This document shows, piece after piece, positions 1 through 64,000 of a DNA stretch of 64,000 nt. Made by a program: the position numbers and the translations under genes. The notes under the pieces are model-generated. The model searched no databases. It had not been told where the DNA came from and saw only the letters and a list, made by a program, of their open reading frames with translations. The stretch is from Phytoactinopolyspora halophila. GTDB taxonomy: Bacteria; Actinomycetota; Actinomycetes; Jiangellales; Jiangellaceae. The stretch lies in contig NZ_QMIG01000001.1 in the NCBI RefSeq assembly GCF_003287285.1, positions 124,001 through 188,000 of the forward strand. The letters are read 5' to 3'. Position 1 is the first letter of the stretch. Each line of letters opens with the position of its first letter.

Positions 1-868
1 CGACGATCTGCTCGTCGCCGACCAGCAGGATCTCGTCGACGAGCTGCCGCATGATCTCGAACGGCAACGCGCCCGGCCGATCCACAGCCAGGCCGTCGGC
101 CACCGTACGCGGCACCTCACCGGACACCCGGACACCAGATTCCAGCGACCGCTTGGTGTCGTCGCCCGTTTCCGGCTCGATACCGACGAGGCGAACTCCC
201 GGCAGGCGCTGGCGCACCGCCAGCGCCGATCCGGCCAGCAAGCCACCACCACTCACCGGAACGAGCAGGACGTCGAGCTCGCCGACCTCGTCGACAAGCT
301 CCCGCGCGGCAGTACCCTGCCCGGCAATGATGTGCGGATGATCGAACGGTGGCAGCACGGTCGCTCCCGATTGGCGGGCGAGCTCATCGGCCAGCGCGGC
401 GCGATCGTCCTCGTAGCGGTCGAAGCGCACGATCCTCGCGCCATAGCCCTCGACGGCTGCCGCCTTGCTGGCCGGAGCATCGAGTGGCATCAAGATCGTT
501 TCCTGGATGCCCAAAACCCGGGCGGCCAGCGCCACCGCCTGCGCATGGTTGCCCGACGAGTACGCCACCACGCCCCTGGCCCGCTGCTCTGGCGACAATC
601 GCACCAGCGCGTTGAACGCGCCACGAGCCTTGAACGCGCCGGCACGCTGGAAGTTTTCACATTTGAGAAAGACCGAGTTGCCGCAGATCTCGTCCAAGGT
701 GGATGCCGACATGACCGGCGTGCGATGCACGTACGGTTCGATGCGGCGGGCCGCCTCGTCGACATCTGCCCCGGTTACCGAACCGTGCCCGGCGAGGGCC
801 TCGGATGCGGAAACGGCATCGCGATCGCCTGTATGGCTACCCGTCTGGCCGTCAAGGAATCCACTCAC
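1..868 (-). CDS. Threonine/serine dehydratase, PLP-dependent (3' end outside window)
   Basis: Fold-type II PLP enzyme that deaminates L-threonine or L-serine to the 2-oxo acid. About 289 residues are visible and the C-terminus runs off the window. Residues 76-84 hold the Schiff-base lysine motif (AGAFKARGA, Lys80), followed by SSGNHAQAVA and a glycine-rich phosphate loop SGGGLLAG near residue 204. Start is GTG at 868; the first ~35 residues look unstructured. A C-terminal ACT domain (biosynthetic IlvA) cannot be judged, so the catabolic and biosynthetic types are not separable. Family call is firm, substrate is inferred. Confidence 0.88.
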   Translation of the reverse strand, partial: MSGFLDGQTGSHTGDRDAVSASEALAGHGSVTGADVDEAARRIEPYVHRTPVMSASTLDEICGNSVFLKCENFQRAGAFKARGAFNALVRLSPEQRARGVVAYSSGNHAQAVALAARVLGIQETILMPLDAPASKAAAVEGYGARIVRFDRYEDDRAALADELARQSGATVLPPFDHPHIIAGQGTAARELVDEVGELDVLLVPVSGGGLLAGSALAVRQRLPGVRLVGIEPETGDDTKRSLESGVRVSGEVPRTVADGLAVDRPGALPFEIMRQLVDEILLVGDEQIV

Positions 869-945
869 GGTCTCAACCTATCCGACCCGTGCGGCACACC
901 CCGTTGACCCTGGGCGCCGAGCACGTCGGCACTGGCAGGCCCGCC

Positions 946-2028
946 TCACGTGGTCGAGAAAGCGAAGACGGTGGTCGAGCGGTATTCCTCGTCCGGCCGC
1001 AGGACCACCGACGGGAACTCCGGCCGGTTCGGCGCGTCGGGAAAGTGCTGCGTCTCCAGGGCCAGCCCGTCGCCCTGCCGATACGTCCGCCCGCTGGCAC
1101 CGACGAGCGAGCCGTCCAGGAAGTTGCCCGAATACACCTGGATTCCTGGTTCGGTGGTGTGCACCGTGAGCACCCGCCCGCTGGTGGGCTCGCTCAACCT
1201 GGCCGCGAAGGCCAGCTCGTCGCCGGAACGGTTGAGCACGTGATTGTGGTCATATCCCTGGGCCAGGACCAGCTGTGGATACGGGTCCCGGATGCGGGCC
1301 CCGATGTCCACGGGTTCCCGGAAATCGAGCGGCGTTCCCTCCACGTGGGCGATCTCGCCCGTGGGTACCAGATTCTCGTCGATCGGAGTGTAGTGTTCCG
1401 CGTTGAGCTGGAGCTGGTGACCGAGGACACTGCCGCTGCCTTCACCGGCCAGGTTGAAGTAGGCATGGTTGGTGAGATTGACGACGGTGGGTGCGTCGGT
1501 GCTCGCACGGTACTCGATCCGGATCTCGTTGTCGCTCGTGAGCGTGTATCGCACCGTGGTCGTCAACGTGCCCGGATACCCCTCCTCCCCGTCCGGACTG
1601 GTATAGCGAAGTTCCAGAGCCACGGCGTCGCTCGCGTCGTCGTCGATCACGTCCGCGTCCCACACCTTCGTGTCGAACCCCGCGACACCACCGTGCAGGT
1701 GATTCGGCATGCGGTTGCGCGCCAGGTCGTAACGGGTGCCATCGAGTGTGAAACCACCACCGGACATCCGGTTGGCGCACCTGCCCACGAGCGCGCCGAA
1801 GAAGGGGTTGCGTTCGACGTAGTCCGTGAGATTGTCGAAGCCGAGCGTGACGTTGGCGAGCGTACCGGAGCGGTCGGGCACCTCGATCGATTGCAGGATA
1901 CCGCCGTAGGTGAGGATCCGGACACTCATACCGCCGGCGTTCTTCAGCGTGTACACCGCCACTTCCGAACCGTCACGAGCGTTGCCGAACGAACTCTTCG
2001 TCACCGCTGGCGCGCTCTGCTCGCGCAT
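946..2028 (-). CDS. galM: Aldose 1-epimerase (galactose mutarotase)
   Basis: Cytoplasmic enzyme that interconverts alpha and beta anomers of aldoses. The 360 residues match the family length. Visible motifs are NHLHGG (109-114), TNHAYFNL with the likely catalytic acid His188, GYDHNHV around 259-265, and ETQHFPDAPN near the C-terminus, which carries the expected catalytic glutamate. ATG at 2028 is chosen over an upstream in-frame start because AGAGGAGC lies just before it. It stands alone, not beside galK, galT or galE, so it probably serves general sugar uptake. Confidence 0.93.
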   Translation of the reverse strand: MREQSAPAVTKSSFGNARDGSEVAVYTLKNAGGMSVRILTYGGILQSIEVPDRSGTLANVTLGFDNLTDYVERNPFFGALVGRCANRMSGGGFTLDGTRYDLARNRMPNHLHGGVAGFDTKVWDADVIDDDASDAVALELRYTSPDGEEGYPGTLTTTVRYTLTSDNEIRIEYRASTDAPTVVNLTNHAYFNLAGEGSGSVLGHQLQLNAEHYTPIDENLVPTGEIAHVEGTPLDFREPVDIGARIRDPYPQLVLAQGYDHNHVLNRSGDELAFAARLSEPTSGRVLTVHTTEPGIQVYSGNFLDGSLVGASGRTYRQGDGLALETQHFPDAPNRPEFPSVVLRPDEEYRSTTVFAFSTT

Positions 2029-2191
2029 CCATGCTCCTCTCACCGCGCGGGAAGACGCCTCACGTACGCCACAGCCATCACAGCACACTTGTATCCTTCG
2101 GCACTCAGTGCCGCCCGATACCCAGTCAGGCCCGGCTGATCGAGATCCGTTTGAGCCAGGTCAGCCACCAGCAGCGGGCTCCCAGTGATGC

Positions 2192-2749
2192 CTACTCGAG
2201 CCCCGCGGAGAGCGTACGCACGAGGGTCTCTTGCAGCCAGCCGAGCCAGTTGTAGACGTCGTGAATGTGCCGACGCGGGTCGTCCTCGGGCAGCCTCTCC
2301 CACTCGTCCTCGTCGTCCTGGCTCACGCCGAGGCGGGTGCCCAGGGCCAGACGCAAGTCGGTGAGTGTGCGCAGCCACGCCTCGGCCTGGTGCGCATCGA
2401 GCTCGATGCGGGTCTTGTTCCGCTGCCGGCGCTCTTCTGGCTCGATGCCCTCCGTCGTGGCCAGCGACGCGAGCACGGTGGCGGCATTGTCGGACTTCGC
2501 CTCCCGCAGCCCGCGTTCGGTGAAGCGGCGGAAGTCGGCAGCGCCCTCGTCATCCCCGTCATATCCGTCGGGAAACAGCCGCAGCAACACCGGATCGGTC
2601 GGTCGCTTCGGCTCATCTTCGGCCAGGCCGAGCGCGGCCGCCCAGTCCTCATCTTGCTTGTGCGTCTGATCACCCCGGACCAGCTCCAGTAGCTGGCCGA
2701 CCAGCGAGCGCAAGAGCTCGATCTCCGCAGCATGAAAGGATGCGGTCAC
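2192..2749 (-). CDS. DUF2017 family protein
   Basis: A 185-residue actinobacterial protein of unknown function, usually encoded directly after clpS as here. It has the family start FHAAEIELLRSLVGQLLELV, an acidic middle, and the C-terminal stretch HDVYNWLGWLQETLV. GTG at 2749 is chosen because GGAGGT lies 3 nt upstream. The RRARGGG stretch encoded just before it is also typical of the family, so translation may begin earlier at a non-ATG codon overlapping the clpS stop. No catalytic motif is visible. It is probably co-transcribed with clpS. Confidence 0.8.
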   Translation of the reverse strand: MTASFHAAEIELLRSLVGQLLELVRGDQTHKQDEDWAAALGLAEDEPKRPTDPVLLRLFPDGYDGDDEGAADFRRFTERGLREAKSDNAATVLASLATTEGIEPEERRQRNKTRIELDAHQAEAWLRTLTDLRLALGTRLGVSQDDEDEWERLPEDDPRRHIHDVYNWLGWLQETLVRTLSAGLE

Positions 2750-2781
2750 GCCACCTCCGCGCGCCCGCCGGAACGCTGTAC

Positions 2782-3078
2782 TCAGCCTCGGTCCCCCGCC
2801 TTCTGCAGCGTGGCCCACAACCCGTAGGAGTGCATGGCCTCGACGTCTCGCTCCATCTCCTCCCGGGAGCCCTCCGACACGACGGCCTTGCCTTTCTCGT
2901 GTACGTCGAGCATGAGCCGCTCCGCCTTGCGTTTCGGATAGGCGAAGTAGGTCTGGAAGACGTAGGTTACGTACGACATCAAATTGACCGGGTCGTTCCA
3001 CACGACCGTCACCCACGGCGTGTCCGGCGTCGGGGCCTCCTCGACCTCCGGACGCTCCATCTCAACGGGCGCAGTCAT
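2782..3078 (-). CDS. clpS: ATP-dependent Clp protease adaptor ClpS
   Basis: Adaptor that delivers N-degron substrates to the ClpAP/ClpCP protease. It has 98 residues: an unstructured N-terminal tail rich in E and P, then the core [20 protein letters not shown] and the helix with [11 protein letters not shown], matching the family's D-P-V-N and H..G..VV..G positions. ATG at 3078 is preceded by AGGAG at 6 nt; GTG at 3081 is an alternative. DUF2017 follows at once downstream. It diverges from pncB, with roughly 100 bp of shared promoter space. Confidence 0.92.
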
Positions 3079-3173
3079 CACAATCTCCTATAGTCTCACT
3101 CTTGCGCCGCTGCGGCCACCGGTCACCATCCAGTATGACGGGCGAGATGGTCGTCACCCACCGTTTGACTGAC

Positions 3174-3179
3174 TACCCT
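3174..3179 (+). promoter_or_regulatory. Leaderless promoter -10 box of pncB
   Basis: TACCCT fits the actinobacterial TANNNT -10 consensus and ends 6 nt before GTG 3186, so the transcript should begin at the start codon. No Shine-Dalgarno sequence is present there. This also decides the start of pncB. Confidence 0.55.
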
Positions 3180-3185
3180 GACATT

Positions 3186-4493
3186 GTGCCGGCTACGACA
3201 GCTCTGTATACCGACCAGTACGAGCTGACCATGCTGCAGGCCGCTTTGGCCCGCGGCACGGCGCAGCGTCGCGCCGTCTTCGAGGTGTTCGCCCGACGAT
3301 TACCCCACGGGCGCAGGTACGGCGTCGTCGGCGGCACGGGCCGGCTGCTGGAAGCGATCGAGCGCTTCCAGTTCGACGACGACACGCTCACCCACCTGGA
3401 ACGGACTGGCGTCGTCGACGAACCCACGCTGAACTGGCTCTCCACCTACCGTTTCGCCGGTGACATCTGGGGCTATGGCGAGGGTGAGCCCTACTTTCCG
3501 CACTCACCACTGCTGATCGTGGAGTCGAGTTTCGCCGAAGCCGTGATCCTGGAAACGCTCACACTCTCCATCATGAACTTCGACTCCGCCGTGACCTCCG
3601 CAGCCTCCCGCATGACCACGGCAGCGCAGCACCGGCCCTGCATCGAGATGGGCTCGCGGCGCACGCACGAGGGGGCCGCGGTCGCCGCCGCGCGCGCCGC
3701 GTACATCGCGGGGTTCGGCTCCACGAGCAACCTTCAAGCCGGGCACGAGTATGGCATCCCCACACGCGGAACCAGCGCCCACGCGTTCACTCTGTTGCAC
3801 GATTCGGAACGCGAGGCCTTCACCGCGCAGGTGGAATCGCTGGGCACGGGCACCACCCTGCTCGTCGACACCTACGACGTCACCGAGGCCGTGGCACTCG
3901 GTATCGACATCGCGGGCACCGGACTCGGGGCGGTACGCCTCGACTCTGGCGACCTGCTCGCCCAAGCTCACGAGGTTCGCGCCCAACTCGATGAGCTCGG
4001 AGCCACGGAAACCAAGATCGTTGTCACGAGCGATCTCGATGAACACGCTATTGCCGCACTCGCCGCAGCACCGGTGGACGGCTACGGCGTCGGCACGTCA
4101 CTCGTCACCGGTTCCGGCGCGCCCACGGCCGGCCTCGTCTACAAACTGGTGGCGCGGGAGAACGACGACGGGCAGATGGTCGCGGTCGAGAAGAAGAGCA
4201 AGGACAAACCGGGTATCGGGGGCCGCAAGTACGCGGTGCGCCGGCGCAACCGGCGGGGAATCGCCGACGCGGAGATCATCGGCGTCGACGGACCACCCCG
4301 GTCAGGTAACGACGACCGTGCCCTGCTCACCCCCCTGGTTCGCGACGGCGAAGTGGTCGGGCACGAACCGCTCGACGCCGCCCGGGAACGCCACCGGCAG
4401 GGCCGGGCCGAGCTTCCCCGCACTGCGCTGCAGATGTCTCGCGGCGAACCGGCCATTCCTACTCGCTACGAAGAACCCGTGGAGCCCGCATGA
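3186..4493 (+). CDS. pncB: Nicotinate phosphoribosyltransferase
   Basis: Converts nicotinate and PRPP to nicotinate mononucleotide in the Preiss-Handler NAD salvage route. The 435-residue protein opens with ALYTDQYELTML, the usual N-terminal block, and carries SRRTHEGAAVAAARAAYIAGF and GTSAHAF, followed by the phosphate-binding region AVRLDSGDL and GVGTSLVTG. GTG 3186 is preferred over upstream ATGs at 3102 and 3135 because homology begins right after it and a leaderless -10 box precedes it. It overlaps pncA by 4 nt (ATGA), so the two salvage steps are translationally coupled. Confidence 0.94.
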   Translation: MPATTALYTDQYELTMLQAALARGTAQRRAVFEVFARRLPHGRRYGVVGGTGRLLEAIERFQFDDDTLTHLERTGVVDEPTLNWLSTYRFAGDIWGYGEGEPYFPHSPLLIVESSFAEAVILETLTLSIMNFDSAVTSAASRMTTAAQHRPCIEMGSRRTHEGAAVAAARAAYIAGFGSTSNLQAGHEYGIPTRGTSAHAFTLLHDSEREAFTAQVESLGTGTTLLVDTYDVTEAVALGIDIAGTGLGAVRLDSGDLLAQAHEVRAQLDELGATETKIVVTSDLDEHAIAALAAAPVDGYGVGTSLVTGSGAPTAGLVYKLVARENDDGQMVAVEKKSKDKPGIGGRKYAVRRRNRRGIADAEIIGVDGPPRSGNDDRALLTPLVRDGEVVGHEPLDAARERHRQGRAELPRTALQMSRGEPAIPTRYEEPVEPA

Positions 4494-5092
4494 CACGCGC
4501 ACTGGTCGTCGTCGACGTGCAGAACGACTTCTGTGAAGGCGGCGCTCTCGGCGTCGGTGGCGGCGCCGAGACCGCCTACGCCATCTCGAAAGTGCTCAAG
4601 CAATGGCGCGACGCGGAACCGTACAACCGCGTCTACGACTACGTCGTTGCCACCCGGGACCATCACATCGATCCTGGTGATCACTTCTCGGCCACGCCGG
4701 ACTACGTGACGAGCTGGCCACCACACTGCCGCGCCAATACCGACGGAGCGGCGTTCCATCCCAACCTGGATCCGCAACCCTTCGATGCGATCTTCAACAA
4801 GGGTGAGTACTCCAGTGGTTACTCCGGCTTCGACGGCCGGTGCCAGGACGGCAGCGGGCTGCGTGACTGGTTGCGCCAACGGCATGTGTCCAGCATCGAC
4901 ATTGTGGGCATCGCCACCGACCATTGCGTGCGCGCCACGGCGCTCGACGCGATTCGCGAAGGGTTCGACACGCAGGTCCTGCTGGACCTCACCGCCGGTG
5001 TCCTCGCGCACACCACCGACCGGGCACTCGACGAGATGCGCAACGCCGGGGTCACGCTCCGTGGCCGCCCTGTCGTTCGCCCGGCTGCCTAG
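4490..5092 (+). CDS. pncA: Nicotinamidase (isochorismatase-like hydrolase)
   Basis: Hydrolyses nicotinamide to nicotinate, feeding the upstream pncB product. It has 200 residues with the catalytic triad Asp9 (VVVDVQNDF), Lys104 (FNKGEYSSGYSGF) and Cys146 (ATDHCV). The metal site is suggested by ATRDHHIDPGDHF at about 54-66. The start overlaps the pncB stop as ATGA. By family knowledge this enzyme also activates pyrazinamide in mycobacteria. It is convergent with the HAD gene, with only 3 bp between the stop codons. Confidence 0.95.
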   Translation: MTRALVVVDVQNDFCEGGALGVGGGAETAYAISKVLKQWRDAEPYNRVYDYVVATRDHHIDPGDHFSATPDYVTSWPPHCRANTDGAAFHPNLDPQPFDAIFNKGEYSSGYSGFDGRCQDGSGLRDWLRQRHVSSIDIVGIATDHCVRATALDAIREGFDTQVLLDLTAGVLAHTTDRALDEMRNAGVTLRGRPVVRPAA

Positions 5093-5095
5093 GAT

Positions 5096-5899
5096 CTAGC
5101 CGAACATCCACTCCAGAACCCGCGCGACACCGTCGTCGTCGTTGGCATCACACCGGTGCGTGGCCACGTCCGCAACGAGCGGGTGGGCGTTGGCCATCGC
5201 ATACGACGTACCCGCCCATTCCAGCATCTCCAGGTCGTTCGGCATGTCACCGAAGGCGACCACCTCGTCCGCTCCGATACCGCGCTCGGCGCAGAATGCC
5301 GCCAGCGTGGACGCCTTGGACACGCCCCGGGCGCTGATCTCCAGCAGCGCCTGACCATCGGAGTACGTCACGGTGGCCTGATCGCCGATCACCTGAGTAC
5401 CGCGGCGCACGAACTCGTCCGGCTCGAACTCTTCGTGCCGGGCCAGGAGCTTGGCCACCGGTTCAGCGAACAGTACATCGAGATCCGCTTCGAGCGAGCC
5501 TTCGGGCTGAGCCCATCGATGTTTGAACGCCGGCTCCCTGCCGTAAATCAGGCCACGTTCCATCGCGAACGCCACACCGGGCACGGCGGAACGCAACGTG
5601 AGCGCGACGTCCATCGCGGTATCCCCGGGCATGCCGCGTTCCTCGACGATCTTCCGCGCGAACACGTCGTAAACCAGCGCACCGTTGGCGCCGATGGCCA
5701 GCCCGTGCGAGCCGACCGCCTCGGCCAGGATGTCGAGGTTGCGTGGAGGTCGCCCGGAGACGAACAGCACTATCGCACCGGCATCCTCTGCCAGCCGCAA
5801 CGCCTCGTACGCGCGAGGAGCAATCGACGCATCGCTGCGCAAGAGGGTTCCGTCGAGATCCGTGGCGACAACCCGGGGACGTTGCTGAGGTGGCTGCAC
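5096..5899 (-). CDS. Cof-type HAD-superfamily phosphatase
   Basis: A 267-residue HAD hydrolase of the Cof subclass (IIB cap), which dephosphorylates small sugar or cofactor phosphates. Motif I is TDLDGTLL (nucleophile Asp14, acid/base Asp16), motif II is FVSGRPPRN, and the late motif GDMPNDLEMLEWAG binds magnesium. Between them lies the alpha/beta cap. Start is GTG 5899. It stands alone between pncA (convergent) and the response-regulator gene. The substrate cannot be read from sequence. Confidence 0.9.
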   Translation of the reverse strand: MQPPQQRPRVVATDLDGTLLRSDASIAPRAYEALRLAEDAGAIVLFVSGRPPRNLDILAEAVGSHGLAIGANGALVYDVFARKIVEERGMPGDTAMDVALTLRSAVPGVAFAMERGLIYGREPAFKHRWAQPEGSLEADLDVLFAEPVAKLLARHEEFEPDEFVRRGTQVIGDQATVTYSDGQALLEISARGVSKASTLAAFCAERGIGADEVVAFGDMPNDLEMLEWAGTSYAMANAHPLVADVATHRCDANDDDGVARVLEWMFG

Positions 5900-5932
5900 A
5901 CTCCAAGTGTGCCAGTGGACTAAGTTTCATTC

Positions 5933-6592
5933 CTACTCAGGCAGCGTCAGGCCAGACTGGAAACCGAAGACGACCAGCTGGGCACGGTCTCGCGCGTGCA
6001 GTTTCACCATTGCTCGACTGACGTGTGTGCGCACCGTGGCCGGGCTGACCACCAGCTCGGCAGCGATCTCGTCGTTCGACCTGCCAGTGGCCACCCAGGC
6101 CACGATCTCGCGCTCGCGGTCGGTGAGCTGGTGCAGCTCCGGATGAGGGTTGCCACGGGCCTGGCTACCACTACTGAACCGCTCGATCACCCGCCGAGTC
6201 ACCGATGGCGAGAGCAACGACGCGCCGTCGGCGATGACGCGCACGGCGTGCAGCAGCTCGTCCGGACCCGCGTCCTTCAGGACGAACCCGCTAGCACCGC
6301 CACGTAACGACTCGAAGACATATTCGTCGAGTTCGAACGTCGTCAACATCACCACGCGAACATCATCCAGCGCCGGATCGGACGTGATCTCGCGCAACGC
6401 TTCCAGACCGTCGAGCTCGGGCATGCGAATGTCCATGAGCACGACGTCAGGCACCACGCGGCGCACCATATCCACGCCCGCTCGCCCGTCAGCGGCCTCA
6501 CCAACGAGCTCGGCATCGCTTTCGGCATCCAGCAGCGTCCGTATCCCCATGCGGACCAGGGCTTGATCATCCACGACCACGACACGGATCAT
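5933..6592 (-). CDS. NarL/LuxR-type response regulator
   Basis: Cytoplasmic transcription regulator of 219 residues. The receiver domain (1-120) has the acidic pair at DD8-9, phospho-acceptor Asp54 (VVLMDIRMPELDG), Thr in MLTTFELDEYV, and Lys in VLKDAGPDEL. The C-terminal LuxR helix-turn-helix begins at LTDREREIVAWVATG and ends with the recognition helix in TVRTHVSRAMVKLHARDRAQLV. ATG overlaps the stop of the upstream histidine kinase gene by 4 nt. Its likely target is the divergent ABC exporter at 8078-9874. Confidence 0.93.
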   Translation of the reverse strand: MIRVVVVDDQALVRMGIRTLLDAESDAELVGEAADGRAGVDMVRRVVPDVVLMDIRMPELDGLEALREITSDPALDDVRVVMLTTFELDEYVFESLRGGASGFVLKDAGPDELLHAVRVIADGASLLSPSVTRRVIERFSSGSQARGNPHPELHQLTDREREIVAWVATGRSNDEIAAELVVSPATVRTHVSRAMVKLHARDRAQLVVFGFQSGLTLPE

Positions 6593-7878
6593 GGGCTCGA
6601 TCCTGTCACGGACGGCGAGCTCACGTCGTCGACAGGCGCCTCACGTCCCGAGCCGACGATGGGAAACCGTGCCGACACGGCGAAGCCGCCCTCCTTTCGT
6701 CGCCCGGCCCGCAGCTCCCCTCCCAGCGCCTCGACACGCGCCCGCATGCCGGGAATGCCAGCACCGTGGTGTTCGACCTGGCGTTCTCCTCCGTCGTCGA
6801 TCCGGTGCTCGGCCTGCGGAGGGCGCTGCGCGCGACCGTCGTTCGCCGTATCGTCCGCGTCGCTCGCGGCCCGTCGCGCCCCTCCGTCATCGATGATCTC
6901 GATAACGACGTCGGCTCCGGCCCGAGCGACCCGGACCCATGCGGACGTCGCGTTCGCGTGCCGGAGGACGTTGGTCAACGCCTCTTGCAAGATGCGATAC
7001 ACGGCGACGTCGGCTTCCGGCGGCAGGCTGCTCACACGCAGGTCGGCAACGACATCGACACCTCCGGCCCGGACCCGCTCCAGCAGCACGTCGACATCGG
7101 CGAGCCCCACACCAGGACGCCGGGGAGCGTTCGTTCCTTCGGGCGCACGCAGGATGTCGAGCTCGGAGCGCAGCCCGTCGAGCGATTCCCGGCTCGTGGA
7201 GCGGATGGCCTCCAACGCCTCCCGCGCCTTGTCCGGGTTGCTTTCCAGGACGTGCAGCGCCACCCCTGCCTGCATGGCAATCACGGCGAGCCCGTGACCG
7301 ACGGAATCGTGCAGCTCCTGCGCCATGCGCAGCCGTTCCTCGGAGACCGCACGGCGTGCCTCCGCACCACGGACGTTCGCCTGCGACTCGCGGCGAATCC
7401 GGATAGCCGCGCCAATCGCCGTCGGCACGGCCACCGCAGCAAGCGAGATACCGAACCAGCCGAGAAGGTTGAACGCGTGGCCGTCGGCCAGGTCGGTCCC
7501 GAAATGGAAACCACCGGCGGCGAAAACCGCCAGACCCAACCCACCATTCGACAGCAGTGCCCTGCGCAACGGCCACGCCTCGGCCACGCCGAAAGCCGCG
7601 ACCGGCACGGCGAACAGCATCGGCCCGTACGCGTGCCCGGTGAGGAGGTAGGTGATGACCGCCGCGCCACAGCAGACCAGGGTCACACCGGGCCACCTGC
7701 GCTGCACGAGGACGGACAGCCCGGCGAACACGACCAGCGAGTAGGTGAACGCATCCGGTTCCCGGCTCCAGTCGAGCTGGTTCGCGGTGGCCGGTGCGGT
7801 GCCGAACATCCCGGGAACGAGCACCAGCAGTGCGGGCCAGACGTGCCGCCACAGGCGCGCGACATCGGGCATGCTCAC
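6589..7878 (-). CDS. Sensor histidine kinase, HisKA_3 (DesK/NarX-like)
   Basis: Membrane kinase of 429 residues partnered with the response regulator at 5933-6592. Roughly five hydrophobic segments occupy residues 13-155, followed by the dimerisation helix with phospho-acceptor His190 (QELHDSVGHGLAVI). The N box is VYRILQEALTNVLRHAN. A charged, Asp/Gln/His-rich segment of about 40 residues (ASDADDTANDG through VEHHGAG) sits between the N and G boxes and is longer than the family norm. GTG 7878 is chosen because GGAGGT precedes it at 6 nt. Confidence 0.92.
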   Translation of the reverse strand: MSMPDVARLWRHVWPALLVLVPGMFGTAPATANQLDWSREPDAFTYSLVVFAGLSVLVQRRWPGVTLVCCGAAVITYLLTGHAYGPMLFAVPVAAFGVAEAWPLRRALLSNGGLGLAVFAAGGFHFGTDLADGHAFNLLGWFGISLAAVAVPTAIGAAIRIRRESQANVRGAEARRAVSEERLRMAQELHDSVGHGLAVIAMQAGVALHVLESNPDKAREALEAIRSTSRESLDGLRSELDILRAPEGTNAPRRPGVGLADVDVLLERVRAGGVDVVADLRVSSLPPEADVAVYRILQEALTNVLRHANATSAWVRVARAGADVVIEIIDDGGARRAASDADDTANDGRAQRPPQAEHRIDDGGERQVEHHGAGIPGMRARVEALGGELRAGRRKEGGFAVSARFPIVGSGREAPVDDVSSPSVTGSSP

Positions 7879-8077
7879 CCGGCCACCTCCCAGCTCGCCG
7901 CCCGGAAATCGCTCCAGGGCTTCCCCCTCGTCATGGTTCGAGCCTAAGCACCAGCGACGACGCGCGGCATCCGTTCGGCAGCGTAGGTCCACCGGCGTGC
8001 CATACGCACATCCACGTACACCAGGAACCGTTCTCGGCCCGATGTGTGCGCAGGCAGACAGCGGAAAGGATGCCGGC

Positions 8078-8980
8078 ATGGACGAAACCATCGTGGTCAC
8101 CGACCACTTGACCAAGAAGTATGGGACACACGTCGCCGTCGACGGTGTCAGCCTCACCGTCCGCCGGGGCGAAGTCTATGGCTTCCTCGGACCGAACGGC
8201 GCCGGCAAGACGACCACGCTGCGCATGCTCCTCGGCCTGATCCGGCCGACCAGCGGCAGCGCCGCCGTTCTCGGGCACGCACCCGGCAGACCGGGAGCGA
8301 CCGCCCGCACGGGAGCGCTCATCGAAGGTCCGGGGTTCTATCCCTACCTGTCCGGGCGGGACAACCTGCGGGTCATGGCCCGCTACAACGGCGCCACCGA
8401 GGAGGCTGTCGATGCGGCGCTGGAACGCGTCGATCTCAAAACTCGCGGCAACGACCCGTTTCGCTCGTACTCGCAGGGCATGAAACAGCGCCTCGGGGTG
8501 GGAGCGGCGTTGCTCGGGGATCCCGAGCTGCTGGTACTCGACGAGCCGACCAACGGGCTGGACCCCGCGGGGGTGGTGGAGATGCGGCGGCTGATCCTCG
8601 ACCTGTCCGCACGGGGGCAGACCGTCCTGCTGTCGAGCCACCTGCTCAGCGAGGTCCAGGCGATCTGCGACCGGGTGGGAGTGATCTCGGACGGCAGCCT
8701 GATCACGGAGAGCACGGTCGCCGAGATCCGTGGCACGAGCTCGCTGTTCGTGCGCGCCGAGCCCGTCGACGTCGCGCTCGCCGTCGCGATGCGCGTCGCC
8801 GGCGATGACGCCGCCCAGCTCATCGACGGCGGCGGTCTGCGCCTCGACGTCGACGCCACCGCCGCTCCCGACATCGTGCGCGCGCTCGTCGAGGCCGACG
8901 CCGACGTCCACGAGATCCGCACCCTGGAACGCTCCCTCGAAGACGTGTTCTTCGAGATCACCACGACCAAGGAGTTGTGA
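8078..8980 (+). CDS. ABC transporter ATP-binding protein (exporter type)
   Basis: ATPase of 300 residues with Walker A GPNGAGKTTT (38-47), a Q-loop region TGALIEGPGFYPYLSG, signature YSQGMKQRLGVGAALLG, Walker B LLVLDEPTNGLDPAG and switch-His SSHLLSE. A C-terminal ~80-residue domain follows, as in multidrug or lantibiotic-immunity exporters. ATG 8078 has an AAGGA upstream; longer in-frame extensions lack support. The permease follows after 3 nt. It is divergent from the two-component genes, which suggests a cell-envelope or antibiotic stress exporter under their control. Confidence 0.93.
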   Translation: MDETIVVTDHLTKKYGTHVAVDGVSLTVRRGEVYGFLGPNGAGKTTTLRMLLGLIRPTSGSAAVLGHAPGRPGATARTGALIEGPGFYPYLSGRDNLRVMARYNGATEEAVDAALERVDLKTRGNDPFRSYSQGMKQRLGVGAALLGDPELLVLDEPTNGLDPAGVVEMRRLILDLSARGQTVLLSSHLLSEVQAICDRVGVISDGSLITESTVAEIRGTSSLFVRAEPVDVALAVAMRVAGDDAAQLIDGGGLRLDVDATAAPDIVRALVEADADVHEIRTLERSLEDVFFEITTTKEL

Positions 8981-8983
8981 ACC

Positions 8984-9874
8984 GTGACCTCTACACTCGC
9001 CGTTCAGCACAGGCCCGGAACGTCATTCGTGGCCAGCACCCGAGCCGAACTGCTGCGGCTGCGCAAGTGGCCCGCCCTGTGGGTGTTGATCGCCGTCTGG
9101 CTGCTCCTCACCCTGCTCTTCGGGTATGTCTTCGACTACATCGGCTACCGGACGGGCGGCAGCTCGACGATCAACGAGGGCGTGCCTCCCGAACTCCTGC
9201 TCGCCGATCTGCTGCCCGCCGCCATCCCCGAGACCGCGCTGTCGGGCCTTCCCATGTTCGGCGGAGCGATCATGATGATCCTCGGCGCTCTCACGGCCGG
9301 TAGCGGGTACAGCTGGGGAACCTGGAAGACGGTTTTCACCCAGGGACCGTCCCGGGCTTCCGCGTTCGGCGGCGCGCTCACCGCGGTCGCCATCGCCGTC
9401 GTGGGCATCATGGTGGTCACGATGCTGCTCGAGTTCGCAGCGGCGACGACGATCACCGTGCTGGAATCCGAACCGCTGATATGGCCGTCCGCACTCGATG
9501 TCGTCCGGACGTTCGGCGGCGGGCTACTGATCAGTGGCATGTGGGCAGCCGCCGGGATCTTCGTGGGCACCCTGACACGTAGTCCCGCCCTTGCCGTCGG
9601 ACTCGGCCTGGTATGGGCACTCGCGGTGGAGAACTTGCTGCGTGGGGTGGCCAACGTGCTGCAACAGCTGGAGGTCGTCACCGACGTGCTTCCGGGCACC
9701 GCCGCAGGCTCCCTCGCGGGTGCCATGGGTGCGTCAGCGATGGGCGACGGTGACGGGACTCCCGGCGTGCTGACCATCCTCGACGGTGGGCCTGCTGCCG
9801 CATTGCTCGGCATCTATCTCGTGGTCTTCGCCGCCCTCGCAACCTGGGTCGCCGTCCGCCGCGATGTGACATGA
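8984..9874 (+). CDS. ABC transporter permease (ABC-2 type)
   Basis: Membrane component of 296 residues for the ATPase just upstream. The first membrane segment (ALWVLIAVWLLLTLLFGYVF) is followed by an extracellular loop, then further hydrophobic segments at about 80-100, 125-150, 175-200 and 265-290, giving about six in all. A GTG start lies 3 nt after the ATPase stop, which indicates an operon. The substrate is unknown; the arrangement matches bacitracin- or lantibiotic-type exporters next to a NarL-type two-component system. Confidence 0.85.
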   Translation: MTSTLAVQHRPGTSFVASTRAELLRLRKWPALWVLIAVWLLLTLLFGYVFDYIGYRTGGSSTINEGVPPELLLADLLPAAIPETALSGLPMFGGAIMMILGALTAGSGYSWGTWKTVFTQGPSRASAFGGALTAVAIAVVGIMVVTMLLEFAAATTITVLESEPLIWPSALDVVRTFGGGLLISGMWAAAGIFVGTLTRSPALAVGLGLVWALAVENLLRGVANVLQQLEVVTDVLPGTAAGSLAGAMGASAMGDGDGTPGVLTILDGGPAAALLGIYLVVFAALATWVAVRRDVT

Positions 9875-9936
9875 GAACTGCGGCGCCGCATACCGCCACT
9901 CTTGGCTCATCGCGCTCACCTGCCAAGAAAAGATGA

Positions 9937-9946
9937 GGTCTAGACC
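9937..9946. promoter_or_regulatory. DasR-like operator (dre core palindrome)
   Basis: The perfect palindrome GGTCTAGACC lies about 60 bp upstream of the secreted-protein gene at 10007. It equals the central ten bases of the dre element bound by DasR, the GntR/HutC-type regulator of amino-sugar and chitin genes in streptomycetes. Flanking bases match only partly. Regulation by such a protein is inference. Confidence 0.4.
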
Positions 9947-10006
9947 TTTACAAACAGGAAATTTTGCGGCAGCCTCGCCGATACCCATCGACGAAGGGAT
10001 GTCCGC

Positions 10007-11185
10007 ATGGCACACGCACACTCCTTCTCCCGCCACTACGTCATCGCCGTCGCGATCGCGGTCACCGCCCTGGTCACCGCGCTCGTCACGGTCCCCGCAG
10101 GGAAGGCACACGCGCAGCCGGATCCGTCGAACTTCCGCCTGGAACGCGCCGACACCGATCCGGACCTGCTCGACGGACTACGAGACGAGCTGGGCACCGT
10201 ATCCGTCTCCCAGGTCCTCGACTCCGCCAACCGCACGGCGCGGGCGTGCTATCCCCAGGTCCGGCACCGCACCGCGTCGTTCTGCTGGAACTCCGGAGAC
10301 AGCTCGGTCGACTACTGGATGCCACAAGGCATCACGACCACCGGGGACGCCACCGCCTCAGGTGAGTGGGAAGGCCGGGAAGCCTTGCTCAGCTCCTGGT
10401 ACGACAAGGAGAGCGGCCGGGACATGGGTGTGCGGATATCGTTCGTCGACATGTCCGACCGGTCCACTCCCGACTACCGGCACGTCTTGCTGGTCGAGCC
10501 CGAGTGGCAGAACGGCGAGCCGTCGTTCCGACGGGTGAACGCGCACGCGGGCGGCATCTCCTGGTATGGCGACCAGCTCTACGTGAACAACACGTTCAAC
10601 GGGCTGCGCGTGTTCAACATGACCGACCTGATGCGGGTATCCACCGGTGACGGTTCGGCGATCGGCCGCCAGCCTGACGGCAGCTATCACGCCCACAACT
10701 ACCTGTACGTACTCCCCCAGGAGGCCCACTACGTGCCCAGCACGACGGGCGGCGCGGACCGGTTCCGGTACTCGCAGACGTCACTCGACCGCACGACCAG
10801 CCCGCACAGCCTCGTCACCAGCGAGTACGGCTACCCCGGCACCGACACCCGCATAGTCCGATTCAACCTGAACGAGGACACGCACCACATCGCCGAGGAC
10901 TCCGACGGCTACGCCCGCGGCGACTGGGCCTACGAGGTGGGCATCCGCAGCATGCAAGGCGCCGTATCGGTCAACGGCAAGTTCCACATCCACCGCAGCA
11001 ACGGCAGCTCGACCCGTGGCGATGTCTTCACCTGGCGGCCCGGCAATTGGGCCACCGAATACACCGGAGCGGTTCCGATCGGACCGGAAGACGTGACGTA
11101 CTGGTCACACCACGGCGAGATCTGGTCACAGACCGAGTACCCAGACAAGCGCTACGTCTACGCTTCCCGAGAATCCTCCTGGTAG
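10007..11185 (+). CDS. Secreted protein of unknown function, propeller-like repeats
   Basis: A 392-residue exported protein. The signal peptide spans residues 1-36 (hydrophobic run VIAVAIAVTALVTALVTVPA, probable cleavage after KAHA). The mature part is rich in Trp, Tyr and His and has strand-turn repeats such as HAGGISWYGDQLYVNN and NGLRVFNM, which suggests a beta-propeller, but no family was recognised. One cysteine pair (RACYPQ, SFCWNS) could form a disulfide. GAAGGG precedes the ATG. A dre-like palindrome upstream hints at amino-sugar control. It is convergent with the lipoprotein gene across a strong hairpin. Confidence 0.75.
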   Translation: MAHAHSFSRHYVIAVAIAVTALVTALVTVPAGKAHAQPDPSNFRLERADTDPDLLDGLRDELGTVSVSQVLDSANRTARACYPQVRHRTASFCWNSGDSSVDYWMPQGITTTGDATASGEWEGREALLSSWYDKESGRDMGVRISFVDMSDRSTPDYRHVLLVEPEWQNGEPSFRRVNAHAGGISWYGDQLYVNNTFNGLRVFNMTDLMRVSTGDGSAIGRQPDGSYHAHNYLYVLPQEAHYVPSTTGGADRFRYSQTSLDRTTSPHSLVTSEYGYPGTDTRIVRFNLNEDTHHIAEDSDGYARGDWAYEVGIRSMQGAVSVNGKFHIHRSNGSSTRGDVFTWRPGNWATEYTGAVPIGPEDVTYWSHHGEIWSQTEYPDKRYVYASRESSW

Positions 11186-11230
11186 ACGCGCGTTCCCGGC
11201 CATCGGCGTCCGGACCCGCCTTCGCACAAC

Positions 11231-11281
11231 CGGCGTATCGGGCGACACCACGGGGCGACCCTCGTGCCGCCCGATACGCCG
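11231..11281. terminator. Bidirectional hairpin between convergent genes
   Basis: Perfect 14-bp arms (CGGCGTATCGGGCG and its complement) enclose a smaller CACG/CGTG stem. It sits between the ends of the secreted-protein gene (+) and the lipoprotein gene (-). There is no T-tract, as is usual for high-GC terminators. Confidence 0.6.
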
Positions 11282-11289
11282 TGAACAGC

Positions 11290-12183
11290 CTATTCGCGCG
11301 GTGAGATCTCGAGTTCGACGTCGACGGTCAGCTCCTGCTCCTGCTCCGTTCCACCTTGTTCCACGTTCATCCGCATCCGCGTCGTGGCCTCGCTGGTGCC
11401 CGACACGGCAATGGGCAGGCTCAGGCTGCCACCGTTGCGACCCGTACCGTGTCCCTCACCCTCGATGATCTCGACCGAGGCAGATCCTTCCTGGACGGTG
11501 GCCGGGACGATCTGCTGGTCGATGCCGACCTCAAGTTCGTAGTCGTCACCATCGAACTCGGCCAGCCGGTACGTGGTGAAGTTGCACGTGGTGACCCCAT
11601 CGATCTCCACCGAGCTCGCCGCTTCCCACGCGGCGCCGACGCCGACCGGCTCGGCCGGCAGCGGGATAGTCAACTGGGCCAGCTGCTGTTCGAGCTGATC
11701 GACCATCTCGGACATGGCCGGGTCCAGGTCTCCCTCATCGATTCCACCGTCGACGAACGCGCCGCTGCGCGTGGTCGTGACCGAACCGGAGACACCGACC
11801 AGCGAATCGAGTACACGTTGCACCGCCGGATCGCCGCCCGGGGTTTCCCCATAGTCATAGACGAATGACATCGCGATCTCGTCGTCACCGACCTCGTCAA
11901 CGGTCAGCTCCATTCCCAGCAGCATCGGTGGAACCGGGCTGGCCGGAACCCGATCGCCGTCCACCTCGGCCGAGATCTCCGTTGTCGTCCGCATGTCGAG
12001 TGTGGCGGTGTCTCCAGCTGTTGGCGAGTGCTCCATGATCTCGTGTGGCTCGGCGCCGGGTTCGGTGACCGTCACTTCTGGAGGGCCAGCACAGTCGTCG
12101 GCGCTGACCGCAGGATCGTCATCACAGGCAGCCAGCACGAGCACCAGAACCGCGGACGAGAAATACCCCGTGATGTCACGCAC
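11290..12183 (-). CDS. Secreted lipoprotein, possibly DUF6263-like
   Basis: A 297-residue lipoprotein. The signal is short: GYFSSAVLVLVLAAC ends in a lipobox, with the lipidated cysteine about residue 20, followed by an acidic linker DDDPAVSADDC. The body is an acidic beta-rich domain with PVPPMLLGMELTVDEVGDDEIAMSF, as in DUF6263-type proteins, but the assignment is tentative. GTG 12183 is chosen because it places the signal peptide at the N-terminus and follows AGAGG. It is divergent from the small lipoprotein at 12403. Confidence 0.68.
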   Translation of the reverse strand: MRDITGYFSSAVLVLVLAACDDDPAVSADDCAGPPEVTVTEPGAEPHEIMEHSPTAGDTATLDMRTTTEISAEVDGDRVPASPVPPMLLGMELTVDEVGDDEIAMSFVYDYGETPGGDPAVQRVLDSLVGVSGSVTTTRSGAFVDGGIDEGDLDPAMSEMVDQLEQQLAQLTIPLPAEPVGVGAAWEAASSVEIDGVTTCNFTTYRLAEFDGDDYELEVGIDQQIVPATVQEGSASVEIIEGEGHGTGRNGGSLSLPIAVSGTSEATTRMRMNVEQGGTEQEQELTVDVELEISPRE

Positions 12184-12402
12184 GTGTCCTCTTCCTGATT
12201 GATTTCGAGTCGATTTGGGCAAGATCGACCCTAGCCGATCTTTCTCCCAGAGCAGCAGGACACAGAGCAACGGCCTCCGTAGCATTCGCATAACAGCGTC
12301 TGGCATAGTTAGCCGCGGTCGTAGACCGTCCGGCGACATATTGTGCGGTCCGCGACCGCTTTCTTAGTTTCATCAACATTGCAACATTGGGAGTTCATGC
12401 AC

Positions 12403-12792
12403 ATGAGCCGCACGAAGAAGATCACTGTCCTGCTGGGTTCCACGGCACTGGCACTGTCGCTCACGGCCTGTGGCGGCGGCGACGAGTACTGCGACCTGAT
12501 CGAAGAGTACGAGGCAAACGCCAGCTCCATGGAGGACATGGCCGATCAGGATGCTGCCGTCGACATGGCCGAAGAGACCCGTGCCATCGCTGATGCCGCG
12601 CCCGATGACATCGCCGAGGACTGGAACACGGTTGCTGATGCGATGGACAAACTGGCGAACTTCGATCCGGAAGACGCCGACATGGAAGACCCGGATTCGA
12701 TGGGTCCATTGGAGAACCTCGATGAGCTCGAGCAAGCCGGTACGAACGTCGAGGAGCATGTCCAAGACAACTGTGATGTATCGCTCAACTAG
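12403..12792 (+). CDS. Small acidic lipoprotein
   Basis: A 129-residue lipoprotein of unknown function. The signal MSRTKKITVLLGSTALALSL ends in the lipobox LTAC (Cys near residue 23), followed by GGGDEYCDL. The mature part is helical and very acidic, and a second Cys pair (EYC and DNC) could bond the ends. ATG 12403 is preceded by GGGAG at 9 nt. The -10/-35 region upstream is AT-rich compared with its surroundings. No domain recognised. Confidence 0.7.
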   Translation: MSRTKKITVLLGSTALALSLTACGGGDEYCDLIEEYEANASSMEDMADQDAAVDMAEETRAIADAAPDDIAEDWNTVADAMDKLANFDPEDADMEDPDSMGPLENLDELEQAGTNVEEHVQDNCDVSLN

Positions 12793-13037
12793 TCATCTAG
12801 CACGCCGTCGACGAGTTTCGACGACGATGCCACTGCCCTGAGTTTGCCCGGCAGCGAGACTCCGAGCCCCGGCACATCGACGACCACCAGTACGGGTGGG
12901 ACGGTCCGCGTGCCGGGGCTTCGTCGTCTGGGGACCACCGCACCGCATTTGCGCCCCTGAAGTGCGAAAATGCGAGTTATCCACAAATTGAGAAGTGCCC
13001 GTCGACGAGCCATCCACCCGCCCGTAGGCTTGCGGCC
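12793..13037. other. Intergenic region without a gene
   Basis: 245 bp hold a hairpin at 12865-12920 and the promoter area of the coiled-coil gene. Short open frames here have no coding-type codon bias. Confidence 0.5.
12865..12920 (+). terminator. Hairpin with long loop after small lipoprotein gene
   Basis: Eleven-bp perfect arms AGCCCCGGCAC and GTGCCGGGGCT are separated by 34 nt. It lies 70 nt after the lipoprotein stop codon. Plausible terminator, although the loop is long and no T-run follows. Confidence 0.35.
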
Positions 13038-13436
13038 ATGAAGCCGCGAACGGAGATGGAGCGGAAGGTCCGCCAACTCGATCACGATGTCCACGAGATC
13101 TACGAGATGCTCGGCACGATCACAAGCACGCAGCAACAACATTCAGCTCAACTCGAGACGTTAAGCACCAATGTCGAAGGTCTCGGTGAGCGTCTCAATG
13201 GGGTTGATCAACGGCTCGACGGAATCGACCAGCGCCTCGACAGCGTCGACCAGCGCCTCGACGGCGTCGACCAACGCCTCGACGGCGTCGACCAACGCCT
13301 CGACGGCGTCGACCAACGCTTCGACGGCGTCGACCAACGCTTCGACGGCGTCGACCAACGCCTAGACGGCATGAACGCGAAGCTCGGCGAGGTCCTGGAC
13401 TTGTTGCGCCCCGCTTCAGATCCTGACGCCAGCTGA
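13038..13436 (+). CDS. Heptad-repeat coiled-coil protein
   Basis: A 132-residue protein with no signal peptide. Residues 1-50 are helical (RKVRQLDHDVHEIYEMLG). Residues 53-108 are eight near-identical heptads of the form LDGVDQR, with hydrophobic residues at positions a and d, followed by LDGMNAKLGEVLDLL. This predicts a single long parallel coiled coil. Similar DUF-type repeat proteins occur widely in actinobacteria with no known role. A tandem 21-bp DNA repeat encodes the heptads and probably varies in copy number. Expression signals are weak. Confidence 0.7.
   Translation: MKPRTEMERKVRQLDHDVHEIYEMLGTITSTQQQHSAQLETLSTNVEGLGERLNGVDQRLDGIDQRLDSVDQRLDGVDQRLDGVDQRLDGVDQRFDGVDQRFDGVDQRLDGMNAKLGEVLDLLRPASDPDAS
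13194..13361 (+). repeat. Eight tandem 21-bp coding repeats
   Basis: Each unit encodes one heptad (consensus LDGVDQR). The central four or five units are almost identical (GGCGTCGACCAACGCCTCGA), while the first three have drifted. This suggests recent expansion by slippage or unequal exchange. Confidence 0.9.
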
Positions 13437-13474
13437 CGAGCGAGCCCGTAACGCGGCACGCATCGTGATCTGGG

Positions 13475-14407
13475 TCAGTCGTGCCGCGCGAACTCGTGGT
13501 GGACGTGACCCCGCGGCTCGACTTGGAACGTGCTGTGTTCGATGTCGAAATGGCCGGCGAGACATTCGTGCAGGCCGTCGAGGATCGACTCGTTCCCGCA
13601 CTCGGCCAGCCTGACCTCGTCGACCACGATGTGAGCCGACAGCACCGGAACGCCGCTGGTGATCGTCCACGCATGCAGATCGTGCACTTCGACGACGCCG
13701 GGAAGTTCGACCATGTGCTGGCGCACTTCCTCCAGATCGACGCCCTTCGGTGTTGCCTCCAAGAGCACGTTCAGAACGTCACGGAGCAGCATCCAGGCCC
13801 GAGGCAAGATCATCACACCGATCGCGATCGATGCGATTGCATCCGCCCGGACGAACCCGGTCGCCAGGATCACCAGCGCCGCCACCACAACGGCAAGCGA
13901 GCCGAGCATGTCGCCCAGCACTTCGAGATAGGCGCCACGCACGTTCAGGCTCTCCTTCTGCCCGCGACGCAGGACGGCCAGCGACACCGCATTGCCTGTC
14001 AATCCGACAACGGCCGTGCCGAGCATCAGCCCGCCGTGGATCTCGCCGGGTTCGAACAGGCGCTGAAATCCACCGATCACGACGAGCACAGCAACGATGC
14101 CCACCACTAGGGCATTCGTCATCGCCCCGAGGATCTCCACCCGTTGCAGCCCGAAAGTTCGCTTGGTGTTGGCTGGCCGGGCTGCAATGAAGGTGGCAAG
14201 CAATGCGACGGCGACACCCGTCGCGTCGGTGAGACTGTGTGCGGCATCGGCGAGGAGAGCCATGGAGCCGGAGAGCCACGCCCCGACTGCCTGCGCCAGC
14301 ATGATGGACGCGATGATTCCCAGCACCAATGCCATGCGTTTGCGATAGGCATATGCTGCGGTGCCCGAGGCTGGAGCACCGTGCGTGTGCCCGTGGCCAC
14401 CTCCCAT
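13475..14407 (-). CDS. Cation diffusion facilitator, Zn/Cd/Co efflux
   Basis: CDF-family metal/proton antiporter of 310 residues. The His-rich start MGGGHGHTHG is typical of zinc exporters. Six membrane segments lie at about 20-215; the transport-site pattern is visible as ADAAHSLTDATG in TM2 and LEVLGDMLGSLAV in TM5 (HxxxD and DxxxD-like). The C-terminal cytoplasmic domain (LLEATPKGVDLEEVRQHM to HDLHAWTITSG) follows. The start codon shares one base with the stop of the upstream ArsR-type regulator (TGATG), so the two are coupled. Confidence 0.93.
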   Translation of the reverse strand: MGGGHGHTHGAPASGTAAYAYRKRMALVLGIIASIMLAQAVGAWLSGSMALLADAAHSLTDATGVAVALLATFIAARPANTKRTFGLQRVEILGAMTNALVVGIVAVLVVIGGFQRLFEPGEIHGGLMLGTAVVGLTGNAVSLAVLRRGQKESLNVRGAYLEVLGDMLGSLAVVVAALVILATGFVRADAIASIAIGVMILPRAWMLLRDVLNVLLEATPKGVDLEEVRQHMVELPGVVEVHDLHAWTITSGVPVLSAHIVVDEVRLAECGNESILDGLHECLAGHFDIEHSTFQVEPRGHVHHEFARHD

Positions 14408-14874
14408 CAGTGCGCCCTCACAGACGTCTCCTCGGCGCTTCGAGTTGGCTCGCAGCCACCGACAGGTCCCGCACGGTGATGCTCCGGGCACAGGGAGACC
14501 GGCGAACCGGTCGCTGCCAGCACCGTCTCCGCCGTCGCCAGCAACTCCCATAGCTCCGGTACAGCTACCGCGTAGTACGTCGACCGGCCATGTGGGTGAG
14601 CCTCGACGAGCCCAGCCGAACGCAGGCACGCCAGGTGCGCCGAAACTGTCGATTGCGCCAGGCCCAGTTCGTCGGTCAGGTCGACGACTCGCCGTTCACG
14701 GTCGGACAGGAGCTTGATGATCTCCAGGCGTGCCGAGTCGGACAAGCTGTGAAACAGCAACACCGCAGCATGATGCGCCGCACGGGGCCTCGCCTCGACC
14801 GGATCCACCATCGGCGGATCGCCCGTGACACTCTCCCCTGGCACGGCGTCCGCGAACAGCTTATTCATCGTCAT
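14407..14874 (-). CDS. ArsR/SmtB-family metal-sensing repressor
   Basis: Winged-helix repressor of 155 residues that should release DNA when it binds metal. HTH region: LFHSLSDSARLEIIKLLSDRERRVVDLTDELGLAQSTVSAHLACLRSAGLV. Potential metal ligands cluster at the C-terminus (SLCPEHHRAGPVGGC). ATG 14874 is chosen because a TATCAT box lies 6 nt upstream (leaderless); an internal ATG is 6 nt downstream. It sits first in the operon with the CDF exporter, the classic autoregulated efflux layout. Confidence 0.9.
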   Translation of the reverse strand: MTMNKLFADAVPGESVTGDPPMVDPVEARPRAAHHAAVLLFHSLSDSARLEIIKLLSDRERRVVDLTDELGLAQSTVSAHLACLRSAGLVEAHPHGRSTYYAVAVPELWELLATAETVLAATGSPVSLCPEHHRAGPVGGCEPTRSAEETSVRAH

Positions 14875-14904
14875 GTGACGATGATAGCGCTTCATAACGA
14901 TGAA
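14865..14904. promoter_or_regulatory. ArsR operator region: two inverted repeats around the -10 box
   Basis: TCATCGTCA-TG-TGACGATGA (14865-14884) is a perfect 9-bp inverted repeat that covers the start codon. A second inverted repeat, TTCAT-AACG-ATGAA, lies at 14891-14904. The -10 box (TATCAT on the minus strand, 14881-14886) sits at their junction. Binding at either site would block a leaderless start. Confidence 0.65.
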
Positions 14905-14990
14905 TTCACACCACACTCACGGCCCTGCCCGCCACTCAGTGAGCGCCGCTTCGCACCCGGCCACCCGCATCCCCTGGCCGAACCGGGGGT

Positions 14991-16244
<1,254 letters not shown>

Positions 16245-16391
16245 TCAGTCCGTGCACGGCCTCATGGCCTGGACTGTGCCGTGGCGATGTGAGGTGCGCA
16301 AGTGTCCCGCAAACAGCTGAACATGATGCACATTCTGGGCACAATAGTCGGAGACGAACTAAGCAATATGTCTAGCCACGAAGAGGCCTCC

Positions 16392-16853
16392 ATGATCGAC
16401 CCGCTCGACGCCCGGATCATCGAACTGTTCACCCACGAGCCTCGGGTGGGTGTCCTCGAAGCTTCACGACGGCTCGGCGTGGCGCGTGCCACTGTGCAGT
16501 CCCGGCTGGACAAGCTCACGGCGTCCGGCGTCATCCGGTCGTTCGCCCCCACCATCGACCCGCACGCGCTCGGTTACCAGATCACCGCTTTCGCCTTCCT
16601 GGACATCCGGCAGGGAGCGCGCGAATCCGTTGCCACCCATCTCGACCGCATCCCAGAGGTGCTGGAGGTGCACACCATCACCGGCCAGGCGGATCTCGTT
16701 TGCCGAATCGTTGCTCGGGACAATGACGACCTGCAACGCGTCATCGACGATCTCGTGGGAGACGCCGACATCGTCCGAACGTCCACCGTCATCGCCCTGT
16801 CCACCGTCGTCGGGCCTCGCGTGTTGCCACTGATCCGTTCCAGCGGCCGATGA
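16392..16853 (+). CDS. Lrp/AsnC-family transcription regulator
   Basis: A 153-residue regulator. The N-terminal HTH (LDARIIELFTHEPRVGVLEASRRLGVARATVQSRLDKLTASGVI) is followed by a RAM effector domain (ITAFAFLDIRQGARES, VHTITGQADLVCRIVARD). ATG 16392 is preferred over ATG 16368 and GTG 16302 because AGAGG lies 5 nt upstream and homology begins there. It diverges from hppD, so it may sense an aromatic amino acid and control that gene; this is inferred from position only. Confidence 0.88.
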   Translation: MIDPLDARIIELFTHEPRVGVLEASRRLGVARATVQSRLDKLTASGVIRSFAPTIDPHALGYQITAFAFLDIRQGARESVATHLDRIPEVLEVHTITGQADLVCRIVARDNDDLQRVIDDLVGDADIVRTSTVIALSTVVGPRVLPLIRSSGR

Positions 16854-16886
16854 CGACGCCCGCGGCGGCCGCTTCCCGAAGTACGG

Positions 16887-16909
16887 ACCCTGGTTGTCAC
16901 AACCGGGGT
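16887..16909 (+). terminator. Short hairpin after the Lrp-type gene
   Basis: ACCCTGGTTGT-C-ACAACCGGGGT folds into a near-perfect stem with a 1-nt centre about 33 nt after the stop. It is followed by the start of the next gene after 13 nt, so it may also act as a regulatory site. Confidence 0.4.
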
Positions 16910-16922
16910 AGGTCGGTGTTGA

Positions 16923-17486
16923 ATGTGTGAAGTGTCCAGACGAACTTCGGGCGGCACACTGGCCGCGTTCCTCATTCTGGCGGCGATCATCGGCTTTGCC
17001 GGCGGTGCCTACCTCGGCACGCAGTCGGGAGAAGGGGGCGCCAACGCCGCACCCGGCACGTCTGCCGAGACGGGCTCGCAGGACGGCACTGGCAACGATG
17101 GCAGCGACACCGGTGACGGCAACGACGACGGCACAGACGAGGACGTCGAGAACGAGGGCGCCGAGGACGGGGACGCCGAGAACGAAGACGAGGAACAAGA
17201 CTCGGAGATCTCGCTGAACTTCGAGAAGACGTCGATCTCACCGGACGAGGAAGTCGCTTACGAAGGACGGATCGAGTCCGGAGAGGAAGGGGTCAGGCTG
17301 CAACTCCAGCGCAGCGTGGATGGCGGGGAATGGGAAGACTTTCCCGTAGACCCCCGCTCGACCGGCCCGGACGGAGGGTTCAGCGGCACCGCCCTGTCGA
17401 GCCGCGAGGGAGAGAACCGCTTCCGCATGGTCGGCGTCGACGACGAGTCCCTCGTCTCCGAGGTCGTGACCGTCACCATCGGCTGA
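16923..17486 (+). CDS. Membrane-anchored extracellular protein with acidic linker
   Basis: A 187-residue protein of unknown function. One membrane segment (GTLAAFLILAAIIGFAGGAYLG) near the N-terminus is followed by a long acidic low-complexity linker rich in G, D, E and N (about residues 35-92). A C-terminal beta-sandwich-like domain (ISLNFEKTSISPDEEVAYEG to SLVSEVVTVTIG) resembles bacterial Ig-like folds. GTG at 16932 is an alternative start. It probably displays the small domain outside the membrane. Confidence 0.6.
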   Translation: MCEVSRRTSGGTLAAFLILAAIIGFAGGAYLGTQSGEGGANAAPGTSAETGSQDGTGNDGSDTGDGNDDGTDEDVENEGAEDGDAENEDEEQDSEISLNFEKTSISPDEEVAYEGRIESGEEGVRLQLQRSVDGGEWEDFPVDPRSTGPDGGFSGTALSSREGENRFRMVGVDDESLVSEVVTVTIG

Positions 17487-17546
17487 TCTCCGGTCCTCTC
17501 CGATCGCGCGCTGATGCCGGGTGGACACCTCGACATATCGCCGTGA

Positions 17547-18200
17547 TCAGTCACGCGACCCGAGTGGAGCGCCGACGGCGACGTTGGGCGAGATGAAGGT
17601 CCACCCTTCCTCTTCCACCACGGGTGGCGTGTACCCATCGGCGACCAATATTGCGGCCGACGCCCGATACGTCTGGTACAGGGCGGGGCCGCCGCGCATA
17701 CCGAGAGCCTCCACCCCTGTGCACCCCATGATCCAATCGCCCTCGACCACATCCACGATCAGGCAGACGTTTCTGTCCTCGGTGATGCCCGCCCAGAATC
17801 GGGCATCGTCGGACTCCCCGACGGCCCGCACGGTCTCGGCAACCAGATCATCATCGAACGCGGCGAACCTTTCACTGTCGCGGATCTCGTCCGGCAGCTC
17901 GTCACTCGGCTGCTGCGGCTCGTCGAAGACGCTCATGTACTCGCCCGGTTCCACATCGCCGCGATCGGCGACCGCAGTGTCCTCCGGAGCCGCACTGTCG
18001 TCCGGAGCCGTCGGCCACACCCACGATCCGGCACCGGCCACGATGGCGACCGCGACCAGAACGCCACCCAGCCACAGCCGCGTCCGCCGCCGGAGGCGGG
18101 CCTCGCCGCGGCGCACCACGTCGGCGACGTCGAGCGCTTCTGGAGGGGCTGTACGGTCATCTGCAGCTCGCAGCTTCTCGATCACGTCATTCATGATCAT
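17547..18200 (-). CDS. Membrane partner of SigE-like ECF sigma factor (putative anti-sigma)
   Basis: A 217-residue single-pass membrane protein. The cytoplasmic N-terminus (MNDVIEKLRAADDRTAPPEALD, DVVRRGEARLRRRTR) precedes one membrane helix (LWLGGVLVAVAIVAGAGSWVW, about 42-62) and an extracytoplasmic domain with two cysteines (RNVCLIVDV, WIMGCTG). It overlaps the sigma-factor gene by 4 nt. By position it is the sigma factor's membrane sensor or anti-sigma; a zinc-type HxxxCxxC motif is absent, so the mechanism would differ from classic ZAS proteins. Confidence 0.72.
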   Translation of the reverse strand: MIMNDVIEKLRAADDRTAPPEALDVADVVRRGEARLRRRTRLWLGGVLVAVAIVAGAGSWVWPTAPDDSAAPEDTAVADRGDVEPGEYMSVFDEPQQPSDELPDEIRDSERFAAFDDDLVAETVRAVGESDDARFWAGITEDRNVCLIVDVVEGDWIMGCTGVEALGMRGGPALYQTYRASAAILVADGYTPPVVEEEGWTFISPNVAVGAPLGSRD

Positions 18201-18760
18201 TCCACTCCTTCCGCATGCCGTCCGGATGCGGATTCGCCGGGTCCGGCGTCGTCGTTCGAGGTCAGTGTCTGCCGAAGGCGGGTGAGGGCATCGTGGGATT
18301 GGCGCTTTACCGTGCCAGGGGCGATGCGCAAGATCTGGGCAACCTCACCCACCGGGCGATCCTCCACGAAGCGCAGCACGACGATGGCCCGCTGCTTCGC
18401 GCTCAATCCGCGCAACGCCTGCGCCAGGTCGAGCCGGTCGGCAGCACCGGCAACGGCGTCAGCAGCGTCCGGGCGAGCGGCACGCTCCGGCACGGAGTCC
18501 CTGGTTCGTTCCCATCTCCGCCACGGCCGCCGGGTCTCGTCGATGGCCTGCCGCGCCACGACGGTTCGCGCGTAGGCACCCGGATCGTGCGCGTCGTGCA
18601 CCCGGGGCCAGGCAACATACAACCGCTCCAGGGCGGCTTGCACCACGTCGTCGGCGCGCTGCCATTCCCCGCAGATGCCGTAGGCAAACCGGCGCAATCG
18701 GGTAAGTTCAGCCGCCACCAGCTCGGTGAACGACTCCTTCAGCTCCTCCCGCATGGACAC
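18197..18760 (-). CDS. RNA polymerase ECF sigma factor, SigE-family
   Basis: A 187-residue alternative sigma factor. Region 2 covers FTELVAAELTRLRRFAYGICGEWQRADDVVQAALERLYVAWPRV. Region 4 covers ALRGLSAKQRAIVVLRFVEDRPVGEVAQILRIAPGTVKRQSHDALTRLR. The start is GTG 18760 or ATG 18754; neither has a strong ribosome site. The downstream gene overlaps by ATGA and encodes the membrane partner. It is divergent from dhaK across about 230 bp that should hold both promoters. Confidence 0.92.
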   Translation of the reverse strand: MSMREELKESFTELVAAELTRLRRFAYGICGEWQRADDVVQAALERLYVAWPRVHDAHDPGAYARTVVARQAIDETRRPWRRWERTRDSVPERAARPDAADAVAGAADRLDLAQALRGLSAKQRAIVVLRFVEDRPVGEVAQILRIAPGTVKRQSHDALTRLRQTLTSNDDAGPGESASGRHAEGVE

Positions 18761-18990
18761 CGCCCGTCAACGCACTCCTGCTCGCATTCGCTGCCTTCCA
18801 CGATCTCGCCTCACCCCGTCGCACGGTCGGCGTCGCACTGTCACGAGGAGGACGTCTGACGGCCGCTCGTCGGTTGTGTCCGGAGCCGATCTTCTTCAGG
18901 GGCAAGGCGTAAGGTGTGCGGTACGTGCTGATGCCAGGCGACAGCAGCCGTTCCCCACACCCGTCGTCGAGACCTCGAGGTGGAGCGTCC

Positions 18991-19980
18991 ATGAAGAAGC
19001 TGATCAACTCCCCGGACACGGTCATTACCGACGCCCTGCGCGGCATGTCCGCAGCGCATCCCGGCCTGACTGTCGATGTCGAGAACCGCGTCATCTCCCG
19101 TGCTCAACGCGCGAGCGACAAGGTCGGGCTGGTCTCCGGTGGAGGTTCGGGACACGAGCCGCTGCACGGCGGGTACGTCGGCCATGGCATGCTCGACGCC
19201 GCCGTGCCCGGCGAGATCTACACGTCGCCGGTACCCGACCAGATCATCGCCGCCACGAAGGCTGCGAACGCTGACCGAGGCGTGCTTCATATCGTGAAGA
19301 ACTACACCGGAGATGTGCTCAACTTCCAGATGGCCGCGGAGCTCGCGGAGGACGAGGGCATCGACGTCGTGTCGGTGATCATGAACGACGACGTCGCCGT
19401 CGAGGATTCCACCCACACGGCGGGACGACGCGGCACGGGCGCGACGATCGTGGCCGAGAAGGTTGCCGGCGCTGCAGCGGAGGAGGGCGCAGACCTGGAA
19501 ACGGTGGCTCGGATCGCCACCGAGGTGAACGAGCGCTCGCGCTCCTTCGGAATCGCACTGCACGCCGGCACCGTGCCCTCCGCTGGCAGGCCCGGATTCG
19601 AGCTCGCTGACGACGAGGTCGAGCTCGGGGTCGGCATTCACGGCGAGCCCGGACGGGAGCGCGGCACGTTCGGCCCTGCTCGCGACCTGGTGTCATATGC
19701 CCTGGACGCCATTCACGCCGATCTCTCGATCTCCGACGAGGTTCTCCTCATCCTGAACGGCCAGGGGGCCACGCCATTGATCGAACTCTACGGCGCGTTC
19801 GCCGAGGCCAGCGCATGGCTCGGCGGCCACGGCGCCGCCATGGTCCGCAGCCTGGTCGGCAACTACATCACCAGCCTCGATCAGGCCGGGTTCTCGATCA
19901 CCGTCACATCGCTCACCGACGAGCTCAGACGGCTGTGGGATGCACCTGTCAGTACGCCGGCGCTGCGGTGGGGGGTCTGA
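18991..19980 (+). CDS. dhaK: Dihydroxyacetone kinase subunit DhaK
   Basis: Substrate-binding subunit of PTS-dependent dihydroxyacetone kinase, 329 residues. It has KVGLVSGGGSGHEPLHGG (45-61) for the phosphate/hydroxyacetone pocket, and GVGIHGEPG with His217, corresponding in position to the E. coli covalent His218. ATG 18991 is chosen over 18916 since homology starts there (MKKLINSPD) and GGTGGAG precedes it. It heads the dhaKLM operon. The activity makes dihydroxyacetone phosphate from dihydroxyacetone, usually downstream of glycerol use. Confidence 0.96.
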   Translation: MKKLINSPDTVITDALRGMSAAHPGLTVDVENRVISRAQRASDKVGLVSGGGSGHEPLHGGYVGHGMLDAAVPGEIYTSPVPDQIIAATKAANADRGVLHIVKNYTGDVLNFQMAAELAEDEGIDVVSVIMNDDVAVEDSTHTAGRRGTGATIVAEKVAGAAAEEGADLETVARIATEVNERSRSFGIALHAGTVPSAGRPGFELADDEVELGVGIHGEPGRERGTFGPARDLVSYALDAIHADLSISDEVLLILNGQGATPLIELYGAFAEASAWLGGHGAAMVRSLVGNYITSLDQAGFSITVTSLTDELRRLWDAPVSTPALRWGV

Positions 19981-19982
19981 TC

Positions 19983-20609
19983 GTGAATCTGGACGCGACA
20001 ACGGCGCGCGCGTGGATCGTCCGCGTTGCCGAGCTCATCCATGCCAACGAGCAACGCCTAACCGACCTGGACGCCACCATCGGCGACGGCGACCACGGCG
20101 CCAATATGCAGCGGGGTGTGGCCGCCGCGGTGGCGTCGCTGGAGGAGCAGGAGCCGGAGGACGCCGGCAAGGTCCTCAACTCGACCGGACGAGAGCTGAT
20201 CAGCAAGACCGGCGGCGCGTCGGGGCCGCTCTACGGGACCGGCTTCCGGCGGGCCGGCAAGGAACTGGGCGATGAGGTCGACGTCCAGGCGGTCGCCCGC
20301 GCGCTCGAAGCCATGTTGCGAAGTATCGAGGAACTCGGGGGCGCCACCCAGGAAGAGAAGACGATCGTCGACGCCCTGGCTCCGGCAGTCGCGGCATTCC
20401 AGGAGACGTCCGGACAGGGCGGTGACCTCCACGCCGCCGCCTCGGCCGCGGCCGAGGCCGCCGAACGTGGAGCTGCGGCGACGATACCGTTACAAGCACG
20501 CAAGGGACGCGCCAGCTACCTCGGTGAACGCAGCATCGGCCACGAGGATCCCGGCGCCGCGTCCACCGCGCTCATCATCCGCGCACTCGCCGATGTGACG
20601 GCCCCATGA
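19983..20609 (+). CDS. dhaL: Dihydroxyacetone kinase subunit DhaL (ADP-binding)
   Basis: A 208-residue helical-barrel subunit that keeps ADP bound as a cofactor and passes phosphate from DhaM to the substrate on DhaK. The signature LDATIGDGDHGANMQRG supplies the magnesium-binding aspartates. Further conserved blocks are SKTGGASGPLYGT, TSGQGGDLHAAASAA and GRASYLGERSIGHEDPGA. GTG 19983 starts 2 nt after the dhaK stop, with GGGGGGT upstream. It overlaps dhaM by ATGA. Confidence 0.95.
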   Translation: MNLDATTARAWIVRVAELIHANEQRLTDLDATIGDGDHGANMQRGVAAAVASLEEQEPEDAGKVLNSTGRELISKTGGASGPLYGTGFRRAGKELGDEVDVQAVARALEAMLRSIEELGGATQEEKTIVDALAPAVAAFQETSGQGGDLHAAASAAAEAAERGAAATIPLQARKGRASYLGERSIGHEDPGAASTALIIRALADVTAP

Positions 20610-20998
20610 GCGTGGGAATCGTCCTGGTCTCGCACAGCCCCGCGCTCGCGTCGGCCACCGTCGAAATGGCTCGTACGCTCGCCGGACCCGGGGTGTCGAT
20701 AGCACCGGCCGGTGGAACTGCGGACGGCGAGGTCGGCACGAGCATCGACGTGATCCGCAACGCCATCGCGGACGCGGACGCCGGCCGCGGCGTCGTGGTC
20801 CTCATGGACATGGGCAGCTCCGTCCTCACTGCCAAGACGCTGCTCGAGGACCTCGAGGACGGCGAGCCCCAGCTGCGCCTCGCCGACGCCCCCTTCGTGG
20901 AGGGCACGGTGGCAGCAGCTGTCCTGGCATCGACCGGTGCCGAGCTGGAATCGGTCGCCCGAAGTGCGGAAGAAGCGTGGAGCATGCGCAAGCTGTGA
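20606..20998 (+). CDS. dhaM: PTS phosphocarrier subunit DhaM (EIIA-man-like)
   Basis: A 130-residue EIIA-mannose-type domain that carries phosphate from PTS HPr to DhaL. The active histidine is His10 in GIVLVSHSPALA. GGTADGEVGTSIDVI and VVVLMDMGSSVLTAKTLLEDL are typical blocks. It is the short single-domain form, without the fused HPr and EI-like domains of the E. coli protein, so general PTS proteins must feed it. It overlaps dhaL by 4 nt. A strong hairpin follows. Confidence 0.95.
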   Translation: MSVGIVLVSHSPALASATVEMARTLAGPGVSIAPAGGTADGEVGTSIDVIRNAIADADAGRGVVVLMDMGSSVLTAKTLLEDLEDGEPQLRLADAPFVEGTVAAAVLASTGAELESVARSAEEAWSMRKL

Positions 20999-21033
20999 GG
21001 TGGCGAGCCCGTCCCTCGTTGGGCCGCCACCTC
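20997..21033. terminator. Hairpin terminator between dhaM and the DUF3039 gene
   Basis: GAGGTGGCG and CGCCACCTC pair around an inner AGCCC/GGGC stem. It overlaps the dhaM stop codon region and lies 11 nt from the end of the convergent DUF3039 gene, so it may serve both directions. Confidence 0.6.
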
Positions 21034-21043
21034 CGGGGGACGG

Positions 21044-21286
21044 TCAGTCGTCGTCACCTGGGCGCATCTTTTCCCACTTCTCCTTGCACGCGGGGCAGAC
21101 CGGGTACTTCTCCGGATCCCTGCTGGGCACCCAGACCTTGCCACACAGCGCGATCACTGGCGTGCCGTTGATCATCGCCTCGGCCAGCTTGTCCTTGGGC
21201 ACGTAGTGCGAGAACCGCTCACGATCACCATCTTCGGGACGCGTGTCGGTGCGCGGTTCCTCGATGGTTTCGGTTCCAGGGCTCAT
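21044..21286 (-). CDS. DUF3039 domain protein
   Basis: An 80-residue actinobacterial protein of unknown function. The C-terminal half has FSHYVPKDKLAEAMINGTPVIALCGKVWVPSRD, then YPVCPACKEKWEKM, giving a likely zinc site (one CG plus CPAC). ATG 21286 is taken, since upstream in-frame codons do not resemble the family; GAAGG lies about 12 nt before it. In related genomes DUF3039 genes are often near the SF2 helicase found here at 24364; the desaturase and MFS genes lie between them in this window. Confidence 0.8.
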   Translation of the reverse strand: MSPGTETIEEPRTDTRPEDGDRERFSHYVPKDKLAEAMINGTPVIALCGKVWVPSRDPEKYPVCPACKEKWEKMRPGDDD

Positions 21287-21328
21287 CTGCGTGTTCACCC
21301 TTCCCAGTCTACGCATCCTCCGATGCGG

Positions 21329-22453
21329 TCACGTGCGAAGCTGATTCGCCAGCGGACACTGGAACGGATCCCGGGCGGCGAGTCCCACCCGATTGAGATA
21401 CGCCACGACGTTTCCGAATGCCTCGAACAGGCCCACCTCTGTGTATCGGATGCCATGCTCCGCGCAGTGCGCACGGACGATGTGGCGGACCCGGCGAAGA
21501 TTGGGACGGGCCATGTTCGGGAAGAGGTGGTGCTCGATCTGACGGTTCAAGCCACCCATCGCGATATCCATGAACCAACCACCCCGGATGTTGCGGGACG
21601 TCAGCACCTGACGCTGCAGGAAATCGACCTTCTCGTCGTGCCCGACGATACGCATGCCGATGTGGTTAGTCGCGAACGAGGCACCCAGGCACAGGCCGAA
21701 CAGCGCCATCTGGATGCCCAAAAAGGCGGCGGCCTTACCCGCAGGAAGGAAGATGAAGAGTACCGCCAGGTACCCGCCGAGCCGGAGGGTGATGAACGAC
21801 GCCTCCCACCAGCGATGTGTCATGTTTTTGCGCTGGAACAACGTCTGGATACTGGCGACGTGCAGGGCCAATCCCTCGAGCAGGAGCAGGGGAAAGAAGT
21901 AGTACCCCTGCCGGCTCGTCAATTTGGACCCGAGGCTGCCCCTGCTCTGCGCCGCAGAGGGGGTGAAAGCGAATGCCCCCGGATTGATGTCCGGGTCGGC
22001 GCCCTCCTTGTTGGGATTGCCATGATGCCGGTTGTGCTTGGACATCCACCACCCATAGCTCAGACCGGTGAACAGGCCCGATATCACGCGTGAAGTCCAT
22101 GCGTTCCACCGGTGGGACGCGAAGATCTGCCGGTGCGCGGCGTCGTGCCCGAGGAAGCCGAACTGGGCGAGAATCACTCCTAGGGCGGCAGCGAGCAGAA
22201 GCTGGAACCACGAGTTACCGAGGAATCCGAAACCCACCCAGATCGCAGCGAATCCGAGCACGGTCCCAATGATCATGGTCCAGTAGTACCCGTAACGTCG
22301 TTCGAGCAAGCCAAGAGATCGTACTCGTCGGGAGAGCTCGGCGTACGCGCTAACGTGGCGTTCCTGCCGGGTGCCCGCCGCCGAGCTGGCGCGTGTTTCG
22401 TGGGCTGGCTGAGATTCCACATACCCGTGCGAATCGGCATGCGAGGTGGTCAT
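21329..22453 (-). CDS. Membrane fatty acid desaturase
   Basis: Di-iron acyl desaturase of 374 residues that inserts double bonds into membrane lipid acyl chains. Three histidine boxes are clear: HDAAH, HNRHHG and QIEHH. Four or so membrane segments flank them (MIIGTVLGFAAIWVGFGFLG, FQLLLAAALGVILAQFGF, YLAVLFIFLPAGKAAAFLG). ATG 22453 (MTTSHADSHG) is chosen for the AAGGTG 8 nt upstream. The QIEHH box with Gln resembles front-end desaturases, but there is no cytochrome b5 domain. Region selectivity is unknown. Confidence 0.93.
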   Translation of the reverse strand: MTTSHADSHGYVESQPAHETRASSAAGTRQERHVSAYAELSRRVRSLGLLERRYGYYWTMIIGTVLGFAAIWVGFGFLGNSWFQLLLAAALGVILAQFGFLGHDAAHRQIFASHRWNAWTSRVISGLFTGLSYGWWMSKHNRHHGNPNKEGADPDINPGAFAFTPSAAQSRGSLGSKLTSRQGYYFFPLLLLEGLALHVASIQTLFQRKNMTHRWWEASFITLRLGGYLAVLFIFLPAGKAAAFLGIQMALFGLCLGASFATNHIGMRIVGHDEKVDFLQRQVLTSRNIRGGWFMDIAMGGLNRQIEHHLFPNMARPNLRRVRHIVRAHCAEHGIRYTEVGLFEAFGNVVAYLNRVGLAARDPFQCPLANQLRT

Positions 22454-22773
22454 GTGAAGTTCACCTTTGATCGCTCGAAACAATCCTTCGAACGCTGAAT
22501 GTCAAGAGACCTGCTTGCCAGGCGCAGGAAACTACGGCACTTGCGTCACGAGGGGATGTGCTGCATGTGGCCCTGTTTCTGCCACGTCCTCCGGATTGGC
22601 GCTGGCCCGTCTCGGTTGAATCGCCATCCAATCATGCGCCTCAACATTCAGAATATCCGAAAGGTCCGCCCCATCGCACAAACACGGGCCGGCTACCCGC
22701 ACGCACGAGGTCCGCTTTGCCACATGACCAATGACGACCGGCACCCGGACTGTCGCGCCGACATGAGCGTACA
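22454..22773. other. Intergenic region, no gene seen
   Basis: About 320 bp of lower GC than its surroundings, between divergent desaturase and MFS genes. A 96-codon open frame on the plus strand has no coding-type codon bias and a Cys/His/Arg-rich composition, so it is not called. The region should carry both promoters. Confidence 0.5.
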
Positions 22774-22779
22774 TACCAT
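22774..22779 (+). promoter_or_regulatory. Leaderless promoter -10 box of MFS gene
   Basis: TACCAT ends 6 nt before ATG 22786 and no Shine-Dalgarno sequence is present, which fits a leaderless transcript. Confidence 0.55.
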
Positions 22780-22785
22780 TTACTC

Positions 22786-24243
22786 ATGACGCCGACGCCG
22801 GAGCCCTCCACCCCGACCACCGGCATCCTCGGCTCCACCTACCGAAAGCTGACGATGGGCATCGTTGCCACGGTCTCGTTCATTGCATTCGAGGCGATGG
22901 CGGTGGCCACGGCCATGCCCAAGGCCGTACCCGACCTCGACGGCATGGAGCTGTACGCCTTCGCGTTCTCCAGCTTCTTCACGACAAGCCTGCTCGCCCT
23001 CGTCGTCTCCGGCGAGATCTGCGACCGGCGCGGCCCCAAGCTGCCCATCCTCATCGGCGCCACGACATTCGCGGCCGGCCTCCTGCTCGCCGGTGGCGCG
23101 CGGGCCATGTGGCCGTTCCTCGCCGGCCGGGCCACCCAGGGTTTCGGAGCCGGCATGGTGATCGTCGCGCTCTACGTCACCGTCGGCCGTTCCTACGACG
23201 AGCACCGGCGACCCCGCGTGTTCGCCGCCATGTCCGCCGCATGGGTGCTGCCATCCATCGTCGGACCACTGGTCGCCGGATTGCTCGCCGACCACGCGTC
23301 GTGGCGATGGGTCTTTCTCGGGCTCGCCCCGTTCGTCCTGCTCCCGATCACCCTGATGCTTCCGTCGGTCCGCGCCATCGACGGGCCACCCGCGTCCGGA
23401 CCCGTCATCAGGAAACGACGGGTGCCGCTCGCCTTTGCTGCCGCCCTGGCTATGGGCCTGCTGCAATATGCCGGAACCCGCGCGGACGTTCTCGCGCTGG
23501 TGTTGTGCGGCGTCGCCGCCGTCCTCTTGATACCCAGCGTTCCCAAGCTGCTGCCCATCGGCGCCCTCCGGCTGAGACGGGGGTTACCCACCGTCGTCGT
23601 CATGCGCGGGATTCTCGCCGGATCGTTCTTCGGTGCCGAAGCGTTCCTGCCCCTGATACTCGTCGCCGAGCGCGGCCTTTCCTCGACGCTTGCCGGCCTG
23701 TCGCTCACCGGAGGCGCGCTGGGCTGGGTCCTGGGAGCGTGGTACCAGGGCAGGTCCACGACGAGCGTGCCACGCCACCTCCTCGTCCGGGTCGGTTGCG
23801 GTATCGTCGCCACCGCGATCGCCTGCCTCGCCCTGATACTCATCCCGTTCGTGCCCGCAGCCACGGCGGCCGTCGTGTGGACTCTCGGCGCCGTGGGGAT
23901 GGGCATGGCGATGGCCAGTGTCAGCGTCCTGCTGTTCCAGCTATCTCCACCGGAGGAGCACGGGACGAACTCGGCAGCCCTGCAGATGTGCGACAACCTC
24001 GGAACCATCACCTTCGTCGGCCTCGCCGGCGCCATCTTCGGCTCCGCGCACAGCGTCGAGCACACGGCCGCACCGCAGGCGACGACAGGGGCGTCGACGT
24101 GGACCTATCTGGTGATCCTCGGCATCATGGCCGCGCTGGCCGCATTCGGGTCCTGGGCTGCCGGGAGGGTCCGGCCGCAGGCGGCACACCACGACGGCCC
24201 GGCCACCACCGCCACATCGGCGGCTCCGCACGTCGGTTCTTGA
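22786..24243 (+). CDS. MFS drug exporter, DHA2-like
   Basis: Major-facilitator efflux protein of 485 residues with about 14 predicted membrane segments. Motif A appears as SGEICDRRGPKLPILIG after TM2, and the motif C-like stretch AAWVLPSIVGPLVAGLLAD marks antiporters. The N- and C-terminal tails are cytoplasmic and low in complexity. A leaderless promoter box fixes the start. It is divergent from the desaturase gene. Substrate unknown; multidrug export is the family default. Confidence 0.88.
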   Translation: MTPTPEPSTPTTGILGSTYRKLTMGIVATVSFIAFEAMAVATAMPKAVPDLDGMELYAFAFSSFFTTSLLALVVSGEICDRRGPKLPILIGATTFAAGLLLAGGARAMWPFLAGRATQGFGAGMVIVALYVTVGRSYDEHRRPRVFAAMSAAWVLPSIVGPLVAGLLADHASWRWVFLGLAPFVLLPITLMLPSVRAIDGPPASGPVIRKRRVPLAFAAALAMGLLQYAGTRADVLALVLCGVAAVLLIPSVPKLLPIGALRLRRGLPTVVVMRGILAGSFFGAEAFLPLILVAERGLSSTLAGLSLTGGALGWVLGAWYQGRSTTSVPRHLLVRVGCGIVATAIACLALILIPFVPAATAAVVWTLGAVGMGMAMASVSVLLFQLSPPEEHGTNSAALQMCDNLGTITFVGLAGAIFGSAHSVEHTAAPQATTGASTWTYLVILGIMAALAAFGSWAAGRVRPQAAHHDGPATTATSAAPHVGS

Positions 24244-24363
24244 CCTGTCGGTGCCGGCGGCTAAGGTCGTTGACGCGCCCGGTTCGCTGGATCGCGGGAC
24301 CTCGCCGATGACGCAGCGGGTCGGGCCTTGCTGTGTCCGGAGCCGACCGATATCGGGAGCCGT

Positions 24364-26178
24364 GTGAGTACCTCCGCCGCCGAACATCTGCCTCCGGCCT
24401 ATCCCGCCCGCGCGCCGTGGGGTACGGCAGGACGCCTGCGCGCCTGGCAGCAGGCAGCACTCGACGACTATCTCTCCCGAGCACCCAAGGACTACCTGGC
24501 CGTCGCGACACCCGGGGCGGGGAAGACCACGTTCGCCTTGCGCGTCGCCGCCGAGCTGCTCGCGGCCCGGGTGGTTCACCAGCTCACCATCGTCACCCCG
24601 ACCGAACACCTCAAGCGCCAGTGGGCCGACGCCGCCGACCGCGTGGGCATCACCGTCGACCCCGCGTTCTCCGGGAAGAAGGCGCGGACCAGCCGGGACT
24701 ACACGGGGGTGGCCGTCACATACGCGGGTGTGGCGTCGCACCCGATGCTGCACCGCGCTCGCTGCGAGAACCGCCGCACGCTTGTGGTCCTCGACGAGGT
24801 ACACCATGCTGGGGACTCGCTGTCCTGGGGCGACGCGGTACGAGAGGCCTTCGATCCCGCCACCCGGCGGCTGTCACTCACCGGGACACCGTTCCGCACC
24901 GACATCAATCCCATCCCGTTCGTCACCTACGTTCCCGACGACGACGGCCTGCAGCACAGCGCCGCAGATTACACGTACGGATATGCCGACGCGCTGCGCG
25001 ACGGTGTGGTGCGGCCGGTGCTGTTCATGGCCTACTCCGGCGAGATGCGCTGGCGCACCCGGGCGGGCGACGAGGTCGCCGCCCAGCTCGGCGAGCCACT
25101 CACCAAAGACCAGACGGCACAGGCGTGGCGCACCGCCCTGGATCCCGAGGGTGATTGGATTCCCGCCGTGCTGCGCTCGGCGGACACTCGCCTGACTGAG
25201 GTACGCCGGCACGTGCCCGACGCCGGTGGGCTGGTGATCGCCACCGACCAGGAACACGCTCGCGCGTACGGGCGTCTGCTCGCCCGGATCAGCGGGGAGC
25301 GCCCCACCATCGTGCTGTCCGACGAGCCCCGGGCCTCGAAGAAGATCGCCGAGTTCGCGAAGAACCACGATCGTTGGATGGTGGCGGTGCGGATGGTGTC
25401 CGAAGGCGTGGACATTCCACGGCTCGCCGTCGGGGTGTACGCCACCGCCACCCAGACACCGCTCTTCTTCGCCCAGGCGGTCGGCCGGTTCGTGCGCGCG
25501 CGCAAGCGCGGGGAAACTGCCTCCATCTTCCTTCCCACGGTGCCGTCCCTCCTCTCCTTCGCCAACGAGATGGAGACCTCGCGAGAGCACGTGCTCGGCA
25601 AGACGACCTCACCCGACGACGATCCCGGCGCCGCGGAAGAGGAACTGATCGCTGCCGCGCAGCGGGAAGAGAGCGGCCCGGAGGAGGCCGCATCGTTCGA
25701 AGCGCTCGGCTCCGACGCGTCGTTCGACCGCGTGCTCTACGACGGCGGCGAGTTCGGCACGCAGGCCCAGGCCGGATCCGCCGAGGAGGCGGACTACCTC
25801 GGCATTCCCGGATTGCTGGAGCCCCACCAGGTGTCCGCGCTGCTGCGCCGCCGACAAGCCGAGCAGCAGGCCGAGCGCGCCCGGGACAAGGCATCCGGAA
25901 CCGGCGATGCCGACCGCGGCGACCCCGCGGAGTCCACGCAAGGTGGCGGCCACGAGGAGACCAAACGCAGCGTCCCCGAACACGAGCGGATCGCGATGCT
26001 GCGCCGCGAGCTCAACGGGCTCGTCGGCGCGTGGCACCACCGGACCGGAAAGCCGCACGGCGTCATCCATACCGAGCTGCGCAAGACCTGCGGCGGGCCT
26101 CCGGCCGCGCAGGCCACGGCAGACGAGATCCAGGAACGAATCGACACCATCCGGGCCTGGGCCAGCACGCACCGCTGA
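24364..26178 (+). CDS. Superfamily 2 DNA/RNA helicase (DEAD/DEAH type)
   Basis: A 604-residue helicase. Motif I is TPGAGKTT (49-56), motif II LDEVHHAG, motif III SLTGTPFR, and the C-terminal RecA domain has MVSEGVDIPRLAVGVYATA and AQAVGRFVRARKRGE (motif VI). Residues about 420-560 are an acidic, variable linker, and the final ~60 residues form a small helical domain (LNGLVGAWHHRTGKPHGVIH). GTG 24364 has GGGAG upstream. By family it resembles the conserved actinobacterial helicase linked to DUF3039; its substrate is unknown. Confidence 0.9.
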   Translation: MSTSAAEHLPPAYPARAPWGTAGRLRAWQQAALDDYLSRAPKDYLAVATPGAGKTTFALRVAAELLAARVVHQLTIVTPTEHLKRQWADAADRVGITVDPAFSGKKARTSRDYTGVAVTYAGVASHPMLHRARCENRRTLVVLDEVHHAGDSLSWGDAVREAFDPATRRLSLTGTPFRTDINPIPFVTYVPDDDGLQHSAADYTYGYADALRDGVVRPVLFMAYSGEMRWRTRAGDEVAAQLGEPLTKDQTAQAWRTALDPEGDWIPAVLRSADTRLTEVRRHVPDAGGLVIATDQEHARAYGRLLARISGERPTIVLSDEPRASKKIAEFAKNHDRWMVAVRMVSEGVDIPRLAVGVYATATQTPLFFAQAVGRFVRARKRGETASIFLPTVPSLLSFANEMETSREHVLGKTTSPDDDPGAAEEELIAAAQREESGPEEAASFEALGSDASFDRVLYDGGEFGTQAQAGSAEEADYLGIPGLLEPHQVSALLRRRQAEQQAERARDKASGTGDADRGDPAESTQGGGHEETKRSVPEHERIAMLRRELNGLVGAWHHRTGKPHGVIHTELRKTCGGPPAAQATADEIQERIDTIRAWASTHR

Positions 26179-26193
26179 CGTGGGGCCACCCTC

Positions 26194-26261
26194 ACTTCTT
26201 GGGCCTGCGGAACGTCCAGGATGGCGTCTCGGGCGCTGGACGTTCCGCGGGCCCAAGAAGT
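26194..26261. repeat. Palindromic repeat class A, copy 1
   Basis: 26-bp arms with one mismatch (left arm begins ACTTCTTGGGCC and ends GGAACGTCCAG) and a 16-nt loop. It lies between the convergent helicase and yqgE genes. The same arm design recurs at 60563-60628. It could serve as a terminator, but the shared arm sequence marks it as a repeat family. Confidence 0.8.
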
Positions 26262-26267
26262 CGCGAG

Positions 26268-26822
26268 CTAGTTCAGGCTCGGGTCTTCGGGGAAGGTGGA
26301 CACGAGAGCGAGATCGCCACCTTCACGATGCAGCACGGTGCGCCACAGCTCCGTCGCATCCGCCCGGAACGCGTCGCCCGGTTGCGCGTCCAGCACGTAC
26401 CAGGAGCCCTCGTCGATCTCGCTCTCCAGCTGGTCCGGCGACCAACCGGCGTATCCCGAGAACACCCGCAGCCCGCTCACACCCTGCTCGACCACTTCCA
26501 CCGGGGTGTCGAGATCGACGAGCCCGACCTGGGGCGTGATCCGGCGCACTCCCAAAGGCTCGGACTCGGCGTCGACGAAGACGAGGGCGAGCGCGCTTTC
26601 CGGACTGACCGGGCCACCGTCGAAGATGACGGCGGGATCCGAGGCGACGTGCGTCCATTCCGGAAGCATGCTGTCCACCGGCACGTCGGTGGGACGATTC
26701 ACGACGACGCCGAGGGCGCCGTCGTCGTCATGAGAGAGCATGAGGATGACCGCTCTGTCGAACGCTGATTCGCGTAGCAGCGGAGTGGCCACTAGCAGGT
26801 GGCCGACCAGGGAAACCGGCAT
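26268..26822 (-). CDS. YqgE/AlgH family protein (UPF0301)
   Basis: A 184-residue conserved cytoplasmic protein of unknown biochemical role. Hallmarks are GHLLVATPLLRESAFDRAVILMLSHDDDGALGVVVNRP and FDGGPVSPESALALVF, followed by RVFSGYAGWSPDQLESEI. The length fits the family. It starts 15 nt after the stop of the malic enzyme gene, so the two may be co-transcribed. No enzymatic residues can be assigned. Confidence 0.9.
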   Translation of the reverse strand: MPVSLVGHLLVATPLLRESAFDRAVILMLSHDDDGALGVVVNRPTDVPVDSMLPEWTHVASDPAVIFDGGPVSPESALALVFVDAESEPLGVRRITPQVGLVDLDTPVEVVEQGVSGLRVFSGYAGWSPDQLESEIDEGSWYVLDAQPGDAFRADATELWRTVLHREGGDLALVSTFPEDPSLN

Positions 26823-26837
26823 GGCGTCTGGGGATTC

Positions 26838-28271
26838 CTATACAGGGACAGCGGGGATCTCGCCCGTCTCATCCGCGACCTTGCGGATCGTCTCCACGCT
26901 CTCACGTACCGCCGTGGCGACGGTCTCGGCGATACCCGGGTGGAAGACGCTCGGGATGATATACGCCGGGTTGATCTCCTCGTCACCCACGGTGCCCGCC
27001 AGCGCCCTTGCTGCGGCGATGAGCATCTCCGGCGTGACGCTCCTGCTGTGCGCGTCGAGGAGCCCGCGGAAGACTCCCGGAAACGCCAGGACGTTGTTGA
27101 TCTGGTTGGGGTAGTCGCTGCGCCCGGTCGCCACGACCGTGGCGTGCCGGGCGGCTTCCTGTGGCTGGATCTCGGGCTCGGGGTTCGCCAGCGCGAAGAC
27201 GATAGCGTCGTCGGCCATGCTCTCGACATCGGCGGCCGTAAGAATGTTCGGCGCCGACACGCCGATGAACACGTCCGCACCGGCCACGGCGTCGCGCAAC
27301 GTGCCCGTGACCCCGCGTGGGTTGCTGTGCTCCAGGTACCACGTGGGGATCTCCTCCAGTTCGGCACGCTCGGGATGGATCACGCCGTTGACGTCCGCGG
27401 CGACGAGATCCCGCACGCCAGCCGAGTACAACAACTGAGCGATGGCGTGTCCGGCTGCTCCGGCACCGGCCATGGCGATACGGATCGAACCGATGTCCTT
27501 ACCGACCACCTTCAACGCGTTGATCAGCGACGCCAGCACGACGATGGCGGTGCCGTGCTGATCGTCGTGGAAGACGGGGATGTCCAGCACCGTACGCAGC
27601 CTCGCCTCGATCTCGAAGCAACGTGGCGCCGAGATATCTTCGAGGTTGATACCGGCGAACGTGGGAGCGAGACACCGCACGATCTCGACGATCGTGTCGG
27701 TATCTTGCGTTCCCAGGCAGATGGGGAAGGCGTCGATGTCCGCGAACCGCTTGAACAGGGCCGCCTTGCCCTCCATGACCGGCAACGCGGCCGTCGCACC
27801 GACATTGCCCAGACCGAGCACGGCCGAACCGTCGGTGACCACCGCGACCGCGTTTCGTTTGATGGTCAACCGGCGAGCATCTTCCGGGTTGGCCACGATC
27901 GCCTGCGAGACGCGCGCGACGCCGGGCGTGTAGATCAGCGAGAGATCGTCCCGGTTGCGGATCGGCACCTTCGATTTCACCTCGATCTTGCCGCCGAGGT
28001 GGACGAGGAACGTGCGGTCGCTCACCTTGCCGATGACGACTCCTGGCACCGACCGCAGCGCCGCAACAAGTTCGTCCGCGTGCACCGATGAAGTCGCCGC
28101 ACACGTGACGTCGACCTGGATTCGATCATGCCCCGAGGCCGTCACGTCCAGTGCGGTCACCAGCCCGCTTGCTTCTTCCACGGCCGCCGTCAGGGAGCTG
28201 ACCGCCGAACTGCCGGCTGGCACCTCGAGCCGGACCGTGATCGAGTACGACACGCTGGGAACAGTGGTCAC
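26838..28271 (-). CDS. NAD(P)-dependent malic enzyme with N-terminal ACT domain
   Basis: Oxidative decarboxylation of malate to pyruvate. Of 477 residues, the first ~85 form an ACT-like regulatory domain (SYSITVRLEV to HADELVAALRSVPGV). The malic domain has IYTPGVARV, LGLGNVGATAALPVMEGKAALFK and PVFHDDQHGTAIV (metal-binding Asp pair), and the NAD-binding fold has AMAGAGAAGHAIAQLL. SDYPNQINNVLAFPGVFRGLLD closes the active site. GTG 28271 is chosen because AAGGAG lies 9 nt upstream. The ACT domain implies amino-acid or other ligand control. Confidence 0.94.
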   Translation of the reverse strand: MTTVPSVSYSITVRLEVPAGSSAVSSLTAAVEEASGLVTALDVTASGHDRIQVDVTCAATSSVHADELVAALRSVPGVVIGKVSDRTFLVHLGGKIEVKSKVPIRNRDDLSLIYTPGVARVSQAIVANPEDARRLTIKRNAVAVVTDGSAVLGLGNVGATAALPVMEGKAALFKRFADIDAFPICLGTQDTDTIVEIVRCLAPTFAGINLEDISAPRCFEIEARLRTVLDIPVFHDDQHGTAIVVLASLINALKVVGKDIGSIRIAMAGAGAAGHAIAQLLYSAGVRDLVAADVNGVIHPERAELEEIPTWYLEHSNPRGVTGTLRDAVAGADVFIGVSAPNILTAADVESMADDAIVFALANPEPEIQPQEAARHATVVATGRSDYPNQINNVLAFPGVFRGLLDAHSRSVTPEMLIAAARALAGTVGDEEINPAYIIPSVFHPGIAETVATAVRESVETIRKVADETGEIPAVPV

Positions 28272-28475
28272 GAACACGAACTCCTTCGTTGCCGGTGTTC
28301 TTCGGTCACCGGCACGACCGCCCAATTCCTCACCGTAGAGGATCGTCCCACGGAACTCTGTCTCGCGGCCATCGAGGGATAGATCCTGCCGCGACCGGCC
28401 GCGTCCTGCCGCATCCCATACACCTCACATCACCCTGCGGGCAGCGGCGAGCCCGTGCCGGATCCGCACACGCAT

Positions 28476-28481
28476 TAGGGT
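28476..28481 (+). promoter_or_regulatory. Leaderless promoter -10 box of PfkB kinase gene
   Basis: TAGGGT ends exactly 6 nt before GTG 28488, with no ribosome binding site in between. Confidence 0.5.
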
Positions 28482-28487
28482 GGCCTC

Positions 28488-29450
28488 GTGGCCGAGGAAA
28501 GCATCATTGTCGCCGGTGAAGTCGTCGTCGACCTGATCGCCGAACCGGGCGGTCGCTACCGGCCCGTTCCAGGCGGGTCACCGGCGAACGTCGCCGTGGG
28601 CCTCTCCCGGCTCGGCGCCCGCACGCAGCTGCTCGCCCGGCTGGGCTCGGGCGCGTTCCACCGGCTGGTCCACGAGCACCTACGAGGCAACGGGGTGCTG
28701 CTCGACTATGCGGTCGACGCCGACGAGCCACAGACACTGGCGGTCGTGTCGGTCGACGACGCCGGCCACGCCAGGTACGACTTCTACGCCGACGGCACCG
28801 CCGACTGGCAGTGGAGCCCGGACGAGCTTCCCGACCCGCTACCGGACGGAACGCTCGCACTGTGCACCGGATCGATCGCCGCCGCACGCCAACCCGGCTC
28901 ACCCGCGCTGCTCCAGCTGCTTCGCCGCGAGCACGAACGGGCCCGGGCGAGCATCGTGCTCGACCCGAACATCCGGCCCCGCCTGCTCGACGAACCCCGG
29001 TCCACGAGAGCGTACTGGAACACGCTGATCGAGCTCGCCGACATCGTCAAGGTCAGTGACGAGGACCTCGCCTGGCTGGATCCCGGATTCGAGACCGAGG
29101 AAACCGTGCGGGACTGGGCCGACCGCGGCCCCGCACTGGTGGTCGCGACCCGCGGGGACGCCGGTGTCTTCGCCGTGACCAGCGAGGGCGTCGAGGTCTC
29201 GGTGCCCGCTCCGGCGGTGGAGGTGGTCGACACCGTCGGTGCGGGCGATGCGTTCACCTCCGGCCTTCTCGATGGGTTGCGGCTGGCGGATCTCCTGGGG
29301 GCTGCCGGACGCGGGGCGTTGACCAAGATCTCGGCGCACCAGCTCGAACACATCCTGGAACGCGCCATTGAGGTCGCGGCGCTCACCTGCACCAGACAAG
29401 GAGCGGACCCGCCAGCGGCATCGGAGCTCGAACGGACCGGGCCCGCATAA
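28488..29450 (+). CDS. PfkB-family carbohydrate kinase (fructokinase-like)
   Basis: A 320-residue ribokinase-fold kinase. The N-terminal motif is PVPGGSPANVAVGLSRLGA, and the C-terminal motif VVDTVGAGDAFTSGLLDGL has the catalytic Asp in GAGD. DFYADGTADW is typical of fructokinase-type members. The start is set by a leaderless promoter box. The C-terminal tail (CTRQGADPPAASELERTGPA) matches the family ending. Substrate could be fructose or another sugar; no transporter or hydrolase is adjacent. Confidence 0.9.
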   Translation: MAEESIIVAGEVVVDLIAEPGGRYRPVPGGSPANVAVGLSRLGARTQLLARLGSGAFHRLVHEHLRGNGVLLDYAVDADEPQTLAVVSVDDAGHARYDFYADGTADWQWSPDELPDPLPDGTLALCTGSIAAARQPGSPALLQLLRREHERARASIVLDPNIRPRLLDEPRSTRAYWNTLIELADIVKVSDEDLAWLDPGFETEETVRDWADRGPALVVATRGDAGVFAVTSEGVEVSVPAPAVEVVDTVGAGDAFTSGLLDGLRLADLLGAAGRGALTKISAHQLEHILERAIEVAALTCTRQGADPPAASELERTGPA

Positions 29451-29505
29451 CCGGATATCCGAGCGACGGCTCGGCTCGTCGGGCCGACGTGCCACTATTG
29501 GTGTC

Positions 29506-32487
29506 GTGTCCCGCATAGGTTCGTACTTTCCGCTCGTCGCGCGGCATCACGAGCTCACGCAGCTACGGGATGCGCTGGCGCGCGCCCAGTCGGGGCGGGC
29601 CACCAGTTTGCTCGTCTCCGGCGAGGCGGGAGTCGGCAAGAGCCGGTTACTCGCCGAGCTCGCCGATCATGCGCCCACGACGGGAGCGCACGTGCTCGTC
29701 GGGCGGTGTGTCGACATCAGCGAGGCCGGATTCCCCTACTTGCCGTTCACCGAGATCATCGAGCAGCTCCGTGCCATCGATCCGGGCGCGTTGCCGGCGC
29801 GGCCCGGCCTCGCGACGCTCGTCGGCTCGGCCAGCCCGGCTCCATCACGTGCCGCCACGGCTGCTGCGTCGGCGGCCGAGGACATCGGGCCCAATGCGGC
29901 GCACCAGTTCGATCAGCTCCAGCTCTTCGACGCGGTGCTCGGTGCGCTCACCGATCTGAGCGAGGACGCCTGTGTCGTCGTCCAGATCGAGGATCTGCAC
30001 TGGAGCGATCCATCAACGCGTGACCTGCTCTCCTTCCTGCTCTCCCGGCTGGGCGGGCAGCGACTGCTCATCGTCGCCAGCTACCGCTCCGACGAGCTCC
30101 ACCGCCGCCATCCGCTGCGTCCGATGCTCGCCGAGCTGGTCCGGCTGCCGGCCGTCGAGCGCCTCGACATCCAGCCATTTCGCCGGGAGGACACGGAACG
30201 TTTCATTCGCACGATCGCATCCGAGGACGTCGACGACGCCACCATCGCCGACATCGCACGCCGGTGTGAAGGCAACGCGTTCTTTGCCGAGGAGCTGGTG
30301 ACGGCCAACTCGACGTCTCCTCAGGACGGCATTCCCACCGTGCTGGCCGAGGTGTTGCTCGCCAAGGTCGAGAAGCTGAGCACCACGGCTCAACGCGCCG
30401 TCCGGGCGCTCGCCGTCAGCGGGAACTGGCACGTGCGCCACACCACGCTGGAGGCGGTGATCGGTATCGATCCCGCGGAACTGGACGCCGCATTGCGCGA
30501 GGCGATGCAGCACAACATCATCGTCACCGACGTGAAGGATGCCTACACGTTCCGGCACGCGCTGCTGCGTGAGGCTATCTACGCCGATCTCCTTCCCGGA
30601 GAGCGGACCCGCCTGCACGCGGCCTACGCAGCCTCCGTCGCGGACAGCGGCGTCGCGGGCATGGCCGCGGCGCTCGCTTACCACAGCATGCGCGCCAACG
30701 ACCTGCCCACCGCGCTGCACGCCTCGGTCCAGGCCGCGAAAGAGGCCAGGGCAAAGGGCGCGGCCGGCGCCGAGCTCCAGCACATCGAGCGCGCGCTCGA
30801 GCTGTGGCAGGCCGTCGATGACGCCGAGGCGAACGCCGGAAAGAGCGAATTGGCGTTGAACCGCCGGGCGGCCTACGCGGCGGGCTCGGCCGGGCTTCCC
30901 GACCGCGCCCTGGCATACATGCGCACGGCCATTCCACTGGCTGACGCCAACCACGATCCCGTTCTCGCTGCCGATACCCGCCGCCAGCTCACCCAGGCGC
31001 TGCTCGACAACAGTCACTGGACCGAAGCAGAACAGGTGATCAATGAGGCCTGGGAGCTCATCAAGGACTGCCCAACCAGCAAGGAGCGCGCCTGGGTGCT
31101 CTCCATCCGCACCCGGGTGACCGTCATCGATGAAGAGCGGCGCTCCATCGCCGAGGCCGCGGCCGCCGAGGCCCGCGCGTCCGGCACGGCAAGCGCCGAG
31201 GCAGACGCGCTCATCTCACTCGCCTTCGCCGACGACCGGGACGGTCGCACCGAGAGTGCAGCCCGCCTTCTGGAACGTGCTCGCCAGCTCGCGGTCGAAG
31301 CCGGCGCGCTCGACGTCGAGTTGCGCGCCTGGTTCAACCTCGTCTTCAGCCGTTTCGACCACGGCGAGCTGGACGCGGCGGCGCAGATCGCCGACGAGGG
31401 CGTCCAGCGCGCCGCCGAGCTCGGGCTGACCTGGAGCCTGTACGGGCGGCGGGTGCGCATGCTGCAGGCGCTGGCGCACTACGCCCGTGGTGATTGGGAC
31501 GCTGCCGCCGAGGCGGCCGCCCCTCCCGGCGAAACGGTGTCCGATCTGGTCTCGGCAATGCTCACGGTCGCCGGCGCGATGGTCCACGTCGGGCGTGGCC
31601 AGTTCGACCAGGCCGAGCTCACGCTGGAACGCCTCCGGCCGGAGTGGTATCGCAACGAAGACGAGCAGATCGCCAACCTTGCTGCCGCGGCCAGTGCGGA
31701 GCTCGCGTGCTGGCAGGGCCGGCCGGACACCGCTGCCGAGCTCGTCGAGGAGGCGCTGCGGTCGCTGCCCGCGCTCTCCGGGGAGCAGTGGCCCCTGGGC
31801 GGAATCAGGCTTGCCGCGATCGGCCTGCAAGCGCTCGCCGATCGCGCCCATTCGACGGCGCCGCCCGACCCGTCGACGACCCGGGACGCCACGGACGCCG
31901 GCGACGCGCTGCTCCAGCATGCCGAACAGACCGCAGTCCACGGCGTTCCCCGAACGGCCGACCTCGGACCGGAGGGGCGCGCGTGGCTCATGCGGGCCCG
32001 GGCAGAGCACGGTCGACTGCATGGCACGCGGGATCCGGATTCGTGGCAGGCGGTGATAGACGCCTTCGGCTACGGTGACGTGTACCAGCAGGCCATCGCC
32101 CGCTGGCGGCTTGCCGAGACGCTGATCGCCGCCGGCCGCCGGGACGACGCCGCAATCCCCCTCGAAGCCGCAGCATCCGTGGCCGACCAGCTCGAGGCAC
32201 GCCCGCTCGGCGACGCCGTGCGCGCCCTGGCCCACCGGGCGAGGATCACGCTTCCGGGCGCACCCGCAGCGTCGATGCAGATCCTCACGTCGCGCGAGGC
32301 ATCGGTGTTGTCTCTGGTAGCACAGGGCATGACCAACCGTGCCGCTGGCCAGAAGTTGTTCATCAGCGAGAAGACCGTCAGCGTGCACTTGTCGCGGGTG
32401 ATGTCCAAGCTGGGGGCGGCGAGCCGCACCGAGGCCGTGGCGCTCGCGTACCAACGTGGCCTGCTCGACGAATCCGTCACGCAGTAG
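29506..32487 (+). CDS. Large LuxR-family regulator with AAA ATPase domain (LAL type)
   Basis: A 993-residue signal-transducing ATPase regulator. Walker A is SGEAGVGKSRLL (about 39-50) and Walker B is VVVQIEDLHWSDPS. The middle (about 400-900) is alpha-helical and repeat-like, consistent with TPR sensing domains. The C-terminal LuxR HTH runs LTSREASVLSLVAQGMTNRAAGQKL to VSVHLSRVMSKLGAASRTEAVALA. GTG 29506 is chosen since homology (LVARHHELTQLRDAL) begins right after it. The ligand and target genes are unknown; neighbouring sugar-kinase and membrane genes are candidates. Confidence 0.92.
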   Translation: MSRIGSYFPLVARHHELTQLRDALARAQSGRATSLLVSGEAGVGKSRLLAELADHAPTTGAHVLVGRCVDISEAGFPYLPFTEIIEQLRAIDPGALPARPGLATLVGSASPAPSRAATAAASAAEDIGPNAAHQFDQLQLFDAVLGALTDLSEDACVVVQIEDLHWSDPSTRDLLSFLLSRLGGQRLLIVASYRSDELHRRHPLRPMLAELVRLPAVERLDIQPFRREDTERFIRTIASEDVDDATIADIARRCEGNAFFAEELVTANSTSPQDGIPTVLAEVLLAKVEKLSTTAQRAVRALAVSGNWHVRHTTLEAVIGIDPAELDAALREAMQHNIIVTDVKDAYTFRHALLREAIYADLLPGERTRLHAAYAASVADSGVAGMAAALAYHSMRANDLPTALHASVQAAKEARAKGAAGAELQHIERALELWQAVDDAEANAGKSELALNRRAAYAAGSAGLPDRALAYMRTAIPLADANHDPVLAADTRRQLTQALLDNSHWTEAEQVINEAWELIKDCPTSKERAWVLSIRTRVTVIDEERRSIAEAAAAEARASGTASAEADALISLAFADDRDGRTESAARLLERARQLAVEAGALDVELRAWFNLVFSRFDHGELDAAAQIADEGVQRAAELGLTWSLYGRRVRMLQALAHYARGDWDAAAEAAAPPGETVSDLVSAMLTVAGAMVHVGRGQFDQAELTLERLRPEWYRNEDEQIANLAAAASAELACWQGRPDTAAELVEEALRSLPALSGEQWPLGGIRLAAIGLQALADRAHSTAPPDPSTTRDATDAGDALLQHAEQTAVHGVPRTADLGPEGRAWLMRARAEHGRLHGTRDPDSWQAVIDAFGYGDVYQQAIARWRLAETLIAAGRRDDAAIPLEAAASVADQLEARPLGDAVRALAHRARITLPGAPAASMQILTSREASVLSLVAQGMTNRAAGQKLFISEKTVSVHLSRVMSKLGAASRTEAVALAYQRGLLDESVTQ

Positions 32488-32525
32488 CCGATCTCACGCT
32501 ACGGTCCCCCTCCACCGGAGCCGCC

Positions 32526-33746
32526 TCAGCCACCGCCACCGTCGCCACCGCCGTCGCCGCCGCCCGGACCACCACTTCCTGAAACGCCACCGCCACCCAG
32601 CGCGTCACCGAAACCGCCGAAGCTGGCGAAGCTTCCATCTCCGCCATCTGAACTGAACGCACCACCGGGTCCACCGTCGCCGTTCGTGCCCGACAGGAGA
32701 TCGCTCGACTGGCCGCAGGCGTCCGCGAAGTCGCACAGGCCGGCCCAGTGCGGCTCGACCTCGTGACCACTGGATGCCTTGCCAGACGACTTCGCATACA
32801 CCCAGCCACGCAGGTTCGCCAGCCCCAGCAGCGCGACGACGAACGGCATGCTTGCCGCGCCCGGACGGCGGGAGCCTTCCAGCCGGGATCGCGCGGCATC
32901 CAGCAGCCGATCCCCGGCAGGCGTGCGCGGCCCGAGGTGCCGCCGGGTCACGAGATGGACGCCATATGTCGCCAACCATGCCCCGCAGAACGCCAGTCCT
33001 GCCGCGCCGACGGCGTCCGGCAGCTCCGGCGCCACCAGGTAGACCAGCGCGAACACCGTGCCAAGCAGTACCAGAGCGGCGACGCCGAAGAAGCGCAGCA
33101 CCAGCACCAGTACCAGCGGGGTCGCAAGGAATAATGGCACGGTCAGGAGACGGGGAGCGCCCCCGCTCGCGGAGCTGGCAGCGAGAAACATCATGCTGAA
33201 TAGGATTCCGGCCGCGAGCGGAAAAACCATGATCGACTGGATTCCGACGGCGAGCGAGTGCAGCCGCTCAATGCCACGTAGCCGCTCCGCCGGGAGCAGC
33301 AGGCCGGCCGAGCGCAGCCGGGACAACGCCGGTTGCGTCCACCGGCTCCGGCCCACAGCGGCCACCAGCACCGCCGGGTGGCAGGACGGGCGACGGGCGA
33401 CGACATCCATCGCGGCCACATCCAGCTCGTGATCGAGTCCGGTGTCACCGCGCCCGTCGTCGTTTCCAACGGCCTCGACCCGGGCGAGTGGTTTGCGGAT
33501 GCCGCGCCCAGCGCGTCGTACCCGGATGCGCCCGTCGCGATACAGGCGGGCCAGCACCACCTGACCCAGGCGCCGTTTCCCGCCAGCGAGGAGCGCCAGC
33601 TCGTGCTCGTCGAGATCGTCCACGGTCAGGGCCGACCCCTGGGCCGCCCGGGCACGCATCCGCCGCCCTCGCATGCCCGTCAGCACGTAGACGAGGCCGA
33701 GGAGCACGAACACTCCCCCGATGATCACCGGTACGAGCACGGTCAC
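32526..33746 (-). CDS. TIGR04222-type membrane protein with Gly-rich tail
   Basis: A 406-residue membrane protein of unknown function. One N-terminal helix (VLVPVIIGGVFVLLGLVYVLTG) is followed by a cytoplasmic domain (LTVDDLDEHELALLAGGKRRLGQVVLARLYRDGRI), several helices near 190-300, and a C-terminal Gly/Ser-rich tail that ends in repeated GGG. This layout is typical of TIGR04222 proteins. GTG 33746 is chosen for GGGGAG at 9 nt; GTG 33752 is an alternative. Longer open frames run into the palindrome upstream and are not credible. Confidence 0.75.
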   Translation of the reverse strand: MTVLVPVIIGGVFVLLGLVYVLTGMRGRRMRARAAQGSALTVDDLDEHELALLAGGKRRLGQVVLARLYRDGRIRVRRAGRGIRKPLARVEAVGNDDGRGDTGLDHELDVAAMDVVARRPSCHPAVLVAAVGRSRWTQPALSRLRSAGLLLPAERLRGIERLHSLAVGIQSIMVFPLAAGILFSMMFLAASSASGGAPRLLTVPLFLATPLVLVLVLRFFGVAALVLLGTVFALVYLVAPELPDAVGAAGLAFCGAWLATYGVHLVTRRHLGPRTPAGDRLLDAARSRLEGSRRPGAASMPFVVALLGLANLRGWVYAKSSGKASSGHEVEPHWAGLCDFADACGQSSDLLSGTNGDGGPGGAFSSDGGDGSFASFGGFGDALGGGGVSGSGGPGGGDGGGDGGGG

Positions 33747-33796
33747 TGTCACGATCTCCCCACTCGTCACGCTCTGCGGCGCATCACACCCTAGAT

Positions 33797-33867
33797 CCCT
33801 CTCCCGCTGATCATGAACACTAGGCGTCCTATGTGGACGCCTAGTGTTCATGATCAGCGGGAGAGGG
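33797..33867. repeat. Palindromic repeat class B, copy 1
   Basis: Perfect 33-bp arms around a 5-nt centre (TATGT). The central 49 bp start TGATCATGAACACTA and match the copy at 57782-57840 in arms and length. It lies between the TIGR04222 gene and the leaderless unit of srmL, ending 3 nt before the -10 box at 33871. No open frame inside it is believable. Confidence 0.92.
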
Positions 33868-33870
33868 CGT

Positions 33871-33876
33871 TACAGT
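33871..33876 (+). promoter_or_regulatory. Leaderless promoter -10 box of srmL leader
   Basis: TACAGT ends 6 nt before ATG 33883 (GGGGGT between). It fits TANNNT at leaderless spacing. The expected -35 region falls inside the right arm of the palindrome at 33797-33867, so the repeat may contribute to the promoter. Confidence 0.55.
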
Positions 33877-33882
33877 GGGGGT

Positions 33883-33954
33883 ATGCCGCAACAGCGCCTG
33901 TTTATCTGCCCCCGGTCGGCGATGTCCCGCCGCCCGGAGGGCGTGCGCGCTTGA
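33883..33954 (+). CDS. Putative 23-residue leader peptide upstream of srmL
   Basis: A micro-ORF of 23 codons, beginning MPQQRLFICPRSAM and continuing Arg-rich to the stop. It is placed exactly at a predicted leaderless transcription start and ends 92 nt before the srmL start. It is Arg-rich with one Cys and one Phe, so it is not a classical run-type attenuator for phenylalanine. Its role, if any, is inferred to be regulatory, together with the hairpin at 33965-34034. It is too short to show homology by eye. Confidence 0.5.
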   Translation: MPQQRLFICPRSAMSRRPEGVRA

Positions 33955-33964
33955 GGCACCACCC

Positions 33965-34034
33965 TTCGCGGACCGCGAGCCGGCCGGGGGAGTAGCGATC
34001 GTCGCCCCGTATCCGGTTCATTATCGTCCGCGAA
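33965..34034 (+). promoter_or_regulatory. Long hairpin before srmL (attenuator or SD-sequestering element)
   Basis: Outer arms TTCGCGGAC and GTCCGCGAA are perfect; inner GAGCCGG/CCGGTTC and CGGGG/CCCCG pairs extend the stem. The right arm abuts the AAAGG ribosome site of srmL and is followed by a T-rich stretch (GGTTTCTTT). It could act as a terminator or block translation. The leader peptide lies just upstream. Confidence 0.5.
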
Positions 34035-34046
34035 AGGTTTCTTTCC

Positions 34047-35180
34047 GTGTCTACGACTACTGCCATCCCCTCCGGCGCGCCCTCGCATCTTGACGTGCCA
34101 GCCCTGGTCAACGCGCTCTCCGTAACCGATCTGACCGATCCGGCGAGCGGCCCGCATGCGCTCCAACAGCTCGTCGACGCAGCCGTGTCCGCGCTGAGCG
34201 GCCTGTGGAACGTGGAGGTCAGGACACTACGTTCCGGGCCGATCGTGGCCGTCGAGGACAACTACGACCGCCTCGGGTACCCATCCGACACCATCGTGCG
34301 CGACACTCGATACACGCGATACGTCAGCAACACGACGATGCTGCGTAGCCACACGTCGGCCGGCATTCCACCAGCGCTTCGGCGGCTCGCGGCCGAACAA
34401 CCGGCCAGCGACGTCCTGCTGGTGCTGCCCGGACTCTGCCATCGCCGGGACACGATCGACCGGCTCCACACCGGCACGCCGCACCAGCTCGACCTCTGGC
34501 TGCTGCGGCGCGGCGGACGTCGGCTCGATCACGACGATCTCCTCGAGATGATCGGGACGCTGATCGATGCGCTCCTCCCCGGTTCTCACTGGCGGTGGAG
34601 CCCCGCCTCACACCCCTACACCGTCGACGGCCGGGAAGTGGACGCCATCCGCGACGGTACCCCGGTCGAGATCGCCGAATGCGGCCTAGCGGCGCCCGAC
34701 GTGCTCGCTGCGGCCGGCATGGATCCCTCGTCGTGGACCGGACTCGCCCTTGGCATAGGGCTGGATCGACTGTTGATGCTGCGCAAGGGCATCCCGGATA
34801 TCCGGCTCCTGCGGTCGGACGATCCGCGAGTCGCCGGGCAGATGCTCGACCTCGCCCCGTACCAGCCGGTCTCCGACCTCCCTCCGGCACGGCGTGACAT
34901 CTCCATCGCGGCACCCCCGGATATCGACGCCGAGATCCTGGGCGACCAGGTCCGGGAAGCGTTGGGCCCGGACGCGGAGCTGGTCGAGGAACTCGCGATC
35001 GTGTCGCACACTCCCTACGGCGAGTTGCCCGCGTCCGCACGTCAGCGGCTAGGTATCCGGCCGGGCCAGGTCAACCTCCTGGTTCGCCTCATTCTCCGCC
35101 CCGCCAGCCGGACGATGACCAGCGCCGAAGCCAACGAGCTACACGATCGCGTCCACGCTGCCGTGCATCACGGAGGGTAG
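34047..35180 (+). CDS. srmL: PheS-related ligase-like protein SrmL
   Basis: A 377-residue class II aminoacyl-tRNA-synthetase-like protein that resembles a fused PheRS alpha catalytic core plus the C-terminal ferredoxin-fold anticodon-binding domain of PheT. Motif 2 region: YVSNTTMLRSHTSAGIPPALRRL. Motif 3: GLALGIGLDRLLMLRKGIPDIRLL. The FDX-ACB-like domain starts at PPARRDISIAAPP. The normal PheRS genes are not here, so this is a paralogue with unknown substrate (the family is described as a PheS-related ligase of unknown role). GTG start with AAAGG upstream; a leader peptide and hairpin precede it. Confidence 0.85.
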   Translation: MSTTTAIPSGAPSHLDVPALVNALSVTDLTDPASGPHALQQLVDAAVSALSGLWNVEVRTLRSGPIVAVEDNYDRLGYPSDTIVRDTRYTRYVSNTTMLRSHTSAGIPPALRRLAAEQPASDVLLVLPGLCHRRDTIDRLHTGTPHQLDLWLLRRGGRRLDHDDLLEMIGTLIDALLPGSHWRWSPASHPYTVDGREVDAIRDGTPVEIAECGLAAPDVLAAAGMDPSSWTGLALGIGLDRLLMLRKGIPDIRLLRSDDPRVAGQMLDLAPYQPVSDLPPARRDISIAAPPDIDAEILGDQVREALGPDAELVEELAIVSHTPYGELPASARQRLGIRPGQVNLLVRLILRPASRTMTSAEANELHDRVHAAVHHGG

Positions 35181-35212
35181 GGGAACCATGGCGCGCAGGG
35201 TGTCGCGCGGAA

Positions 35213-36073
35213 TCACCCGGCGTCGATCGAGATCTCGTCTCCGGGGCGGACACCCAGCAACGCCGCAGCATCGCCCTGGTTGACGGCCACGGCGACGTAA
35301 TCGTGCGAGTCGACGTACACGAGCAGCCCACCAGGCTCGACGTCGGCGAAGACGCGTCCGACCCGGGCTCGCGTCTCCGGCCCGTCCCCGGCGCTGACCC
35401 GAACTCGCTCGCCGGGCCCGAAGCCGGCAGCGGCGAAATGACCCGAGCGGGCCGCCAGGGAGACGTTGCCGAAGTGGTCCACGACATGCGCCTCGGAGTG
35501 CAGGAAACCCGTTCCCGCCCGGACCTCGGGCTCGGGCAACCGCACCAGCGTGTCGACGTCCACGCGGGGTCCCAATTCGGACAGCGCAACCCCCCGCGCG
35601 ATGTGCGCCGCCGCCGGGGCGAAGACGTCGCGGCCGTGAAACGTCGCGGCGTCTACCACCACACCGCTGGCCACCCCACCAGCACGATCACCCGCGAGGC
35701 GGTAGGCCGGCTCGGTCAGCTCCACCGCCCGCTCGACGCTGCCCTGCGCGACCGTCTCTGCCGCCCACGACAGCAGGCCGTTGTCCGGACCGACGAACGT
35801 GTAGCCGCCGGCCGAGATCGCGACACCACGCCGCGCGGAACCCACGCCCGGGTCGACGACGCCGACGACGACGCATGCCGGCAGGTACGGAACGGTCTGG
35901 GCCAGCACCACCGCCCCGTGCCGCACGTCCTGGGCCGGGACGTCGTGCGTCACGTCGATCACGCGCAGCCGCGGGGCGATCCGGGCCATCACACCGTGAC
36001 AGGCGGCGACGAACCCGTCCCTGCGCCCGTAGTCGGTGAGAAAGGCAGCCCACATCTCCGTGTCACTCGTCAT
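35213..36073 (-). CDS. SAM hydrolase (SAM hydroxide adenosyltransferase, DUF62)
   Basis: A 286-residue member of the fluorinase/chlorinase fold, which usually splits S-adenosylmethionine to adenosine and methionine with water. Typical blocks are FLTDYGRRDGFVAACHGVM, VDPGVGSARRGVAI, FVGPDNGLLSWA, TFHGRDVFAPAAAHIA and the C-terminal VDHFGNVSL. The Asp-Arg-His residues expected for hydroxide activation fit the DPGVG, FHGRD and AAAH positions. The halide-binding insertion of the fluorinase is not evident, so hydrolase is more likely. It lies 13 bp after the CNNM operon region start, on its own. Confidence 0.88.
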   Translation of the reverse strand: MTSDTEMWAAFLTDYGRRDGFVAACHGVMARIAPRLRVIDVTHDVPAQDVRHGAVVLAQTVPYLPACVVVGVVDPGVGSARRGVAISAGGYTFVGPDNGLLSWAAETVAQGSVERAVELTEPAYRLAGDRAGGVASGVVVDAATFHGRDVFAPAAAHIARGVALSELGPRVDVDTLVRLPEPEVRAGTGFLHSEAHVVDHFGNVSLAARSGHFAAAGFGPGERVRVSAGDGPETRARVGRVFADVEPGGLLVYVDSHDYVAVAVNQGDAAALLGVRPGDEISIDAG

Positions 36074-36086
36074 GCGTCGATCACCG

Positions 36087-37139
36087 TCACGTCGTTCCCG
36101 GGGCCATGGCCTCGATCATCGGCTCGGGCTCGCTCACCAGGATGTTCGTGACGAGATCGTCCATGGTCACCAGGCCGACGACGGTGCCGTTGTCCCGCAC
36201 CAGGCCCAGCTGTGCGCGATCACGCCGCAAGGTCTCCGCGGCCGTCGCAAGGTCCACGTTCACGTTGATGGGCGGCACCGGACCGGCCGCCTGTCCCGCC
36301 GTCCAGCCCGGCTCGTGTCCGCGTCCGGCCAGGGCCTCGCGTGCGTGCACCGCGCCGATGATCTCACCGGAGTCGTCGTGGACGACGAGCCGCGGATGCC
36401 GGTTCTGGGCCGCGACGTCGAGGACGTCCTGCGGTCCCGCGTCGGCGCCGATACCGATGACGTACTCCAGGGGCACCATGACCTCGCCCAAGGTCGCGCC
36501 CGGTGCGCCCAGCGCGCGGGTCAGCAAACCGTGTTCATCCGCGCGGATCAGGCCGAGCTGCCGGGACTCCGACACGAGCTGGTGGATCTGCTCGCGGTTG
36601 CGCACCGTCACGATCTCGTCGCGCGGCTGGACGCGGACCATCCGGACGAGCGCGTTCGTGAGGGCGTTGAGCACCACCAACAACCACCGGAACACCCAGG
36701 TGAAAGCGCGGAACGGCGGTGCCAGCAGCATCGCGCTCCGCTCCGGGTGGGCAATGGCCCACGACTTGGGCGCCATCTCACCGACCACGACGTGCACGAA
36801 TGTCACGACGGCCAGCGCAATCCCCAGGGCGACAACATCGGCGGCCACGTGTGGCAGCCCCAGCGCGGAGAGCGGCGGTTCCAGGAGATGATGAAGCGCT
36901 GGCTCGGACACCATACCCAGGCCGATCATCACCATCGTGATGCCCAGTTGCGCTCCGGCCAGCATCAGCGACAGCTCGCGGACACCATTCAGGGCGGCCT
37001 TCGCACCCCGCCGCCGCGCGGCCACGGCCTGTTCGAGCCGGTGCCGCGCAGCACCCACGAGGGCGAACTCGGAGGCGACGAAGAACCCGCTGGCGACGAA
37101 CAGCAGCCCGGTCATCACCATCGCGATCTCGGCGCTCAT
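36087..37139 (-). CDS. CNNM/CBS-domain membrane protein (CorC/hemolysin family), second gene
   Basis: A 350-residue magnesium/cobalt-transport-type protein. The N-terminal DUF21 (CNNM) membrane domain has FFVASEFALVGAARHRLEQAV, followed by three or four segments, then the signature VVVGEMAPKSWAIAHPE. Two CBS domains follow (TLGEVMVPLEYVIGI to TMDDLVTNILV). It lacks the C-terminal CorC_HlyC domain seen in its upstream partner. The start overlaps the upstream gene by 4 nt (ATGA), so the pair may form a heteromer. Confidence 0.9.
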   Translation of the reverse strand: MSAEIAMVMTGLLFVASGFFVASEFALVGAARHRLEQAVAARRRGAKAALNGVRELSLMLAGAQLGITMVMIGLGMVSEPALHHLLEPPLSALGLPHVAADVVALGIALAVVTFVHVVVGEMAPKSWAIAHPERSAMLLAPPFRAFTWVFRWLLVVLNALTNALVRMVRVQPRDEIVTVRNREQIHQLVSESRQLGLIRADEHGLLTRALGAPGATLGEVMVPLEYVIGIGADAGPQDVLDVAAQNRHPRLVVHDDSGEIIGAVHAREALAGRGHEPGWTAGQAAGPVPPINVNVDLATAAETLRRDRAQLGLVRDNGTVVGLVTMDDLVTNILVSEPEPMIEAMAPGTT

Positions 37140-38467
37140 TGCTGCACCTCCACCACCTGACGCAGGCGCACCCGATCCGGCACGCGGCGGGCGACGGAGA
37201 GCACCTCGATGTGGATCCGTTCACCATCTTCCTCGGGCCGGGCGGCCTGCACGGCCAGCGTGTCCCCCGGCTCGGCCAGGCGGCCCAGCTCGGCTGCAAT
37301 CAATCCGGCCACGGTGTCGTAGTCGTCCGACTCCGGCAACTCCGCACCGGTATACGAGTTCACTTCGTCGATTCGCAGGCCGGCATCCACCTCCCACCAG
37401 CCGTCGACGAACACGGCACCGCGCTCCTCGCTGTCCGTCTCGTCTTCGATCTCGCCGACCAGTTCCTCGGCGACGTCTTCGAGCGTCAGGATGCCGGCCA
37501 GGCCGCCGTACTCGTCGAGCACGCAGGCGAACTCGTCGCCCCGTTCCTGCATCCGTTGCACCAGCGGGAGGAGAGTGAGGCTGTCCGGGACGAGCAGCGG
37601 CAGCCGCGCGATATCGCCCGCCGTCGAGCTGGCGATCAGCTGTTCGGGCAGCCGCATCAGCTCGCGCACACCGACGACACCGATGATGTCGTCGGTGGTC
37701 TCGCCGAGTACCGGATAGCTGCTGTGCCCGTACGTGCGGATCATGTCGATTACCGTCTCCGCCGGGAACGAGGCCTGGATACTGACGACCTCCGGGCGGG
37801 GCACCATCGCCTCGCCAGCAGTGTGCTCGGTGAAGCCGATCGCCCGGCCGAGAACATCGGACAGGGGCGGCGACAGGGATCCGTGTGCCTTGGCCTCGTC
37901 GATGATGTGCCCGAGCTCCTCCAGCGTGGCACCGTGCCGCAGCTCCTCGACGGGCTGGATCCCCACCCAGCGCAACAGGCGGTTGGACGAGCTGTCGAAC
38001 AATCGCACCACCGGCCCGCTGATCGCCAGGTAGACGTGGGTGGATGCTGCGAGCGCCTTGGCCAGGGTCTCCGCCCTGGCGATGGCCAGATTCTTGGGGA
38101 ACAGCTCACCCAGCACCATCTGGATCACCGTGGCCAGCACGAAGGCAACGGCGATGGCCGCTCCGGATACCGCCGCATCGGGTAGCTGCAACCATTCCAG
38201 AACCGGGCGAACCAGCCAGGAGAAGGCCGGCTCCGCGATGAACCCGACCAGCAGCGCCGTCACCGTGATGCCGACCTGGGCGGCCGACAGCATGAAGGAG
38301 AGGCGTTCCATGACCCGCACGGCCGATGCCGCGCGCTTGTCGCCCGCGGCGGCCTGCCTGGACAGCTCGATCCGATCGGCCGAGACGTACGCGAATTCCT
38401 GGCCGACGAAGTACGCGGTGCCCGACGTCAGGATGAAGACTGCGGCGATGCCCATCACCGCATCCAT
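37136..38467 (-). CDS. CNNM/CBS/CorC-domain membrane protein (hemolysin C family), first gene
   Basis: A 443-residue partner of the downstream gene. The CNNM domain has FVGQEFAYVSADRIELSRQA and the signature VLGELFPKNLAIARAETLAKAL. CBS domains span about 205-330 (AMVPRPEVVSIQASFPAETVIDMI to LDEYGGLAGILTLEDVAEELVGEI). The CorC_HlyC domain follows (WWEVDAGLRIDEVNSYTGAELP). The family is linked to divalent-cation export and to inner-leaflet stability. Start ATG 38467. The upstream 190 bp should hold the promoter. Confidence 0.92.
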   Translation of the reverse strand: MDAVMGIAAVFILTSGTAYFVGQEFAYVSADRIELSRQAAAGDKRAASAVRVMERLSFMLSAAQVGITVTALLVGFIAEPAFSWLVRPVLEWLQLPDAAVSGAAIAVAFVLATVIQMVLGELFPKNLAIARAETLAKALAASTHVYLAISGPVVRLFDSSSNRLLRWVGIQPVEELRHGATLEELGHIIDEAKAHGSLSPPLSDVLGRAIGFTEHTAGEAMVPRPEVVSIQASFPAETVIDMIRTYGHSSYPVLGETTDDIIGVVGVRELMRLPEQLIASSTAGDIARLPLLVPDSLTLLPLVQRMQERGDEFACVLDEYGGLAGILTLEDVAEELVGEIEDETDSEERGAVFVDGWWEVDAGLRIDEVNSYTGAELPESDDYDTVAGLIAAELGRLAEPGDTLAVQAARPEEDGERIHIEVLSVARRVPDRVRLRQVVEVQQ

Positions 38468-38661
38468 CGGCCACCTCGCCGGCTAACGAGCGTGCTCCAC
38501 TGCTGCGAGGTTACGCAACCCCGAGATACTGCATATCTTCGACTTGAAGCGTCCGACACGGCGGACACAACTCCCTTCGATCGGATAGTAGTTCGGGTTT
38601 TACCCACAATTTGGTGGTGTCGAAACCAGCGTAGCGCCGTCAGGCGCCCGGCGTGGAAACA

Positions 38662-40362
38662 TCAGCGTGCCATCCAGGCAGCGACACGGCGACGCAACAC
38701 GGGAAGACTGATCGTGGCCGCACCGAGCACGGCATCGTGGAATCCCTTGATGTCGAACCGGGACCCCAGCGTCGCCTTCGCCCGGGCACGCTGCTCCAAG
38801 ATCTCGCGCTGGCCGACCTTGTACGAGAGCGCCTGGCCCGGCATGCCGATGTACCGGTCGACTTCCACGGAGATGGTGTCCGTGTCCATCGGCGCGTTCT
38901 CGGCCATGAAGTCGATCGCCTGCTGCCGGGTCCATCCCCGGGCGTGCAGCCCGGTATCCACGACGAGCCGGCAAGCACGCCACGCGTCCGAGGCGAGCAT
39001 GCCGAGCCGGTCGAGATCGTCCTCGTACAGGCCCATCTCCTCGGCGAGCCGCTCGCTGTACAGGCCCCACCCCTCGATGAAGGCGTTGTGCCCCAGGCTC
39101 AGCCGTCGGAAGCTGGGCAGATCGGTGCGTTCGGTGGAGATGGCCAGCTGCAGATGGTGGCCGGGAATCGCCTCGTGATAGGCGATGGACGCGGTCTGGA
39201 ACCGCCCCCTTTCGGTCGGTTCGTGCAGGTTGACGTGGTACTCGCCGGGCCGGTTGCCGTCGGCCGACGGCGGTGTGTAGTAGGCCGGCGGGACGTCGGC
39301 GGCCAAGTAGTCCGGAACCGGCGTGAGCTCGCACGGCGCCTGCGGGCGGATCCCGAACCAGCTGTCCATGGCTGTCGTGGCCTTGTCCAGGCAGGTCTTG
39401 GCGTGTGCCAGGATCTCGTCGGACGATCCGTACCGCAGGCTCGTGTCCGTCAGCAGCCGGTCGAAGATCTCGCGGACGTTGGAGGTTCCGAACACCCGCT
39501 CACCGACCTCAGCGAACTCGGCCCGGATCGTCTTCGTGGCTTCCTCCAGCCCGATCTGGTGCAGATCGTCGGCTTCCAGAGCGAGGCCGGTGTGCTGCTG
39601 GATCAGCGTCTGGTAAAGCTCCTCACCGTCCGGGAGGTGAACCAGGCCGGGACGGTCGTCGGAGCGGGCGATCGGTTCCAGATCGTTCGCGAACACGTCG
39701 CGATACCGGGAAAAGGCCGGCCGCAGGATGTCTCGCACCGCATCCGTCATATCGGCCCGCCATTGCTCTTCACCATCCCAGTCCGACGGACCGTTCAGAT
39801 TCACGAACGGATCGCTCTCCAGCGGGGATGCGAGATAGCTCTCGACCTGGCGACGCGAACGAGACACGTTGATCCGTGCCGGCGTCCGGCCTGCTGCCGC
39901 GCCGTCGCGGTACCGCTGTGCAGCCTGATCAAGCATGCGGGCGAGTTCGCCGATCCGCGACACCGCCATCCGGGCGTGCTCGGGTTCGGGTGCTTGCAAC
40001 TGACCACCGAGCATCAGCAGCCCGGCATGTGCGCCCTGCATCTGATCAGATGCGATCTCGGTGAGCCGCATGTCGACACTTCGGATGGCATCGTCGAGCT
40101 CTCCGATCAGCAGATCACGGGTGATCTGGTCGGTCTCGCCGAGCTGCCCCTCCGGTACGGCTTGCACGCGGCCTCGCAGTTGCGACCAGAGACGGCGCTT
40201 CTCGTGCTCGTGCTCGGCCGAAAGGTCGTCGGCGCGGTCGTCGTAGTCGTGGTATCCGAGAAACGATGCGTAAATCGGGTGCGCATCGAGCGTCGCTTCC
40301 CAGTACTCGTGCGCGATCGCGCCGAGTTCGGCAGCGGCATCCGCGGAATTCTCAACAGTCAT
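38662..40362 (-). CDS. DUF885 family metallopeptidase-like protein
   Basis: A 566-residue cytoplasmic protein of the DUF885 family, with the zinc-peptidase-type motif YHEAIPGHHLQ in the C-terminal half and a further downstream Glu-rich helix (EGWGLYSERLAEEMGL), as in gluzincin-like enzymes. The N-terminal half is helical. Start at ATG 40362 (MTVENSADA) has AGGA at 7 nt; a longer start is not supported. By family it may cleave small peptides, but no substrate is known. No signal peptide is seen. Confidence 0.9.
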   Translation of the reverse strand: MTVENSADAAAELGAIAHEYWEATLDAHPIYASFLGYHDYDDRADDLSAEHEHEKRRLWSQLRGRVQAVPEGQLGETDQITRDLLIGELDDAIRSVDMRLTEIASDQMQGAHAGLLMLGGQLQAPEPEHARMAVSRIGELARMLDQAAQRYRDGAAAGRTPARINVSRSRRQVESYLASPLESDPFVNLNGPSDWDGEEQWRADMTDAVRDILRPAFSRYRDVFANDLEPIARSDDRPGLVHLPDGEELYQTLIQQHTGLALEADDLHQIGLEEATKTIRAEFAEVGERVFGTSNVREIFDRLLTDTSLRYGSSDEILAHAKTCLDKATTAMDSWFGIRPQAPCELTPVPDYLAADVPPAYYTPPSADGNRPGEYHVNLHEPTERGRFQTASIAYHEAIPGHHLQLAISTERTDLPSFRRLSLGHNAFIEGWGLYSERLAEEMGLYEDDLDRLGMLASDAWRACRLVVDTGLHARGWTRQQAIDFMAENAPMDTDTISVEVDRYIGMPGQALSYKVGQREILEQRARAKATLGSRFDIKGFHDAVLGAATISLPVLRRRVAAWMAR

Positions 40363-40392
40363 CTTCCTATCCTGCCTGTGCCCTGCCCGCAC

Positions 40393-40608
<216 letters not shown>

Positions 40609-40637
40609 TCAAGTTTGACTATTTTAATCAAGGTTGA
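40609..40637. promoter_or_regulatory. Paired TCAAnnTTGA palindromes, candidate PadR operator
   Basis: TCAAGTTTGA and TCAAGGTTGA begin 19 bp apart, about two helical turns, in AT-rich DNA (local AT content far above average) directly upstream of the ABC exporter gene. A PadR-type regulator gene ends the same cluster and is a natural candidate. Confidence 0.45.
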
Positions 40638-40650
40638 ATATTCTCAAAGC

Positions 40651-41772
40651 ATGAACCAGCCTGCACCGGTAATCACCGCGCGACGCCTGGCGCGCACCTT
40701 CCAGACGCGCACCGGGCGTGTCGAGGCGGTGCGTGGCATCGACGTCGACGTCCAAACGGGCGAGATCATCGGCCTGTTGGGACCCAACGGCGCCGGGAAG
40801 ACCACCACCGTACGAATGCTCACCACGCTTCTCGCCCCCACGGCCGGTGACGCCACCATCGCCGGCCACGACCTCCGGCACGACCCAAGAGGCGTCCGCT
40901 CCCGCATCGGCTACGTCGCACAGGGAGGCTCAACCTCCGACGAGTCACTCGTCCTGGAGGAGATCATTTTGCAAGCACGGCTGTTCGGCATCGGCAAGGC
41001 CCGGGCCAAGGCCAACGCCACCGCACTTCTCCCCTCTCTCGATCTCGACGGGCTGGAACACCGACCGTGCAGGCAGCTCTCCGGCGGCCAGCGCAGGCGC
41101 GTCGACATCGCCCTCGGGCTCGTCCATCAGCCACACATCATCTTCCTCGACGAGCCGACGTCGGGCCTCGATCCGCAGAGCCGTGCCAACCTGTGGGAAC
41201 ACATCCGGAAGCTGCGTACGGACGGCGTCACCGTCGTGCTGAGCACGCACTACCTCGACGAGGCCGACGCGCTCTGCGACCGCTTACTCGTCATGGATCA
41301 CGGGACGATCGTCGCCGACGGAACTCCTGACGAGCTGAAACGTCGCATCTCCGGGGACATCGTCACCGTCGAGATCGACACGACGGCCATGGCCGGTTCG
41401 GGGGATACCGCGAGCTCCCGGTCGGATCGGGCCGCGTCGTCGCCGGAATCCGCACGGAGCACGCCCGGTACCGACGCCACAGTGCGAGCCGCCCGACAGG
41501 CTGTCGACGTGCGTTCGGTCCTCGTCGAACGCAACCGTGTGCATGTCACCGTCGAGCATGGCGACCAGGCCGTCGTCCCGATACTGCGAGCGCTGGACGG
41601 CGCCGGAATCGCTCCGAGCGCGCTTACCGTCAAGCGCCCGAGCCTCGACGACGTCTTTCTCTCCCTCACCGGCCGCAGCCTTCGCGACAGCGACGAGAAC
41701 CGGGACCGGGGGCGCGCGGGCGGCATGACCTCGGAGCCCGAAACCGGCACGCCGGCCGTTTCACACCCGTGA
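40651..41772 (+). CDS. ABC exporter ATP-binding protein, DrrA-like
   Basis: A 373-residue ATPase. Walker A GPNGAGKTTTVRML, signature LSGGQRRRVDIALGL, Walker B IIFLDEPTSGLDPQS, and switch LSTHYLDEADALCDRL. A Ser/Ala-rich linker of about 40 residues (residues ~250-290, ASSRSDRAASSPESARST) interrupts the C-terminal regulatory domain, longer than in typical DrrA-like proteins. ATG 40651 follows an AT-rich operator region. It forms an export system with the permease at 41870 and is probably regulated by the PadR protein at 42734. Confidence 0.93.
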   Translation: MNQPAPVITARRLARTFQTRTGRVEAVRGIDVDVQTGEIIGLLGPNGAGKTTTVRMLTTLLAPTAGDATIAGHDLRHDPRGVRSRIGYVAQGGSTSDESLVLEEIILQARLFGIGKARAKANATALLPSLDLDGLEHRPCRQLSGGQRRRVDIALGLVHQPHIIFLDEPTSGLDPQSRANLWEHIRKLRTDGVTVVLSTHYLDEADALCDRLLVMDHGTIVADGTPDELKRRISGDIVTVEIDTTAMAGSGDTASSRSDRAASSPESARSTPGTDATVRAARQAVDVRSVLVERNRVHVTVEHGDQAVVPILRALDGAGIAPSALTVKRPSLDDVFLSLTGRSLRDSDENRDRGRAGGMTSEPETGTPAVSHP

Positions 41773-41869
41773 CGACGTTCCACCAGTGACGTCACATCAG
41801 CAACGACGACGCACGTCGGCCGCAGCATGACGCGGCGAGGTCACCGACGCGTGGCACGACAACGACGAT

Positions 41870-42643
41870 ATGGACTTCACCATGCACATGATTCACGAGA
41901 CAAGATTGATCTTCTGGTCACACCTACGAGCGAACCTTCGCAATCCCGCCTGGGCTGTCATCATGCTCATGCAGCCGCTGCTCTACCTGGTGCTCTTCGG
42001 GCCACTGCTGGAAAATCTCGGGGGCGCCTACGCTGACGGATCGGATCCCTGGCTGGTCTTCACGCCCGGCATGGTCTTGATGATCGCACTGTTCGGGTCG
42101 GCATTCGCCGGATTCGGCCTCGTCGCCGAGCTGCGCTCGGGAGTCGTCGAACGGCAACGCGTCACACCCGCGAGCCGCAACGCTCTGCTTCTCGGGCGAG
42201 TGGCAAAGGACATGACGGTGCTGGTCGCCCAGGCCGTCGTGCTCATCGGAATTGCGATCGCCGCGTTTGGTGTGCGCCCGGACCCGCTCGGGATGGTGGC
42301 CACACTCGCCCTGGTGGCGCTCGTCGGCGTCGCGTTCGCGTCGGCGTCGTACGCACTGGCGCTGAAGACCCGATCCGAGGACGGCATGGCGTCCACACTC
42401 AACAGCCTGACCGTGCCACTCCTGCTGCTCTCCGGCATCTTGCTGCCGATGACGCTGGCCCCCGGGTGGCTCGAGGCGCTCTCCCGGATCAACCCGCTCT
42501 CCCACACCGTCGACGCCGTCCGGGCCATGTTCGCCAGCAGATTCGACACGGCCGAGGTGGTCACCGGCACCCTCGTCACACTCGCCTTCGCCGTCGTCCT
42601 CGGCTACGTCGGCACGCGCACCTTTCAGCGAGAGAACGCCTGA
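41870..42643 (+). CDS. ABC-2 type permease, DrrB-like
   Basis: A 257-residue membrane subunit for the DrrA-like ATPase. Six hydrophobic segments are visible, beginning with NPAWAVIMLMQPLLYLVLFG; the conserved ABC-2 segment SLTVPLLLLSGILLPMTLAPGWLEALSRINPLSHTVDAVR is present. ATG 41870 is chosen; an internal ATG at 41882 is possible. The 97-bp gap to the ATPase gene is larger than usual for an operon. The family exports hydrophobic drugs or lipids. Confidence 0.9.
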   Translation: MDFTMHMIHETRLIFWSHLRANLRNPAWAVIMLMQPLLYLVLFGPLLENLGGAYADGSDPWLVFTPGMVLMIALFGSAFAGFGLVAELRSGVVERQRVTPASRNALLLGRVAKDMTVLVAQAVVLIGIAIAAFGVRPDPLGMVATLALVALVGVAFASASYALALKTRSEDGMASTLNSLTVPLLLLSGILLPMTLAPGWLEALSRINPLSHTVDAVRAMFASRFDTAEVVTGTLVTLAFAVVLGYVGTRTFQRENA

Positions 42644-42720
42644 ATGAAAACGGAACATCGCATGGCCACATCACCGCACAGAACTCACCTCGGGACAGTC
42701 CCGGCAGTCATGACGCCTCG

Positions 42721-42726
42721 TATCCT
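42721..42726 (+). promoter_or_regulatory. Leaderless promoter -10 box of PadR gene
   Basis: TATCCT ends 7 nt before ATG 42734. This supports the internal start of the PadR protein over the longer frame from 42644. Confidence 0.45.
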
Positions 42727-42733
42727 GAGTCAC

Positions 42734-43330
42734 ATGGCACGACGCTCGACCCGCCTTCTGGTACTGGGAGTGGTCCGGATACTTCAACCCGTGCACGGAT
42801 ACGACGTGCGGCGTGAGTTGCTCTCGTGGCGGGCCGAGGAGTGGGCCAACATCGCGCCAGGCTCAATCTACGGTGCACTGAAGACACTGGAGCGCGACGG
42901 CTGGATCGAGATCGTCGACACCGGATCACGAGGTGCGCGCCCGGCCCGGACCACCTATCAGCTGACCGCCGATGGCGAGAAGGAGTACCAGCAGTTGCTC
43001 CGCGACGTGCTGTGGGAGGCAAAGTCTCCGCCGCATCCACTCCTACCCGCGGTCAGCCAGCTGCCGTTCGTTCCGCGCGACGACGCGATGGCGGCACTAC
43101 AGGCCCGTGCACACCATCTGGAGGGTGAGGTCACCTTACTGGAGCGGGACATCGCCCGGATCGAGTCCGGCAGTGACGATCCCGCCACCGACGTCCCACA
43201 CCACATCGCCGAGATGCAACGGCTGAGCTTGCGGCTGGTCGAGGCCGAACTGAACTGGACCCGCGATCTTCTTGGACGGATCGAGAGCGGCGACGTCAAC
43301 CTCTGGCCGTCACACCCACCACACGAATGA
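42734..43330 (+). CDS. PadR-family transcription regulator
   Basis: A 198-residue winged-helix repressor that typically senses drugs or phenolics. N-terminal HTH: LLVLGVVRILQPVHGYDVRRELLSWRAEEW, then SIYGALKTLERDGWIEIV. The C-terminal long helical domain (LEGEVTLLERDIARIESG to LVEAELNWTRDLLGRI) drives dimerisation. Start at ATG 42734 fits homology and a leaderless box. It likely controls the ABC exporter genes upstream, whose promoter holds paired TCAAnnTTGA sites. The stop codon lies within the palindrome at 43324. Confidence 0.88.
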   Translation: MARRSTRLLVLGVVRILQPVHGYDVRRELLSWRAEEWANIAPGSIYGALKTLERDGWIEIVDTGSRGARPARTTYQLTADGEKEYQQLLRDVLWEAKSPPHPLLPAVSQLPFVPRDDAMAALQARAHHLEGEVTLLERDIARIESGSDDPATDVPHHIAEMQRLSLRLVEAELNWTRDLLGRIESGDVNLWPSHPPHE

Positions 43331-43413
43331 TCATGTTTGGTACGTTTTCTCGGGCCGTAACACGTCTGCAGTCGTGTTACGGCCCGAGAAAACGTACCAA
43401 ACATGATCATTCG
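43324..43413. repeat. Palindromic repeat class C
   Basis: Perfect 41-bp arms (starting CGAATGATCATGTTTGGT) around an 8-nt centre with CTGCAG. It covers the padR stop codon and lies between convergent padR and prfC. It shares the ATGATCATG outer core with class B but differs inside. It may act as a bidirectional terminator but is much longer than needed. Confidence 0.92.
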
Positions 43414-43420
43414 GAAAATC

Positions 43421-45019
43421 TCACGCTTCGACGTCGGCGCCGGCGACCAGGGGTTCGAGCATCAGCTCCGGATGGCGGCGCTGCACCGACGCGAGCCGCC
43501 ACCTGTCACTGAACAGCGCGAGCAGCGCGCCATCACCACGTTCCACCACCTCGACGTCGTGCTCGGCGTCGAGCGTGGCCCGATCATCGGCACGTGTCCG
43601 CCGGGCCAGCGAGTACGGCAACCGGTCGAGACGCACCGCAGAGCCGAACTCGTGCTCCAGGCGGTGCGCGGACACGTCGAACTGCAGCGGGCCCACAGCG
43701 GCGAGGATCGGAGCGGCATCACCACGCAGTTCCGAGCGCAGCACCTGCACCACACCTTCGTGTTCCAGCTGCTGGATACCGCGCCGGAACTGCTTGGATC
43801 TCCCGGTGTCGCGCGCCCGGCACACGGCGAAGTGCTCCGGCGCGAACGACGGCATCCCGGCAAACTCCACCGGTGCTTCCCGCGCGTGCAACGTGTCTCC
43901 GGGCCGCAGCGCGGATGCGTTGACCAGCCCGATAATGTCGCCGGGGTACGCGATCTCGACCGTGTCCCGGTCACGGCCGAAGAGGGCCTGCGCGTACTTC
44001 GTCGCGAACGGACGGCCCGTCGCCGCATGGGTCACGACGGCGCCGCGCTCGAACCGCCCCGAACAGACCCGCACGAACGCGACCCGGTCACGGTGCGCCT
44101 TGTCCATGCCGGCCTGCACCTTGAAGACCAGGCCGGAGAACGGTTCGTCGACGTCCCGGAGCTCGCCCGAGGCGTCGGGACGCGCGGACGGGGGCGGCGC
44201 CAGCTCGACCAGGGTCTGCAGCAGATGCCCGACACCGATGTTGTTCACCGCCGCGCCGAAGAGCAGCGGCGTCGTGCGCCCGGCACGGAACGATGCCTCG
44301 TCGACGTGGTCCAGCAGCTGCACCTCTTCCAGCGCCGTGTGCCATTCGCCGTCATACGTCTCGGCGGCTTCGTCCGGTGTCAGCCGGCGTTCGGCCGAGA
44401 TACGTACCCCGCCGGGGGCCCGTTCGAACACGGCCATCTCGCCGCTGCGGCGGTCGAGCAAGCCACGGAAGTGCCCGGATTCACCGACCGGCCACGTCAG
44501 CGGCGTGGGCCGCAAGCCGATGCGTTCCTCGAGCTGGTCACAGATGGCCAGCGCGTCCAGCCCGGGCCGGTCCCACTTGTTCACGAACGTCAGGACCGGG
44601 ATGCCACGATGCCGGCAGACGTCGAACAGTTTCAGCGTCTGCGGCTCGAGTCCCTTGGCGGCGTCCAGCAGCATCACGGCGCAGTCAACGGCCGCGAGCA
44701 CCCGGTAGGTGTCCTCGGAGAAGTCGGCGTGCCCAGGCGTGTCGAGCAGGTTGATCACGTTGTCGCCATACTCGAACTGCAACGCCGCCGATGTGATGGA
44801 GATGCCGCGCGCCTGTTCCATCTCCATCCAGTCCGAGACGACGCCACGGCGACCGCCCTTGCCATGGACGGCGCCGGCATTGCCGATCACACGGGCGTGC
44901 AGGGCCAGGGCTTCGGTCAGTGTGGACTTGCCAGCGTCGGGGTGGCTGATGACGGCGAACGTGCGCCGCCTCGACGCCTCGGCTGCCACCGCGCTGGCTG
45001 CGACCGGCGCCGCGGTCAC
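43421..45019 (-). CDS. prfC: Peptide chain release factor 3
   Basis: GTPase of 532 residues that recycles RF1/RF2 from the ribosome. G1 SHPDAGKSTLTEAL, the RF3/EF-G-type GRRGVVSDWMEMEQARGISITSAA, G3 DTPGHADFSEDTYRVL and G4 FVNKWDRPG are present. Domains II and III follow (SGLVFKVQAGMDKAHRDRVAFVRV). GTG 45019 is chosen; its GTGA overlap with the merR stop suggests coupling, and an earlier frame is not homologous. RF3 is patchily distributed in actinobacteria, so its presence here is notable but not unusual. Confidence 0.95.
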   Translation of the reverse strand: MTAAPVAASAVAAEASRRRTFAVISHPDAGKSTLTEALALHARVIGNAGAVHGKGGRRGVVSDWMEMEQARGISITSAALQFEYGDNVINLLDTPGHADFSEDTYRVLAAVDCAVMLLDAAKGLEPQTLKLFDVCRHRGIPVLTFVNKWDRPGLDALAICDQLEERIGLRPTPLTWPVGESGHFRGLLDRRSGEMAVFERAPGGVRISAERRLTPDEAAETYDGEWHTALEEVQLLDHVDEASFRAGRTTPLLFGAAVNNIGVGHLLQTLVELAPPPSARPDASGELRDVDEPFSGLVFKVQAGMDKAHRDRVAFVRVCSGRFERGAVVTHAATGRPFATKYAQALFGRDRDTVEIAYPGDIIGLVNASALRPGDTLHAREAPVEFAGMPSFAPEHFAVCRARDTGRSKQFRRGIQQLEHEGVVQVLRSELRGDAAPILAAVGPLQFDVSAHRLEHEFGSAVRLDRLPYSLARRTRADDRATLDAEHDVEVVERGDGALLALFSDRWRLASVQRRHPELMLEPLVAGADVEA

Positions 45020-45438
45020 CGGGCCTGCCCTACCTTCTGGCGCCGCTGACGGGAGATCTCGCTGCGAAGGTCTGCCGCGAAGGCTTCGGCCGTCTCGAGT
45101 TGGGCACGCAACGCGGCGCACCGTTCCTCGGCGACGGCTCGGTGCGTGACCAGTCGCTCGATGAGCTCCTCCCGCCTGGCGGAGGGCTCGTCACCGATGG
45201 ATTCGAGCTGGCTGAGCACGGATAGCAGCTCGCGCATCTCGTCCAGGGAAAACTCCAGCGTCTTCATCCGCTTGATGAGGTTCAAGCGCGCCACGTCGGA
45301 TTCCGTGTAGAGCCGGAATCCACCCGGCGTGCGCGCGGAGGGCGGGACCAGGCCCACCTCTTCGTAATAGCGGATGGTGCGCAGGGACAGGCCCACCCGT
45401 TCGGCTACCTCGCCGATCTGCATGTGCTGCAACGACAC
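45016..45438 (-). CDS. MerR-family transcription regulator
   Basis: A 140-residue regulator. N-terminal winged HTH: MQIGEVAERVGLSLRTIRYYEEVGLVPPSARTPGGFRLYTESDVARLNLIKRMK. A long coiled coil follows for dimerisation (LDEMRELLSVLSQLE to QLETAEAFAADLRSEI). One Cys (EERCAAL) is present. It ends with a GTGA overlap with prfC, so a stress signal could control release factor 3. Candidate operator CCCTCACGTTAGGG lies upstream of the divergent DUF2795 gene. Confidence 0.9.
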   Translation of the reverse strand: MSLQHMQIGEVAERVGLSLRTIRYYEEVGLVPPSARTPGGFRLYTESDVARLNLIKRMKTLEFSLDEMRELLSVLSQLESIGDEPSARREELIERLVTHRAVAEERCAALRAQLETAEAFAADLRSEISRQRRQKVGQAR

Positions 45439-45551
45439 AGCGCGACCTTTCCATGGCCAGATGACAATGCTTCGAGTCTACCCTGACGAGAGAATCGTCG
45501 GAGGCATCAAGTCCTTACCATGATTGCAAGCTGGACGTCCGTGCAACCCTT

Positions 45552-45565
45552 CCCTCACGTTAGGG
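45552..45565. promoter_or_regulatory. Candidate MerR operator
   Basis: CCCTCACGTTAGGG is an imperfect palindrome that overlaps TAGGGT and TAGAGT -10-like boxes before the DUF2795 gene, on the shared promoter with merR-prfC. MerR proteins bind palindromic sites of this type. Confidence 0.3.
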
Positions 45566-45579
45566 TAGAGTTAAGCATC

Positions 45580-45786
45580 GTGACTGTGACACGAATCGAG
45601 ATCGCCGACGCCGTCGAAGATGCCTTCGACGCACCACCTGCCAGCAAAGAGGACCTTCTCGCCTGGGCCACGGCCAATAGCGCCCGCGTCGAGGTTCTCG
45701 AAACGCTCGGCCGGCTTCCCGATACGAGCTTCCGTTCGCTGCGCGAGCTATGGGCTCACCTCTCGGGCGTGCCCGTCGGCGACTGA
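45580..45786 (+). CDS. DUF2795 domain protein
   Basis: A 68-residue actinobacterial protein of unknown function. The conserved run is ATANSARVEVLETLGRLPDTSFRSLRELWAHL, preceded by IEIADAVEDAFDAPPASKEDLLAWA. No catalytic residues are apparent; it is small and likely a protein partner. GTG 45580 is chosen; GTG 45586 is an alternative. It diverges from merR-prfC and is probably linked to it through the shared promoter. Confidence 0.75.
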   Translation: MTVTRIEIADAVEDAFDAPPASKEDLLAWATANSARVEVLETLGRLPDTSFRSLRELWAHLSGVPVGD

Positions 45787-45856
45787 CGACGCGGCGCGTG
45801 CGCCAGGTTCCCGGCGGTGTCCACGGGAACGGCCGTAAATCTCGAGGATCCCGCCG

Positions 45857-45862
45857 TATGCT
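45857..45862 (+). promoter_or_regulatory. Leaderless promoter -10 box of LysR gene
   Basis: TATGCT ends 6 nt before ATG 45869, with no ribosome binding site. Confidence 0.5.
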
Positions 45863-45868
45863 GCGCTC

Positions 45869-46813
45869 ATGACACCAGACGAGCGCACGCTGCACTACTA
45901 CCGCGTCGTCTATTCGACCGGCTCGATCCGCTCCGCGGCCCGCCAGCTCGGGCTCGCGCCGTCGGCGGTAAGCCGCAAGATCGCCGAGTTCGAACGCCGT
46001 CTCGGGACACCGTTGCTCGAACGCAGTGCACGCGGTATCCGTGCCACCGAAGCCGGGCACGTCCTGGCTCGCTTCGCCAAGGAGCGCGTCCACCTCGAAC
46101 AGTTGCTCCACGAACAGCTTGATCATCTGCGCGAACTGCGACGAGGCACGGTCCGGATTGCCAGCGGCGAGGGCTTTGTCGACGACCTCATGAACCACGC
46201 GCTGGCCAGCTTCCTCCGCCGCTACCCCGGGATCTCCGTCGATCTGGTGACCGGCGGCACCGACGAGATCATCGACCTGCTCATCGCCGACGACGTCGAT
46301 ATCGCGCTGGCCTTGCATGCCAAGCCCCACACCGACGTGACGACGGTCCGGCAGGCACCGCAGCCACTGCACGTCATCTGCCTACCCGGCCATTCCTTCG
46401 CCACCCGGAACCAGGTCGAACCGAGCGAGCTCGACGGCGTGCCCGTCACCGTCCTTCCCGGGCGGTTCGGCCTTCGCACACTCACGGATCAGCTCCAGCG
46501 CGCACACTCCATGACCTTCGACGTCCGGCTGGTCAGTAGCTCGATCCAGGCGATGGTGGATTTCGTCCTGGCCGATCTGGGCGTCACGCTGCTTCCCCGG
46601 GTCGCCGTGGGACAACACCTGCGCCACGGCCGGCTGTGCGCGGTCCCGCTGGCTACGCGCCAGCCCGACGCGGTGCGCGCGCAGCTCCTCGTGCGTTCCG
46701 GGCGCACGCTCTCGCATGCCGCGCAGAGACTCGTCGAGCATTGCGCTACGCACCTCGCGTCCCTGGACAGCGCCGGTGTTGCTGTTGCAGCAACACGGTC
46801 ATCACCAGATTGA
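45869..46813 (+). CDS. LysR-family transcription regulator
   Basis: A 314-residue regulator. The HTH is LHYYRVVYSTGSIRSAARQLGLAPSAVSRKIAEFERRLGTPLLERSARG. The effector-binding domain begins at GTVRIASGEGFVDDLMNHAL and includes GLRTLTDQL. It stands just before the DUF3100 to aldehyde dehydrogenase operon in the same direction. The 3' end contains the inverted repeat at 46776-46796 that may be its operator. By family it would respond to an acid or a pathway intermediate. Confidence 0.9.
   Translation: MTPDERTLHYYRVVYSTGSIRSAARQLGLAPSAVSRKIAEFERRLGTPLLERSARGIRATEAGHVLARFAKERVHLEQLLHEQLDHLRELRRGTVRIASGEGFVDDLMNHALASFLRRYPGISVDLVTGGTDEIIDLLIADDVDIALALHAKPHTDVTTVRQAPQPLHVICLPGHSFATRNQVEPSELDGVPVTVLPGRFGLRTLTDQLQRAHSMTFDVRLVSSSIQAMVDFVLADLGVTLLPRVAVGQHLRHGRLCAVPLATRQPDAVRAQLLVRSGRTLSHAAQRLVEHCATHLASLDSAGVAVAATRSSPD
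46776..46796. promoter_or_regulatory. Inverted repeat in lysR 3' end, candidate LysR operator
   Basis: GTGTTGCTG-TTG-CAGCAACAC has perfect 9-bp arms and includes a T-N11-A core (TTGCTGTTGCAGCAA). It lies 93 bp upstream of the DUF3100 gene. It could also be a terminator for lysR. Confidence 0.4.
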
Positions 46814-46888
46814 TGTCTTGTGCAACGCCCGTGGCCTACGTAACGTCCCTGCGCAACAGCTATCGGCCCGTTCGAGCCAGGAGGTTCC

Positions 46889-47716
46889 ATGCGTACGGTG
46901 ATGGAGGCCGCCCGTTTGTGGCGGCTGCATCTGGCCGTCCTGGTGATCGCGATCGTGGCGCAGTTCATCGGCATCCAGGAGATCCCGATCGGGATCGGTG
47001 CGATCCTGTTGCTCCCGCTGCTCTACGCGTTCCTGTTCGGGGTGTTGCTCAACCCCAACGTCATCAGGCGCGCTTCCGCGATCATCCGGAACACCGAGGT
47101 CCAGGCCGCCTCCCCGTTGATCGTCGTCGCGATCATGCCGTTCATCGCGAAATTCGGCACCACCATCGGGCCATCGATCGAGGAGATCATCGAAGCCGGA
47201 CCCGCTCTCCTCCTGCAGGAGCTCGGCAACCTCGGCACCGTCGCGCTGGCCTTTCCGATCGCCGTATGGCTGTTGCGAATGGGGCGCGAGGTGATCGGTG
47301 CGACCTTCTCCGTGGCCCGCGAGCCGAACATCGCTATCATCGCCGACCGGTACGGGTTGAAAAGCCCGGAAGGCGCCGGCGTCATGGGCGTCTACGTCGT
47401 CGGCACGCTATTCGGCACGCTCATCTTCGCCGTCATGGCATCGATTCTGGCCACCGTCGACATCCTCGACCCCGAGGCGCTCGCGATGGCCTGCGGCGTC
47501 GGTAGCGGTTCGATGATGGCGTCATGCACCGGCGCGCTCAGCGAGGCGCTTCCGGCGATGAGCGACACCATCGTCGCGATGTCCGGGGCGAGCAACCTTC
47601 TCACCTACGCCACCGGGATGTACCTGAGCCTCTTCGTTGCCCTTCCGCTCGTGGAGTGGCTGTACAGCAAGTCCACGGCCGGAAAGGCCGTGGCCACGCC
47701 CCAGAAGGAGGCATGA
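46889..47716 (+). CDS. DUF3100 integral membrane protein
   Basis: A 275-residue polytopic protein, about eight membrane segments, of unknown function. Distinct runs include LAVLVIAIVAQFIGIQEIPIGIGAILLLPLLYAFLFG and MACGVGSGSMMASCTGALSEALPAMSD, with a Gly/Ser-rich loop that looks like a substrate path. AGGAGG precedes ATG. Neighbours suggest a transporter for the acid that the downstream dehydrogenases break down. The second membrane protein may be its partner. Confidence 0.75.
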   Translation: MRTVMEAARLWRLHLAVLVIAIVAQFIGIQEIPIGIGAILLLPLLYAFLFGVLLNPNVIRRASAIIRNTEVQAASPLIVVAIMPFIAKFGTTIGPSIEEIIEAGPALLLQELGNLGTVALAFPIAVWLLRMGREVIGATFSVAREPNIAIIADRYGLKSPEGAGVMGVYVVGTLFGTLIFAVMASILATVDILDPEALAMACGVGSGSMMASCTGALSEALPAMSDTIVAMSGASNLLTYATGMYLSLFVALPLVEWLYSKSTAGKAVATPQKEA

Positions 47717-47718
47717 TC

Positions 47719-48222
47719 ATGAGCACCGAGAACGCCGCGGCCGGCACGGCCGGCTCTGCCCGGCTGCCGCGAGAAAAGATCGAACTGCTGCCTGCCCTGC
47801 GCGATCTCGCTCTGATCAGCGTGATCGGATGGTCGCTCCAGCTGATGGTCACCGACATGTCGCCCCTGGCCGCCCTGGCGGGCATGGCCGGCCTGTACGG
47901 CATCTGCGCGGGAGGACTGGTGCTCGCCCGGTTCGTCCCGTTCTACCTCCCCAGCGTGGCGTGGATCTCGCTGCTGGGTATCGCCGCCACGCTACCGATG
48001 GTGCCCTGGGACCAGGCCGTACTCCACCTGGTCGAGGAGATCGACTTCCTGGCGCTGAGCGTGCCGTGCCTGGCCTACGCGGGACTCGCCGTCAGCAGCC
48101 GGGAGATCGACGTCGTCAAGCGATCCGGCTGGAAACTTCTCGTGATCGCGATCTTCGTGCTGGCCGGGACGTACCTCGGCTCGGCAGTCATCGCCGACAC
48201 CGTCCTGCGCATCACCGGCTGA
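47719..48222 (+). CDS. Small membrane protein, second subunit of DUF3100 system
   Basis: A 167-residue protein with about four or five membrane segments (DLALISVIGWSLQLMVTDM, PLAALAGMAGLYGICAGGLVLARFV, LLVIAIFVLAGTYLGSAVIAD). ATG 47719 is chosen, since AGGAGG lies at 7 nt; an ATG at 47713 overlaps the upstream stop. The hydrophilic start is short. Tight linkage to the DUF3100 gene suggests a two-subunit transporter; function is not known. Confidence 0.65.
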   Translation: MSTENAAAGTAGSARLPREKIELLPALRDLALISVIGWSLQLMVTDMSPLAALAGMAGLYGICAGGLVLARFVPFYLPSVAWISLLGIAATLPMVPWDQAVLHLVEEIDFLALSVPCLAYAGLAVSSREIDVVKRSGWKLLVIAIFVLAGTYLGSAVIADTVLRITG

Positions 48223-48249
48223 CCAACCGCAACGAGGAGAGTTGACACC

Positions 48250-49104
48250 ATGCCAGCCACCGTCGCCGTACTCGGTCTCGGCACCATGGGCACGGGAATC
48301 GCCCACACGCTGGCCACCGCCGGATACGAGGTCATGGGCGTCGATCCGGCACCCGAAGCACGAGACAGGACCGGCGACGCCATCCCGGTGGTCGATCTCG
48401 ACCACGCGGTCCGGCGCTGTGCCACGCTGATCCTCTCGCTTCCAGGATCTCCCCAGGTCGAAGACGTCCTGCTGGGTCCGGGCGGCTTGCTGGCCAGCGC
48501 CACCGAGCACCGCCTCGTCGTCGACACCTCCACGTGCGATCCCCTGTCGACGACGAAGGTCGCCGAATCGCTGACGTCCCGCGGACACAGCTACGTTGAC
48601 GCACCGGTCAGTGGCGGAGCACAGGGCGCCGCGAACGGGACCCTCACCGCGTTCGTCGGCGGACACGACGACGCCGTGGCCGAAGCCGACGACGTCCTCG
48701 GCGTGATCGCCCGGCACGTCACCCGTGTCGGCGGCCCCGGGGCGGGTCATCTCGCGAAGCTGGTCAACAACATGCTGTGCGCGACCCACCTGCAGATCGC
48801 CGGTGAGGTCCTGCGCCTCGGCCAGGCCGCCGGCGTCGATGCCGGGCGACTCGTCGACGCCGTCAACACGGCATCCGGGCGCAGCGCCGTCACCGAGGTG
48901 AACCTGCCGCGCTGGGTGCTGTCACAGTCGTTCGATTCCGGCTTCACGCTCGGGCTGATGGCCCGCGATGTCGCGCTGACCGCGGACATCGCCCACGCCC
49001 TCGGGGTCGAGACTCCCCTCGCCGAGGACGTCGCCCGCGCGTGGCAGGAAACCCGAGATCGGCTCGGGGCAGCAGAAGACTTCAACCGGATGGCGCAACC
49101 ATGA
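48250..49104 (+). CDS. NAD(P)-dependent beta-hydroxyacid dehydrogenase (3-hydroxyisobutyrate dehydrogenase-like)
   Basis: A 284-residue oxidoreductase. The N-terminal Rossmann motif is VAVLGLGTMGTGIAHTLATAGY. The family signature DAPVSGGAQGAANGTLTAFVGG marks the substrate pocket, and the catalytic Lys is in GHLAKLVNNML. Domain order matches the 6-phosphogluconate/HIBADH superfamily. The stop overlaps the aldehyde dehydrogenase start (ATGA). It likely oxidises a hydroxy acid brought in by the membrane proteins upstream. Confidence 0.9.
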   Translation: MPATVAVLGLGTMGTGIAHTLATAGYEVMGVDPAPEARDRTGDAIPVVDLDHAVRRCATLILSLPGSPQVEDVLLGPGGLLASATEHRLVVDTSTCDPLSTTKVAESLTSRGHSYVDAPVSGGAQGAANGTLTAFVGGHDDAVAEADDVLGVIARHVTRVGGPGAGHLAKLVNNMLCATHLQIAGEVLRLGQAAGVDAGRLVDAVNTASGRSAVTEVNLPRWVLSQSFDSGFTLGLMARDVALTADIAHALGVETPLAEDVARAWQETRDRLGAAEDFNRMAQP

Positions 49105-50624
49105 CCCACGACGCGACCACACTCGTACGCCGCCTCTGGGACAGCTGGTTCGGCACGGACGCTCCCGTCGCGAGCTTTGTCGGTACCGGCCTGTACGCCG
49201 GTGGCGTCGCCGGGCGGGACAGCACGGTCGAGTTGGAAGATCCGGCGACCGGCCACCCCTTGCTGGCCTACACCGACGGGGGAGCGGCAGCGGCGCACGC
49301 CGCTGCCGCCGCGGCCGAGGAAGGTGCGGTGGCATGGCGACGACTCACCGCTTCGGAGCGTGCCCGCCTGCTGTGGGAGCTGGCGCGGCACATCCGCGCC
49401 CAGGCCGATCCGCTGGCCCGCCTCGAAGCCATCATCGGCGGAAAGCCACTGCGTGACGCTGCCGGAGAGGTGGCCAAGGTCGCCGAGATGTTCGAGTACT
49501 ACGCCGGCTGGGCGGACAAACAGCACGGCGAGGTCATCCCGGTTCCGACCTCCCACCTCAACTACACGTTGCGCGAGCCCTACGGGGTCGTGGCCGCCAT
49601 CACCCCGTGGAACGCCCCGATATTCACGGCCGGATGGCAGCTGGCACCGGCACTCGCCGCCGGGAACGCCATGGTGCTCAAGCCGTCCGAGCTGACACCG
49701 CTCACGTCCGTGGTCCTGGGCAAACTCGCCGTCGACGCGGGGCTCCCGCCGGGAACGATTTCCGTGCTCGCCGGCCTGGGACCCACAGCCGGGCAGGCCA
49801 TGGTGGCCCACCCCGGCGTGGCGAAAGTGGTGTTCGTCGGTTCCCCGGAGACCGGACGGCACATCGCCGCCACGGCCGCACAGCGGCTCATCCCGTGCGT
49901 CCTGGAACTCGGCGGGAAGTCGGCCAACGTCGTGTTCGCCGACGCGGACATCCCCCGCGCCGTCGGAGGTGCCGCCGCCGGGATCTTCTCCGGCGCCGGG
50001 CAGAGCTGCGTGGCCGGATCCCGGCTACTGATCCAGCGTTCCGCCTACGACGAGGTCGTGAGCAAGCTGGCCGAGCTGGGCGACCACCTCGTCGTCGGGC
50101 CGCCGCTGGGTGAGGACACGCAGGTCGGCCCGCTGCAGAACCGCTCCCAGCTGGACCGCGTTCAGGAGATGCTGGGCGAGGCCGTCGCCGGGGGCGCGAA
50201 CACGGTGACGCGGGCCGAGACCCCGTCGCGGGGCTTCTACGTGCCACCGACGGTACTGCGCGACGTCACGAACGACGATCGGATCGCGCGCGAAGAAGTC
50301 TTCGGTCCGGTCGTGGTCGCCATTCCCTTCGACGACGAGGACGAGGCCGTGACGCTAGCCAACGACTCCGAGTTCGGCCTGGCCGGCGCGGTCTGGACCG
50401 GCGACGTCGGCCGCGCGCACCGGGTGGCGAACCGGCTACGGGCCGGAACGGTATGGATCAACAGTTACAAGACGATCAGCGTGATGTCGCCGTTCGGTGG
50501 CTTCGGCAACAGCGGCTACGGCCGCTCCAGCGGCCGTGACGGGCTCTTCGAATACACCCAGCCCAAGTCGGTGTGGACGGAGACCGCAGCCGAACCCGCG
50601 TTTCCGTTCGGCTACGGAGGCTAG
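49101..50624 (+). CDS. NAD(P)-dependent aldehyde dehydrogenase
   Basis: A 507-residue ALDH. Characteristic blocks are VVAAITPWNAPIF, NAMVLKPSELTPL, VLELGGKSANVVF (catalytic Glu) and FSGAGQSCVAGSRLL (catalytic Cys), with EEVFGPVVVAIPF and SPFGGFGNSGYGR later. The substrate is probably a semialdehyde made by the dehydrogenase just upstream. The 3' end overlaps the convergent CPBP protease gene by 4 bp at CTAG, so both genes use stop codons from the same four bases. Confidence 0.93.
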   Translation: MTHDATTLVRRLWDSWFGTDAPVASFVGTGLYAGGVAGRDSTVELEDPATGHPLLAYTDGGAAAAHAAAAAAEEGAVAWRRLTASERARLLWELARHIRAQADPLARLEAIIGGKPLRDAAGEVAKVAEMFEYYAGWADKQHGEVIPVPTSHLNYTLREPYGVVAAITPWNAPIFTAGWQLAPALAAGNAMVLKPSELTPLTSVVLGKLAVDAGLPPGTISVLAGLGPTAGQAMVAHPGVAKVVFVGSPETGRHIAATAAQRLIPCVLELGGKSANVVFADADIPRAVGGAAAGIFSGAGQSCVAGSRLLIQRSAYDEVVSKLAELGDHLVVGPPLGEDTQVGPLQNRSQLDRVQEMLGEAVAGGANTVTRAETPSRGFYVPPTVLRDVTNDDRIAREEVFGPVVVAIPFDDEDEAVTLANDSEFGLAGAVWTGDVGRAHRVANRLRAGTVWINSYKTISVMSPFGGFGNSGYGRSSGRDGLFEYTQPKSVWTETAAEPAFPFGYGG

Positions 50625-51403
50625 GGCAAGCCCAGGACGTCCCGGAAGAGGGCGTAGCCGACGAACGACACGACGTCGAGAACCGTATGCGCGACCACCA
50701 GAGGCATCACCCGGCCGGTGCGGTGGAACCACCATCCGAACACGACGCCCATGGCGACGTTGCCGAGTGCCATGCCGTACCCCTGGTAGAGGTGGTACGC
50801 GCCGCGTAACGCGGCGCTCGCCGCGATCGTCGCGGGCACCTGCCAACCGAGCTGGCGAAGTCGCGTCACCAGGTATCCGACGGCCACGACCTCTTCGAGC
50901 AACGCGTTCTGCAAGGCGGCCAGGATCAGCACCGGCACCGTCCACCAGTACTCCCCCAGGCCACTCGTGGCGATGGCGACGTTCATGTCGAGTGCCCGGC
51001 CGAGATAGTACAGCCCGAGTCCCGGCAGCCCGATCACCGCGGCCAGTGCCGCACCGGTCGCGAGGTCCCACGCCGGGCGGCTGAATTCCAGCCCGATGCG
51101 CCGCAGCGTGGACTTTCCCGGTGCCGACAGCAGGAACAGCGCGAGCGCCACGGGCACGAGCCCGAAGCCGATGCCGAGGATCTGATAGGTGAGATCCACG
51201 TACTCGTCCTCGCTGCGGGACACGTTCATCGTGGCCCGCTGCTCGGACAGCCGTTCCTCTGCGGCGAGCCGTTCGATCAGCCGGACCGCCGCGTACACCG
51301 CCGACTGCCCGAGAGACAGGCCCAGCACGATCCACACCTCGACGCCGAGGCGACGCCACGAATGCCCGTCGAGCGTGTCCACCTGGGAGCTCTGCGAAGC
51401 CAC
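50621..51403 (-). CDS. CPBP-family intramembrane protease
   Basis: A 260-residue membrane protein of the CAAX-protease/bacteriocin-processing type. Catalytic-type motif: LLEEVVAVGYL; then RGAYHLYQGYG and HTVLDVVSFVGY, which supply the expected His residues. About eight membrane segments. GTG 51403 is set by a TACCCT box 6 nt upstream. Family roles include bacteriocin self-immunity. It is convergent with the ALDH gene. Confidence 0.87.
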   Translation of the reverse strand: MASQSSQVDTLDGHSWRRLGVEVWIVLGLSLGQSAVYAAVRLIERLAAEERLSEQRATMNVSRSEDEYVDLTYQILGIGFGLVPVALALFLLSAPGKSTLRRIGLEFSRPAWDLATGAALAAVIGLPGLGLYYLGRALDMNVAIATSGLGEYWWTVPVLILAALQNALLEEVVAVGYLVTRLRQLGWQVPATIAASAALRGAYHLYQGYGMALGNVAMGVVFGWWFHRTGRVMPLVVAHTVLDVVSFVGYALFRDVLGLP

Positions 51404-51409
51404 CCTTCG

Positions 51410-51415
51410 AGGGTA
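51410..51415 (-). promoter_or_regulatory. Leaderless promoter -10 box of CPBP gene
   Basis: TACCCT on the minus strand ends 6 nt before GTG 51403. Confidence 0.5.
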
Positions 51416-51469
51416 TCCGTGCCTGCGCATCGCGCGATGCGCCTCGTCAGACGCTCGTTCTCACGCTGC

Positions 51470-52402
51470 TCACGAGTCGTCGTCACCACGCACGACGACG
51501 GATTGCGACTCCGCGACCGGTATGGCCGTCGACTCCCAATCCGTGGTGAACTCGTCCGGCAGCCCGGGCAGCTCTATCGACGACCCCTCGAACTCGAAGT
51601 GGATGTCATACACCAGACGTGCCCGGCCCTCGTAGGCAGGCTCACCATCCGCCGACTCCACCGAGCCGTTCGTCGACGCCCGCGAGTACACGTGCGCACA
51701 CGCATCACTCTCTTCGACGGTCCACTCGCAGGTCATGACCCCGCTACCGTCACCGGGATCGACCTCGATGTGCCTGGGTGTGGCGATCGCGACCATGCCC
51801 GCTGCCGATGTGCCCTCGATGGGATCCGCACTCGGGCCGTCGACCCAGTACCAGGTGTCGACGTCGACGAGCGACCTGTCAATCGGGCTGAACTTCAAGG
51901 TGAACTCGGGGAACTCCAGGCGGCCGTAGGCCTGCCACGCTTCGTCCGGCAGCGAGGGTTCATCTGGCGTATGCCAGTCCCACCAGGAGTCGTGATACGA
52001 CCCATCAGCGTTATAGCAGTACACGAAGACGTACACGGCATCCTCGGAGGGCCGTTCGTCCTCCGGCCACTCCTCTTCCGGCAGCGCCGACGGGATGTTC
52101 GCCCAGCATGCGAGCTCGCCCCGGCAGTGCGCGTTGGAACGTCCCTCGACGATGCTCAGGTCGCAGGTCGGATCGCCGCCGCCTCCGCCACCGTCACCGT
52201 CGCCACCATCTTCGCCGTCGTCGTCACCGTGACACACGTACTCGACATCATCACCGGTGTCGACCCAGCAGTCCGGATCGTTATAGTCCGCGTGCGCGAC
52301 CTGGAAAAACCCGAAACCGACGAGCGCGGCCGCCGTCAACACGGTGGCCGCCGCGAGACGCGACGCCATCCATCCCCACGCGCACAGCCTCGTCACTCGC
52401 AT
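51470..52402 (-). CDS. Secreted protein with Gly/Asp linker, unknown function
   Basis: A 310-residue exported protein. The signal peptide ends near HADYNDP (hydrophobic run AAATVLTAAALVGFGFFQ). A Gly/Asp-rich linker (about 59-75) separates a short Cys-bearing head (DCWVDT, EYVCHG) from a larger Trp-rich domain with several cysteines (CDLSIVEGRSNAHC, ACWANIP). The start overlaps the upstream lipoprotein gene by 10 bp; GTG 52396 (GTGA overlap) is an alternative. Its partner is the upstream lipoprotein; function unknown. Confidence 0.68.
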   Translation of the reverse strand: MRVTRLCAWGWMASRLAAATVLTAAALVGFGFFQVAHADYNDPDCWVDTGDDVEYVCHGDDDGEDGGDGDGGGGGGDPTCDLSIVEGRSNAHCRGELACWANIPSALPEEEWPEDERPSEDAVYVFVYCYNADGSYHDSWWDWHTPDEPSLPDEAWQAYGRLEFPEFTLKFSPIDRSLVDVDTWYWVDGPSADPIEGTSAAGMVAIATPRHIEVDPGDGSGVMTCEWTVEESDACAHVYSRASTNGSVESADGEPAYEGRARLVYDIHFEFEGSSIELPGLPDEFTTDWESTAIPVAESQSVVVRGDDDS

Positions 52403-52956
52403 GTGATCGTCGCCTCCGAAGAATCCAGCCGTCCGTTGATCAACCACCCGTCACCGTCGCGCTCGGCGGTGAAGACGTTGGGAGTGAGGCCGGTGGTTTC
52501 GATATCGACCGGTTCACCATCGGCGATCACCAGCCACTCGCTCTCGTCCCTGCACGCTTCGATTCGTGCCTCGTCGCCCTCGACGGTGACGGTGACGTTC
52601 TCGATGATGGGTTCACCCTCGCGATGCACGCCGAGTTCCTCCCACTCGCGCGCCCGGGCGAGCCGCTCCTCGATCACTTCATCCGTGGCGATGCCCTCGA
52701 ACAGCTCGTAGTCGACCTCCGGGCCGTTCTCCGCGGCTACGACGGCGTCCCAGAAGTCGGCGAACAGCTCCTCCAACATCGCCTCGTCCTCGGCCGCGCC
52801 GGCCTCCTCGCCGTCGTCGGCCTGCTCAACCTCTTCCGTGGGGCTGGCGTCGTCGGTCGCGTCGAGCCCGGCCGGCTCGTCGCCGTCCGAGCTGCACCCG
52901 CTGAGGACGACGAGCGCACCGGCAACGGCGGCTATGACAGACGTGCGCGAACGCAT
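52393..52956 (-). CDS. Acidic lipoprotein
   Basis: A 187-residue lipoprotein. The signal MRSRTSVIAAVAGALVVLSGC ends in the lipobox LSGC (Cys21). A low-complexity acidic linker (about 22-60) precedes a compact domain resembling small NTF2-like secreted proteins (LEELFADFWDAVVAAENGPEVDY to EIETTGLTPNVFTAERD). It overlaps the secreted-protein gene downstream. No assigned function. Confidence 0.7.
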   Translation of the reverse strand: MRSRTSVIAAVAGALVVLSGCSSDGDEPAGLDATDDASPTEEVEQADDGEEAGAAEDEAMLEELFADFWDAVVAAENGPEVDYELFEGIATDEVIEERLARAREWEELGVHREGEPIIENVTVTVEGDEARIEACRDESEWLVIADGEPVDIETTGLTPNVFTAERDGDGWLINGRLDSSEATITCE

Positions 52957-53132
52957 CCGGCTCCTCGCATCGCAGGATCAGGCATGATCGGTGGTCGGTT
53001 CAACACCGCACGATATGGTACGCAATACCGCTGACACGCACACCACCGAGCGCACACCCGAGCGTGCCCACTCTCGAAGACTCCGAAACCACGCGGTGAC
53101 GAGCTCCACACGAACCACGGCACAATGGTGGC

Positions 53133-53183
53133 GTGCGGCCGGCGAAGATCCTGGACGAGGCCATCACGAAGCAGGGGTCATGA
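53133..53183 (+). CDS. Possible 16-residue uORF before NUDIX gene
   Basis: GTG-started micro-ORF (VRPAKILDEAITKQGS) with strong G/C third-position use. A CACAAT box lies 6 nt upstream, so it may start a leaderless transcript. It stops within the ATGA of the NUDIX start, so termination is exactly where the next gene begins. It could couple translation or be part of a longer protein read by frameshift. Weakly supported. Confidence 0.35.
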   Translation: MRPAKILDEAITKQGS

Positions 53184-53629
53184 ACTTCGAGACGGACGAC
53201 GTGGACCGCGCCGCCGGCGGGGTGGTCTGGCGACACGCCAGCAACAACGATGCCGGCGTGGAGATCATCGTCGTCCACCGGCCCAAGTACGACGACTGGT
53301 CCCTTCCCAAGGGCAAGCTCGATCCCGACGAGACGTGGGAGGCCGCCGCCGTACGTGAGGTGTGGGAAGAGACCGGGCTGTACGTCGACGTCGGACGCTT
53401 TCTCGGCCAGGTCGATTACGTGCCGCGCACCGCCGGCGCCCACGTCGGTGAGTCCACCCCGCGTCCGAAGGTCGTGCGTTACTGGGCGATGACGTTCGTC
53501 GGCGGGGAGTTCACGCCCAACTCCGAGGTCGACGAGGTGCGCTGGCTGCGTCCCGACGACGTCCTGGCCCTGCTCACACATGCCCTCGACCGGGACGTCG
53601 TCCAGCGCTTCCTCGACTCGCGTGCGTGA
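53180..53629 (+). CDS. NUDIX hydrolase
   Basis: A 149-residue hydrolase for nucleoside-diphosphate-linked compounds. The NUDIX box is present (GKLDPDETWEAAAVR then REVWEETG), preceded by the usual DDWSLPKG. RAAGGVVWR and FVGGEFTPNSEVDEVRWL complete the fold. ATG 53180 follows GGGGTC and overlaps the stop of a possible uORF. No second phosphatase domain is present, unlike mycobacterial MutT1. Confidence 0.9.
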   Translation: MNFETDDVDRAAGGVVWRHASNNDAGVEIIVVHRPKYDDWSLPKGKLDPDETWEAAAVREVWEETGLYVDVGRFLGQVDYVPRTAGAHVGESTPRPKVVRYWAMTFVGGEFTPNSEVDEVRWLRPDDVLALLTHALDRDVVQRFLDSRA

Positions 53630-53689
53630 TGAGGAAGCACTGGACGGCGTAGATCCGGCTTGATGGGATGCCCGGTTTCCGGGGACGCG

Positions 53690-54133
53690 TCAGGCACCCG
53701 CCCGTGCCCGGCGCAGGCCGGCCAGCTGCGCCACCGCGAAGCCGGCCACCACGGCTGCCTGCAGCACGATCCAGACCACGCCGATGGTGCTCGGATCGAA
53801 CCAGCCCGTCGCGGCGACGACAAGGCTGGCCACGACCCAGATCGCGTTCAGCTCGACGACGGCGAGGACCGCCAGTGCCCGGAGCCGAGACCGGCCCGAC
53901 ATGACGGCCAGCCCAGCACCATAGAGGATCAAGAACGCCCCTACCGGAACGAGCAGCGTCGCCGGCAGGCCGAGAAGGCCACCCACCGCCGCGGCCAGCG
54001 CGACATAGATGAGCCCGTTCACGGCGGACACGGCGCCGTCGACGGCCAGTGCCCATCGCAGCAGTGGCGTCCGGTGAATCGGGACGGTGCGCCCCATCCC
54101 GAGGTTCGGCACTCGTGTGGTTTCGGTTGTCAT
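53690..54133 (-). CDS. Four-helix membrane protein
   Basis: A 147-residue polytopic protein of unknown function with about four membrane segments (ALAVDGAVSAVNGLIYVALAAAV, LLVPVGAFLILYGAGLAVM, LAVLAVVELNAIWVVASLVVAA, VWIVLQAAVVAGFAVAQLAGL). Short Arg-rich termini. No family recognised. ATG 54133 has GAGGAGC upstream. Confidence 0.65.
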   Translation of the reverse strand: MTTETTRVPNLGMGRTVPIHRTPLLRWALAVDGAVSAVNGLIYVALAAAVGGLLGLPATLLVPVGAFLILYGAGLAVMSGRSRLRALAVLAVVELNAIWVVASLVVAATGWFDPSTIGVVWIVLQAAVVAGFAVAQLAGLRRARAGA

Positions 54134-54245
54134 GATCGATCAGCTCCTCGGGCATCGGTGACGAGAACTCGGAGTGAGAACTCGAATGCGAACGGGTCCA
54201 CCGTCGCCCGGAAAGCGCTGCCACCGGCAGACATGGCACTGCCAA

Positions 54246-55568
54246 CTACTGCCAATTTCGTGCCCGCAGGTCCATCGCCACCACCCGGACGGCCGCGTGC
54301 TGCCAGTTGTAGAGGGTCCGCTCGGGTACGTAGCGGCGAAACCAGTCGAACGCCGCTCGCGCGTTCGCGTCCAGGCCGCTGAGATCGGGCTGGCGGCGGT
54401 ATGGCCGGATACCCACGATGTAGGGGTAGTAGAGAGCGTTGAAGTGGCGCCACTCGTCGCTCGTGCCGAACTCCTGGCCGCGCGGCTTCAGCCGCTCCAC
54501 GCTCTCGTGCAGGATCGCCTTGAGCTCGACCGCCCGATCCAGGGAATGGTCGCCGTCCTCCCGTACGTCAAGGCGAGCGTCGACGGACGGGAGCATCACG
54601 AGCGGGTTGGAGACCAACTTGCCGAGATCGCCGTAGTGGCGCAGCGCCTCGCGCACGAGCCGGGCGAGGGCGTCGCCGTCGAGTTCGGCGAGCTGCTGGT
54701 GCTCGTCCCGCCGGGGAAGCGCATCCACCGCATCGCGCAGCTGCGAACGCTGTGTGCGCAGCCCGGCGCGGCGGCCGAACACCAGCCGGTCGAGCAACCC
54801 CTGGAGGGGGCTCGCCAGCGTCACGACGGCGATCGCCGTCCCGACCGTTCCGAACACCAGCATGCGCCCCGCGTCGTCCGGCTCGCTGCTCCACACGACC
54901 AGGCCGACCTGCACACCGAAGACGAGCGCGACGATGCCCGCGCTGAGCACCGAGCGTGCCAGTTCCAGACGGAGCACCTGGCCCACGTCCATCGCCGTCG
55001 ACACGGCCACGACGGCTCCCAGCACCACCAGGTCCAGACCGATACCCGCGAGCACGAGGACGTCGGGCAGCAGATCGAACGGGATCACCAGAGCGGCGAC
55101 GCCGAGCGCGAAGAGCAAGCTCGCGATCACGACGAGGCCGTCGCGCAACCGCACGCCACCGCGATCTCGCAGGAGCACGACGAGCGCGGCGAGCAGCGGC
55201 AGCACCACGGCCGCCGCCCCGGCGACCCGCCACCCGCTGCTGTCCAGCACCGACACCGTCACCAGCACGAGGATGCCGACGGGAACGATAGCCCAGCGCC
55301 ACACCAGCTCGGCGGCATCACGGTGCCGGCTGCCGGGCCCGAGCAAGGCGACGAGCACGCCGGTCCAGATGAGCGCGGGCAGGCCAGCAAGGATCTCGTC
55401 CACGTGTTCCACCAGCGCACCGTCAAACGCCGCCAAGCCCAGAACGACGGCATAGACGAGCAGCCCCCATGCCGCACGCCACATGGCGGGCCGGCCCTCG
55501 GCGTTCGCCAGCAGATACAGCCCGAGCCACCACGCGACGGCGAACGTGACCAGCGTCAGGAGGAACAC
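54246..55568 (-). CDS. Multi-pass membrane protein with cytoplasmic domain, unknown
   Basis: A 440-residue protein. The N-terminal ~250 residues hold seven or eight membrane segments. A cytoplasmic domain follows (SPLQGLLDRLVFGRRAGLRTQRSQL, then LVREALRHYGDLGKLVSNPLVML), which resembles the linker of 7TM sensor kinases but has no histidine-kinase motifs. The last part is rich in Trp, Tyr and Arg. Its position downstream of ecfT (27 bp) suggests the same transcript; function unknown. Confidence 0.65.
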   Translation of the reverse strand: MFLLTLVTFAVAWWLGLYLLANAEGRPAMWRAAWGLLVYAVVLGLAAFDGALVEHVDEILAGLPALIWTGVLVALLGPGSRHRDAAELVWRWAIVPVGILVLVTVSVLDSSGWRVAGAAAVVLPLLAALVVLLRDRGGVRLRDGLVVIASLLFALGVAALVIPFDLLPDVLVLAGIGLDLVVLGAVVAVSTAMDVGQVLRLELARSVLSAGIVALVFGVQVGLVVWSSEPDDAGRMLVFGTVGTAIAVVTLASPLQGLLDRLVFGRRAGLRTQRSQLRDAVDALPRRDEHQQLAELDGDALARLVREALRHYGDLGKLVSNPLVMLPSVDARLDVREDGDHSLDRAVELKAILHESVERLKPRGQEFGTSDEWRHFNALYYPYIVGIRPYRRQPDLSGLDANARAAFDWFRRYVPERTLYNWQHAAVRVVAMDLRARNWQ

Positions 55569-55596
55569 GATGAGGACGTTACGTCATCGCGACGCG

Positions 55597-56196
55597 TCAG
55601 TCGTCCATCCCACGGGCATGCAACGCTTCGCCGAGGGTGTCGGCATAACGCAGCACGCCGACGACGAGCGGCACCGCGAACGCCCGGATACTGCGTTCCT
55701 GCCCGCGGGCTCGCTGTGCGTCCCGCACCCGCTGAGCGATACCCGCGACAACAGGAACGCTGCGGATGGCCAGCGACATCACGAGCGACACCCGGGCCGG
55801 ATCGACTCCGAACCGGCGCAACGGGGACAGGCCACGCTCGATCGCCGCCATCAGTTCAGAGGTACGGGTGGTCAACGTGACCAGGCCGGCCAGCGCCACG
55901 GCCAGCACGATCCGGCTGGTCAGCGACACCGCCGTCACCCAATCGGTGATCAGCAGCTGCACGACGAGGATGACCAGCACGAACCATCGCAACGGCCGGA
56001 CCTGCGTCCATGCCTCGCCCGGACGTAACCGCCCGAACGCGTACAACACCACCACCGCGAGCACCGACGCGCCGACACCGGCCGGTGTCCGTACCGCCAG
56101 CAGGGCCGCGCACGCCACCGCGAGCAGGATCAGTTTCGCCCCCGCCGGAACGCGGTGCAGCGGCGACGGGCGTGCGATGTAAGCACCGATCAGCAT
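55597..56196 (-). CDS. Energy-coupling factor transmembrane protein EcfT (BioN-like)
   Basis: A 199-residue T-component of an ECF transporter, which couples ATPases to a substrate-binding S-component. About five membrane segments; two Ala-Arg-Gly coupling motifs (QRARGQERS and LHARGMDD) are visible. With bioY nearby, it likely forms part of a biotin uptake system. No EcfA/BioM ATPase gene lies next to it in this window, so ATPase must come from elsewhere. Confidence 0.86.
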   Translation of the reverse strand: MLIGAYIARPSPLHRVPAGAKLILLAVACAALLAVRTPAGVGASVLAVVVLYAFGRLRPGEAWTQVRPLRWFVLVILVVQLLITDWVTAVSLTSRIVLAVALAGLVTLTTRTSELMAAIERGLSPLRRFGVDPARVSLVMSLAIRSVPVVAGIAQRVRDAQRARGQERSIRAFAVPLVVGVLRYADTLGEALHARGMDD

Positions 56197-56198
56197 GG

Positions 56199-57377
56199 TC
56201 AGCGCAACACCTCGAACAACGCGGCGACGCCCAAACCGCCACCAGCGGCCGCGGTCGCCAGCCCGAGCGTGCCCGCTGCGGCTCCACCCCGGACCAACCG
56301 GGTGAACAACCGGACGACGCTGACCGCACTCGTCGCGCCCCAGGCGTGCCCCAGGGCCAGCGCACCGCCATCGGGACAGACCCGTCCGGCGTCATCGGCC
56401 AGCGGATCCAGCCCGAGTGCATCCGTCACGGCCAGCACCTGGCCGGCGAACGCCTCGACGATCTCGATGGCCGCCACGTCGTCGATCTTCACGCCAGCGA
56501 CATCACAGACCTGCTGCACCGCCGGCACCGGGCCCCATCCTGGCAGCCGCGGGTCACATCCGGTTACGGCGCTGGCCACGAGACGCAGGCCGGGCGCGCC
56601 GTCCCGCGCCGCTTCGGGCACCACTCCGACGACGGCGGCGCCATCACTGACGGGACAGGAGTTTCCCGCCGTCACCGTCCCGCCGGGCACGAACGCGGCG
56701 GGCATCCTGGCCAGCACCGATTCACGCAGCCGGCGCGGGTGCTCGTCGCAATTCAGCTGCCCCACCGCGACCAGCTCGGCGTCGAAGTACCCCGCCTCCC
56801 GCGCCACCAGCGCCTTCGCATGGCTGGCTGCCGCGTACGCGTCCTGGCGCTCCCGCGAGACGCCCGCGACCGACGCGAGGTGCTCGGCGGCCATACCCAT
56901 GTCAGGATCACCGAACTCGGCCGGGGTGAACGGGGCCCGCTGGTAAGGCGTGGCAGGTACGCCCGGTGAGCTCCCGGGTTGGGCGCGTACCGGCGCAGTC
57001 GAGGCGCTCTCCGCCCCGCCAGCGAGCACCAGATCGGCATCCCCGCCGCGGATGCCCTGCGCGGCCTGCACGAACGCCGCCAGCCCGCTGGCGCACTGCC
57101 GGTCGATGGTGACACCGGGCACCGCGTCTCCGAGGCCCGCCTCCAGCGCACTGACGCGGGCGACGTTGCCGCCCGGACCCATGCAGTTTCCCAGTACGAC
57201 GTCGCCGATATCCGCGCTGGCGCCGGCTCGGCGTACATCGGTGGCGACCGCGGCGAGGACGCGAGCACCCAGCTCGACGACAGTGAGATCGGCGAGCGCG
57301 CGACCGGCGGTGCCGATCGGGGTCCGCCGGGCAGCCACGACGACGGGGGTCCGCGCGGTGGTCCGTGCGAAGATCAT
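56199..57377 (-). CDS. Thiolase-family protein (YhfS-like) lacking the second active cysteine
   Basis: A 392-residue thiolase-fold protein. The nucleophile Cys95 is in VTIDRQCASGLAAF, and His344 is retained in ALGHAWGATS, where most thiolases have GHPxGATG. The C-terminal CxG-type motif is altered: LATAAAGGGLG has Ala where the acid/base Cys should be (Ala377). This suggests a changed mechanism or another condensation reaction. It sits in the bioY operon, like yhfS of Bacillus, where a role in making the biotin precursor acyl-CoA was proposed. Confidence 0.84.
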   Translation of the reverse strand: MIFARTTARTPVVVAARRTPIGTAGRALADLTVVELGARVLAAVATDVRRAGASADIGDVVLGNCMGPGGNVARVSALEAGLGDAVPGVTIDRQCASGLAAFVQAAQGIRGGDADLVLAGGAESASTAPVRAQPGSSPGVPATPYQRAPFTPAEFGDPDMGMAAEHLASVAGVSRERQDAYAAASHAKALVAREAGYFDAELVAVGQLNCDEHPRRLRESVLARMPAAFVPGGTVTAGNSCPVSDGAAVVGVVPEAARDGAPGLRLVASAVTGCDPRLPGWGPVPAVQQVCDVAGVKIDDVAAIEIVEAFAGQVLAVTDALGLDPLADDAGRVCPDGGALALGHAWGATSAVSVVRLFTRLVRGGAAAGTLGLATAAAGGGLGVAALFEVLR

Positions 57378-57398
57378 CGGCCACTCACCACTGCCTAC

Positions 57399-59057
57399 TC
57401 ACCGCAGCGGCCGCACAGCACGATCACCGCTGGCCAGACCGGCACTGATGGCAGCGCGGGCGGGTTTGCCGGTGGACGTGCGTGGCATCCGGTCGACTTC
57501 GAACCAGCGCCGCGGCCGCTGCGCCCACGCGAGCCCCTCACGTGCGGCTTCCTCCAGGCGGGCACGGGGGATGCTCTCGCTGGCGGGCTCGATCACGGCA
57601 GTCACGACAGCACCGAGGGTGCCGTGCGGCATTCCGACCACGGCGACGTCGGAGATCCCGGGAACCGCGCGAAGGACGGTCTCGACGTCCTCGGGGATCA
57701 CGGTGGCGCCTCCGGTCAGTACCGCACCGTCGCCACGCCCACGCAACCGCAGCTCCCCCACTCCGATATCCCGCTCCACGTCCCGATGATCATGAACACT
57801 AATCGACCTATGTAGTCGCTTAGTGTTCATGATCATCGGGGCTGGCGTTGGGGCGAGATCGGCGAGGTCGCCCACGGTGGCCCAGCCCGCGTCGTCGGTC
57901 CGGAACGGGCCCGATGCTCCGGCAAGGTAGCCCTCGGCAACCCACGGCGAACGCACCCACACCTCACCGAGCCCTGAATCCTGGTCAACAGGCCGTACGT
58001 CGATCTCCACACCGTGAAACGGACGCATCCCCGCACCATCGGGATCGACCGCGACGAACGACAGCTCCACCGCGCCGTAATAGGCGACAACGTCGACGCC
58101 TACCCGCGCCGCCCGCTCACGCAGGCCCTCCGGCGTGGCGGCGCCGCTCACCATCGCCATCCGCGGCCGGCGAGCCCGCCCGGCCGTCCCAGCCGGTGCA
58201 GCTTGCCCAGCCGTCGCAGCCCGCCCGGCCACGACACCCTCTCCACTCGCGGCATCGCTGTCCTGCTGTCCCCCGCCACTGGCCCGTTCGAGCTCTGTCA
58301 CCATGACGTCGATCATGTGTGGAACGCCGTGCATGATATCCGCGTCCCACACGACATCTCGTGCCGTGCGTGCGGACCATGCTCCGGTGGCGATCACCCG
58401 CGCACCGGTGGCGAGGCCGTGCAGCGCCGCGAAACAGAACAACGACGACGCAAGCGGCCCGGGGACGAGCACCGAGTCCGTCTCATCCATACCGCTCAAC
58501 GCTACGGCCGCCGGATACGACTCCGTCCACGACGCGCGCGTCCGCACGATTGCCCGGGGCCGGCCGGTGCTGCCCGAGCTGAAACCCGCCCACGCCAGAT
58601 CATGAGGTGCGGCCGCACCCCACTCGTCGGCGCCGGATCGCCTCCACGAGGCTCGGGCTCCGCCACCCCCGGGCACGCCAGGCCGGGGCGCTCCGGGCGG
58701 CGGCCACGTGGAGAGGTGCAGTGCGGGGCGGATAACGTCGAGGATCTCCGCCTTGCGCGGCGTTTCCCACGCGGCGTCGCACACCAGGGGGATCACGCCG
58801 GCCAGGTCGCAGGCGAGTATGGCGGCCAGCGTGTCGGCTGGCTCGGCAAGGTCCACGGCGACGATCTGGTCACCGCGCACGTCACGCCCACGCACGGCGT
58901 CCTGTCCACGCAACGCGTCGTGCCGGCGCAGCGCCACCGCGCCGGCCTCGATGTCGTCTGCGAGCGCGGCATAGCTGAGCTGCCGCTCCGGCGAACGCAC
59001 CGCGATCTCGTCGGGTTTCCCCAGCGCGTGCGCCATCACTTCCCTGGCTACTGGCAC
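57399..59057 (-). CDS. AMP-dependent acyl-CoA ligase (YhfT-like) with in-frame palindrome insert
   Basis: A 552-residue ANL-family ligase. AMP-binding blocks are AWAGFSSGSTGRPRAIV, YYGAVELSFV and GDLADL, and the C-terminal Lys is in PRTSTGKPARAAI. Residues about 406-425 (PMIMNTKRLHRSISVHDH) come from a 59-bp palindrome at 57782-57840, placed just before the hinge DGAV. A second Gly/Ala-rich stretch near 265-295 is also unusually long. In Bacillus the yhfT homologue lies with bioY and a thiolase. Substrate may be a pimelate-like acid; not proven. Confidence 0.86.
   Translation of the reverse strand: MPVAREVMAHALGKPDEIAVRSPERQLSYAALADDIEAGAVALRRHDALRGQDAVRGRDVRGDQIVAVDLAEPADTLAAILACDLAGVIPLVCDAAWETPRKAEILDVIRPALHLSTWPPPGAPRPGVPGGGGARASWRRSGADEWGAAAPHDLAWAGFSSGSTGRPRAIVRTRASWTESYPAAVALSGMDETDSVLVPGPLASSLFCFAALHGLATGARVIATGAWSARTARDVVWDADIMHGVPHMIDVMVTELERASGGGQQDSDAASGEGVVAGRAATAGQAAPAGTAGRARRPRMAMVSGAATPEGLRERAARVGVDVVAYYGAVELSFVAVDPDGAGMRPFHGVEIDVRPVDQDSGLGEVWVRSPWVAEGYLAGASGPFRTDDAGWATVGDLADLAPTPAPMIMNTKRLHRSISVHDHRDVERDIGVGELRLRGRGDGAVLTGGATVIPEDVETVLRAVPGISDVAVVGMPHGTLGAVVTAVIEPASESIPRARLEEAAREGLAWAQRPRRWFEVDRMPRTSTGKPARAAISAGLASGDRAVRPLR
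57782..57840. repeat. Palindromic repeat class B, copy 2, inside a gene
   Basis: 26-bp arms (one mismatch, starting CCCGATGATCATGAACACTA) and a 7-nt centre. Its 49-bp core (57787-57835) aligns with the copy at 33808-33856. It is read through in frame by the acyl-CoA ligase gene, without a stop codon, which is rare for a palindromic repeat. Confidence 0.92.
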
Positions 59058-59066
59058 GACCGCAAT

Positions 59067-59729
59067 CTACCGCTGGTTGGTGCGATCGTCGCCATGGGCG
59101 GCGTCATGCCCCAGCTCGTCTCGCCGGCGGCGTGCGCGCCGTACTGCCGGTGCAGCATCGGGATAACCACGCTGGACACCGACGACGACGGCAGCCGCGA
59201 CGACCGACTTGAGAGCATCGCCGGGTACGAATGCCAGAGATAACGCCGCCGTCGTTCCCAACGGCACGCCGGTGATCAGTGCCTGCACGGGAACGCCGAC
59301 CACGAGGATGAGCGTCGAACCGATCAGGCAGGCAGCCAGCACCCACGGCATGCGTGGCCGGTAACCGCCGCGCTCGACGAGCCACCCGACGGCGGCCGCG
59401 GCCAGCACCCACGCGAACAAGTAACCCACGGACGGGCCGGCGAAGACGCCGAGGCCACCACGACCGCCAGCAAGCAATGGAAGCCCGGCCGCAACGAGTG
59501 CAAGGAGCAGCATGATCGTAAGTGCACCTCGCCACGTGCCCAGAATCGCCCCCGCGAGAAGCACGCCGAGCGTCTGCAAGGTGATCGGAACGGCGTTGCC
59601 GAACAGCGCGAACGAACCGGGCAGCCCGAGCACGGCGAGCAGCGCCGCGAACGCCGCGATTCTGGCCAGGTCGGCGGCCGGTAACCGGCGCTTGGGCGGT
59701 CGCGGTGCGGACGGATCTGGTTCAGTCAT
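59067..59729 (-). CDS. bioY: Biotin transporter S-component BioY
   Basis: A 220-residue substrate-binding membrane protein for biotin. Five or six membrane segments; conserved family stretches are VPITLQTLGVLLAGAILGTWRGAL, GLPLLAGGRGGLGVFAGPSVGYLFAWVLAA and FVPGDALKSVVAAAVVVGV. ATG 59729 has GGAGG at 6 nt. It heads the operon bioY, ligase, thiolase, ecfT. BioY can work with EcfT and ATPases or alone. Confidence 0.93.
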   Translation of the reverse strand: MTEPDPSAPRPPKRRLPAADLARIAAFAALLAVLGLPGSFALFGNAVPITLQTLGVLLAGAILGTWRGALTIMLLLALVAAGLPLLAGGRGGLGVFAGPSVGYLFAWVLAAAAVGWLVERGGYRPRMPWVLAACLIGSTLILVVGVPVQALITGVPLGTTAALSLAFVPGDALKSVVAAAVVVGVQRGYPDAAPAVRRARRRRDELGHDAAHGDDRTNQR

Positions 59730-59991
59730 CGGCGTCCTCCATGTCGATCGTGGGATACCGCCGCGGCACGCGAGGTGAGGAGCCCGGCGACATCGTCGTC
59801 GCCATCCGGAACTATCGGGGTCACCACCCGGACGGCTCCTCCAACCCTGGCCGACCAGGTGCTCGCGTGGCATCCGTGATACACACCAGACACTGACCAG
59901 GCTCTTGGAGACCCTCCACAAACATCCCGGCTGTCGGTCTCGAAGAGGAGAATGGCACGTATGTTCCCGACGATGCGGACGAGGCAGCCCC
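59730..59991. other. Intergenic region between bioY and the methyltransferase gene
   Basis: 262 bp between divergent genes. I see no gene and no convincing biotin operator or riboswitch, although the bioY operon promoter must lie here. Confidence 0.45.
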
Positions 59992-60546
59992 ATGGCCACG
60001 CATGACAGCGACGACACTCAAGCCGTTCATGATGCAGACGTCGCGGTCACGTGCCTCGACACGCCGGTCGGCCAGTTGAGCATCGCGGTCACGGGCACGG
60101 GTGTCGCCAGCGTGAGCTGGGGTAGTCCGGATGCCCCCGGCGCGCATGACGAGCCAACCGTCGCCGCACACGACTCCGAGCTCGCCCACGTGATCACTCA
60201 GTTCACCGAGTACTTGCACGGCAGCAGGCGCCACTTCGACCTGGCGGTGGATTGGCGCTACACCTCCGGGATCCAGCACGCCGTCCTGACCACGCTTTAC
60301 GAGACGGTGCCGTACGGCACGTCCGTCACATATGGCGAGCTCGCTGCCCGCAGCGGGCACGTCGTTCCCGCACGCGGTGTCGGTGCCGTCATGGGGTCCA
60401 ACCCGCTTCCGATCCTCGTTCCCTGCCATCGCGTGGTGGCGCACGACGGTCTCGGAGGCTACAGCGGTGGCACGGGCCGCAATGGGCTGGAGATCAAGCG
60501 GTGGCTCCTCGCGCTCGAAGGTGTGCTGCCGCCCACGCTCGTCTGA
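59992..60546 (+). CDS. ogt: Methylated-DNA-protein cysteine methyltransferase
   Basis: A 184-residue suicidal repair protein that removes alkyl groups from O6-guanine. The active site is PILVPCHRVVAHDGLGGYSGG (acceptor Cys in PCHR), preceded by the HTH GTSVTYGELAARSGHVVPARGVGAVMGSNP. ATG 59992 has GAGGCAG upstream; longer starts are not homologous. It is a stand-alone gene, 20 bp before a class A palindrome. Confidence 0.93.
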   Translation: MATHDSDDTQAVHDADVAVTCLDTPVGQLSIAVTGTGVASVSWGSPDAPGAHDEPTVAAHDSELAHVITQFTEYLHGSRRHFDLAVDWRYTSGIQHAVLTTLYETVPYGTSVTYGELAARSGHVVPARGVGAVMGSNPLPILVPCHRVVAHDGLGGYSGGTGRNGLEIKRWLLALEGVLPPTLV

Positions 60547-60562
60547 CCGTGGCAAAAGCCTT

Positions 60563-60628
60563 CTTCTTGGCTCTGCGGAACGTCCAGAGCTTTCGAATCC
60601 CTCCTGGACGTTCCACAGAACCAAGAAG
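60563..60628. repeat. Palindromic repeat class A, copy 2
   Basis: 25-bp arms with two mismatches (left arm CTTCTTGGCTCTGCGGAA then CGTCCAG) and a 16-nt loop, matching the arm plan and loop length of the copy at 26194-26261. It follows the ogt gene and may act as its terminator. Confidence 0.8.
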
Positions 60629-60837
60629 TGGGCTTCGCCGGTCATGGCCTCTGCCGGGCGCAAGCACCGTCGGGCGTGGGCCCCGTGGGCGCATGCTCGG
60701 GCAACCGTGGGTTCCGACGACCGTAGGCGCCGTAGGGCGTGGGCTTTCATCGATCGTCGGCTTCGTGGGCGGTGGTCGTGTCGGCAGCTCCGACCAGCGA
60801 TCGCCCCTGCCGCACTATGCACGCTGACTCCACGCTA

Positions 60838-60849
60838 GAAAGCGCTTTC
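60838..60849. promoter_or_regulatory. LacI-type operator candidate
   Basis: GAAAGCGCTTTC is a perfect palindrome of the kind bound by LacI-family regulators. It lies about 250 bp before the nuclease gene. Confidence 0.35.
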
Positions 60850-60862
60850 CGCGCCCAGCCGA

Positions 60863-60928
60863 CGTGGATCCAGCGTGCACGGAACGTGGAATCGCCGTGC
60901 ACGGGCTGTGGAATCACCGTGCCGTGGC
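60863..60928. repeat. Three imperfect 22-bp tandem repeats
   Basis: Units start CGTGGATCC, CGTGGAATC and TGTGGAATC and share (A/G)CCGTGC toward the end. The first two also contain an inverted GTGCACGG/CCGTGCAC pair. Function unknown. Confidence 0.6.
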
Positions 60929-61099
60929 GGAAGCGGCCGCAGTACGGGCGGGCCAATCACCGAGGGGCCAGCTCGTTCGGCGAACGTGCACACAACCGAA
61001 ACTAGCCGTTCATACCGGCACATCTTGACTGCCGTTGCACTGTCCGAAAGGCTGACAGCGACCGGGATATTTCGCCCGTATACCACCGATAGGGGGACA

Positions 61100-64000
61100 A
61101 TGAACCGCTCTCGTGCAGGATTTCGCGGTGGATTGGTCGCCGCTGCCGCCGTCGCCGGGCTGCTTTCGACGTCCGTCATTCCGGCAAGCGCCGGAATGAC
61201 CCCGCAGGCAGCCGGCTCACCATCGGCGCCCGCAGGAGCCCGATCGGACGCCGACATGACCAGCTCGCACGAGGACGTCGTGATCACGGCACTTCGTACC
61301 CGCGGGCCACAGGGAGCGTTCGACGAATACGTCGAGGTTCGCAACCTGGGTGCAGACCCGGTCGACATCTCCGGCTGGTCGCTGCAAGGTTGCGCCTCCA
61401 GCAGCGGCAACGCCAGCACCCGTGTCAACGTTCCCCAGGACACGGATCCGGTGGCTCCGGGCGGATACTTCCTGTTCGCCAACCACTCGCAAGACCAGTA
61501 CAGCGCCGGAACGGAGCCCGATCTGACGTACGGGACCGGGTTCGCCGACAGCGGCGCCAGCGGCGCTCGCATCGTCGATGCCGGCGGCGAGATGGTCAGC
61601 GGCGTCGGCACCACCGACGCGGACTCGCAGTGCGCCGAAGGTGGTGGCTGGGCGAGCTCGTTCCCCACGTCCGTGCCATTCGATGTCGTCCGGGTGGGAG
61701 ACCGCGCCGACGAGACCCAGGTGACCGGCGACAACGCGGACGACTTCGAGAACGTGGAGAACGCCCCGCGCAACTCCGGTTTCGACGGCGACGAGCCGCC
61801 GCCGTCCGACGTGTCCGTGCAGTGCGAGGCGCCGTTCACAATCACCGAGGGGTTCGCCGCCGAGGACGGCGAGTACGTGAACGGCAAGGCCGTCACGGCG
61901 ACGGCTACCGGCGGCACCGGTGCACTCGATTTCGCGGTCACCGGCGTGAGCCCCGAACCGGAGTCCGGCGAGGTCTCCGTGGCGGGCGTCGACGGTAACG
62001 AGGCCGAGATCCGTTTCGGCGACGACGTTCCCGGCCTCGATCCCACCGACACCGACGGCGAGTACACCGTCACCATCGAGGTCACCGACGCTTCCGGGGA
62101 CACGGCCACCTGCGACGTCGACGTCCGTGTCGTCCCCGTACTCGACATCGGCGAGCTGCGCGGCGCCGTCCCCGGAGACGCTAACGGCCGCGAATACGTC
62201 TCGCCGTACGCGCTGGGCAGCCCGGTGTTCCAGCCCGGCGATCCGATCGCCGTCCGGGGTGTGGTCACGCAGCGCACCATGGAGGAGAACGACGACGGCG
62301 ACTACGACTTCCAAGGCTTCTTCATCCAGAGTCTGGACGCGGACCCGGCGGAGATCGACGGATTCGAGGCCGGCGATCCCGCCTTTTCCGACGGCGACGA
62401 TCAGACATCGGACGGCCTGTGGGTGTCCACGAGCACGTTCCCCACCGTGCGCCCGGACTTCGCGTCCACCCCACCGATCGGCGAGCAGTACTACGCCGAA
62501 CCCGGCGACATCGTCACGCTGCGCGGCCCGATCGTCGAGGACTTCCAGCAGACCGTGCTGCAGAGCCCGTTCGTCGTCGACGTCGCCACGCCGGAGGAGT
62601 CGGGCGCCGATCTCGATTCCCACATCGAGGTCACCGAGGCCGATCCGCCCGACGACGTCCAGGAGGCGTCGGTGTACTGGGAGCGGCTGGCCGGGATGCA
62701 GGTCGAGGTCCCGGAGGACAGCCTGGCGGTCAGCGGCAACGACTCCTTCGCCCCGTCCACCAGCGAGTTCTGGGCGATCCGGGGCGATCATCCGGTCGCG
62801 CAGCGCGACGACCCGGCACATCGCCGCGTATTCCGTGACTACCACCCGCTCGCGCACAACGGCCCGTTCGACCTGGAGGAAGGACCGGGAGATCAGCACG
62901 CGTACCGCATGGTCCTCGGCTCGTTCGGCATCAAGGCCGCGCAGGACGACGCCACGGCCACGATCACCCCGGCGCGCAGCGGGGACACGTTCGCCGAGGC
63001 CACACAGGGTGGGCTGTACTTCAGCTTCGACAAGTACCAGATCATGGTCGATGCGCAGCCGGAGCTGGAGCGCGGTCCCGACCCGTCGGCTTCCAGTCTC
63101 GACGTCGTCGACGGGTTCGAGCCCGCCAACGAGTACTCGGTGATGGTGTACAACGTCGAGAACCTCTACGACTACCGGTCGGACCCATTCAGTGGCTGTG
63201 ACCTCGATCCGGACATCGTTCCGGACGGGCAGCAGCCGACGAGCACCTGCGAGGCGGACGAGCCCGGCGGGTCGACCGTCTCGCCGCCGTTCACCTACGC
63301 GCCTCGCGATCAGGAGTCGTACGACGCGCAGCGCACCGCGATCGCCGAGCAGATCCTGCTCGCACTCGACGCGCCGGACATCATCACCATCCAGGAGGCG
63401 GAGAAGCAGGACGTCTGCGTCCCCGTGTACGACGAGGACACGCCGGCCGAGTCCTTCCTGGATTGCGACCTGTCCGCACCGGAGGACGGCGAGACGATGG
63501 AGAGCACCGACCGCGGCTCCGGCGCACCCGACACCGTGGAAGAGCTCGCGCTCGAGATCTTCCGGCAATCCGAGGGCGACATCCGCTACGAGGCATCCGG
63601 CGACGCGGTCAATGGCCGTGACGTGCGCGGGATCACCCAGGGTTTCCTCCACCGCACCGATCGCGTCGAGCTCGCCTCGGTTGATGACGTGCTCGACGAT
63701 CCGGTGCTGGGCGACGGCGACGCCGTGGACCTTCCCTACCCCGGGGACGACGAGCGTACCGACGTCGCGCCGTGGGTGAAGGAGCCGGCCAACCCGAAGG
63801 CGGTCAACGCCGTTCTGGCCGACGACGCCGAGCTGGAGGACGGCGGCCGGTTCCCGCAGTCCGGATACGCGTTCACCCGGCCCGTCCAGGTCGCCAAGTT
63901 CCGGATCTACCCGGACGGCGTCGGCACCGGCGAGTACGTCGAGCGCTACGTCACCTCGAACCACATGTCGTCCGGGCCGGACAGGCGGGTGGAGCAGCGC
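61100..64000 (+). CDS. Secreted multi-domain endonuclease/exonuclease/phosphatase protein (3' end outside window)
   Basis: At least 967 residues, cut off by the window. The signal peptide ends after SVIPASA (about 32). A lamin-tail domain (VVITALRTRGPQGAFDEYVEVRNLG) follows at about 55-165, then an Ig-like domain (VQCEAPFTITEGFAAEDGEYV), an OB-fold-like region (FQPGDPIAVRGVVTQRTM), and near residue 680 the EEP nuclease core (MVYNVENLYDYRS, then DIITIQEAE). This is the layout of ExeM/NucH-type extracellular DNases. SD AGGGGG before the ATG. A long antisense open frame overlaps it but is not coding. Confidence 0.9.
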   Translation, partial: MNRSRAGFRGGLVAAAAVAGLLSTSVIPASAGMTPQAAGSPSAPAGARSDADMTSSHEDVVITALRTRGPQGAFDEYVEVRNLGADPVDISGWSLQGCASSSGNASTRVNVPQDTDPVAPGGYFLFANHSQDQYSAGTEPDLTYGTGFADSGASGARIVDAGGEMVSGVGTTDADSQCAEGGGWASSFPTSVPFDVVRVGDRADETQVTGDNADDFENVENAPRNSGFDGDEPPPSDVSVQCEAPFTITEGFAAEDGEYVNGKAVTATATGGTGALDFAVTGVSPEPESGEVSVAGVDGNEAEIRFGDDVPGLDPTDTDGEYTVTIEVTDASGDTATCDVDVRVVPVLDIGELRGAVPGDANGREYVSPYALGSPVFQPGDPIAVRGVVTQRTMEENDDGDYDFQGFFIQSLDADPAEIDGFEAGDPAFSDGDDQTSDGLWVSTSTFPTVRPDFASTPPIGEQYYAEPGDIVTLRGPIVEDFQQTVLQSPFVVDVATPEESGADLDSHIEVTEADPPDDVQEASVYWERLAGMQVEVPEDSLAVSGNDSFAPSTSEFWAIRGDHPVAQRDDPAHRRVFRDYHPLAHNGPFDLEEGPGDQHAYRMVLGSFGIKAAQDDATATITPARSGDTFAEATQGGLYFSFDKYQIMVDAQPELERGPDPSASSLDVVDGFEPANEYSVMVYNVENLYDYRSDPFSGCDLDPDIVPDGQQPTSTCEADEPGGSTVSPPFTYAPRDQESYDAQRTAIAEQILLALDAPDIITIQEAEKQDVCVPVYDEDTPAESFLDCDLSAPEDGETMESTDRGSGAPDTVEELALEIFRQSEGDIRYEASGDAVNGRDVRGITQGFLHRTDRVELASVDDVLDDPVLGDGDAVDLPYPGDDERTDVAPWVKEPANPKAVNAVLADDAELEDGGRFPQSGYAFTRPVQVAKFRIYPDGVGTGEYVERYVTSNHMSSGPDRRVEQR

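Follow-up and report, generated by a model that had tools for sequence, protein, structure and literature searches.

A palindrome read in frame within an acyl-CoA ligase gene of Phytoactinopolyspora halophila belongs to a dispersed family that brackets an AbiEi/DUF559-type gene in related genomes

A palindrome that lies in frame within an acyl-CoA ligase gene of Phytoactinopolyspora halophila is one of the stray copies, numbering well over a hundred, of the end-pieces of what is apparently a small mobile unit, in which a single gene, here called gene X, stands between two palindromes. The new observation is that in four relatives the same palindrome brackets a gene X unit, in the species' own variant or a closely similar one. 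It is likely that the ligase palindrome is a solo terminal repeat of this AbiEi/DUF559-type unit, and gene X is proposed to spread and homogenise the solo copies. The palindrome-gene X unit is apparently an undescribed mobile unit; a search of the open-access literature found nothing that links DUF559 or AbiEi genes with dispersed palindromes.

Results

The palindrome within the ligase gene

The window is the whole 64,000-nucleotide stretch of DNA analysed here, from a Jiangellaceae genome of 5.04 Mb in 77 contigs (G000). Its menE-like acyl-CoA ligase gene (57399-59057, minus strand; PF00501 and PF13193) contains a solo palindrome at 57782-57840. The core (57787-57835) consists of the left arm TGATCATGAACACT (57787-57800, plus strand), which is the invariant core of the subfamily, an inner stem and loop in the variant typical of the window's genome, AATCGACCTATGTAGTCGCTT (57801-57821), and the right arm AGTGTTCATGATCA (57822-57835, plus strand). 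Together with the palindromic flanks CCCGA and TCGGG this yields a 26-bp stem with one mismatch and a predicted RNA fold of -47.1 kcal/mol (z -10.6). The 552-aa ligase reading frame stays open across the palindrome, which encodes residues 408-424, MIMNTKRLHRSISVHDH. A second solo palindrome (33797-33867) lies between the divergent genes 32526-33770 (minus strand) and 34095-35180 (plus strand), and has 11-bp perfectly palindromic unique flanks and a perfect stem of 33 bp, with an RNA fold of -73 kcal/mol. No Rfam family was matched in the window. A preliminary description of the window had reported the 26-bp arms, the kinship of the two palindromes and the uninterrupted ligase frame; all three were re-derived here, and both palindromes are solo copies of the same dispersed family.

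That description had also proposed that a palindrome added about 20 residues to the ligase between the GDLADL and LRLRGRGDGAV strands, and both the homologue alignment and the genome search bear this out. Residues 406-425 or thereabouts are missing from 17 of 19 homologues, among them those of G004, G007, G014 and Jiangella, and occur at the identical position in just two homologues, those of the close relatives G010 (P. halotolerans) and G012, each with its own inner stem. The insertion is thus common to G010 and G012 and is not private to the window's genome. Between G000 and the other two, the arms of the orthologous copies match at 27-28 of 28 bases and the inner stems at 12-13 of 21, a pattern in which the arms appear conserved at the DNA level and the inside appears homogenised genome-wide.

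In-gene copies are known in three genes, and all of them are read in the one frame whose arm contains no stop, where ATGATCATGAACACT gives MIMNT. Across 246 readings, this IMNT frame was open in 85, the third frame in 43 and the TGA frame in 0. Besides the ligase, the three genes comprise glcE, with a copy in G000, G010 and G012 that is missing from G004, G007 and Jiangella, and a cydC-like gene, with a copy in G000 alone. The cydC copy lies within a linker whose length varies among homologues, so that this gene is not a clean test of insertion; the CydC query consisted of the last 146 residues and was used for locating orthologues. In a concatenated protein tree, G000 groups with G010, G012 and G014 (support 96). 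A clade of the Phytoactinopolyspora-type genomes (group g5) without G000 is rejected (AU 0.0003), and the data remain compatible with a tree in which G000, G010 and G012 are united (AU 0.125, not rejected). It is therefore enough to assume that each gene gained its copy once, long ago, and that G014 either lost it or never had it, and the shared ligase insertion is consistent with common descent. As a separate matter, the rejection of group g5 without G000 suggests that the genus boundary around G000, G004, G007, G010, G012 and G014 may need revision.

A dispersed family with species-typical inner stems

The preliminary description had proposed a genome search for the core, which would have told against it had the core been confined to the two sites in the window. 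In the window's genome we found 87 palindromes in which both arms, TGATCATGAACACT..AGTGTTCATGATCA, are perfect, whereas the reversed-pattern control gave 0 matches there, indicating that the palindrome is not a product of chance. A broader probe, TGATCAT..ATGATCA, detected 163 copies in G000, 53-214 in the five genomes of group g5, 23-136 in Jiangella (group g2) and a handful in a few genomes of other families, with 0-1 matches for its reversed control. Among 118 relatives compared, the exact-arm form is restricted to G000 and four g5 genomes, and this subfamily is absent from the close relative G014. A scan of public genomes for the palindrome named P. halotolerans, P. limicola and P. endophytica.

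The arms are identical across species and the inner stem is species-typical, being TTTGCCGTGC in P. limicola, AACCGTGC in P. halotolerans, AGTTGACC in G004 and AGTCGACC in the window's genome. By protein synteny, orthologous sites are occupied in two genera, with each genome carrying its own inner variant. In three genomes of other actinobacterial families (G026, G050 and G034), palindromes with TGATCAT..ATGATCA ends have different inner stems, for example TGATCATGCAATCCCGCCACC.

Gene X between matched palindromes

Gene X encodes an N-terminal AbiEi_4 winged helix followed by a DUF559/REase_MTES_1575 domain (Vsr-like, of the PD-(D/E)XK type), and PADLOC assigns it as AbiEi. The C-terminal part matches the PDB entry 3hrl, 'Endonuclease-Like Protein' (E 9e-4), and PF04480/PF18741 match it in several members and fall below the cut-off in others, which points to similarity with a nuclease-fold family. 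The DUF559 HMM by itself misses gene X in G000, and a custom profile detects it.

The unit is about 1.1-1.2 kb long and holds one gene, in the order palindrome, gene X, palindrome. Units of the exact subfamily occur in G010 (L298), G004 (L299), G012 (L300) and G007 (P. limicola; L301); in G010, gene X occupies L298:2759-3751. In each of the four, gene X is enclosed by TGATCATGAACA(C/G)T palindromes, which either match the genome's solo variant or are closely similar to it. In the G012 unit, whose gene X includes a run of N, the two palindrome copies are identical over 54 bp, and the solo variant of that genome (..AACACTAACCG..) differs slightly from the palindrome of the unit (..AACAGTAACCG..). 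The stop codon of gene X is usually the first TGA of the 3′ palindrome, and the palindrome TGA has this role in three of the four units. Their neighbour genes all differ, so the units do not represent one inherited locus.

The association extends beyond the exact subfamily. In a uniform test of about 74 gene X loci, 43 had matched flanking palindromes (score at least 28), versus 0 among 200 ordinary genes with lengths similar to that of gene X; no palindrome pair was detected at about 30 of the 74, and some loci of G022 and G024, from other families, pass the test. Protein and palindrome distances correlate across units (Mantel r 0.42, p 2e-4, n 40). Two palindrome pairs in G017 with a pitch of about 1.07 kb, picked on spacing alone, both enclosed gene X; one pair in G008 at about 1.03 kb enclosed an ordinary gene. 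The Jiangella genomes G017 and G018 (about 96% identical) also differ at one site, where a palindrome-gene X-palindrome arrangement in one stands against a decayed version with a different palindrome variant in the other; a second site displays the same type of replacement, with gene X units that have differing palindrome variants. These comparisons show directly that gene X is physically tied to matched palindromes, that the tie recurs, that fixed sites undergo turnover and that the solo copies of each species are similar to its unit.

In the window's genome gene X is present at six loci, and at none of them does the ligase-type palindrome bracket it; they have other palindromes or none. As no gene X unit of the subfamily was found in G000, the mover may have been lost, may be unassembled, or may have been active in an ancestor. 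No plasmid copies of gene X were found. On contig C43 of G000 (L245:867-2111) lies a gene X unit whose palindrome (TCGGTGTGGAGTTTCCGCGCG...) is longer and belongs to another subfamily.

Placement relative to genes and stop codons

Gene context was assigned for 123 copies with gene models from a simple gene caller of our own. Copies outside genes tend to sit where genes end: the flanking genes are convergent for 36 copies, tandem for 64 and divergent for 15, and convergent over divergent gaps are enriched relative to background gaps (odds ratio 2.9, p 0.0016). Five copies lie inside ORFs, three of them at the same ligase site. The element's first TGA is the gene's stop codon in 48 of 138 facing gene-end/element pairs; among the 64 gene ends inside elements, these 48 compare with 8 in the second frame and 8 elsewhere (P 1e-11 versus equal frames). 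The ends of 119 copies are of the CCC(A/G)-TGATCAT type, and locus-specific complementary flanks reach about 12-15 bp beyond the arms, with a perfect extension of at least 8 bp in 20% of copies versus 1.2% of shuffles. At one P. limicola locus (L131:698-747), two convergent genes stop on the two TGAs of a single palindrome, and 26 bp of extra perfect symmetry cause both proteins to end in PSPPRLSP.

These features could be explained if the palindromes were host-selected 3′-end hairpins, acting as terminators, protectors of mRNA 3′ ends or regulators coupled to translation stop, with the ligase copy a stray. The strong predicted hairpins, the clustering at gene 3′ ends, the use of the element's TGA and the flanks that lengthen the stem all favour such a role. 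However, the flanks 3′ of the palindrome are rich in G/A and no U-tract follows it, which is not the arrangement of an intrinsic terminator, and copies also sit between divergent genes and within several genes. Moreover, a close relative, G014, lacks the subfamily altogether, and the matched palindromes around gene X would be left unexplained. We therefore regard host-selected hairpins as an unlikely account of the family. As for insertion into the loops of terminators that were already in place, the species were too far diverged for alignments of empty sites to reveal an uninterrupted hairpin.

Discussion

As another alternative, the palindromes might be operators or a regulon of AbiEi-type regulators, in which gene X binds them to repress itself and the dispersed copies are regulatory. 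The promoter of AbiEi contains inverted repeats to which the protein binds (PMC3985639). The N terminus of gene X is AbiEi-like and a palindrome lies upstream of the gene, and all of this would suit such a circuit. A matched palindrome is nevertheless present at the 3′ end of gene X as well, where it provides the stop codon, most solo copies lie at the 3′ ends of unrelated genes, and some are in frame within enzymes, so we judge a purely regulatory function to be quite improbable. Least plausible is a conventional MITE or REP, whether its parent was a RAYT (Y1 tyrosine transposase) or some ordinary insertion sequence. Copy number, length, 3′-end bias and within-genome homogeneity resemble those of REP and MITE families. 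Against such an origin, PF01797 (Y1_Tnp, IS200/IS605-like) had 0 matches in G000 with positive controls detected, flank and arm composition of the 119 copies gave no GTAG or CGTC tag, no target duplication was recognised, and it is gene X that recurs between matched palindromes. At the palindrome pairs looked at, no parent transposon with a DDE transposase was seen.

We return to gene X as the probable mover. Given that AbiEi proteins bind inverted repeats, gene X would recognise its cognate palindrome, and its nuclease domain may provoke copying or homing-type gene conversion. Such copying or conversion would spread solo copies and homogenise their inner stems within a species, and most copies would persist between genes, typically just where a gene ends and can use the terminal TGA as its stop codon. 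The ligase copy would then have entered a hairpin turn in frame long ago, in an ancestor that the window's genome shares with G010 and G012. That gene X moves or homogenises the palindromes is what we infer from these sequence comparisons. On balance, we somewhat favour a broader proposal, namely that the units represent a new class of bacterial mobile element built on a single gene for an AbiEi-winged-helix/Vsr-like nuclease, whose palindrome is recognised by the nuclease, forms the end repeats and also supplies the stop codon. Under this proposal, nuclease-provoked copying would spread solos that are homogenised species by species, other families of the class would show related layouts, and peptides would occasionally be added in frame to enzymes.

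The closest parallel is the REP/RAYT system (REPtron, REPIN). RAYT genes are reported to have two flanking REPs in every case (PMC2817692), and gene X units share this architecture of an enzyme gene with two flanking palindromes and dispersed solos, although the enzyme is unrelated. In both systems a gene for a DNA-cutting type of protein lies between two palindromes, the solo copies are mostly intergenic and the variants are genome-specific. REP palindromes are 20-40 bp long with GTAG/CGTC tags, whereas the palindromes described here are 49-75 bp long with TGATCAT termini in most subfamilies. Gene X also differs in combining an AbiEi winged helix with a DUF559/Vsr-like domain in place of a Y1 HUH transposase, and the terminal TGA of the palindrome is the stop codon of the unit gene and of many neighbours.

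The preliminary description had drawn a comparison with the RPEs of Rickettsia, which are about 150 bp long and have 44 insertions in genes of R. conorii (PMC10969869). The likeness holds for in-frame reading, with a short peptide added to unrelated metabolic genes (here the ligase, glcE and cydC). It does not hold for the family as a whole, which is made of elements of 49-75 bp, is rare in genes and is tied to AbiEi/DUF559-type coding units with a nuclease-type gene. For these palindrome-bounded units we know of no RPE counterpart. With the AbiEi antitoxins of AbiE systems and DUF559 proteins, gene X has in common an AbiEi-like N-terminal domain, and AbiEi recognises inverted repeats (PMC3985639); in gene X, however, this domain is fused to an endonuclease-fold C terminus and the gene is bounded by matched palindromes. 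Homing endonuclease genes (Vsr-like) likewise pair a nuclease-fold gene with a repeated cognate site and show replacement or conversion-like turnover, but gene X lies outside any intron or intein, and its unit has palindromes at both ends together with solo derivatives.

REP-like palindromes with an associated enzyme have been regarded as a single type of system, that of the RAYTs, and gene X brings an unrelated protein family with the same bond to palindromes. In the libraries used here, this multicopy AbiEi/DUF559 family is annotated as antitoxin or unknown, and the bond to palindromes suggests a function for it. The same bond offers a testable explanation for the abundant repeats of these high-GC actinobacteria, which furnish actinobacterial examples of palindromes kept in frame within enzymes and illustrate that repeat DNA can supply a gene's stop codon.

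A further observation concerns other mobile DNA in the window's genome. A putative IS30-like transposase fragment at one contig end found no confirmation in Pfam or NCBIfam. Several G000 copies of the palindrome, mostly at contig ends, are broken by the same foreign end (..GGTGCTTGCAA.. or close variants; L014:1501-1570, L033:1-63, L169:1-90, L173:17360-17430 and L174:1-160), which suggests a multicopy insertion sequence with the palindromes as its targets.
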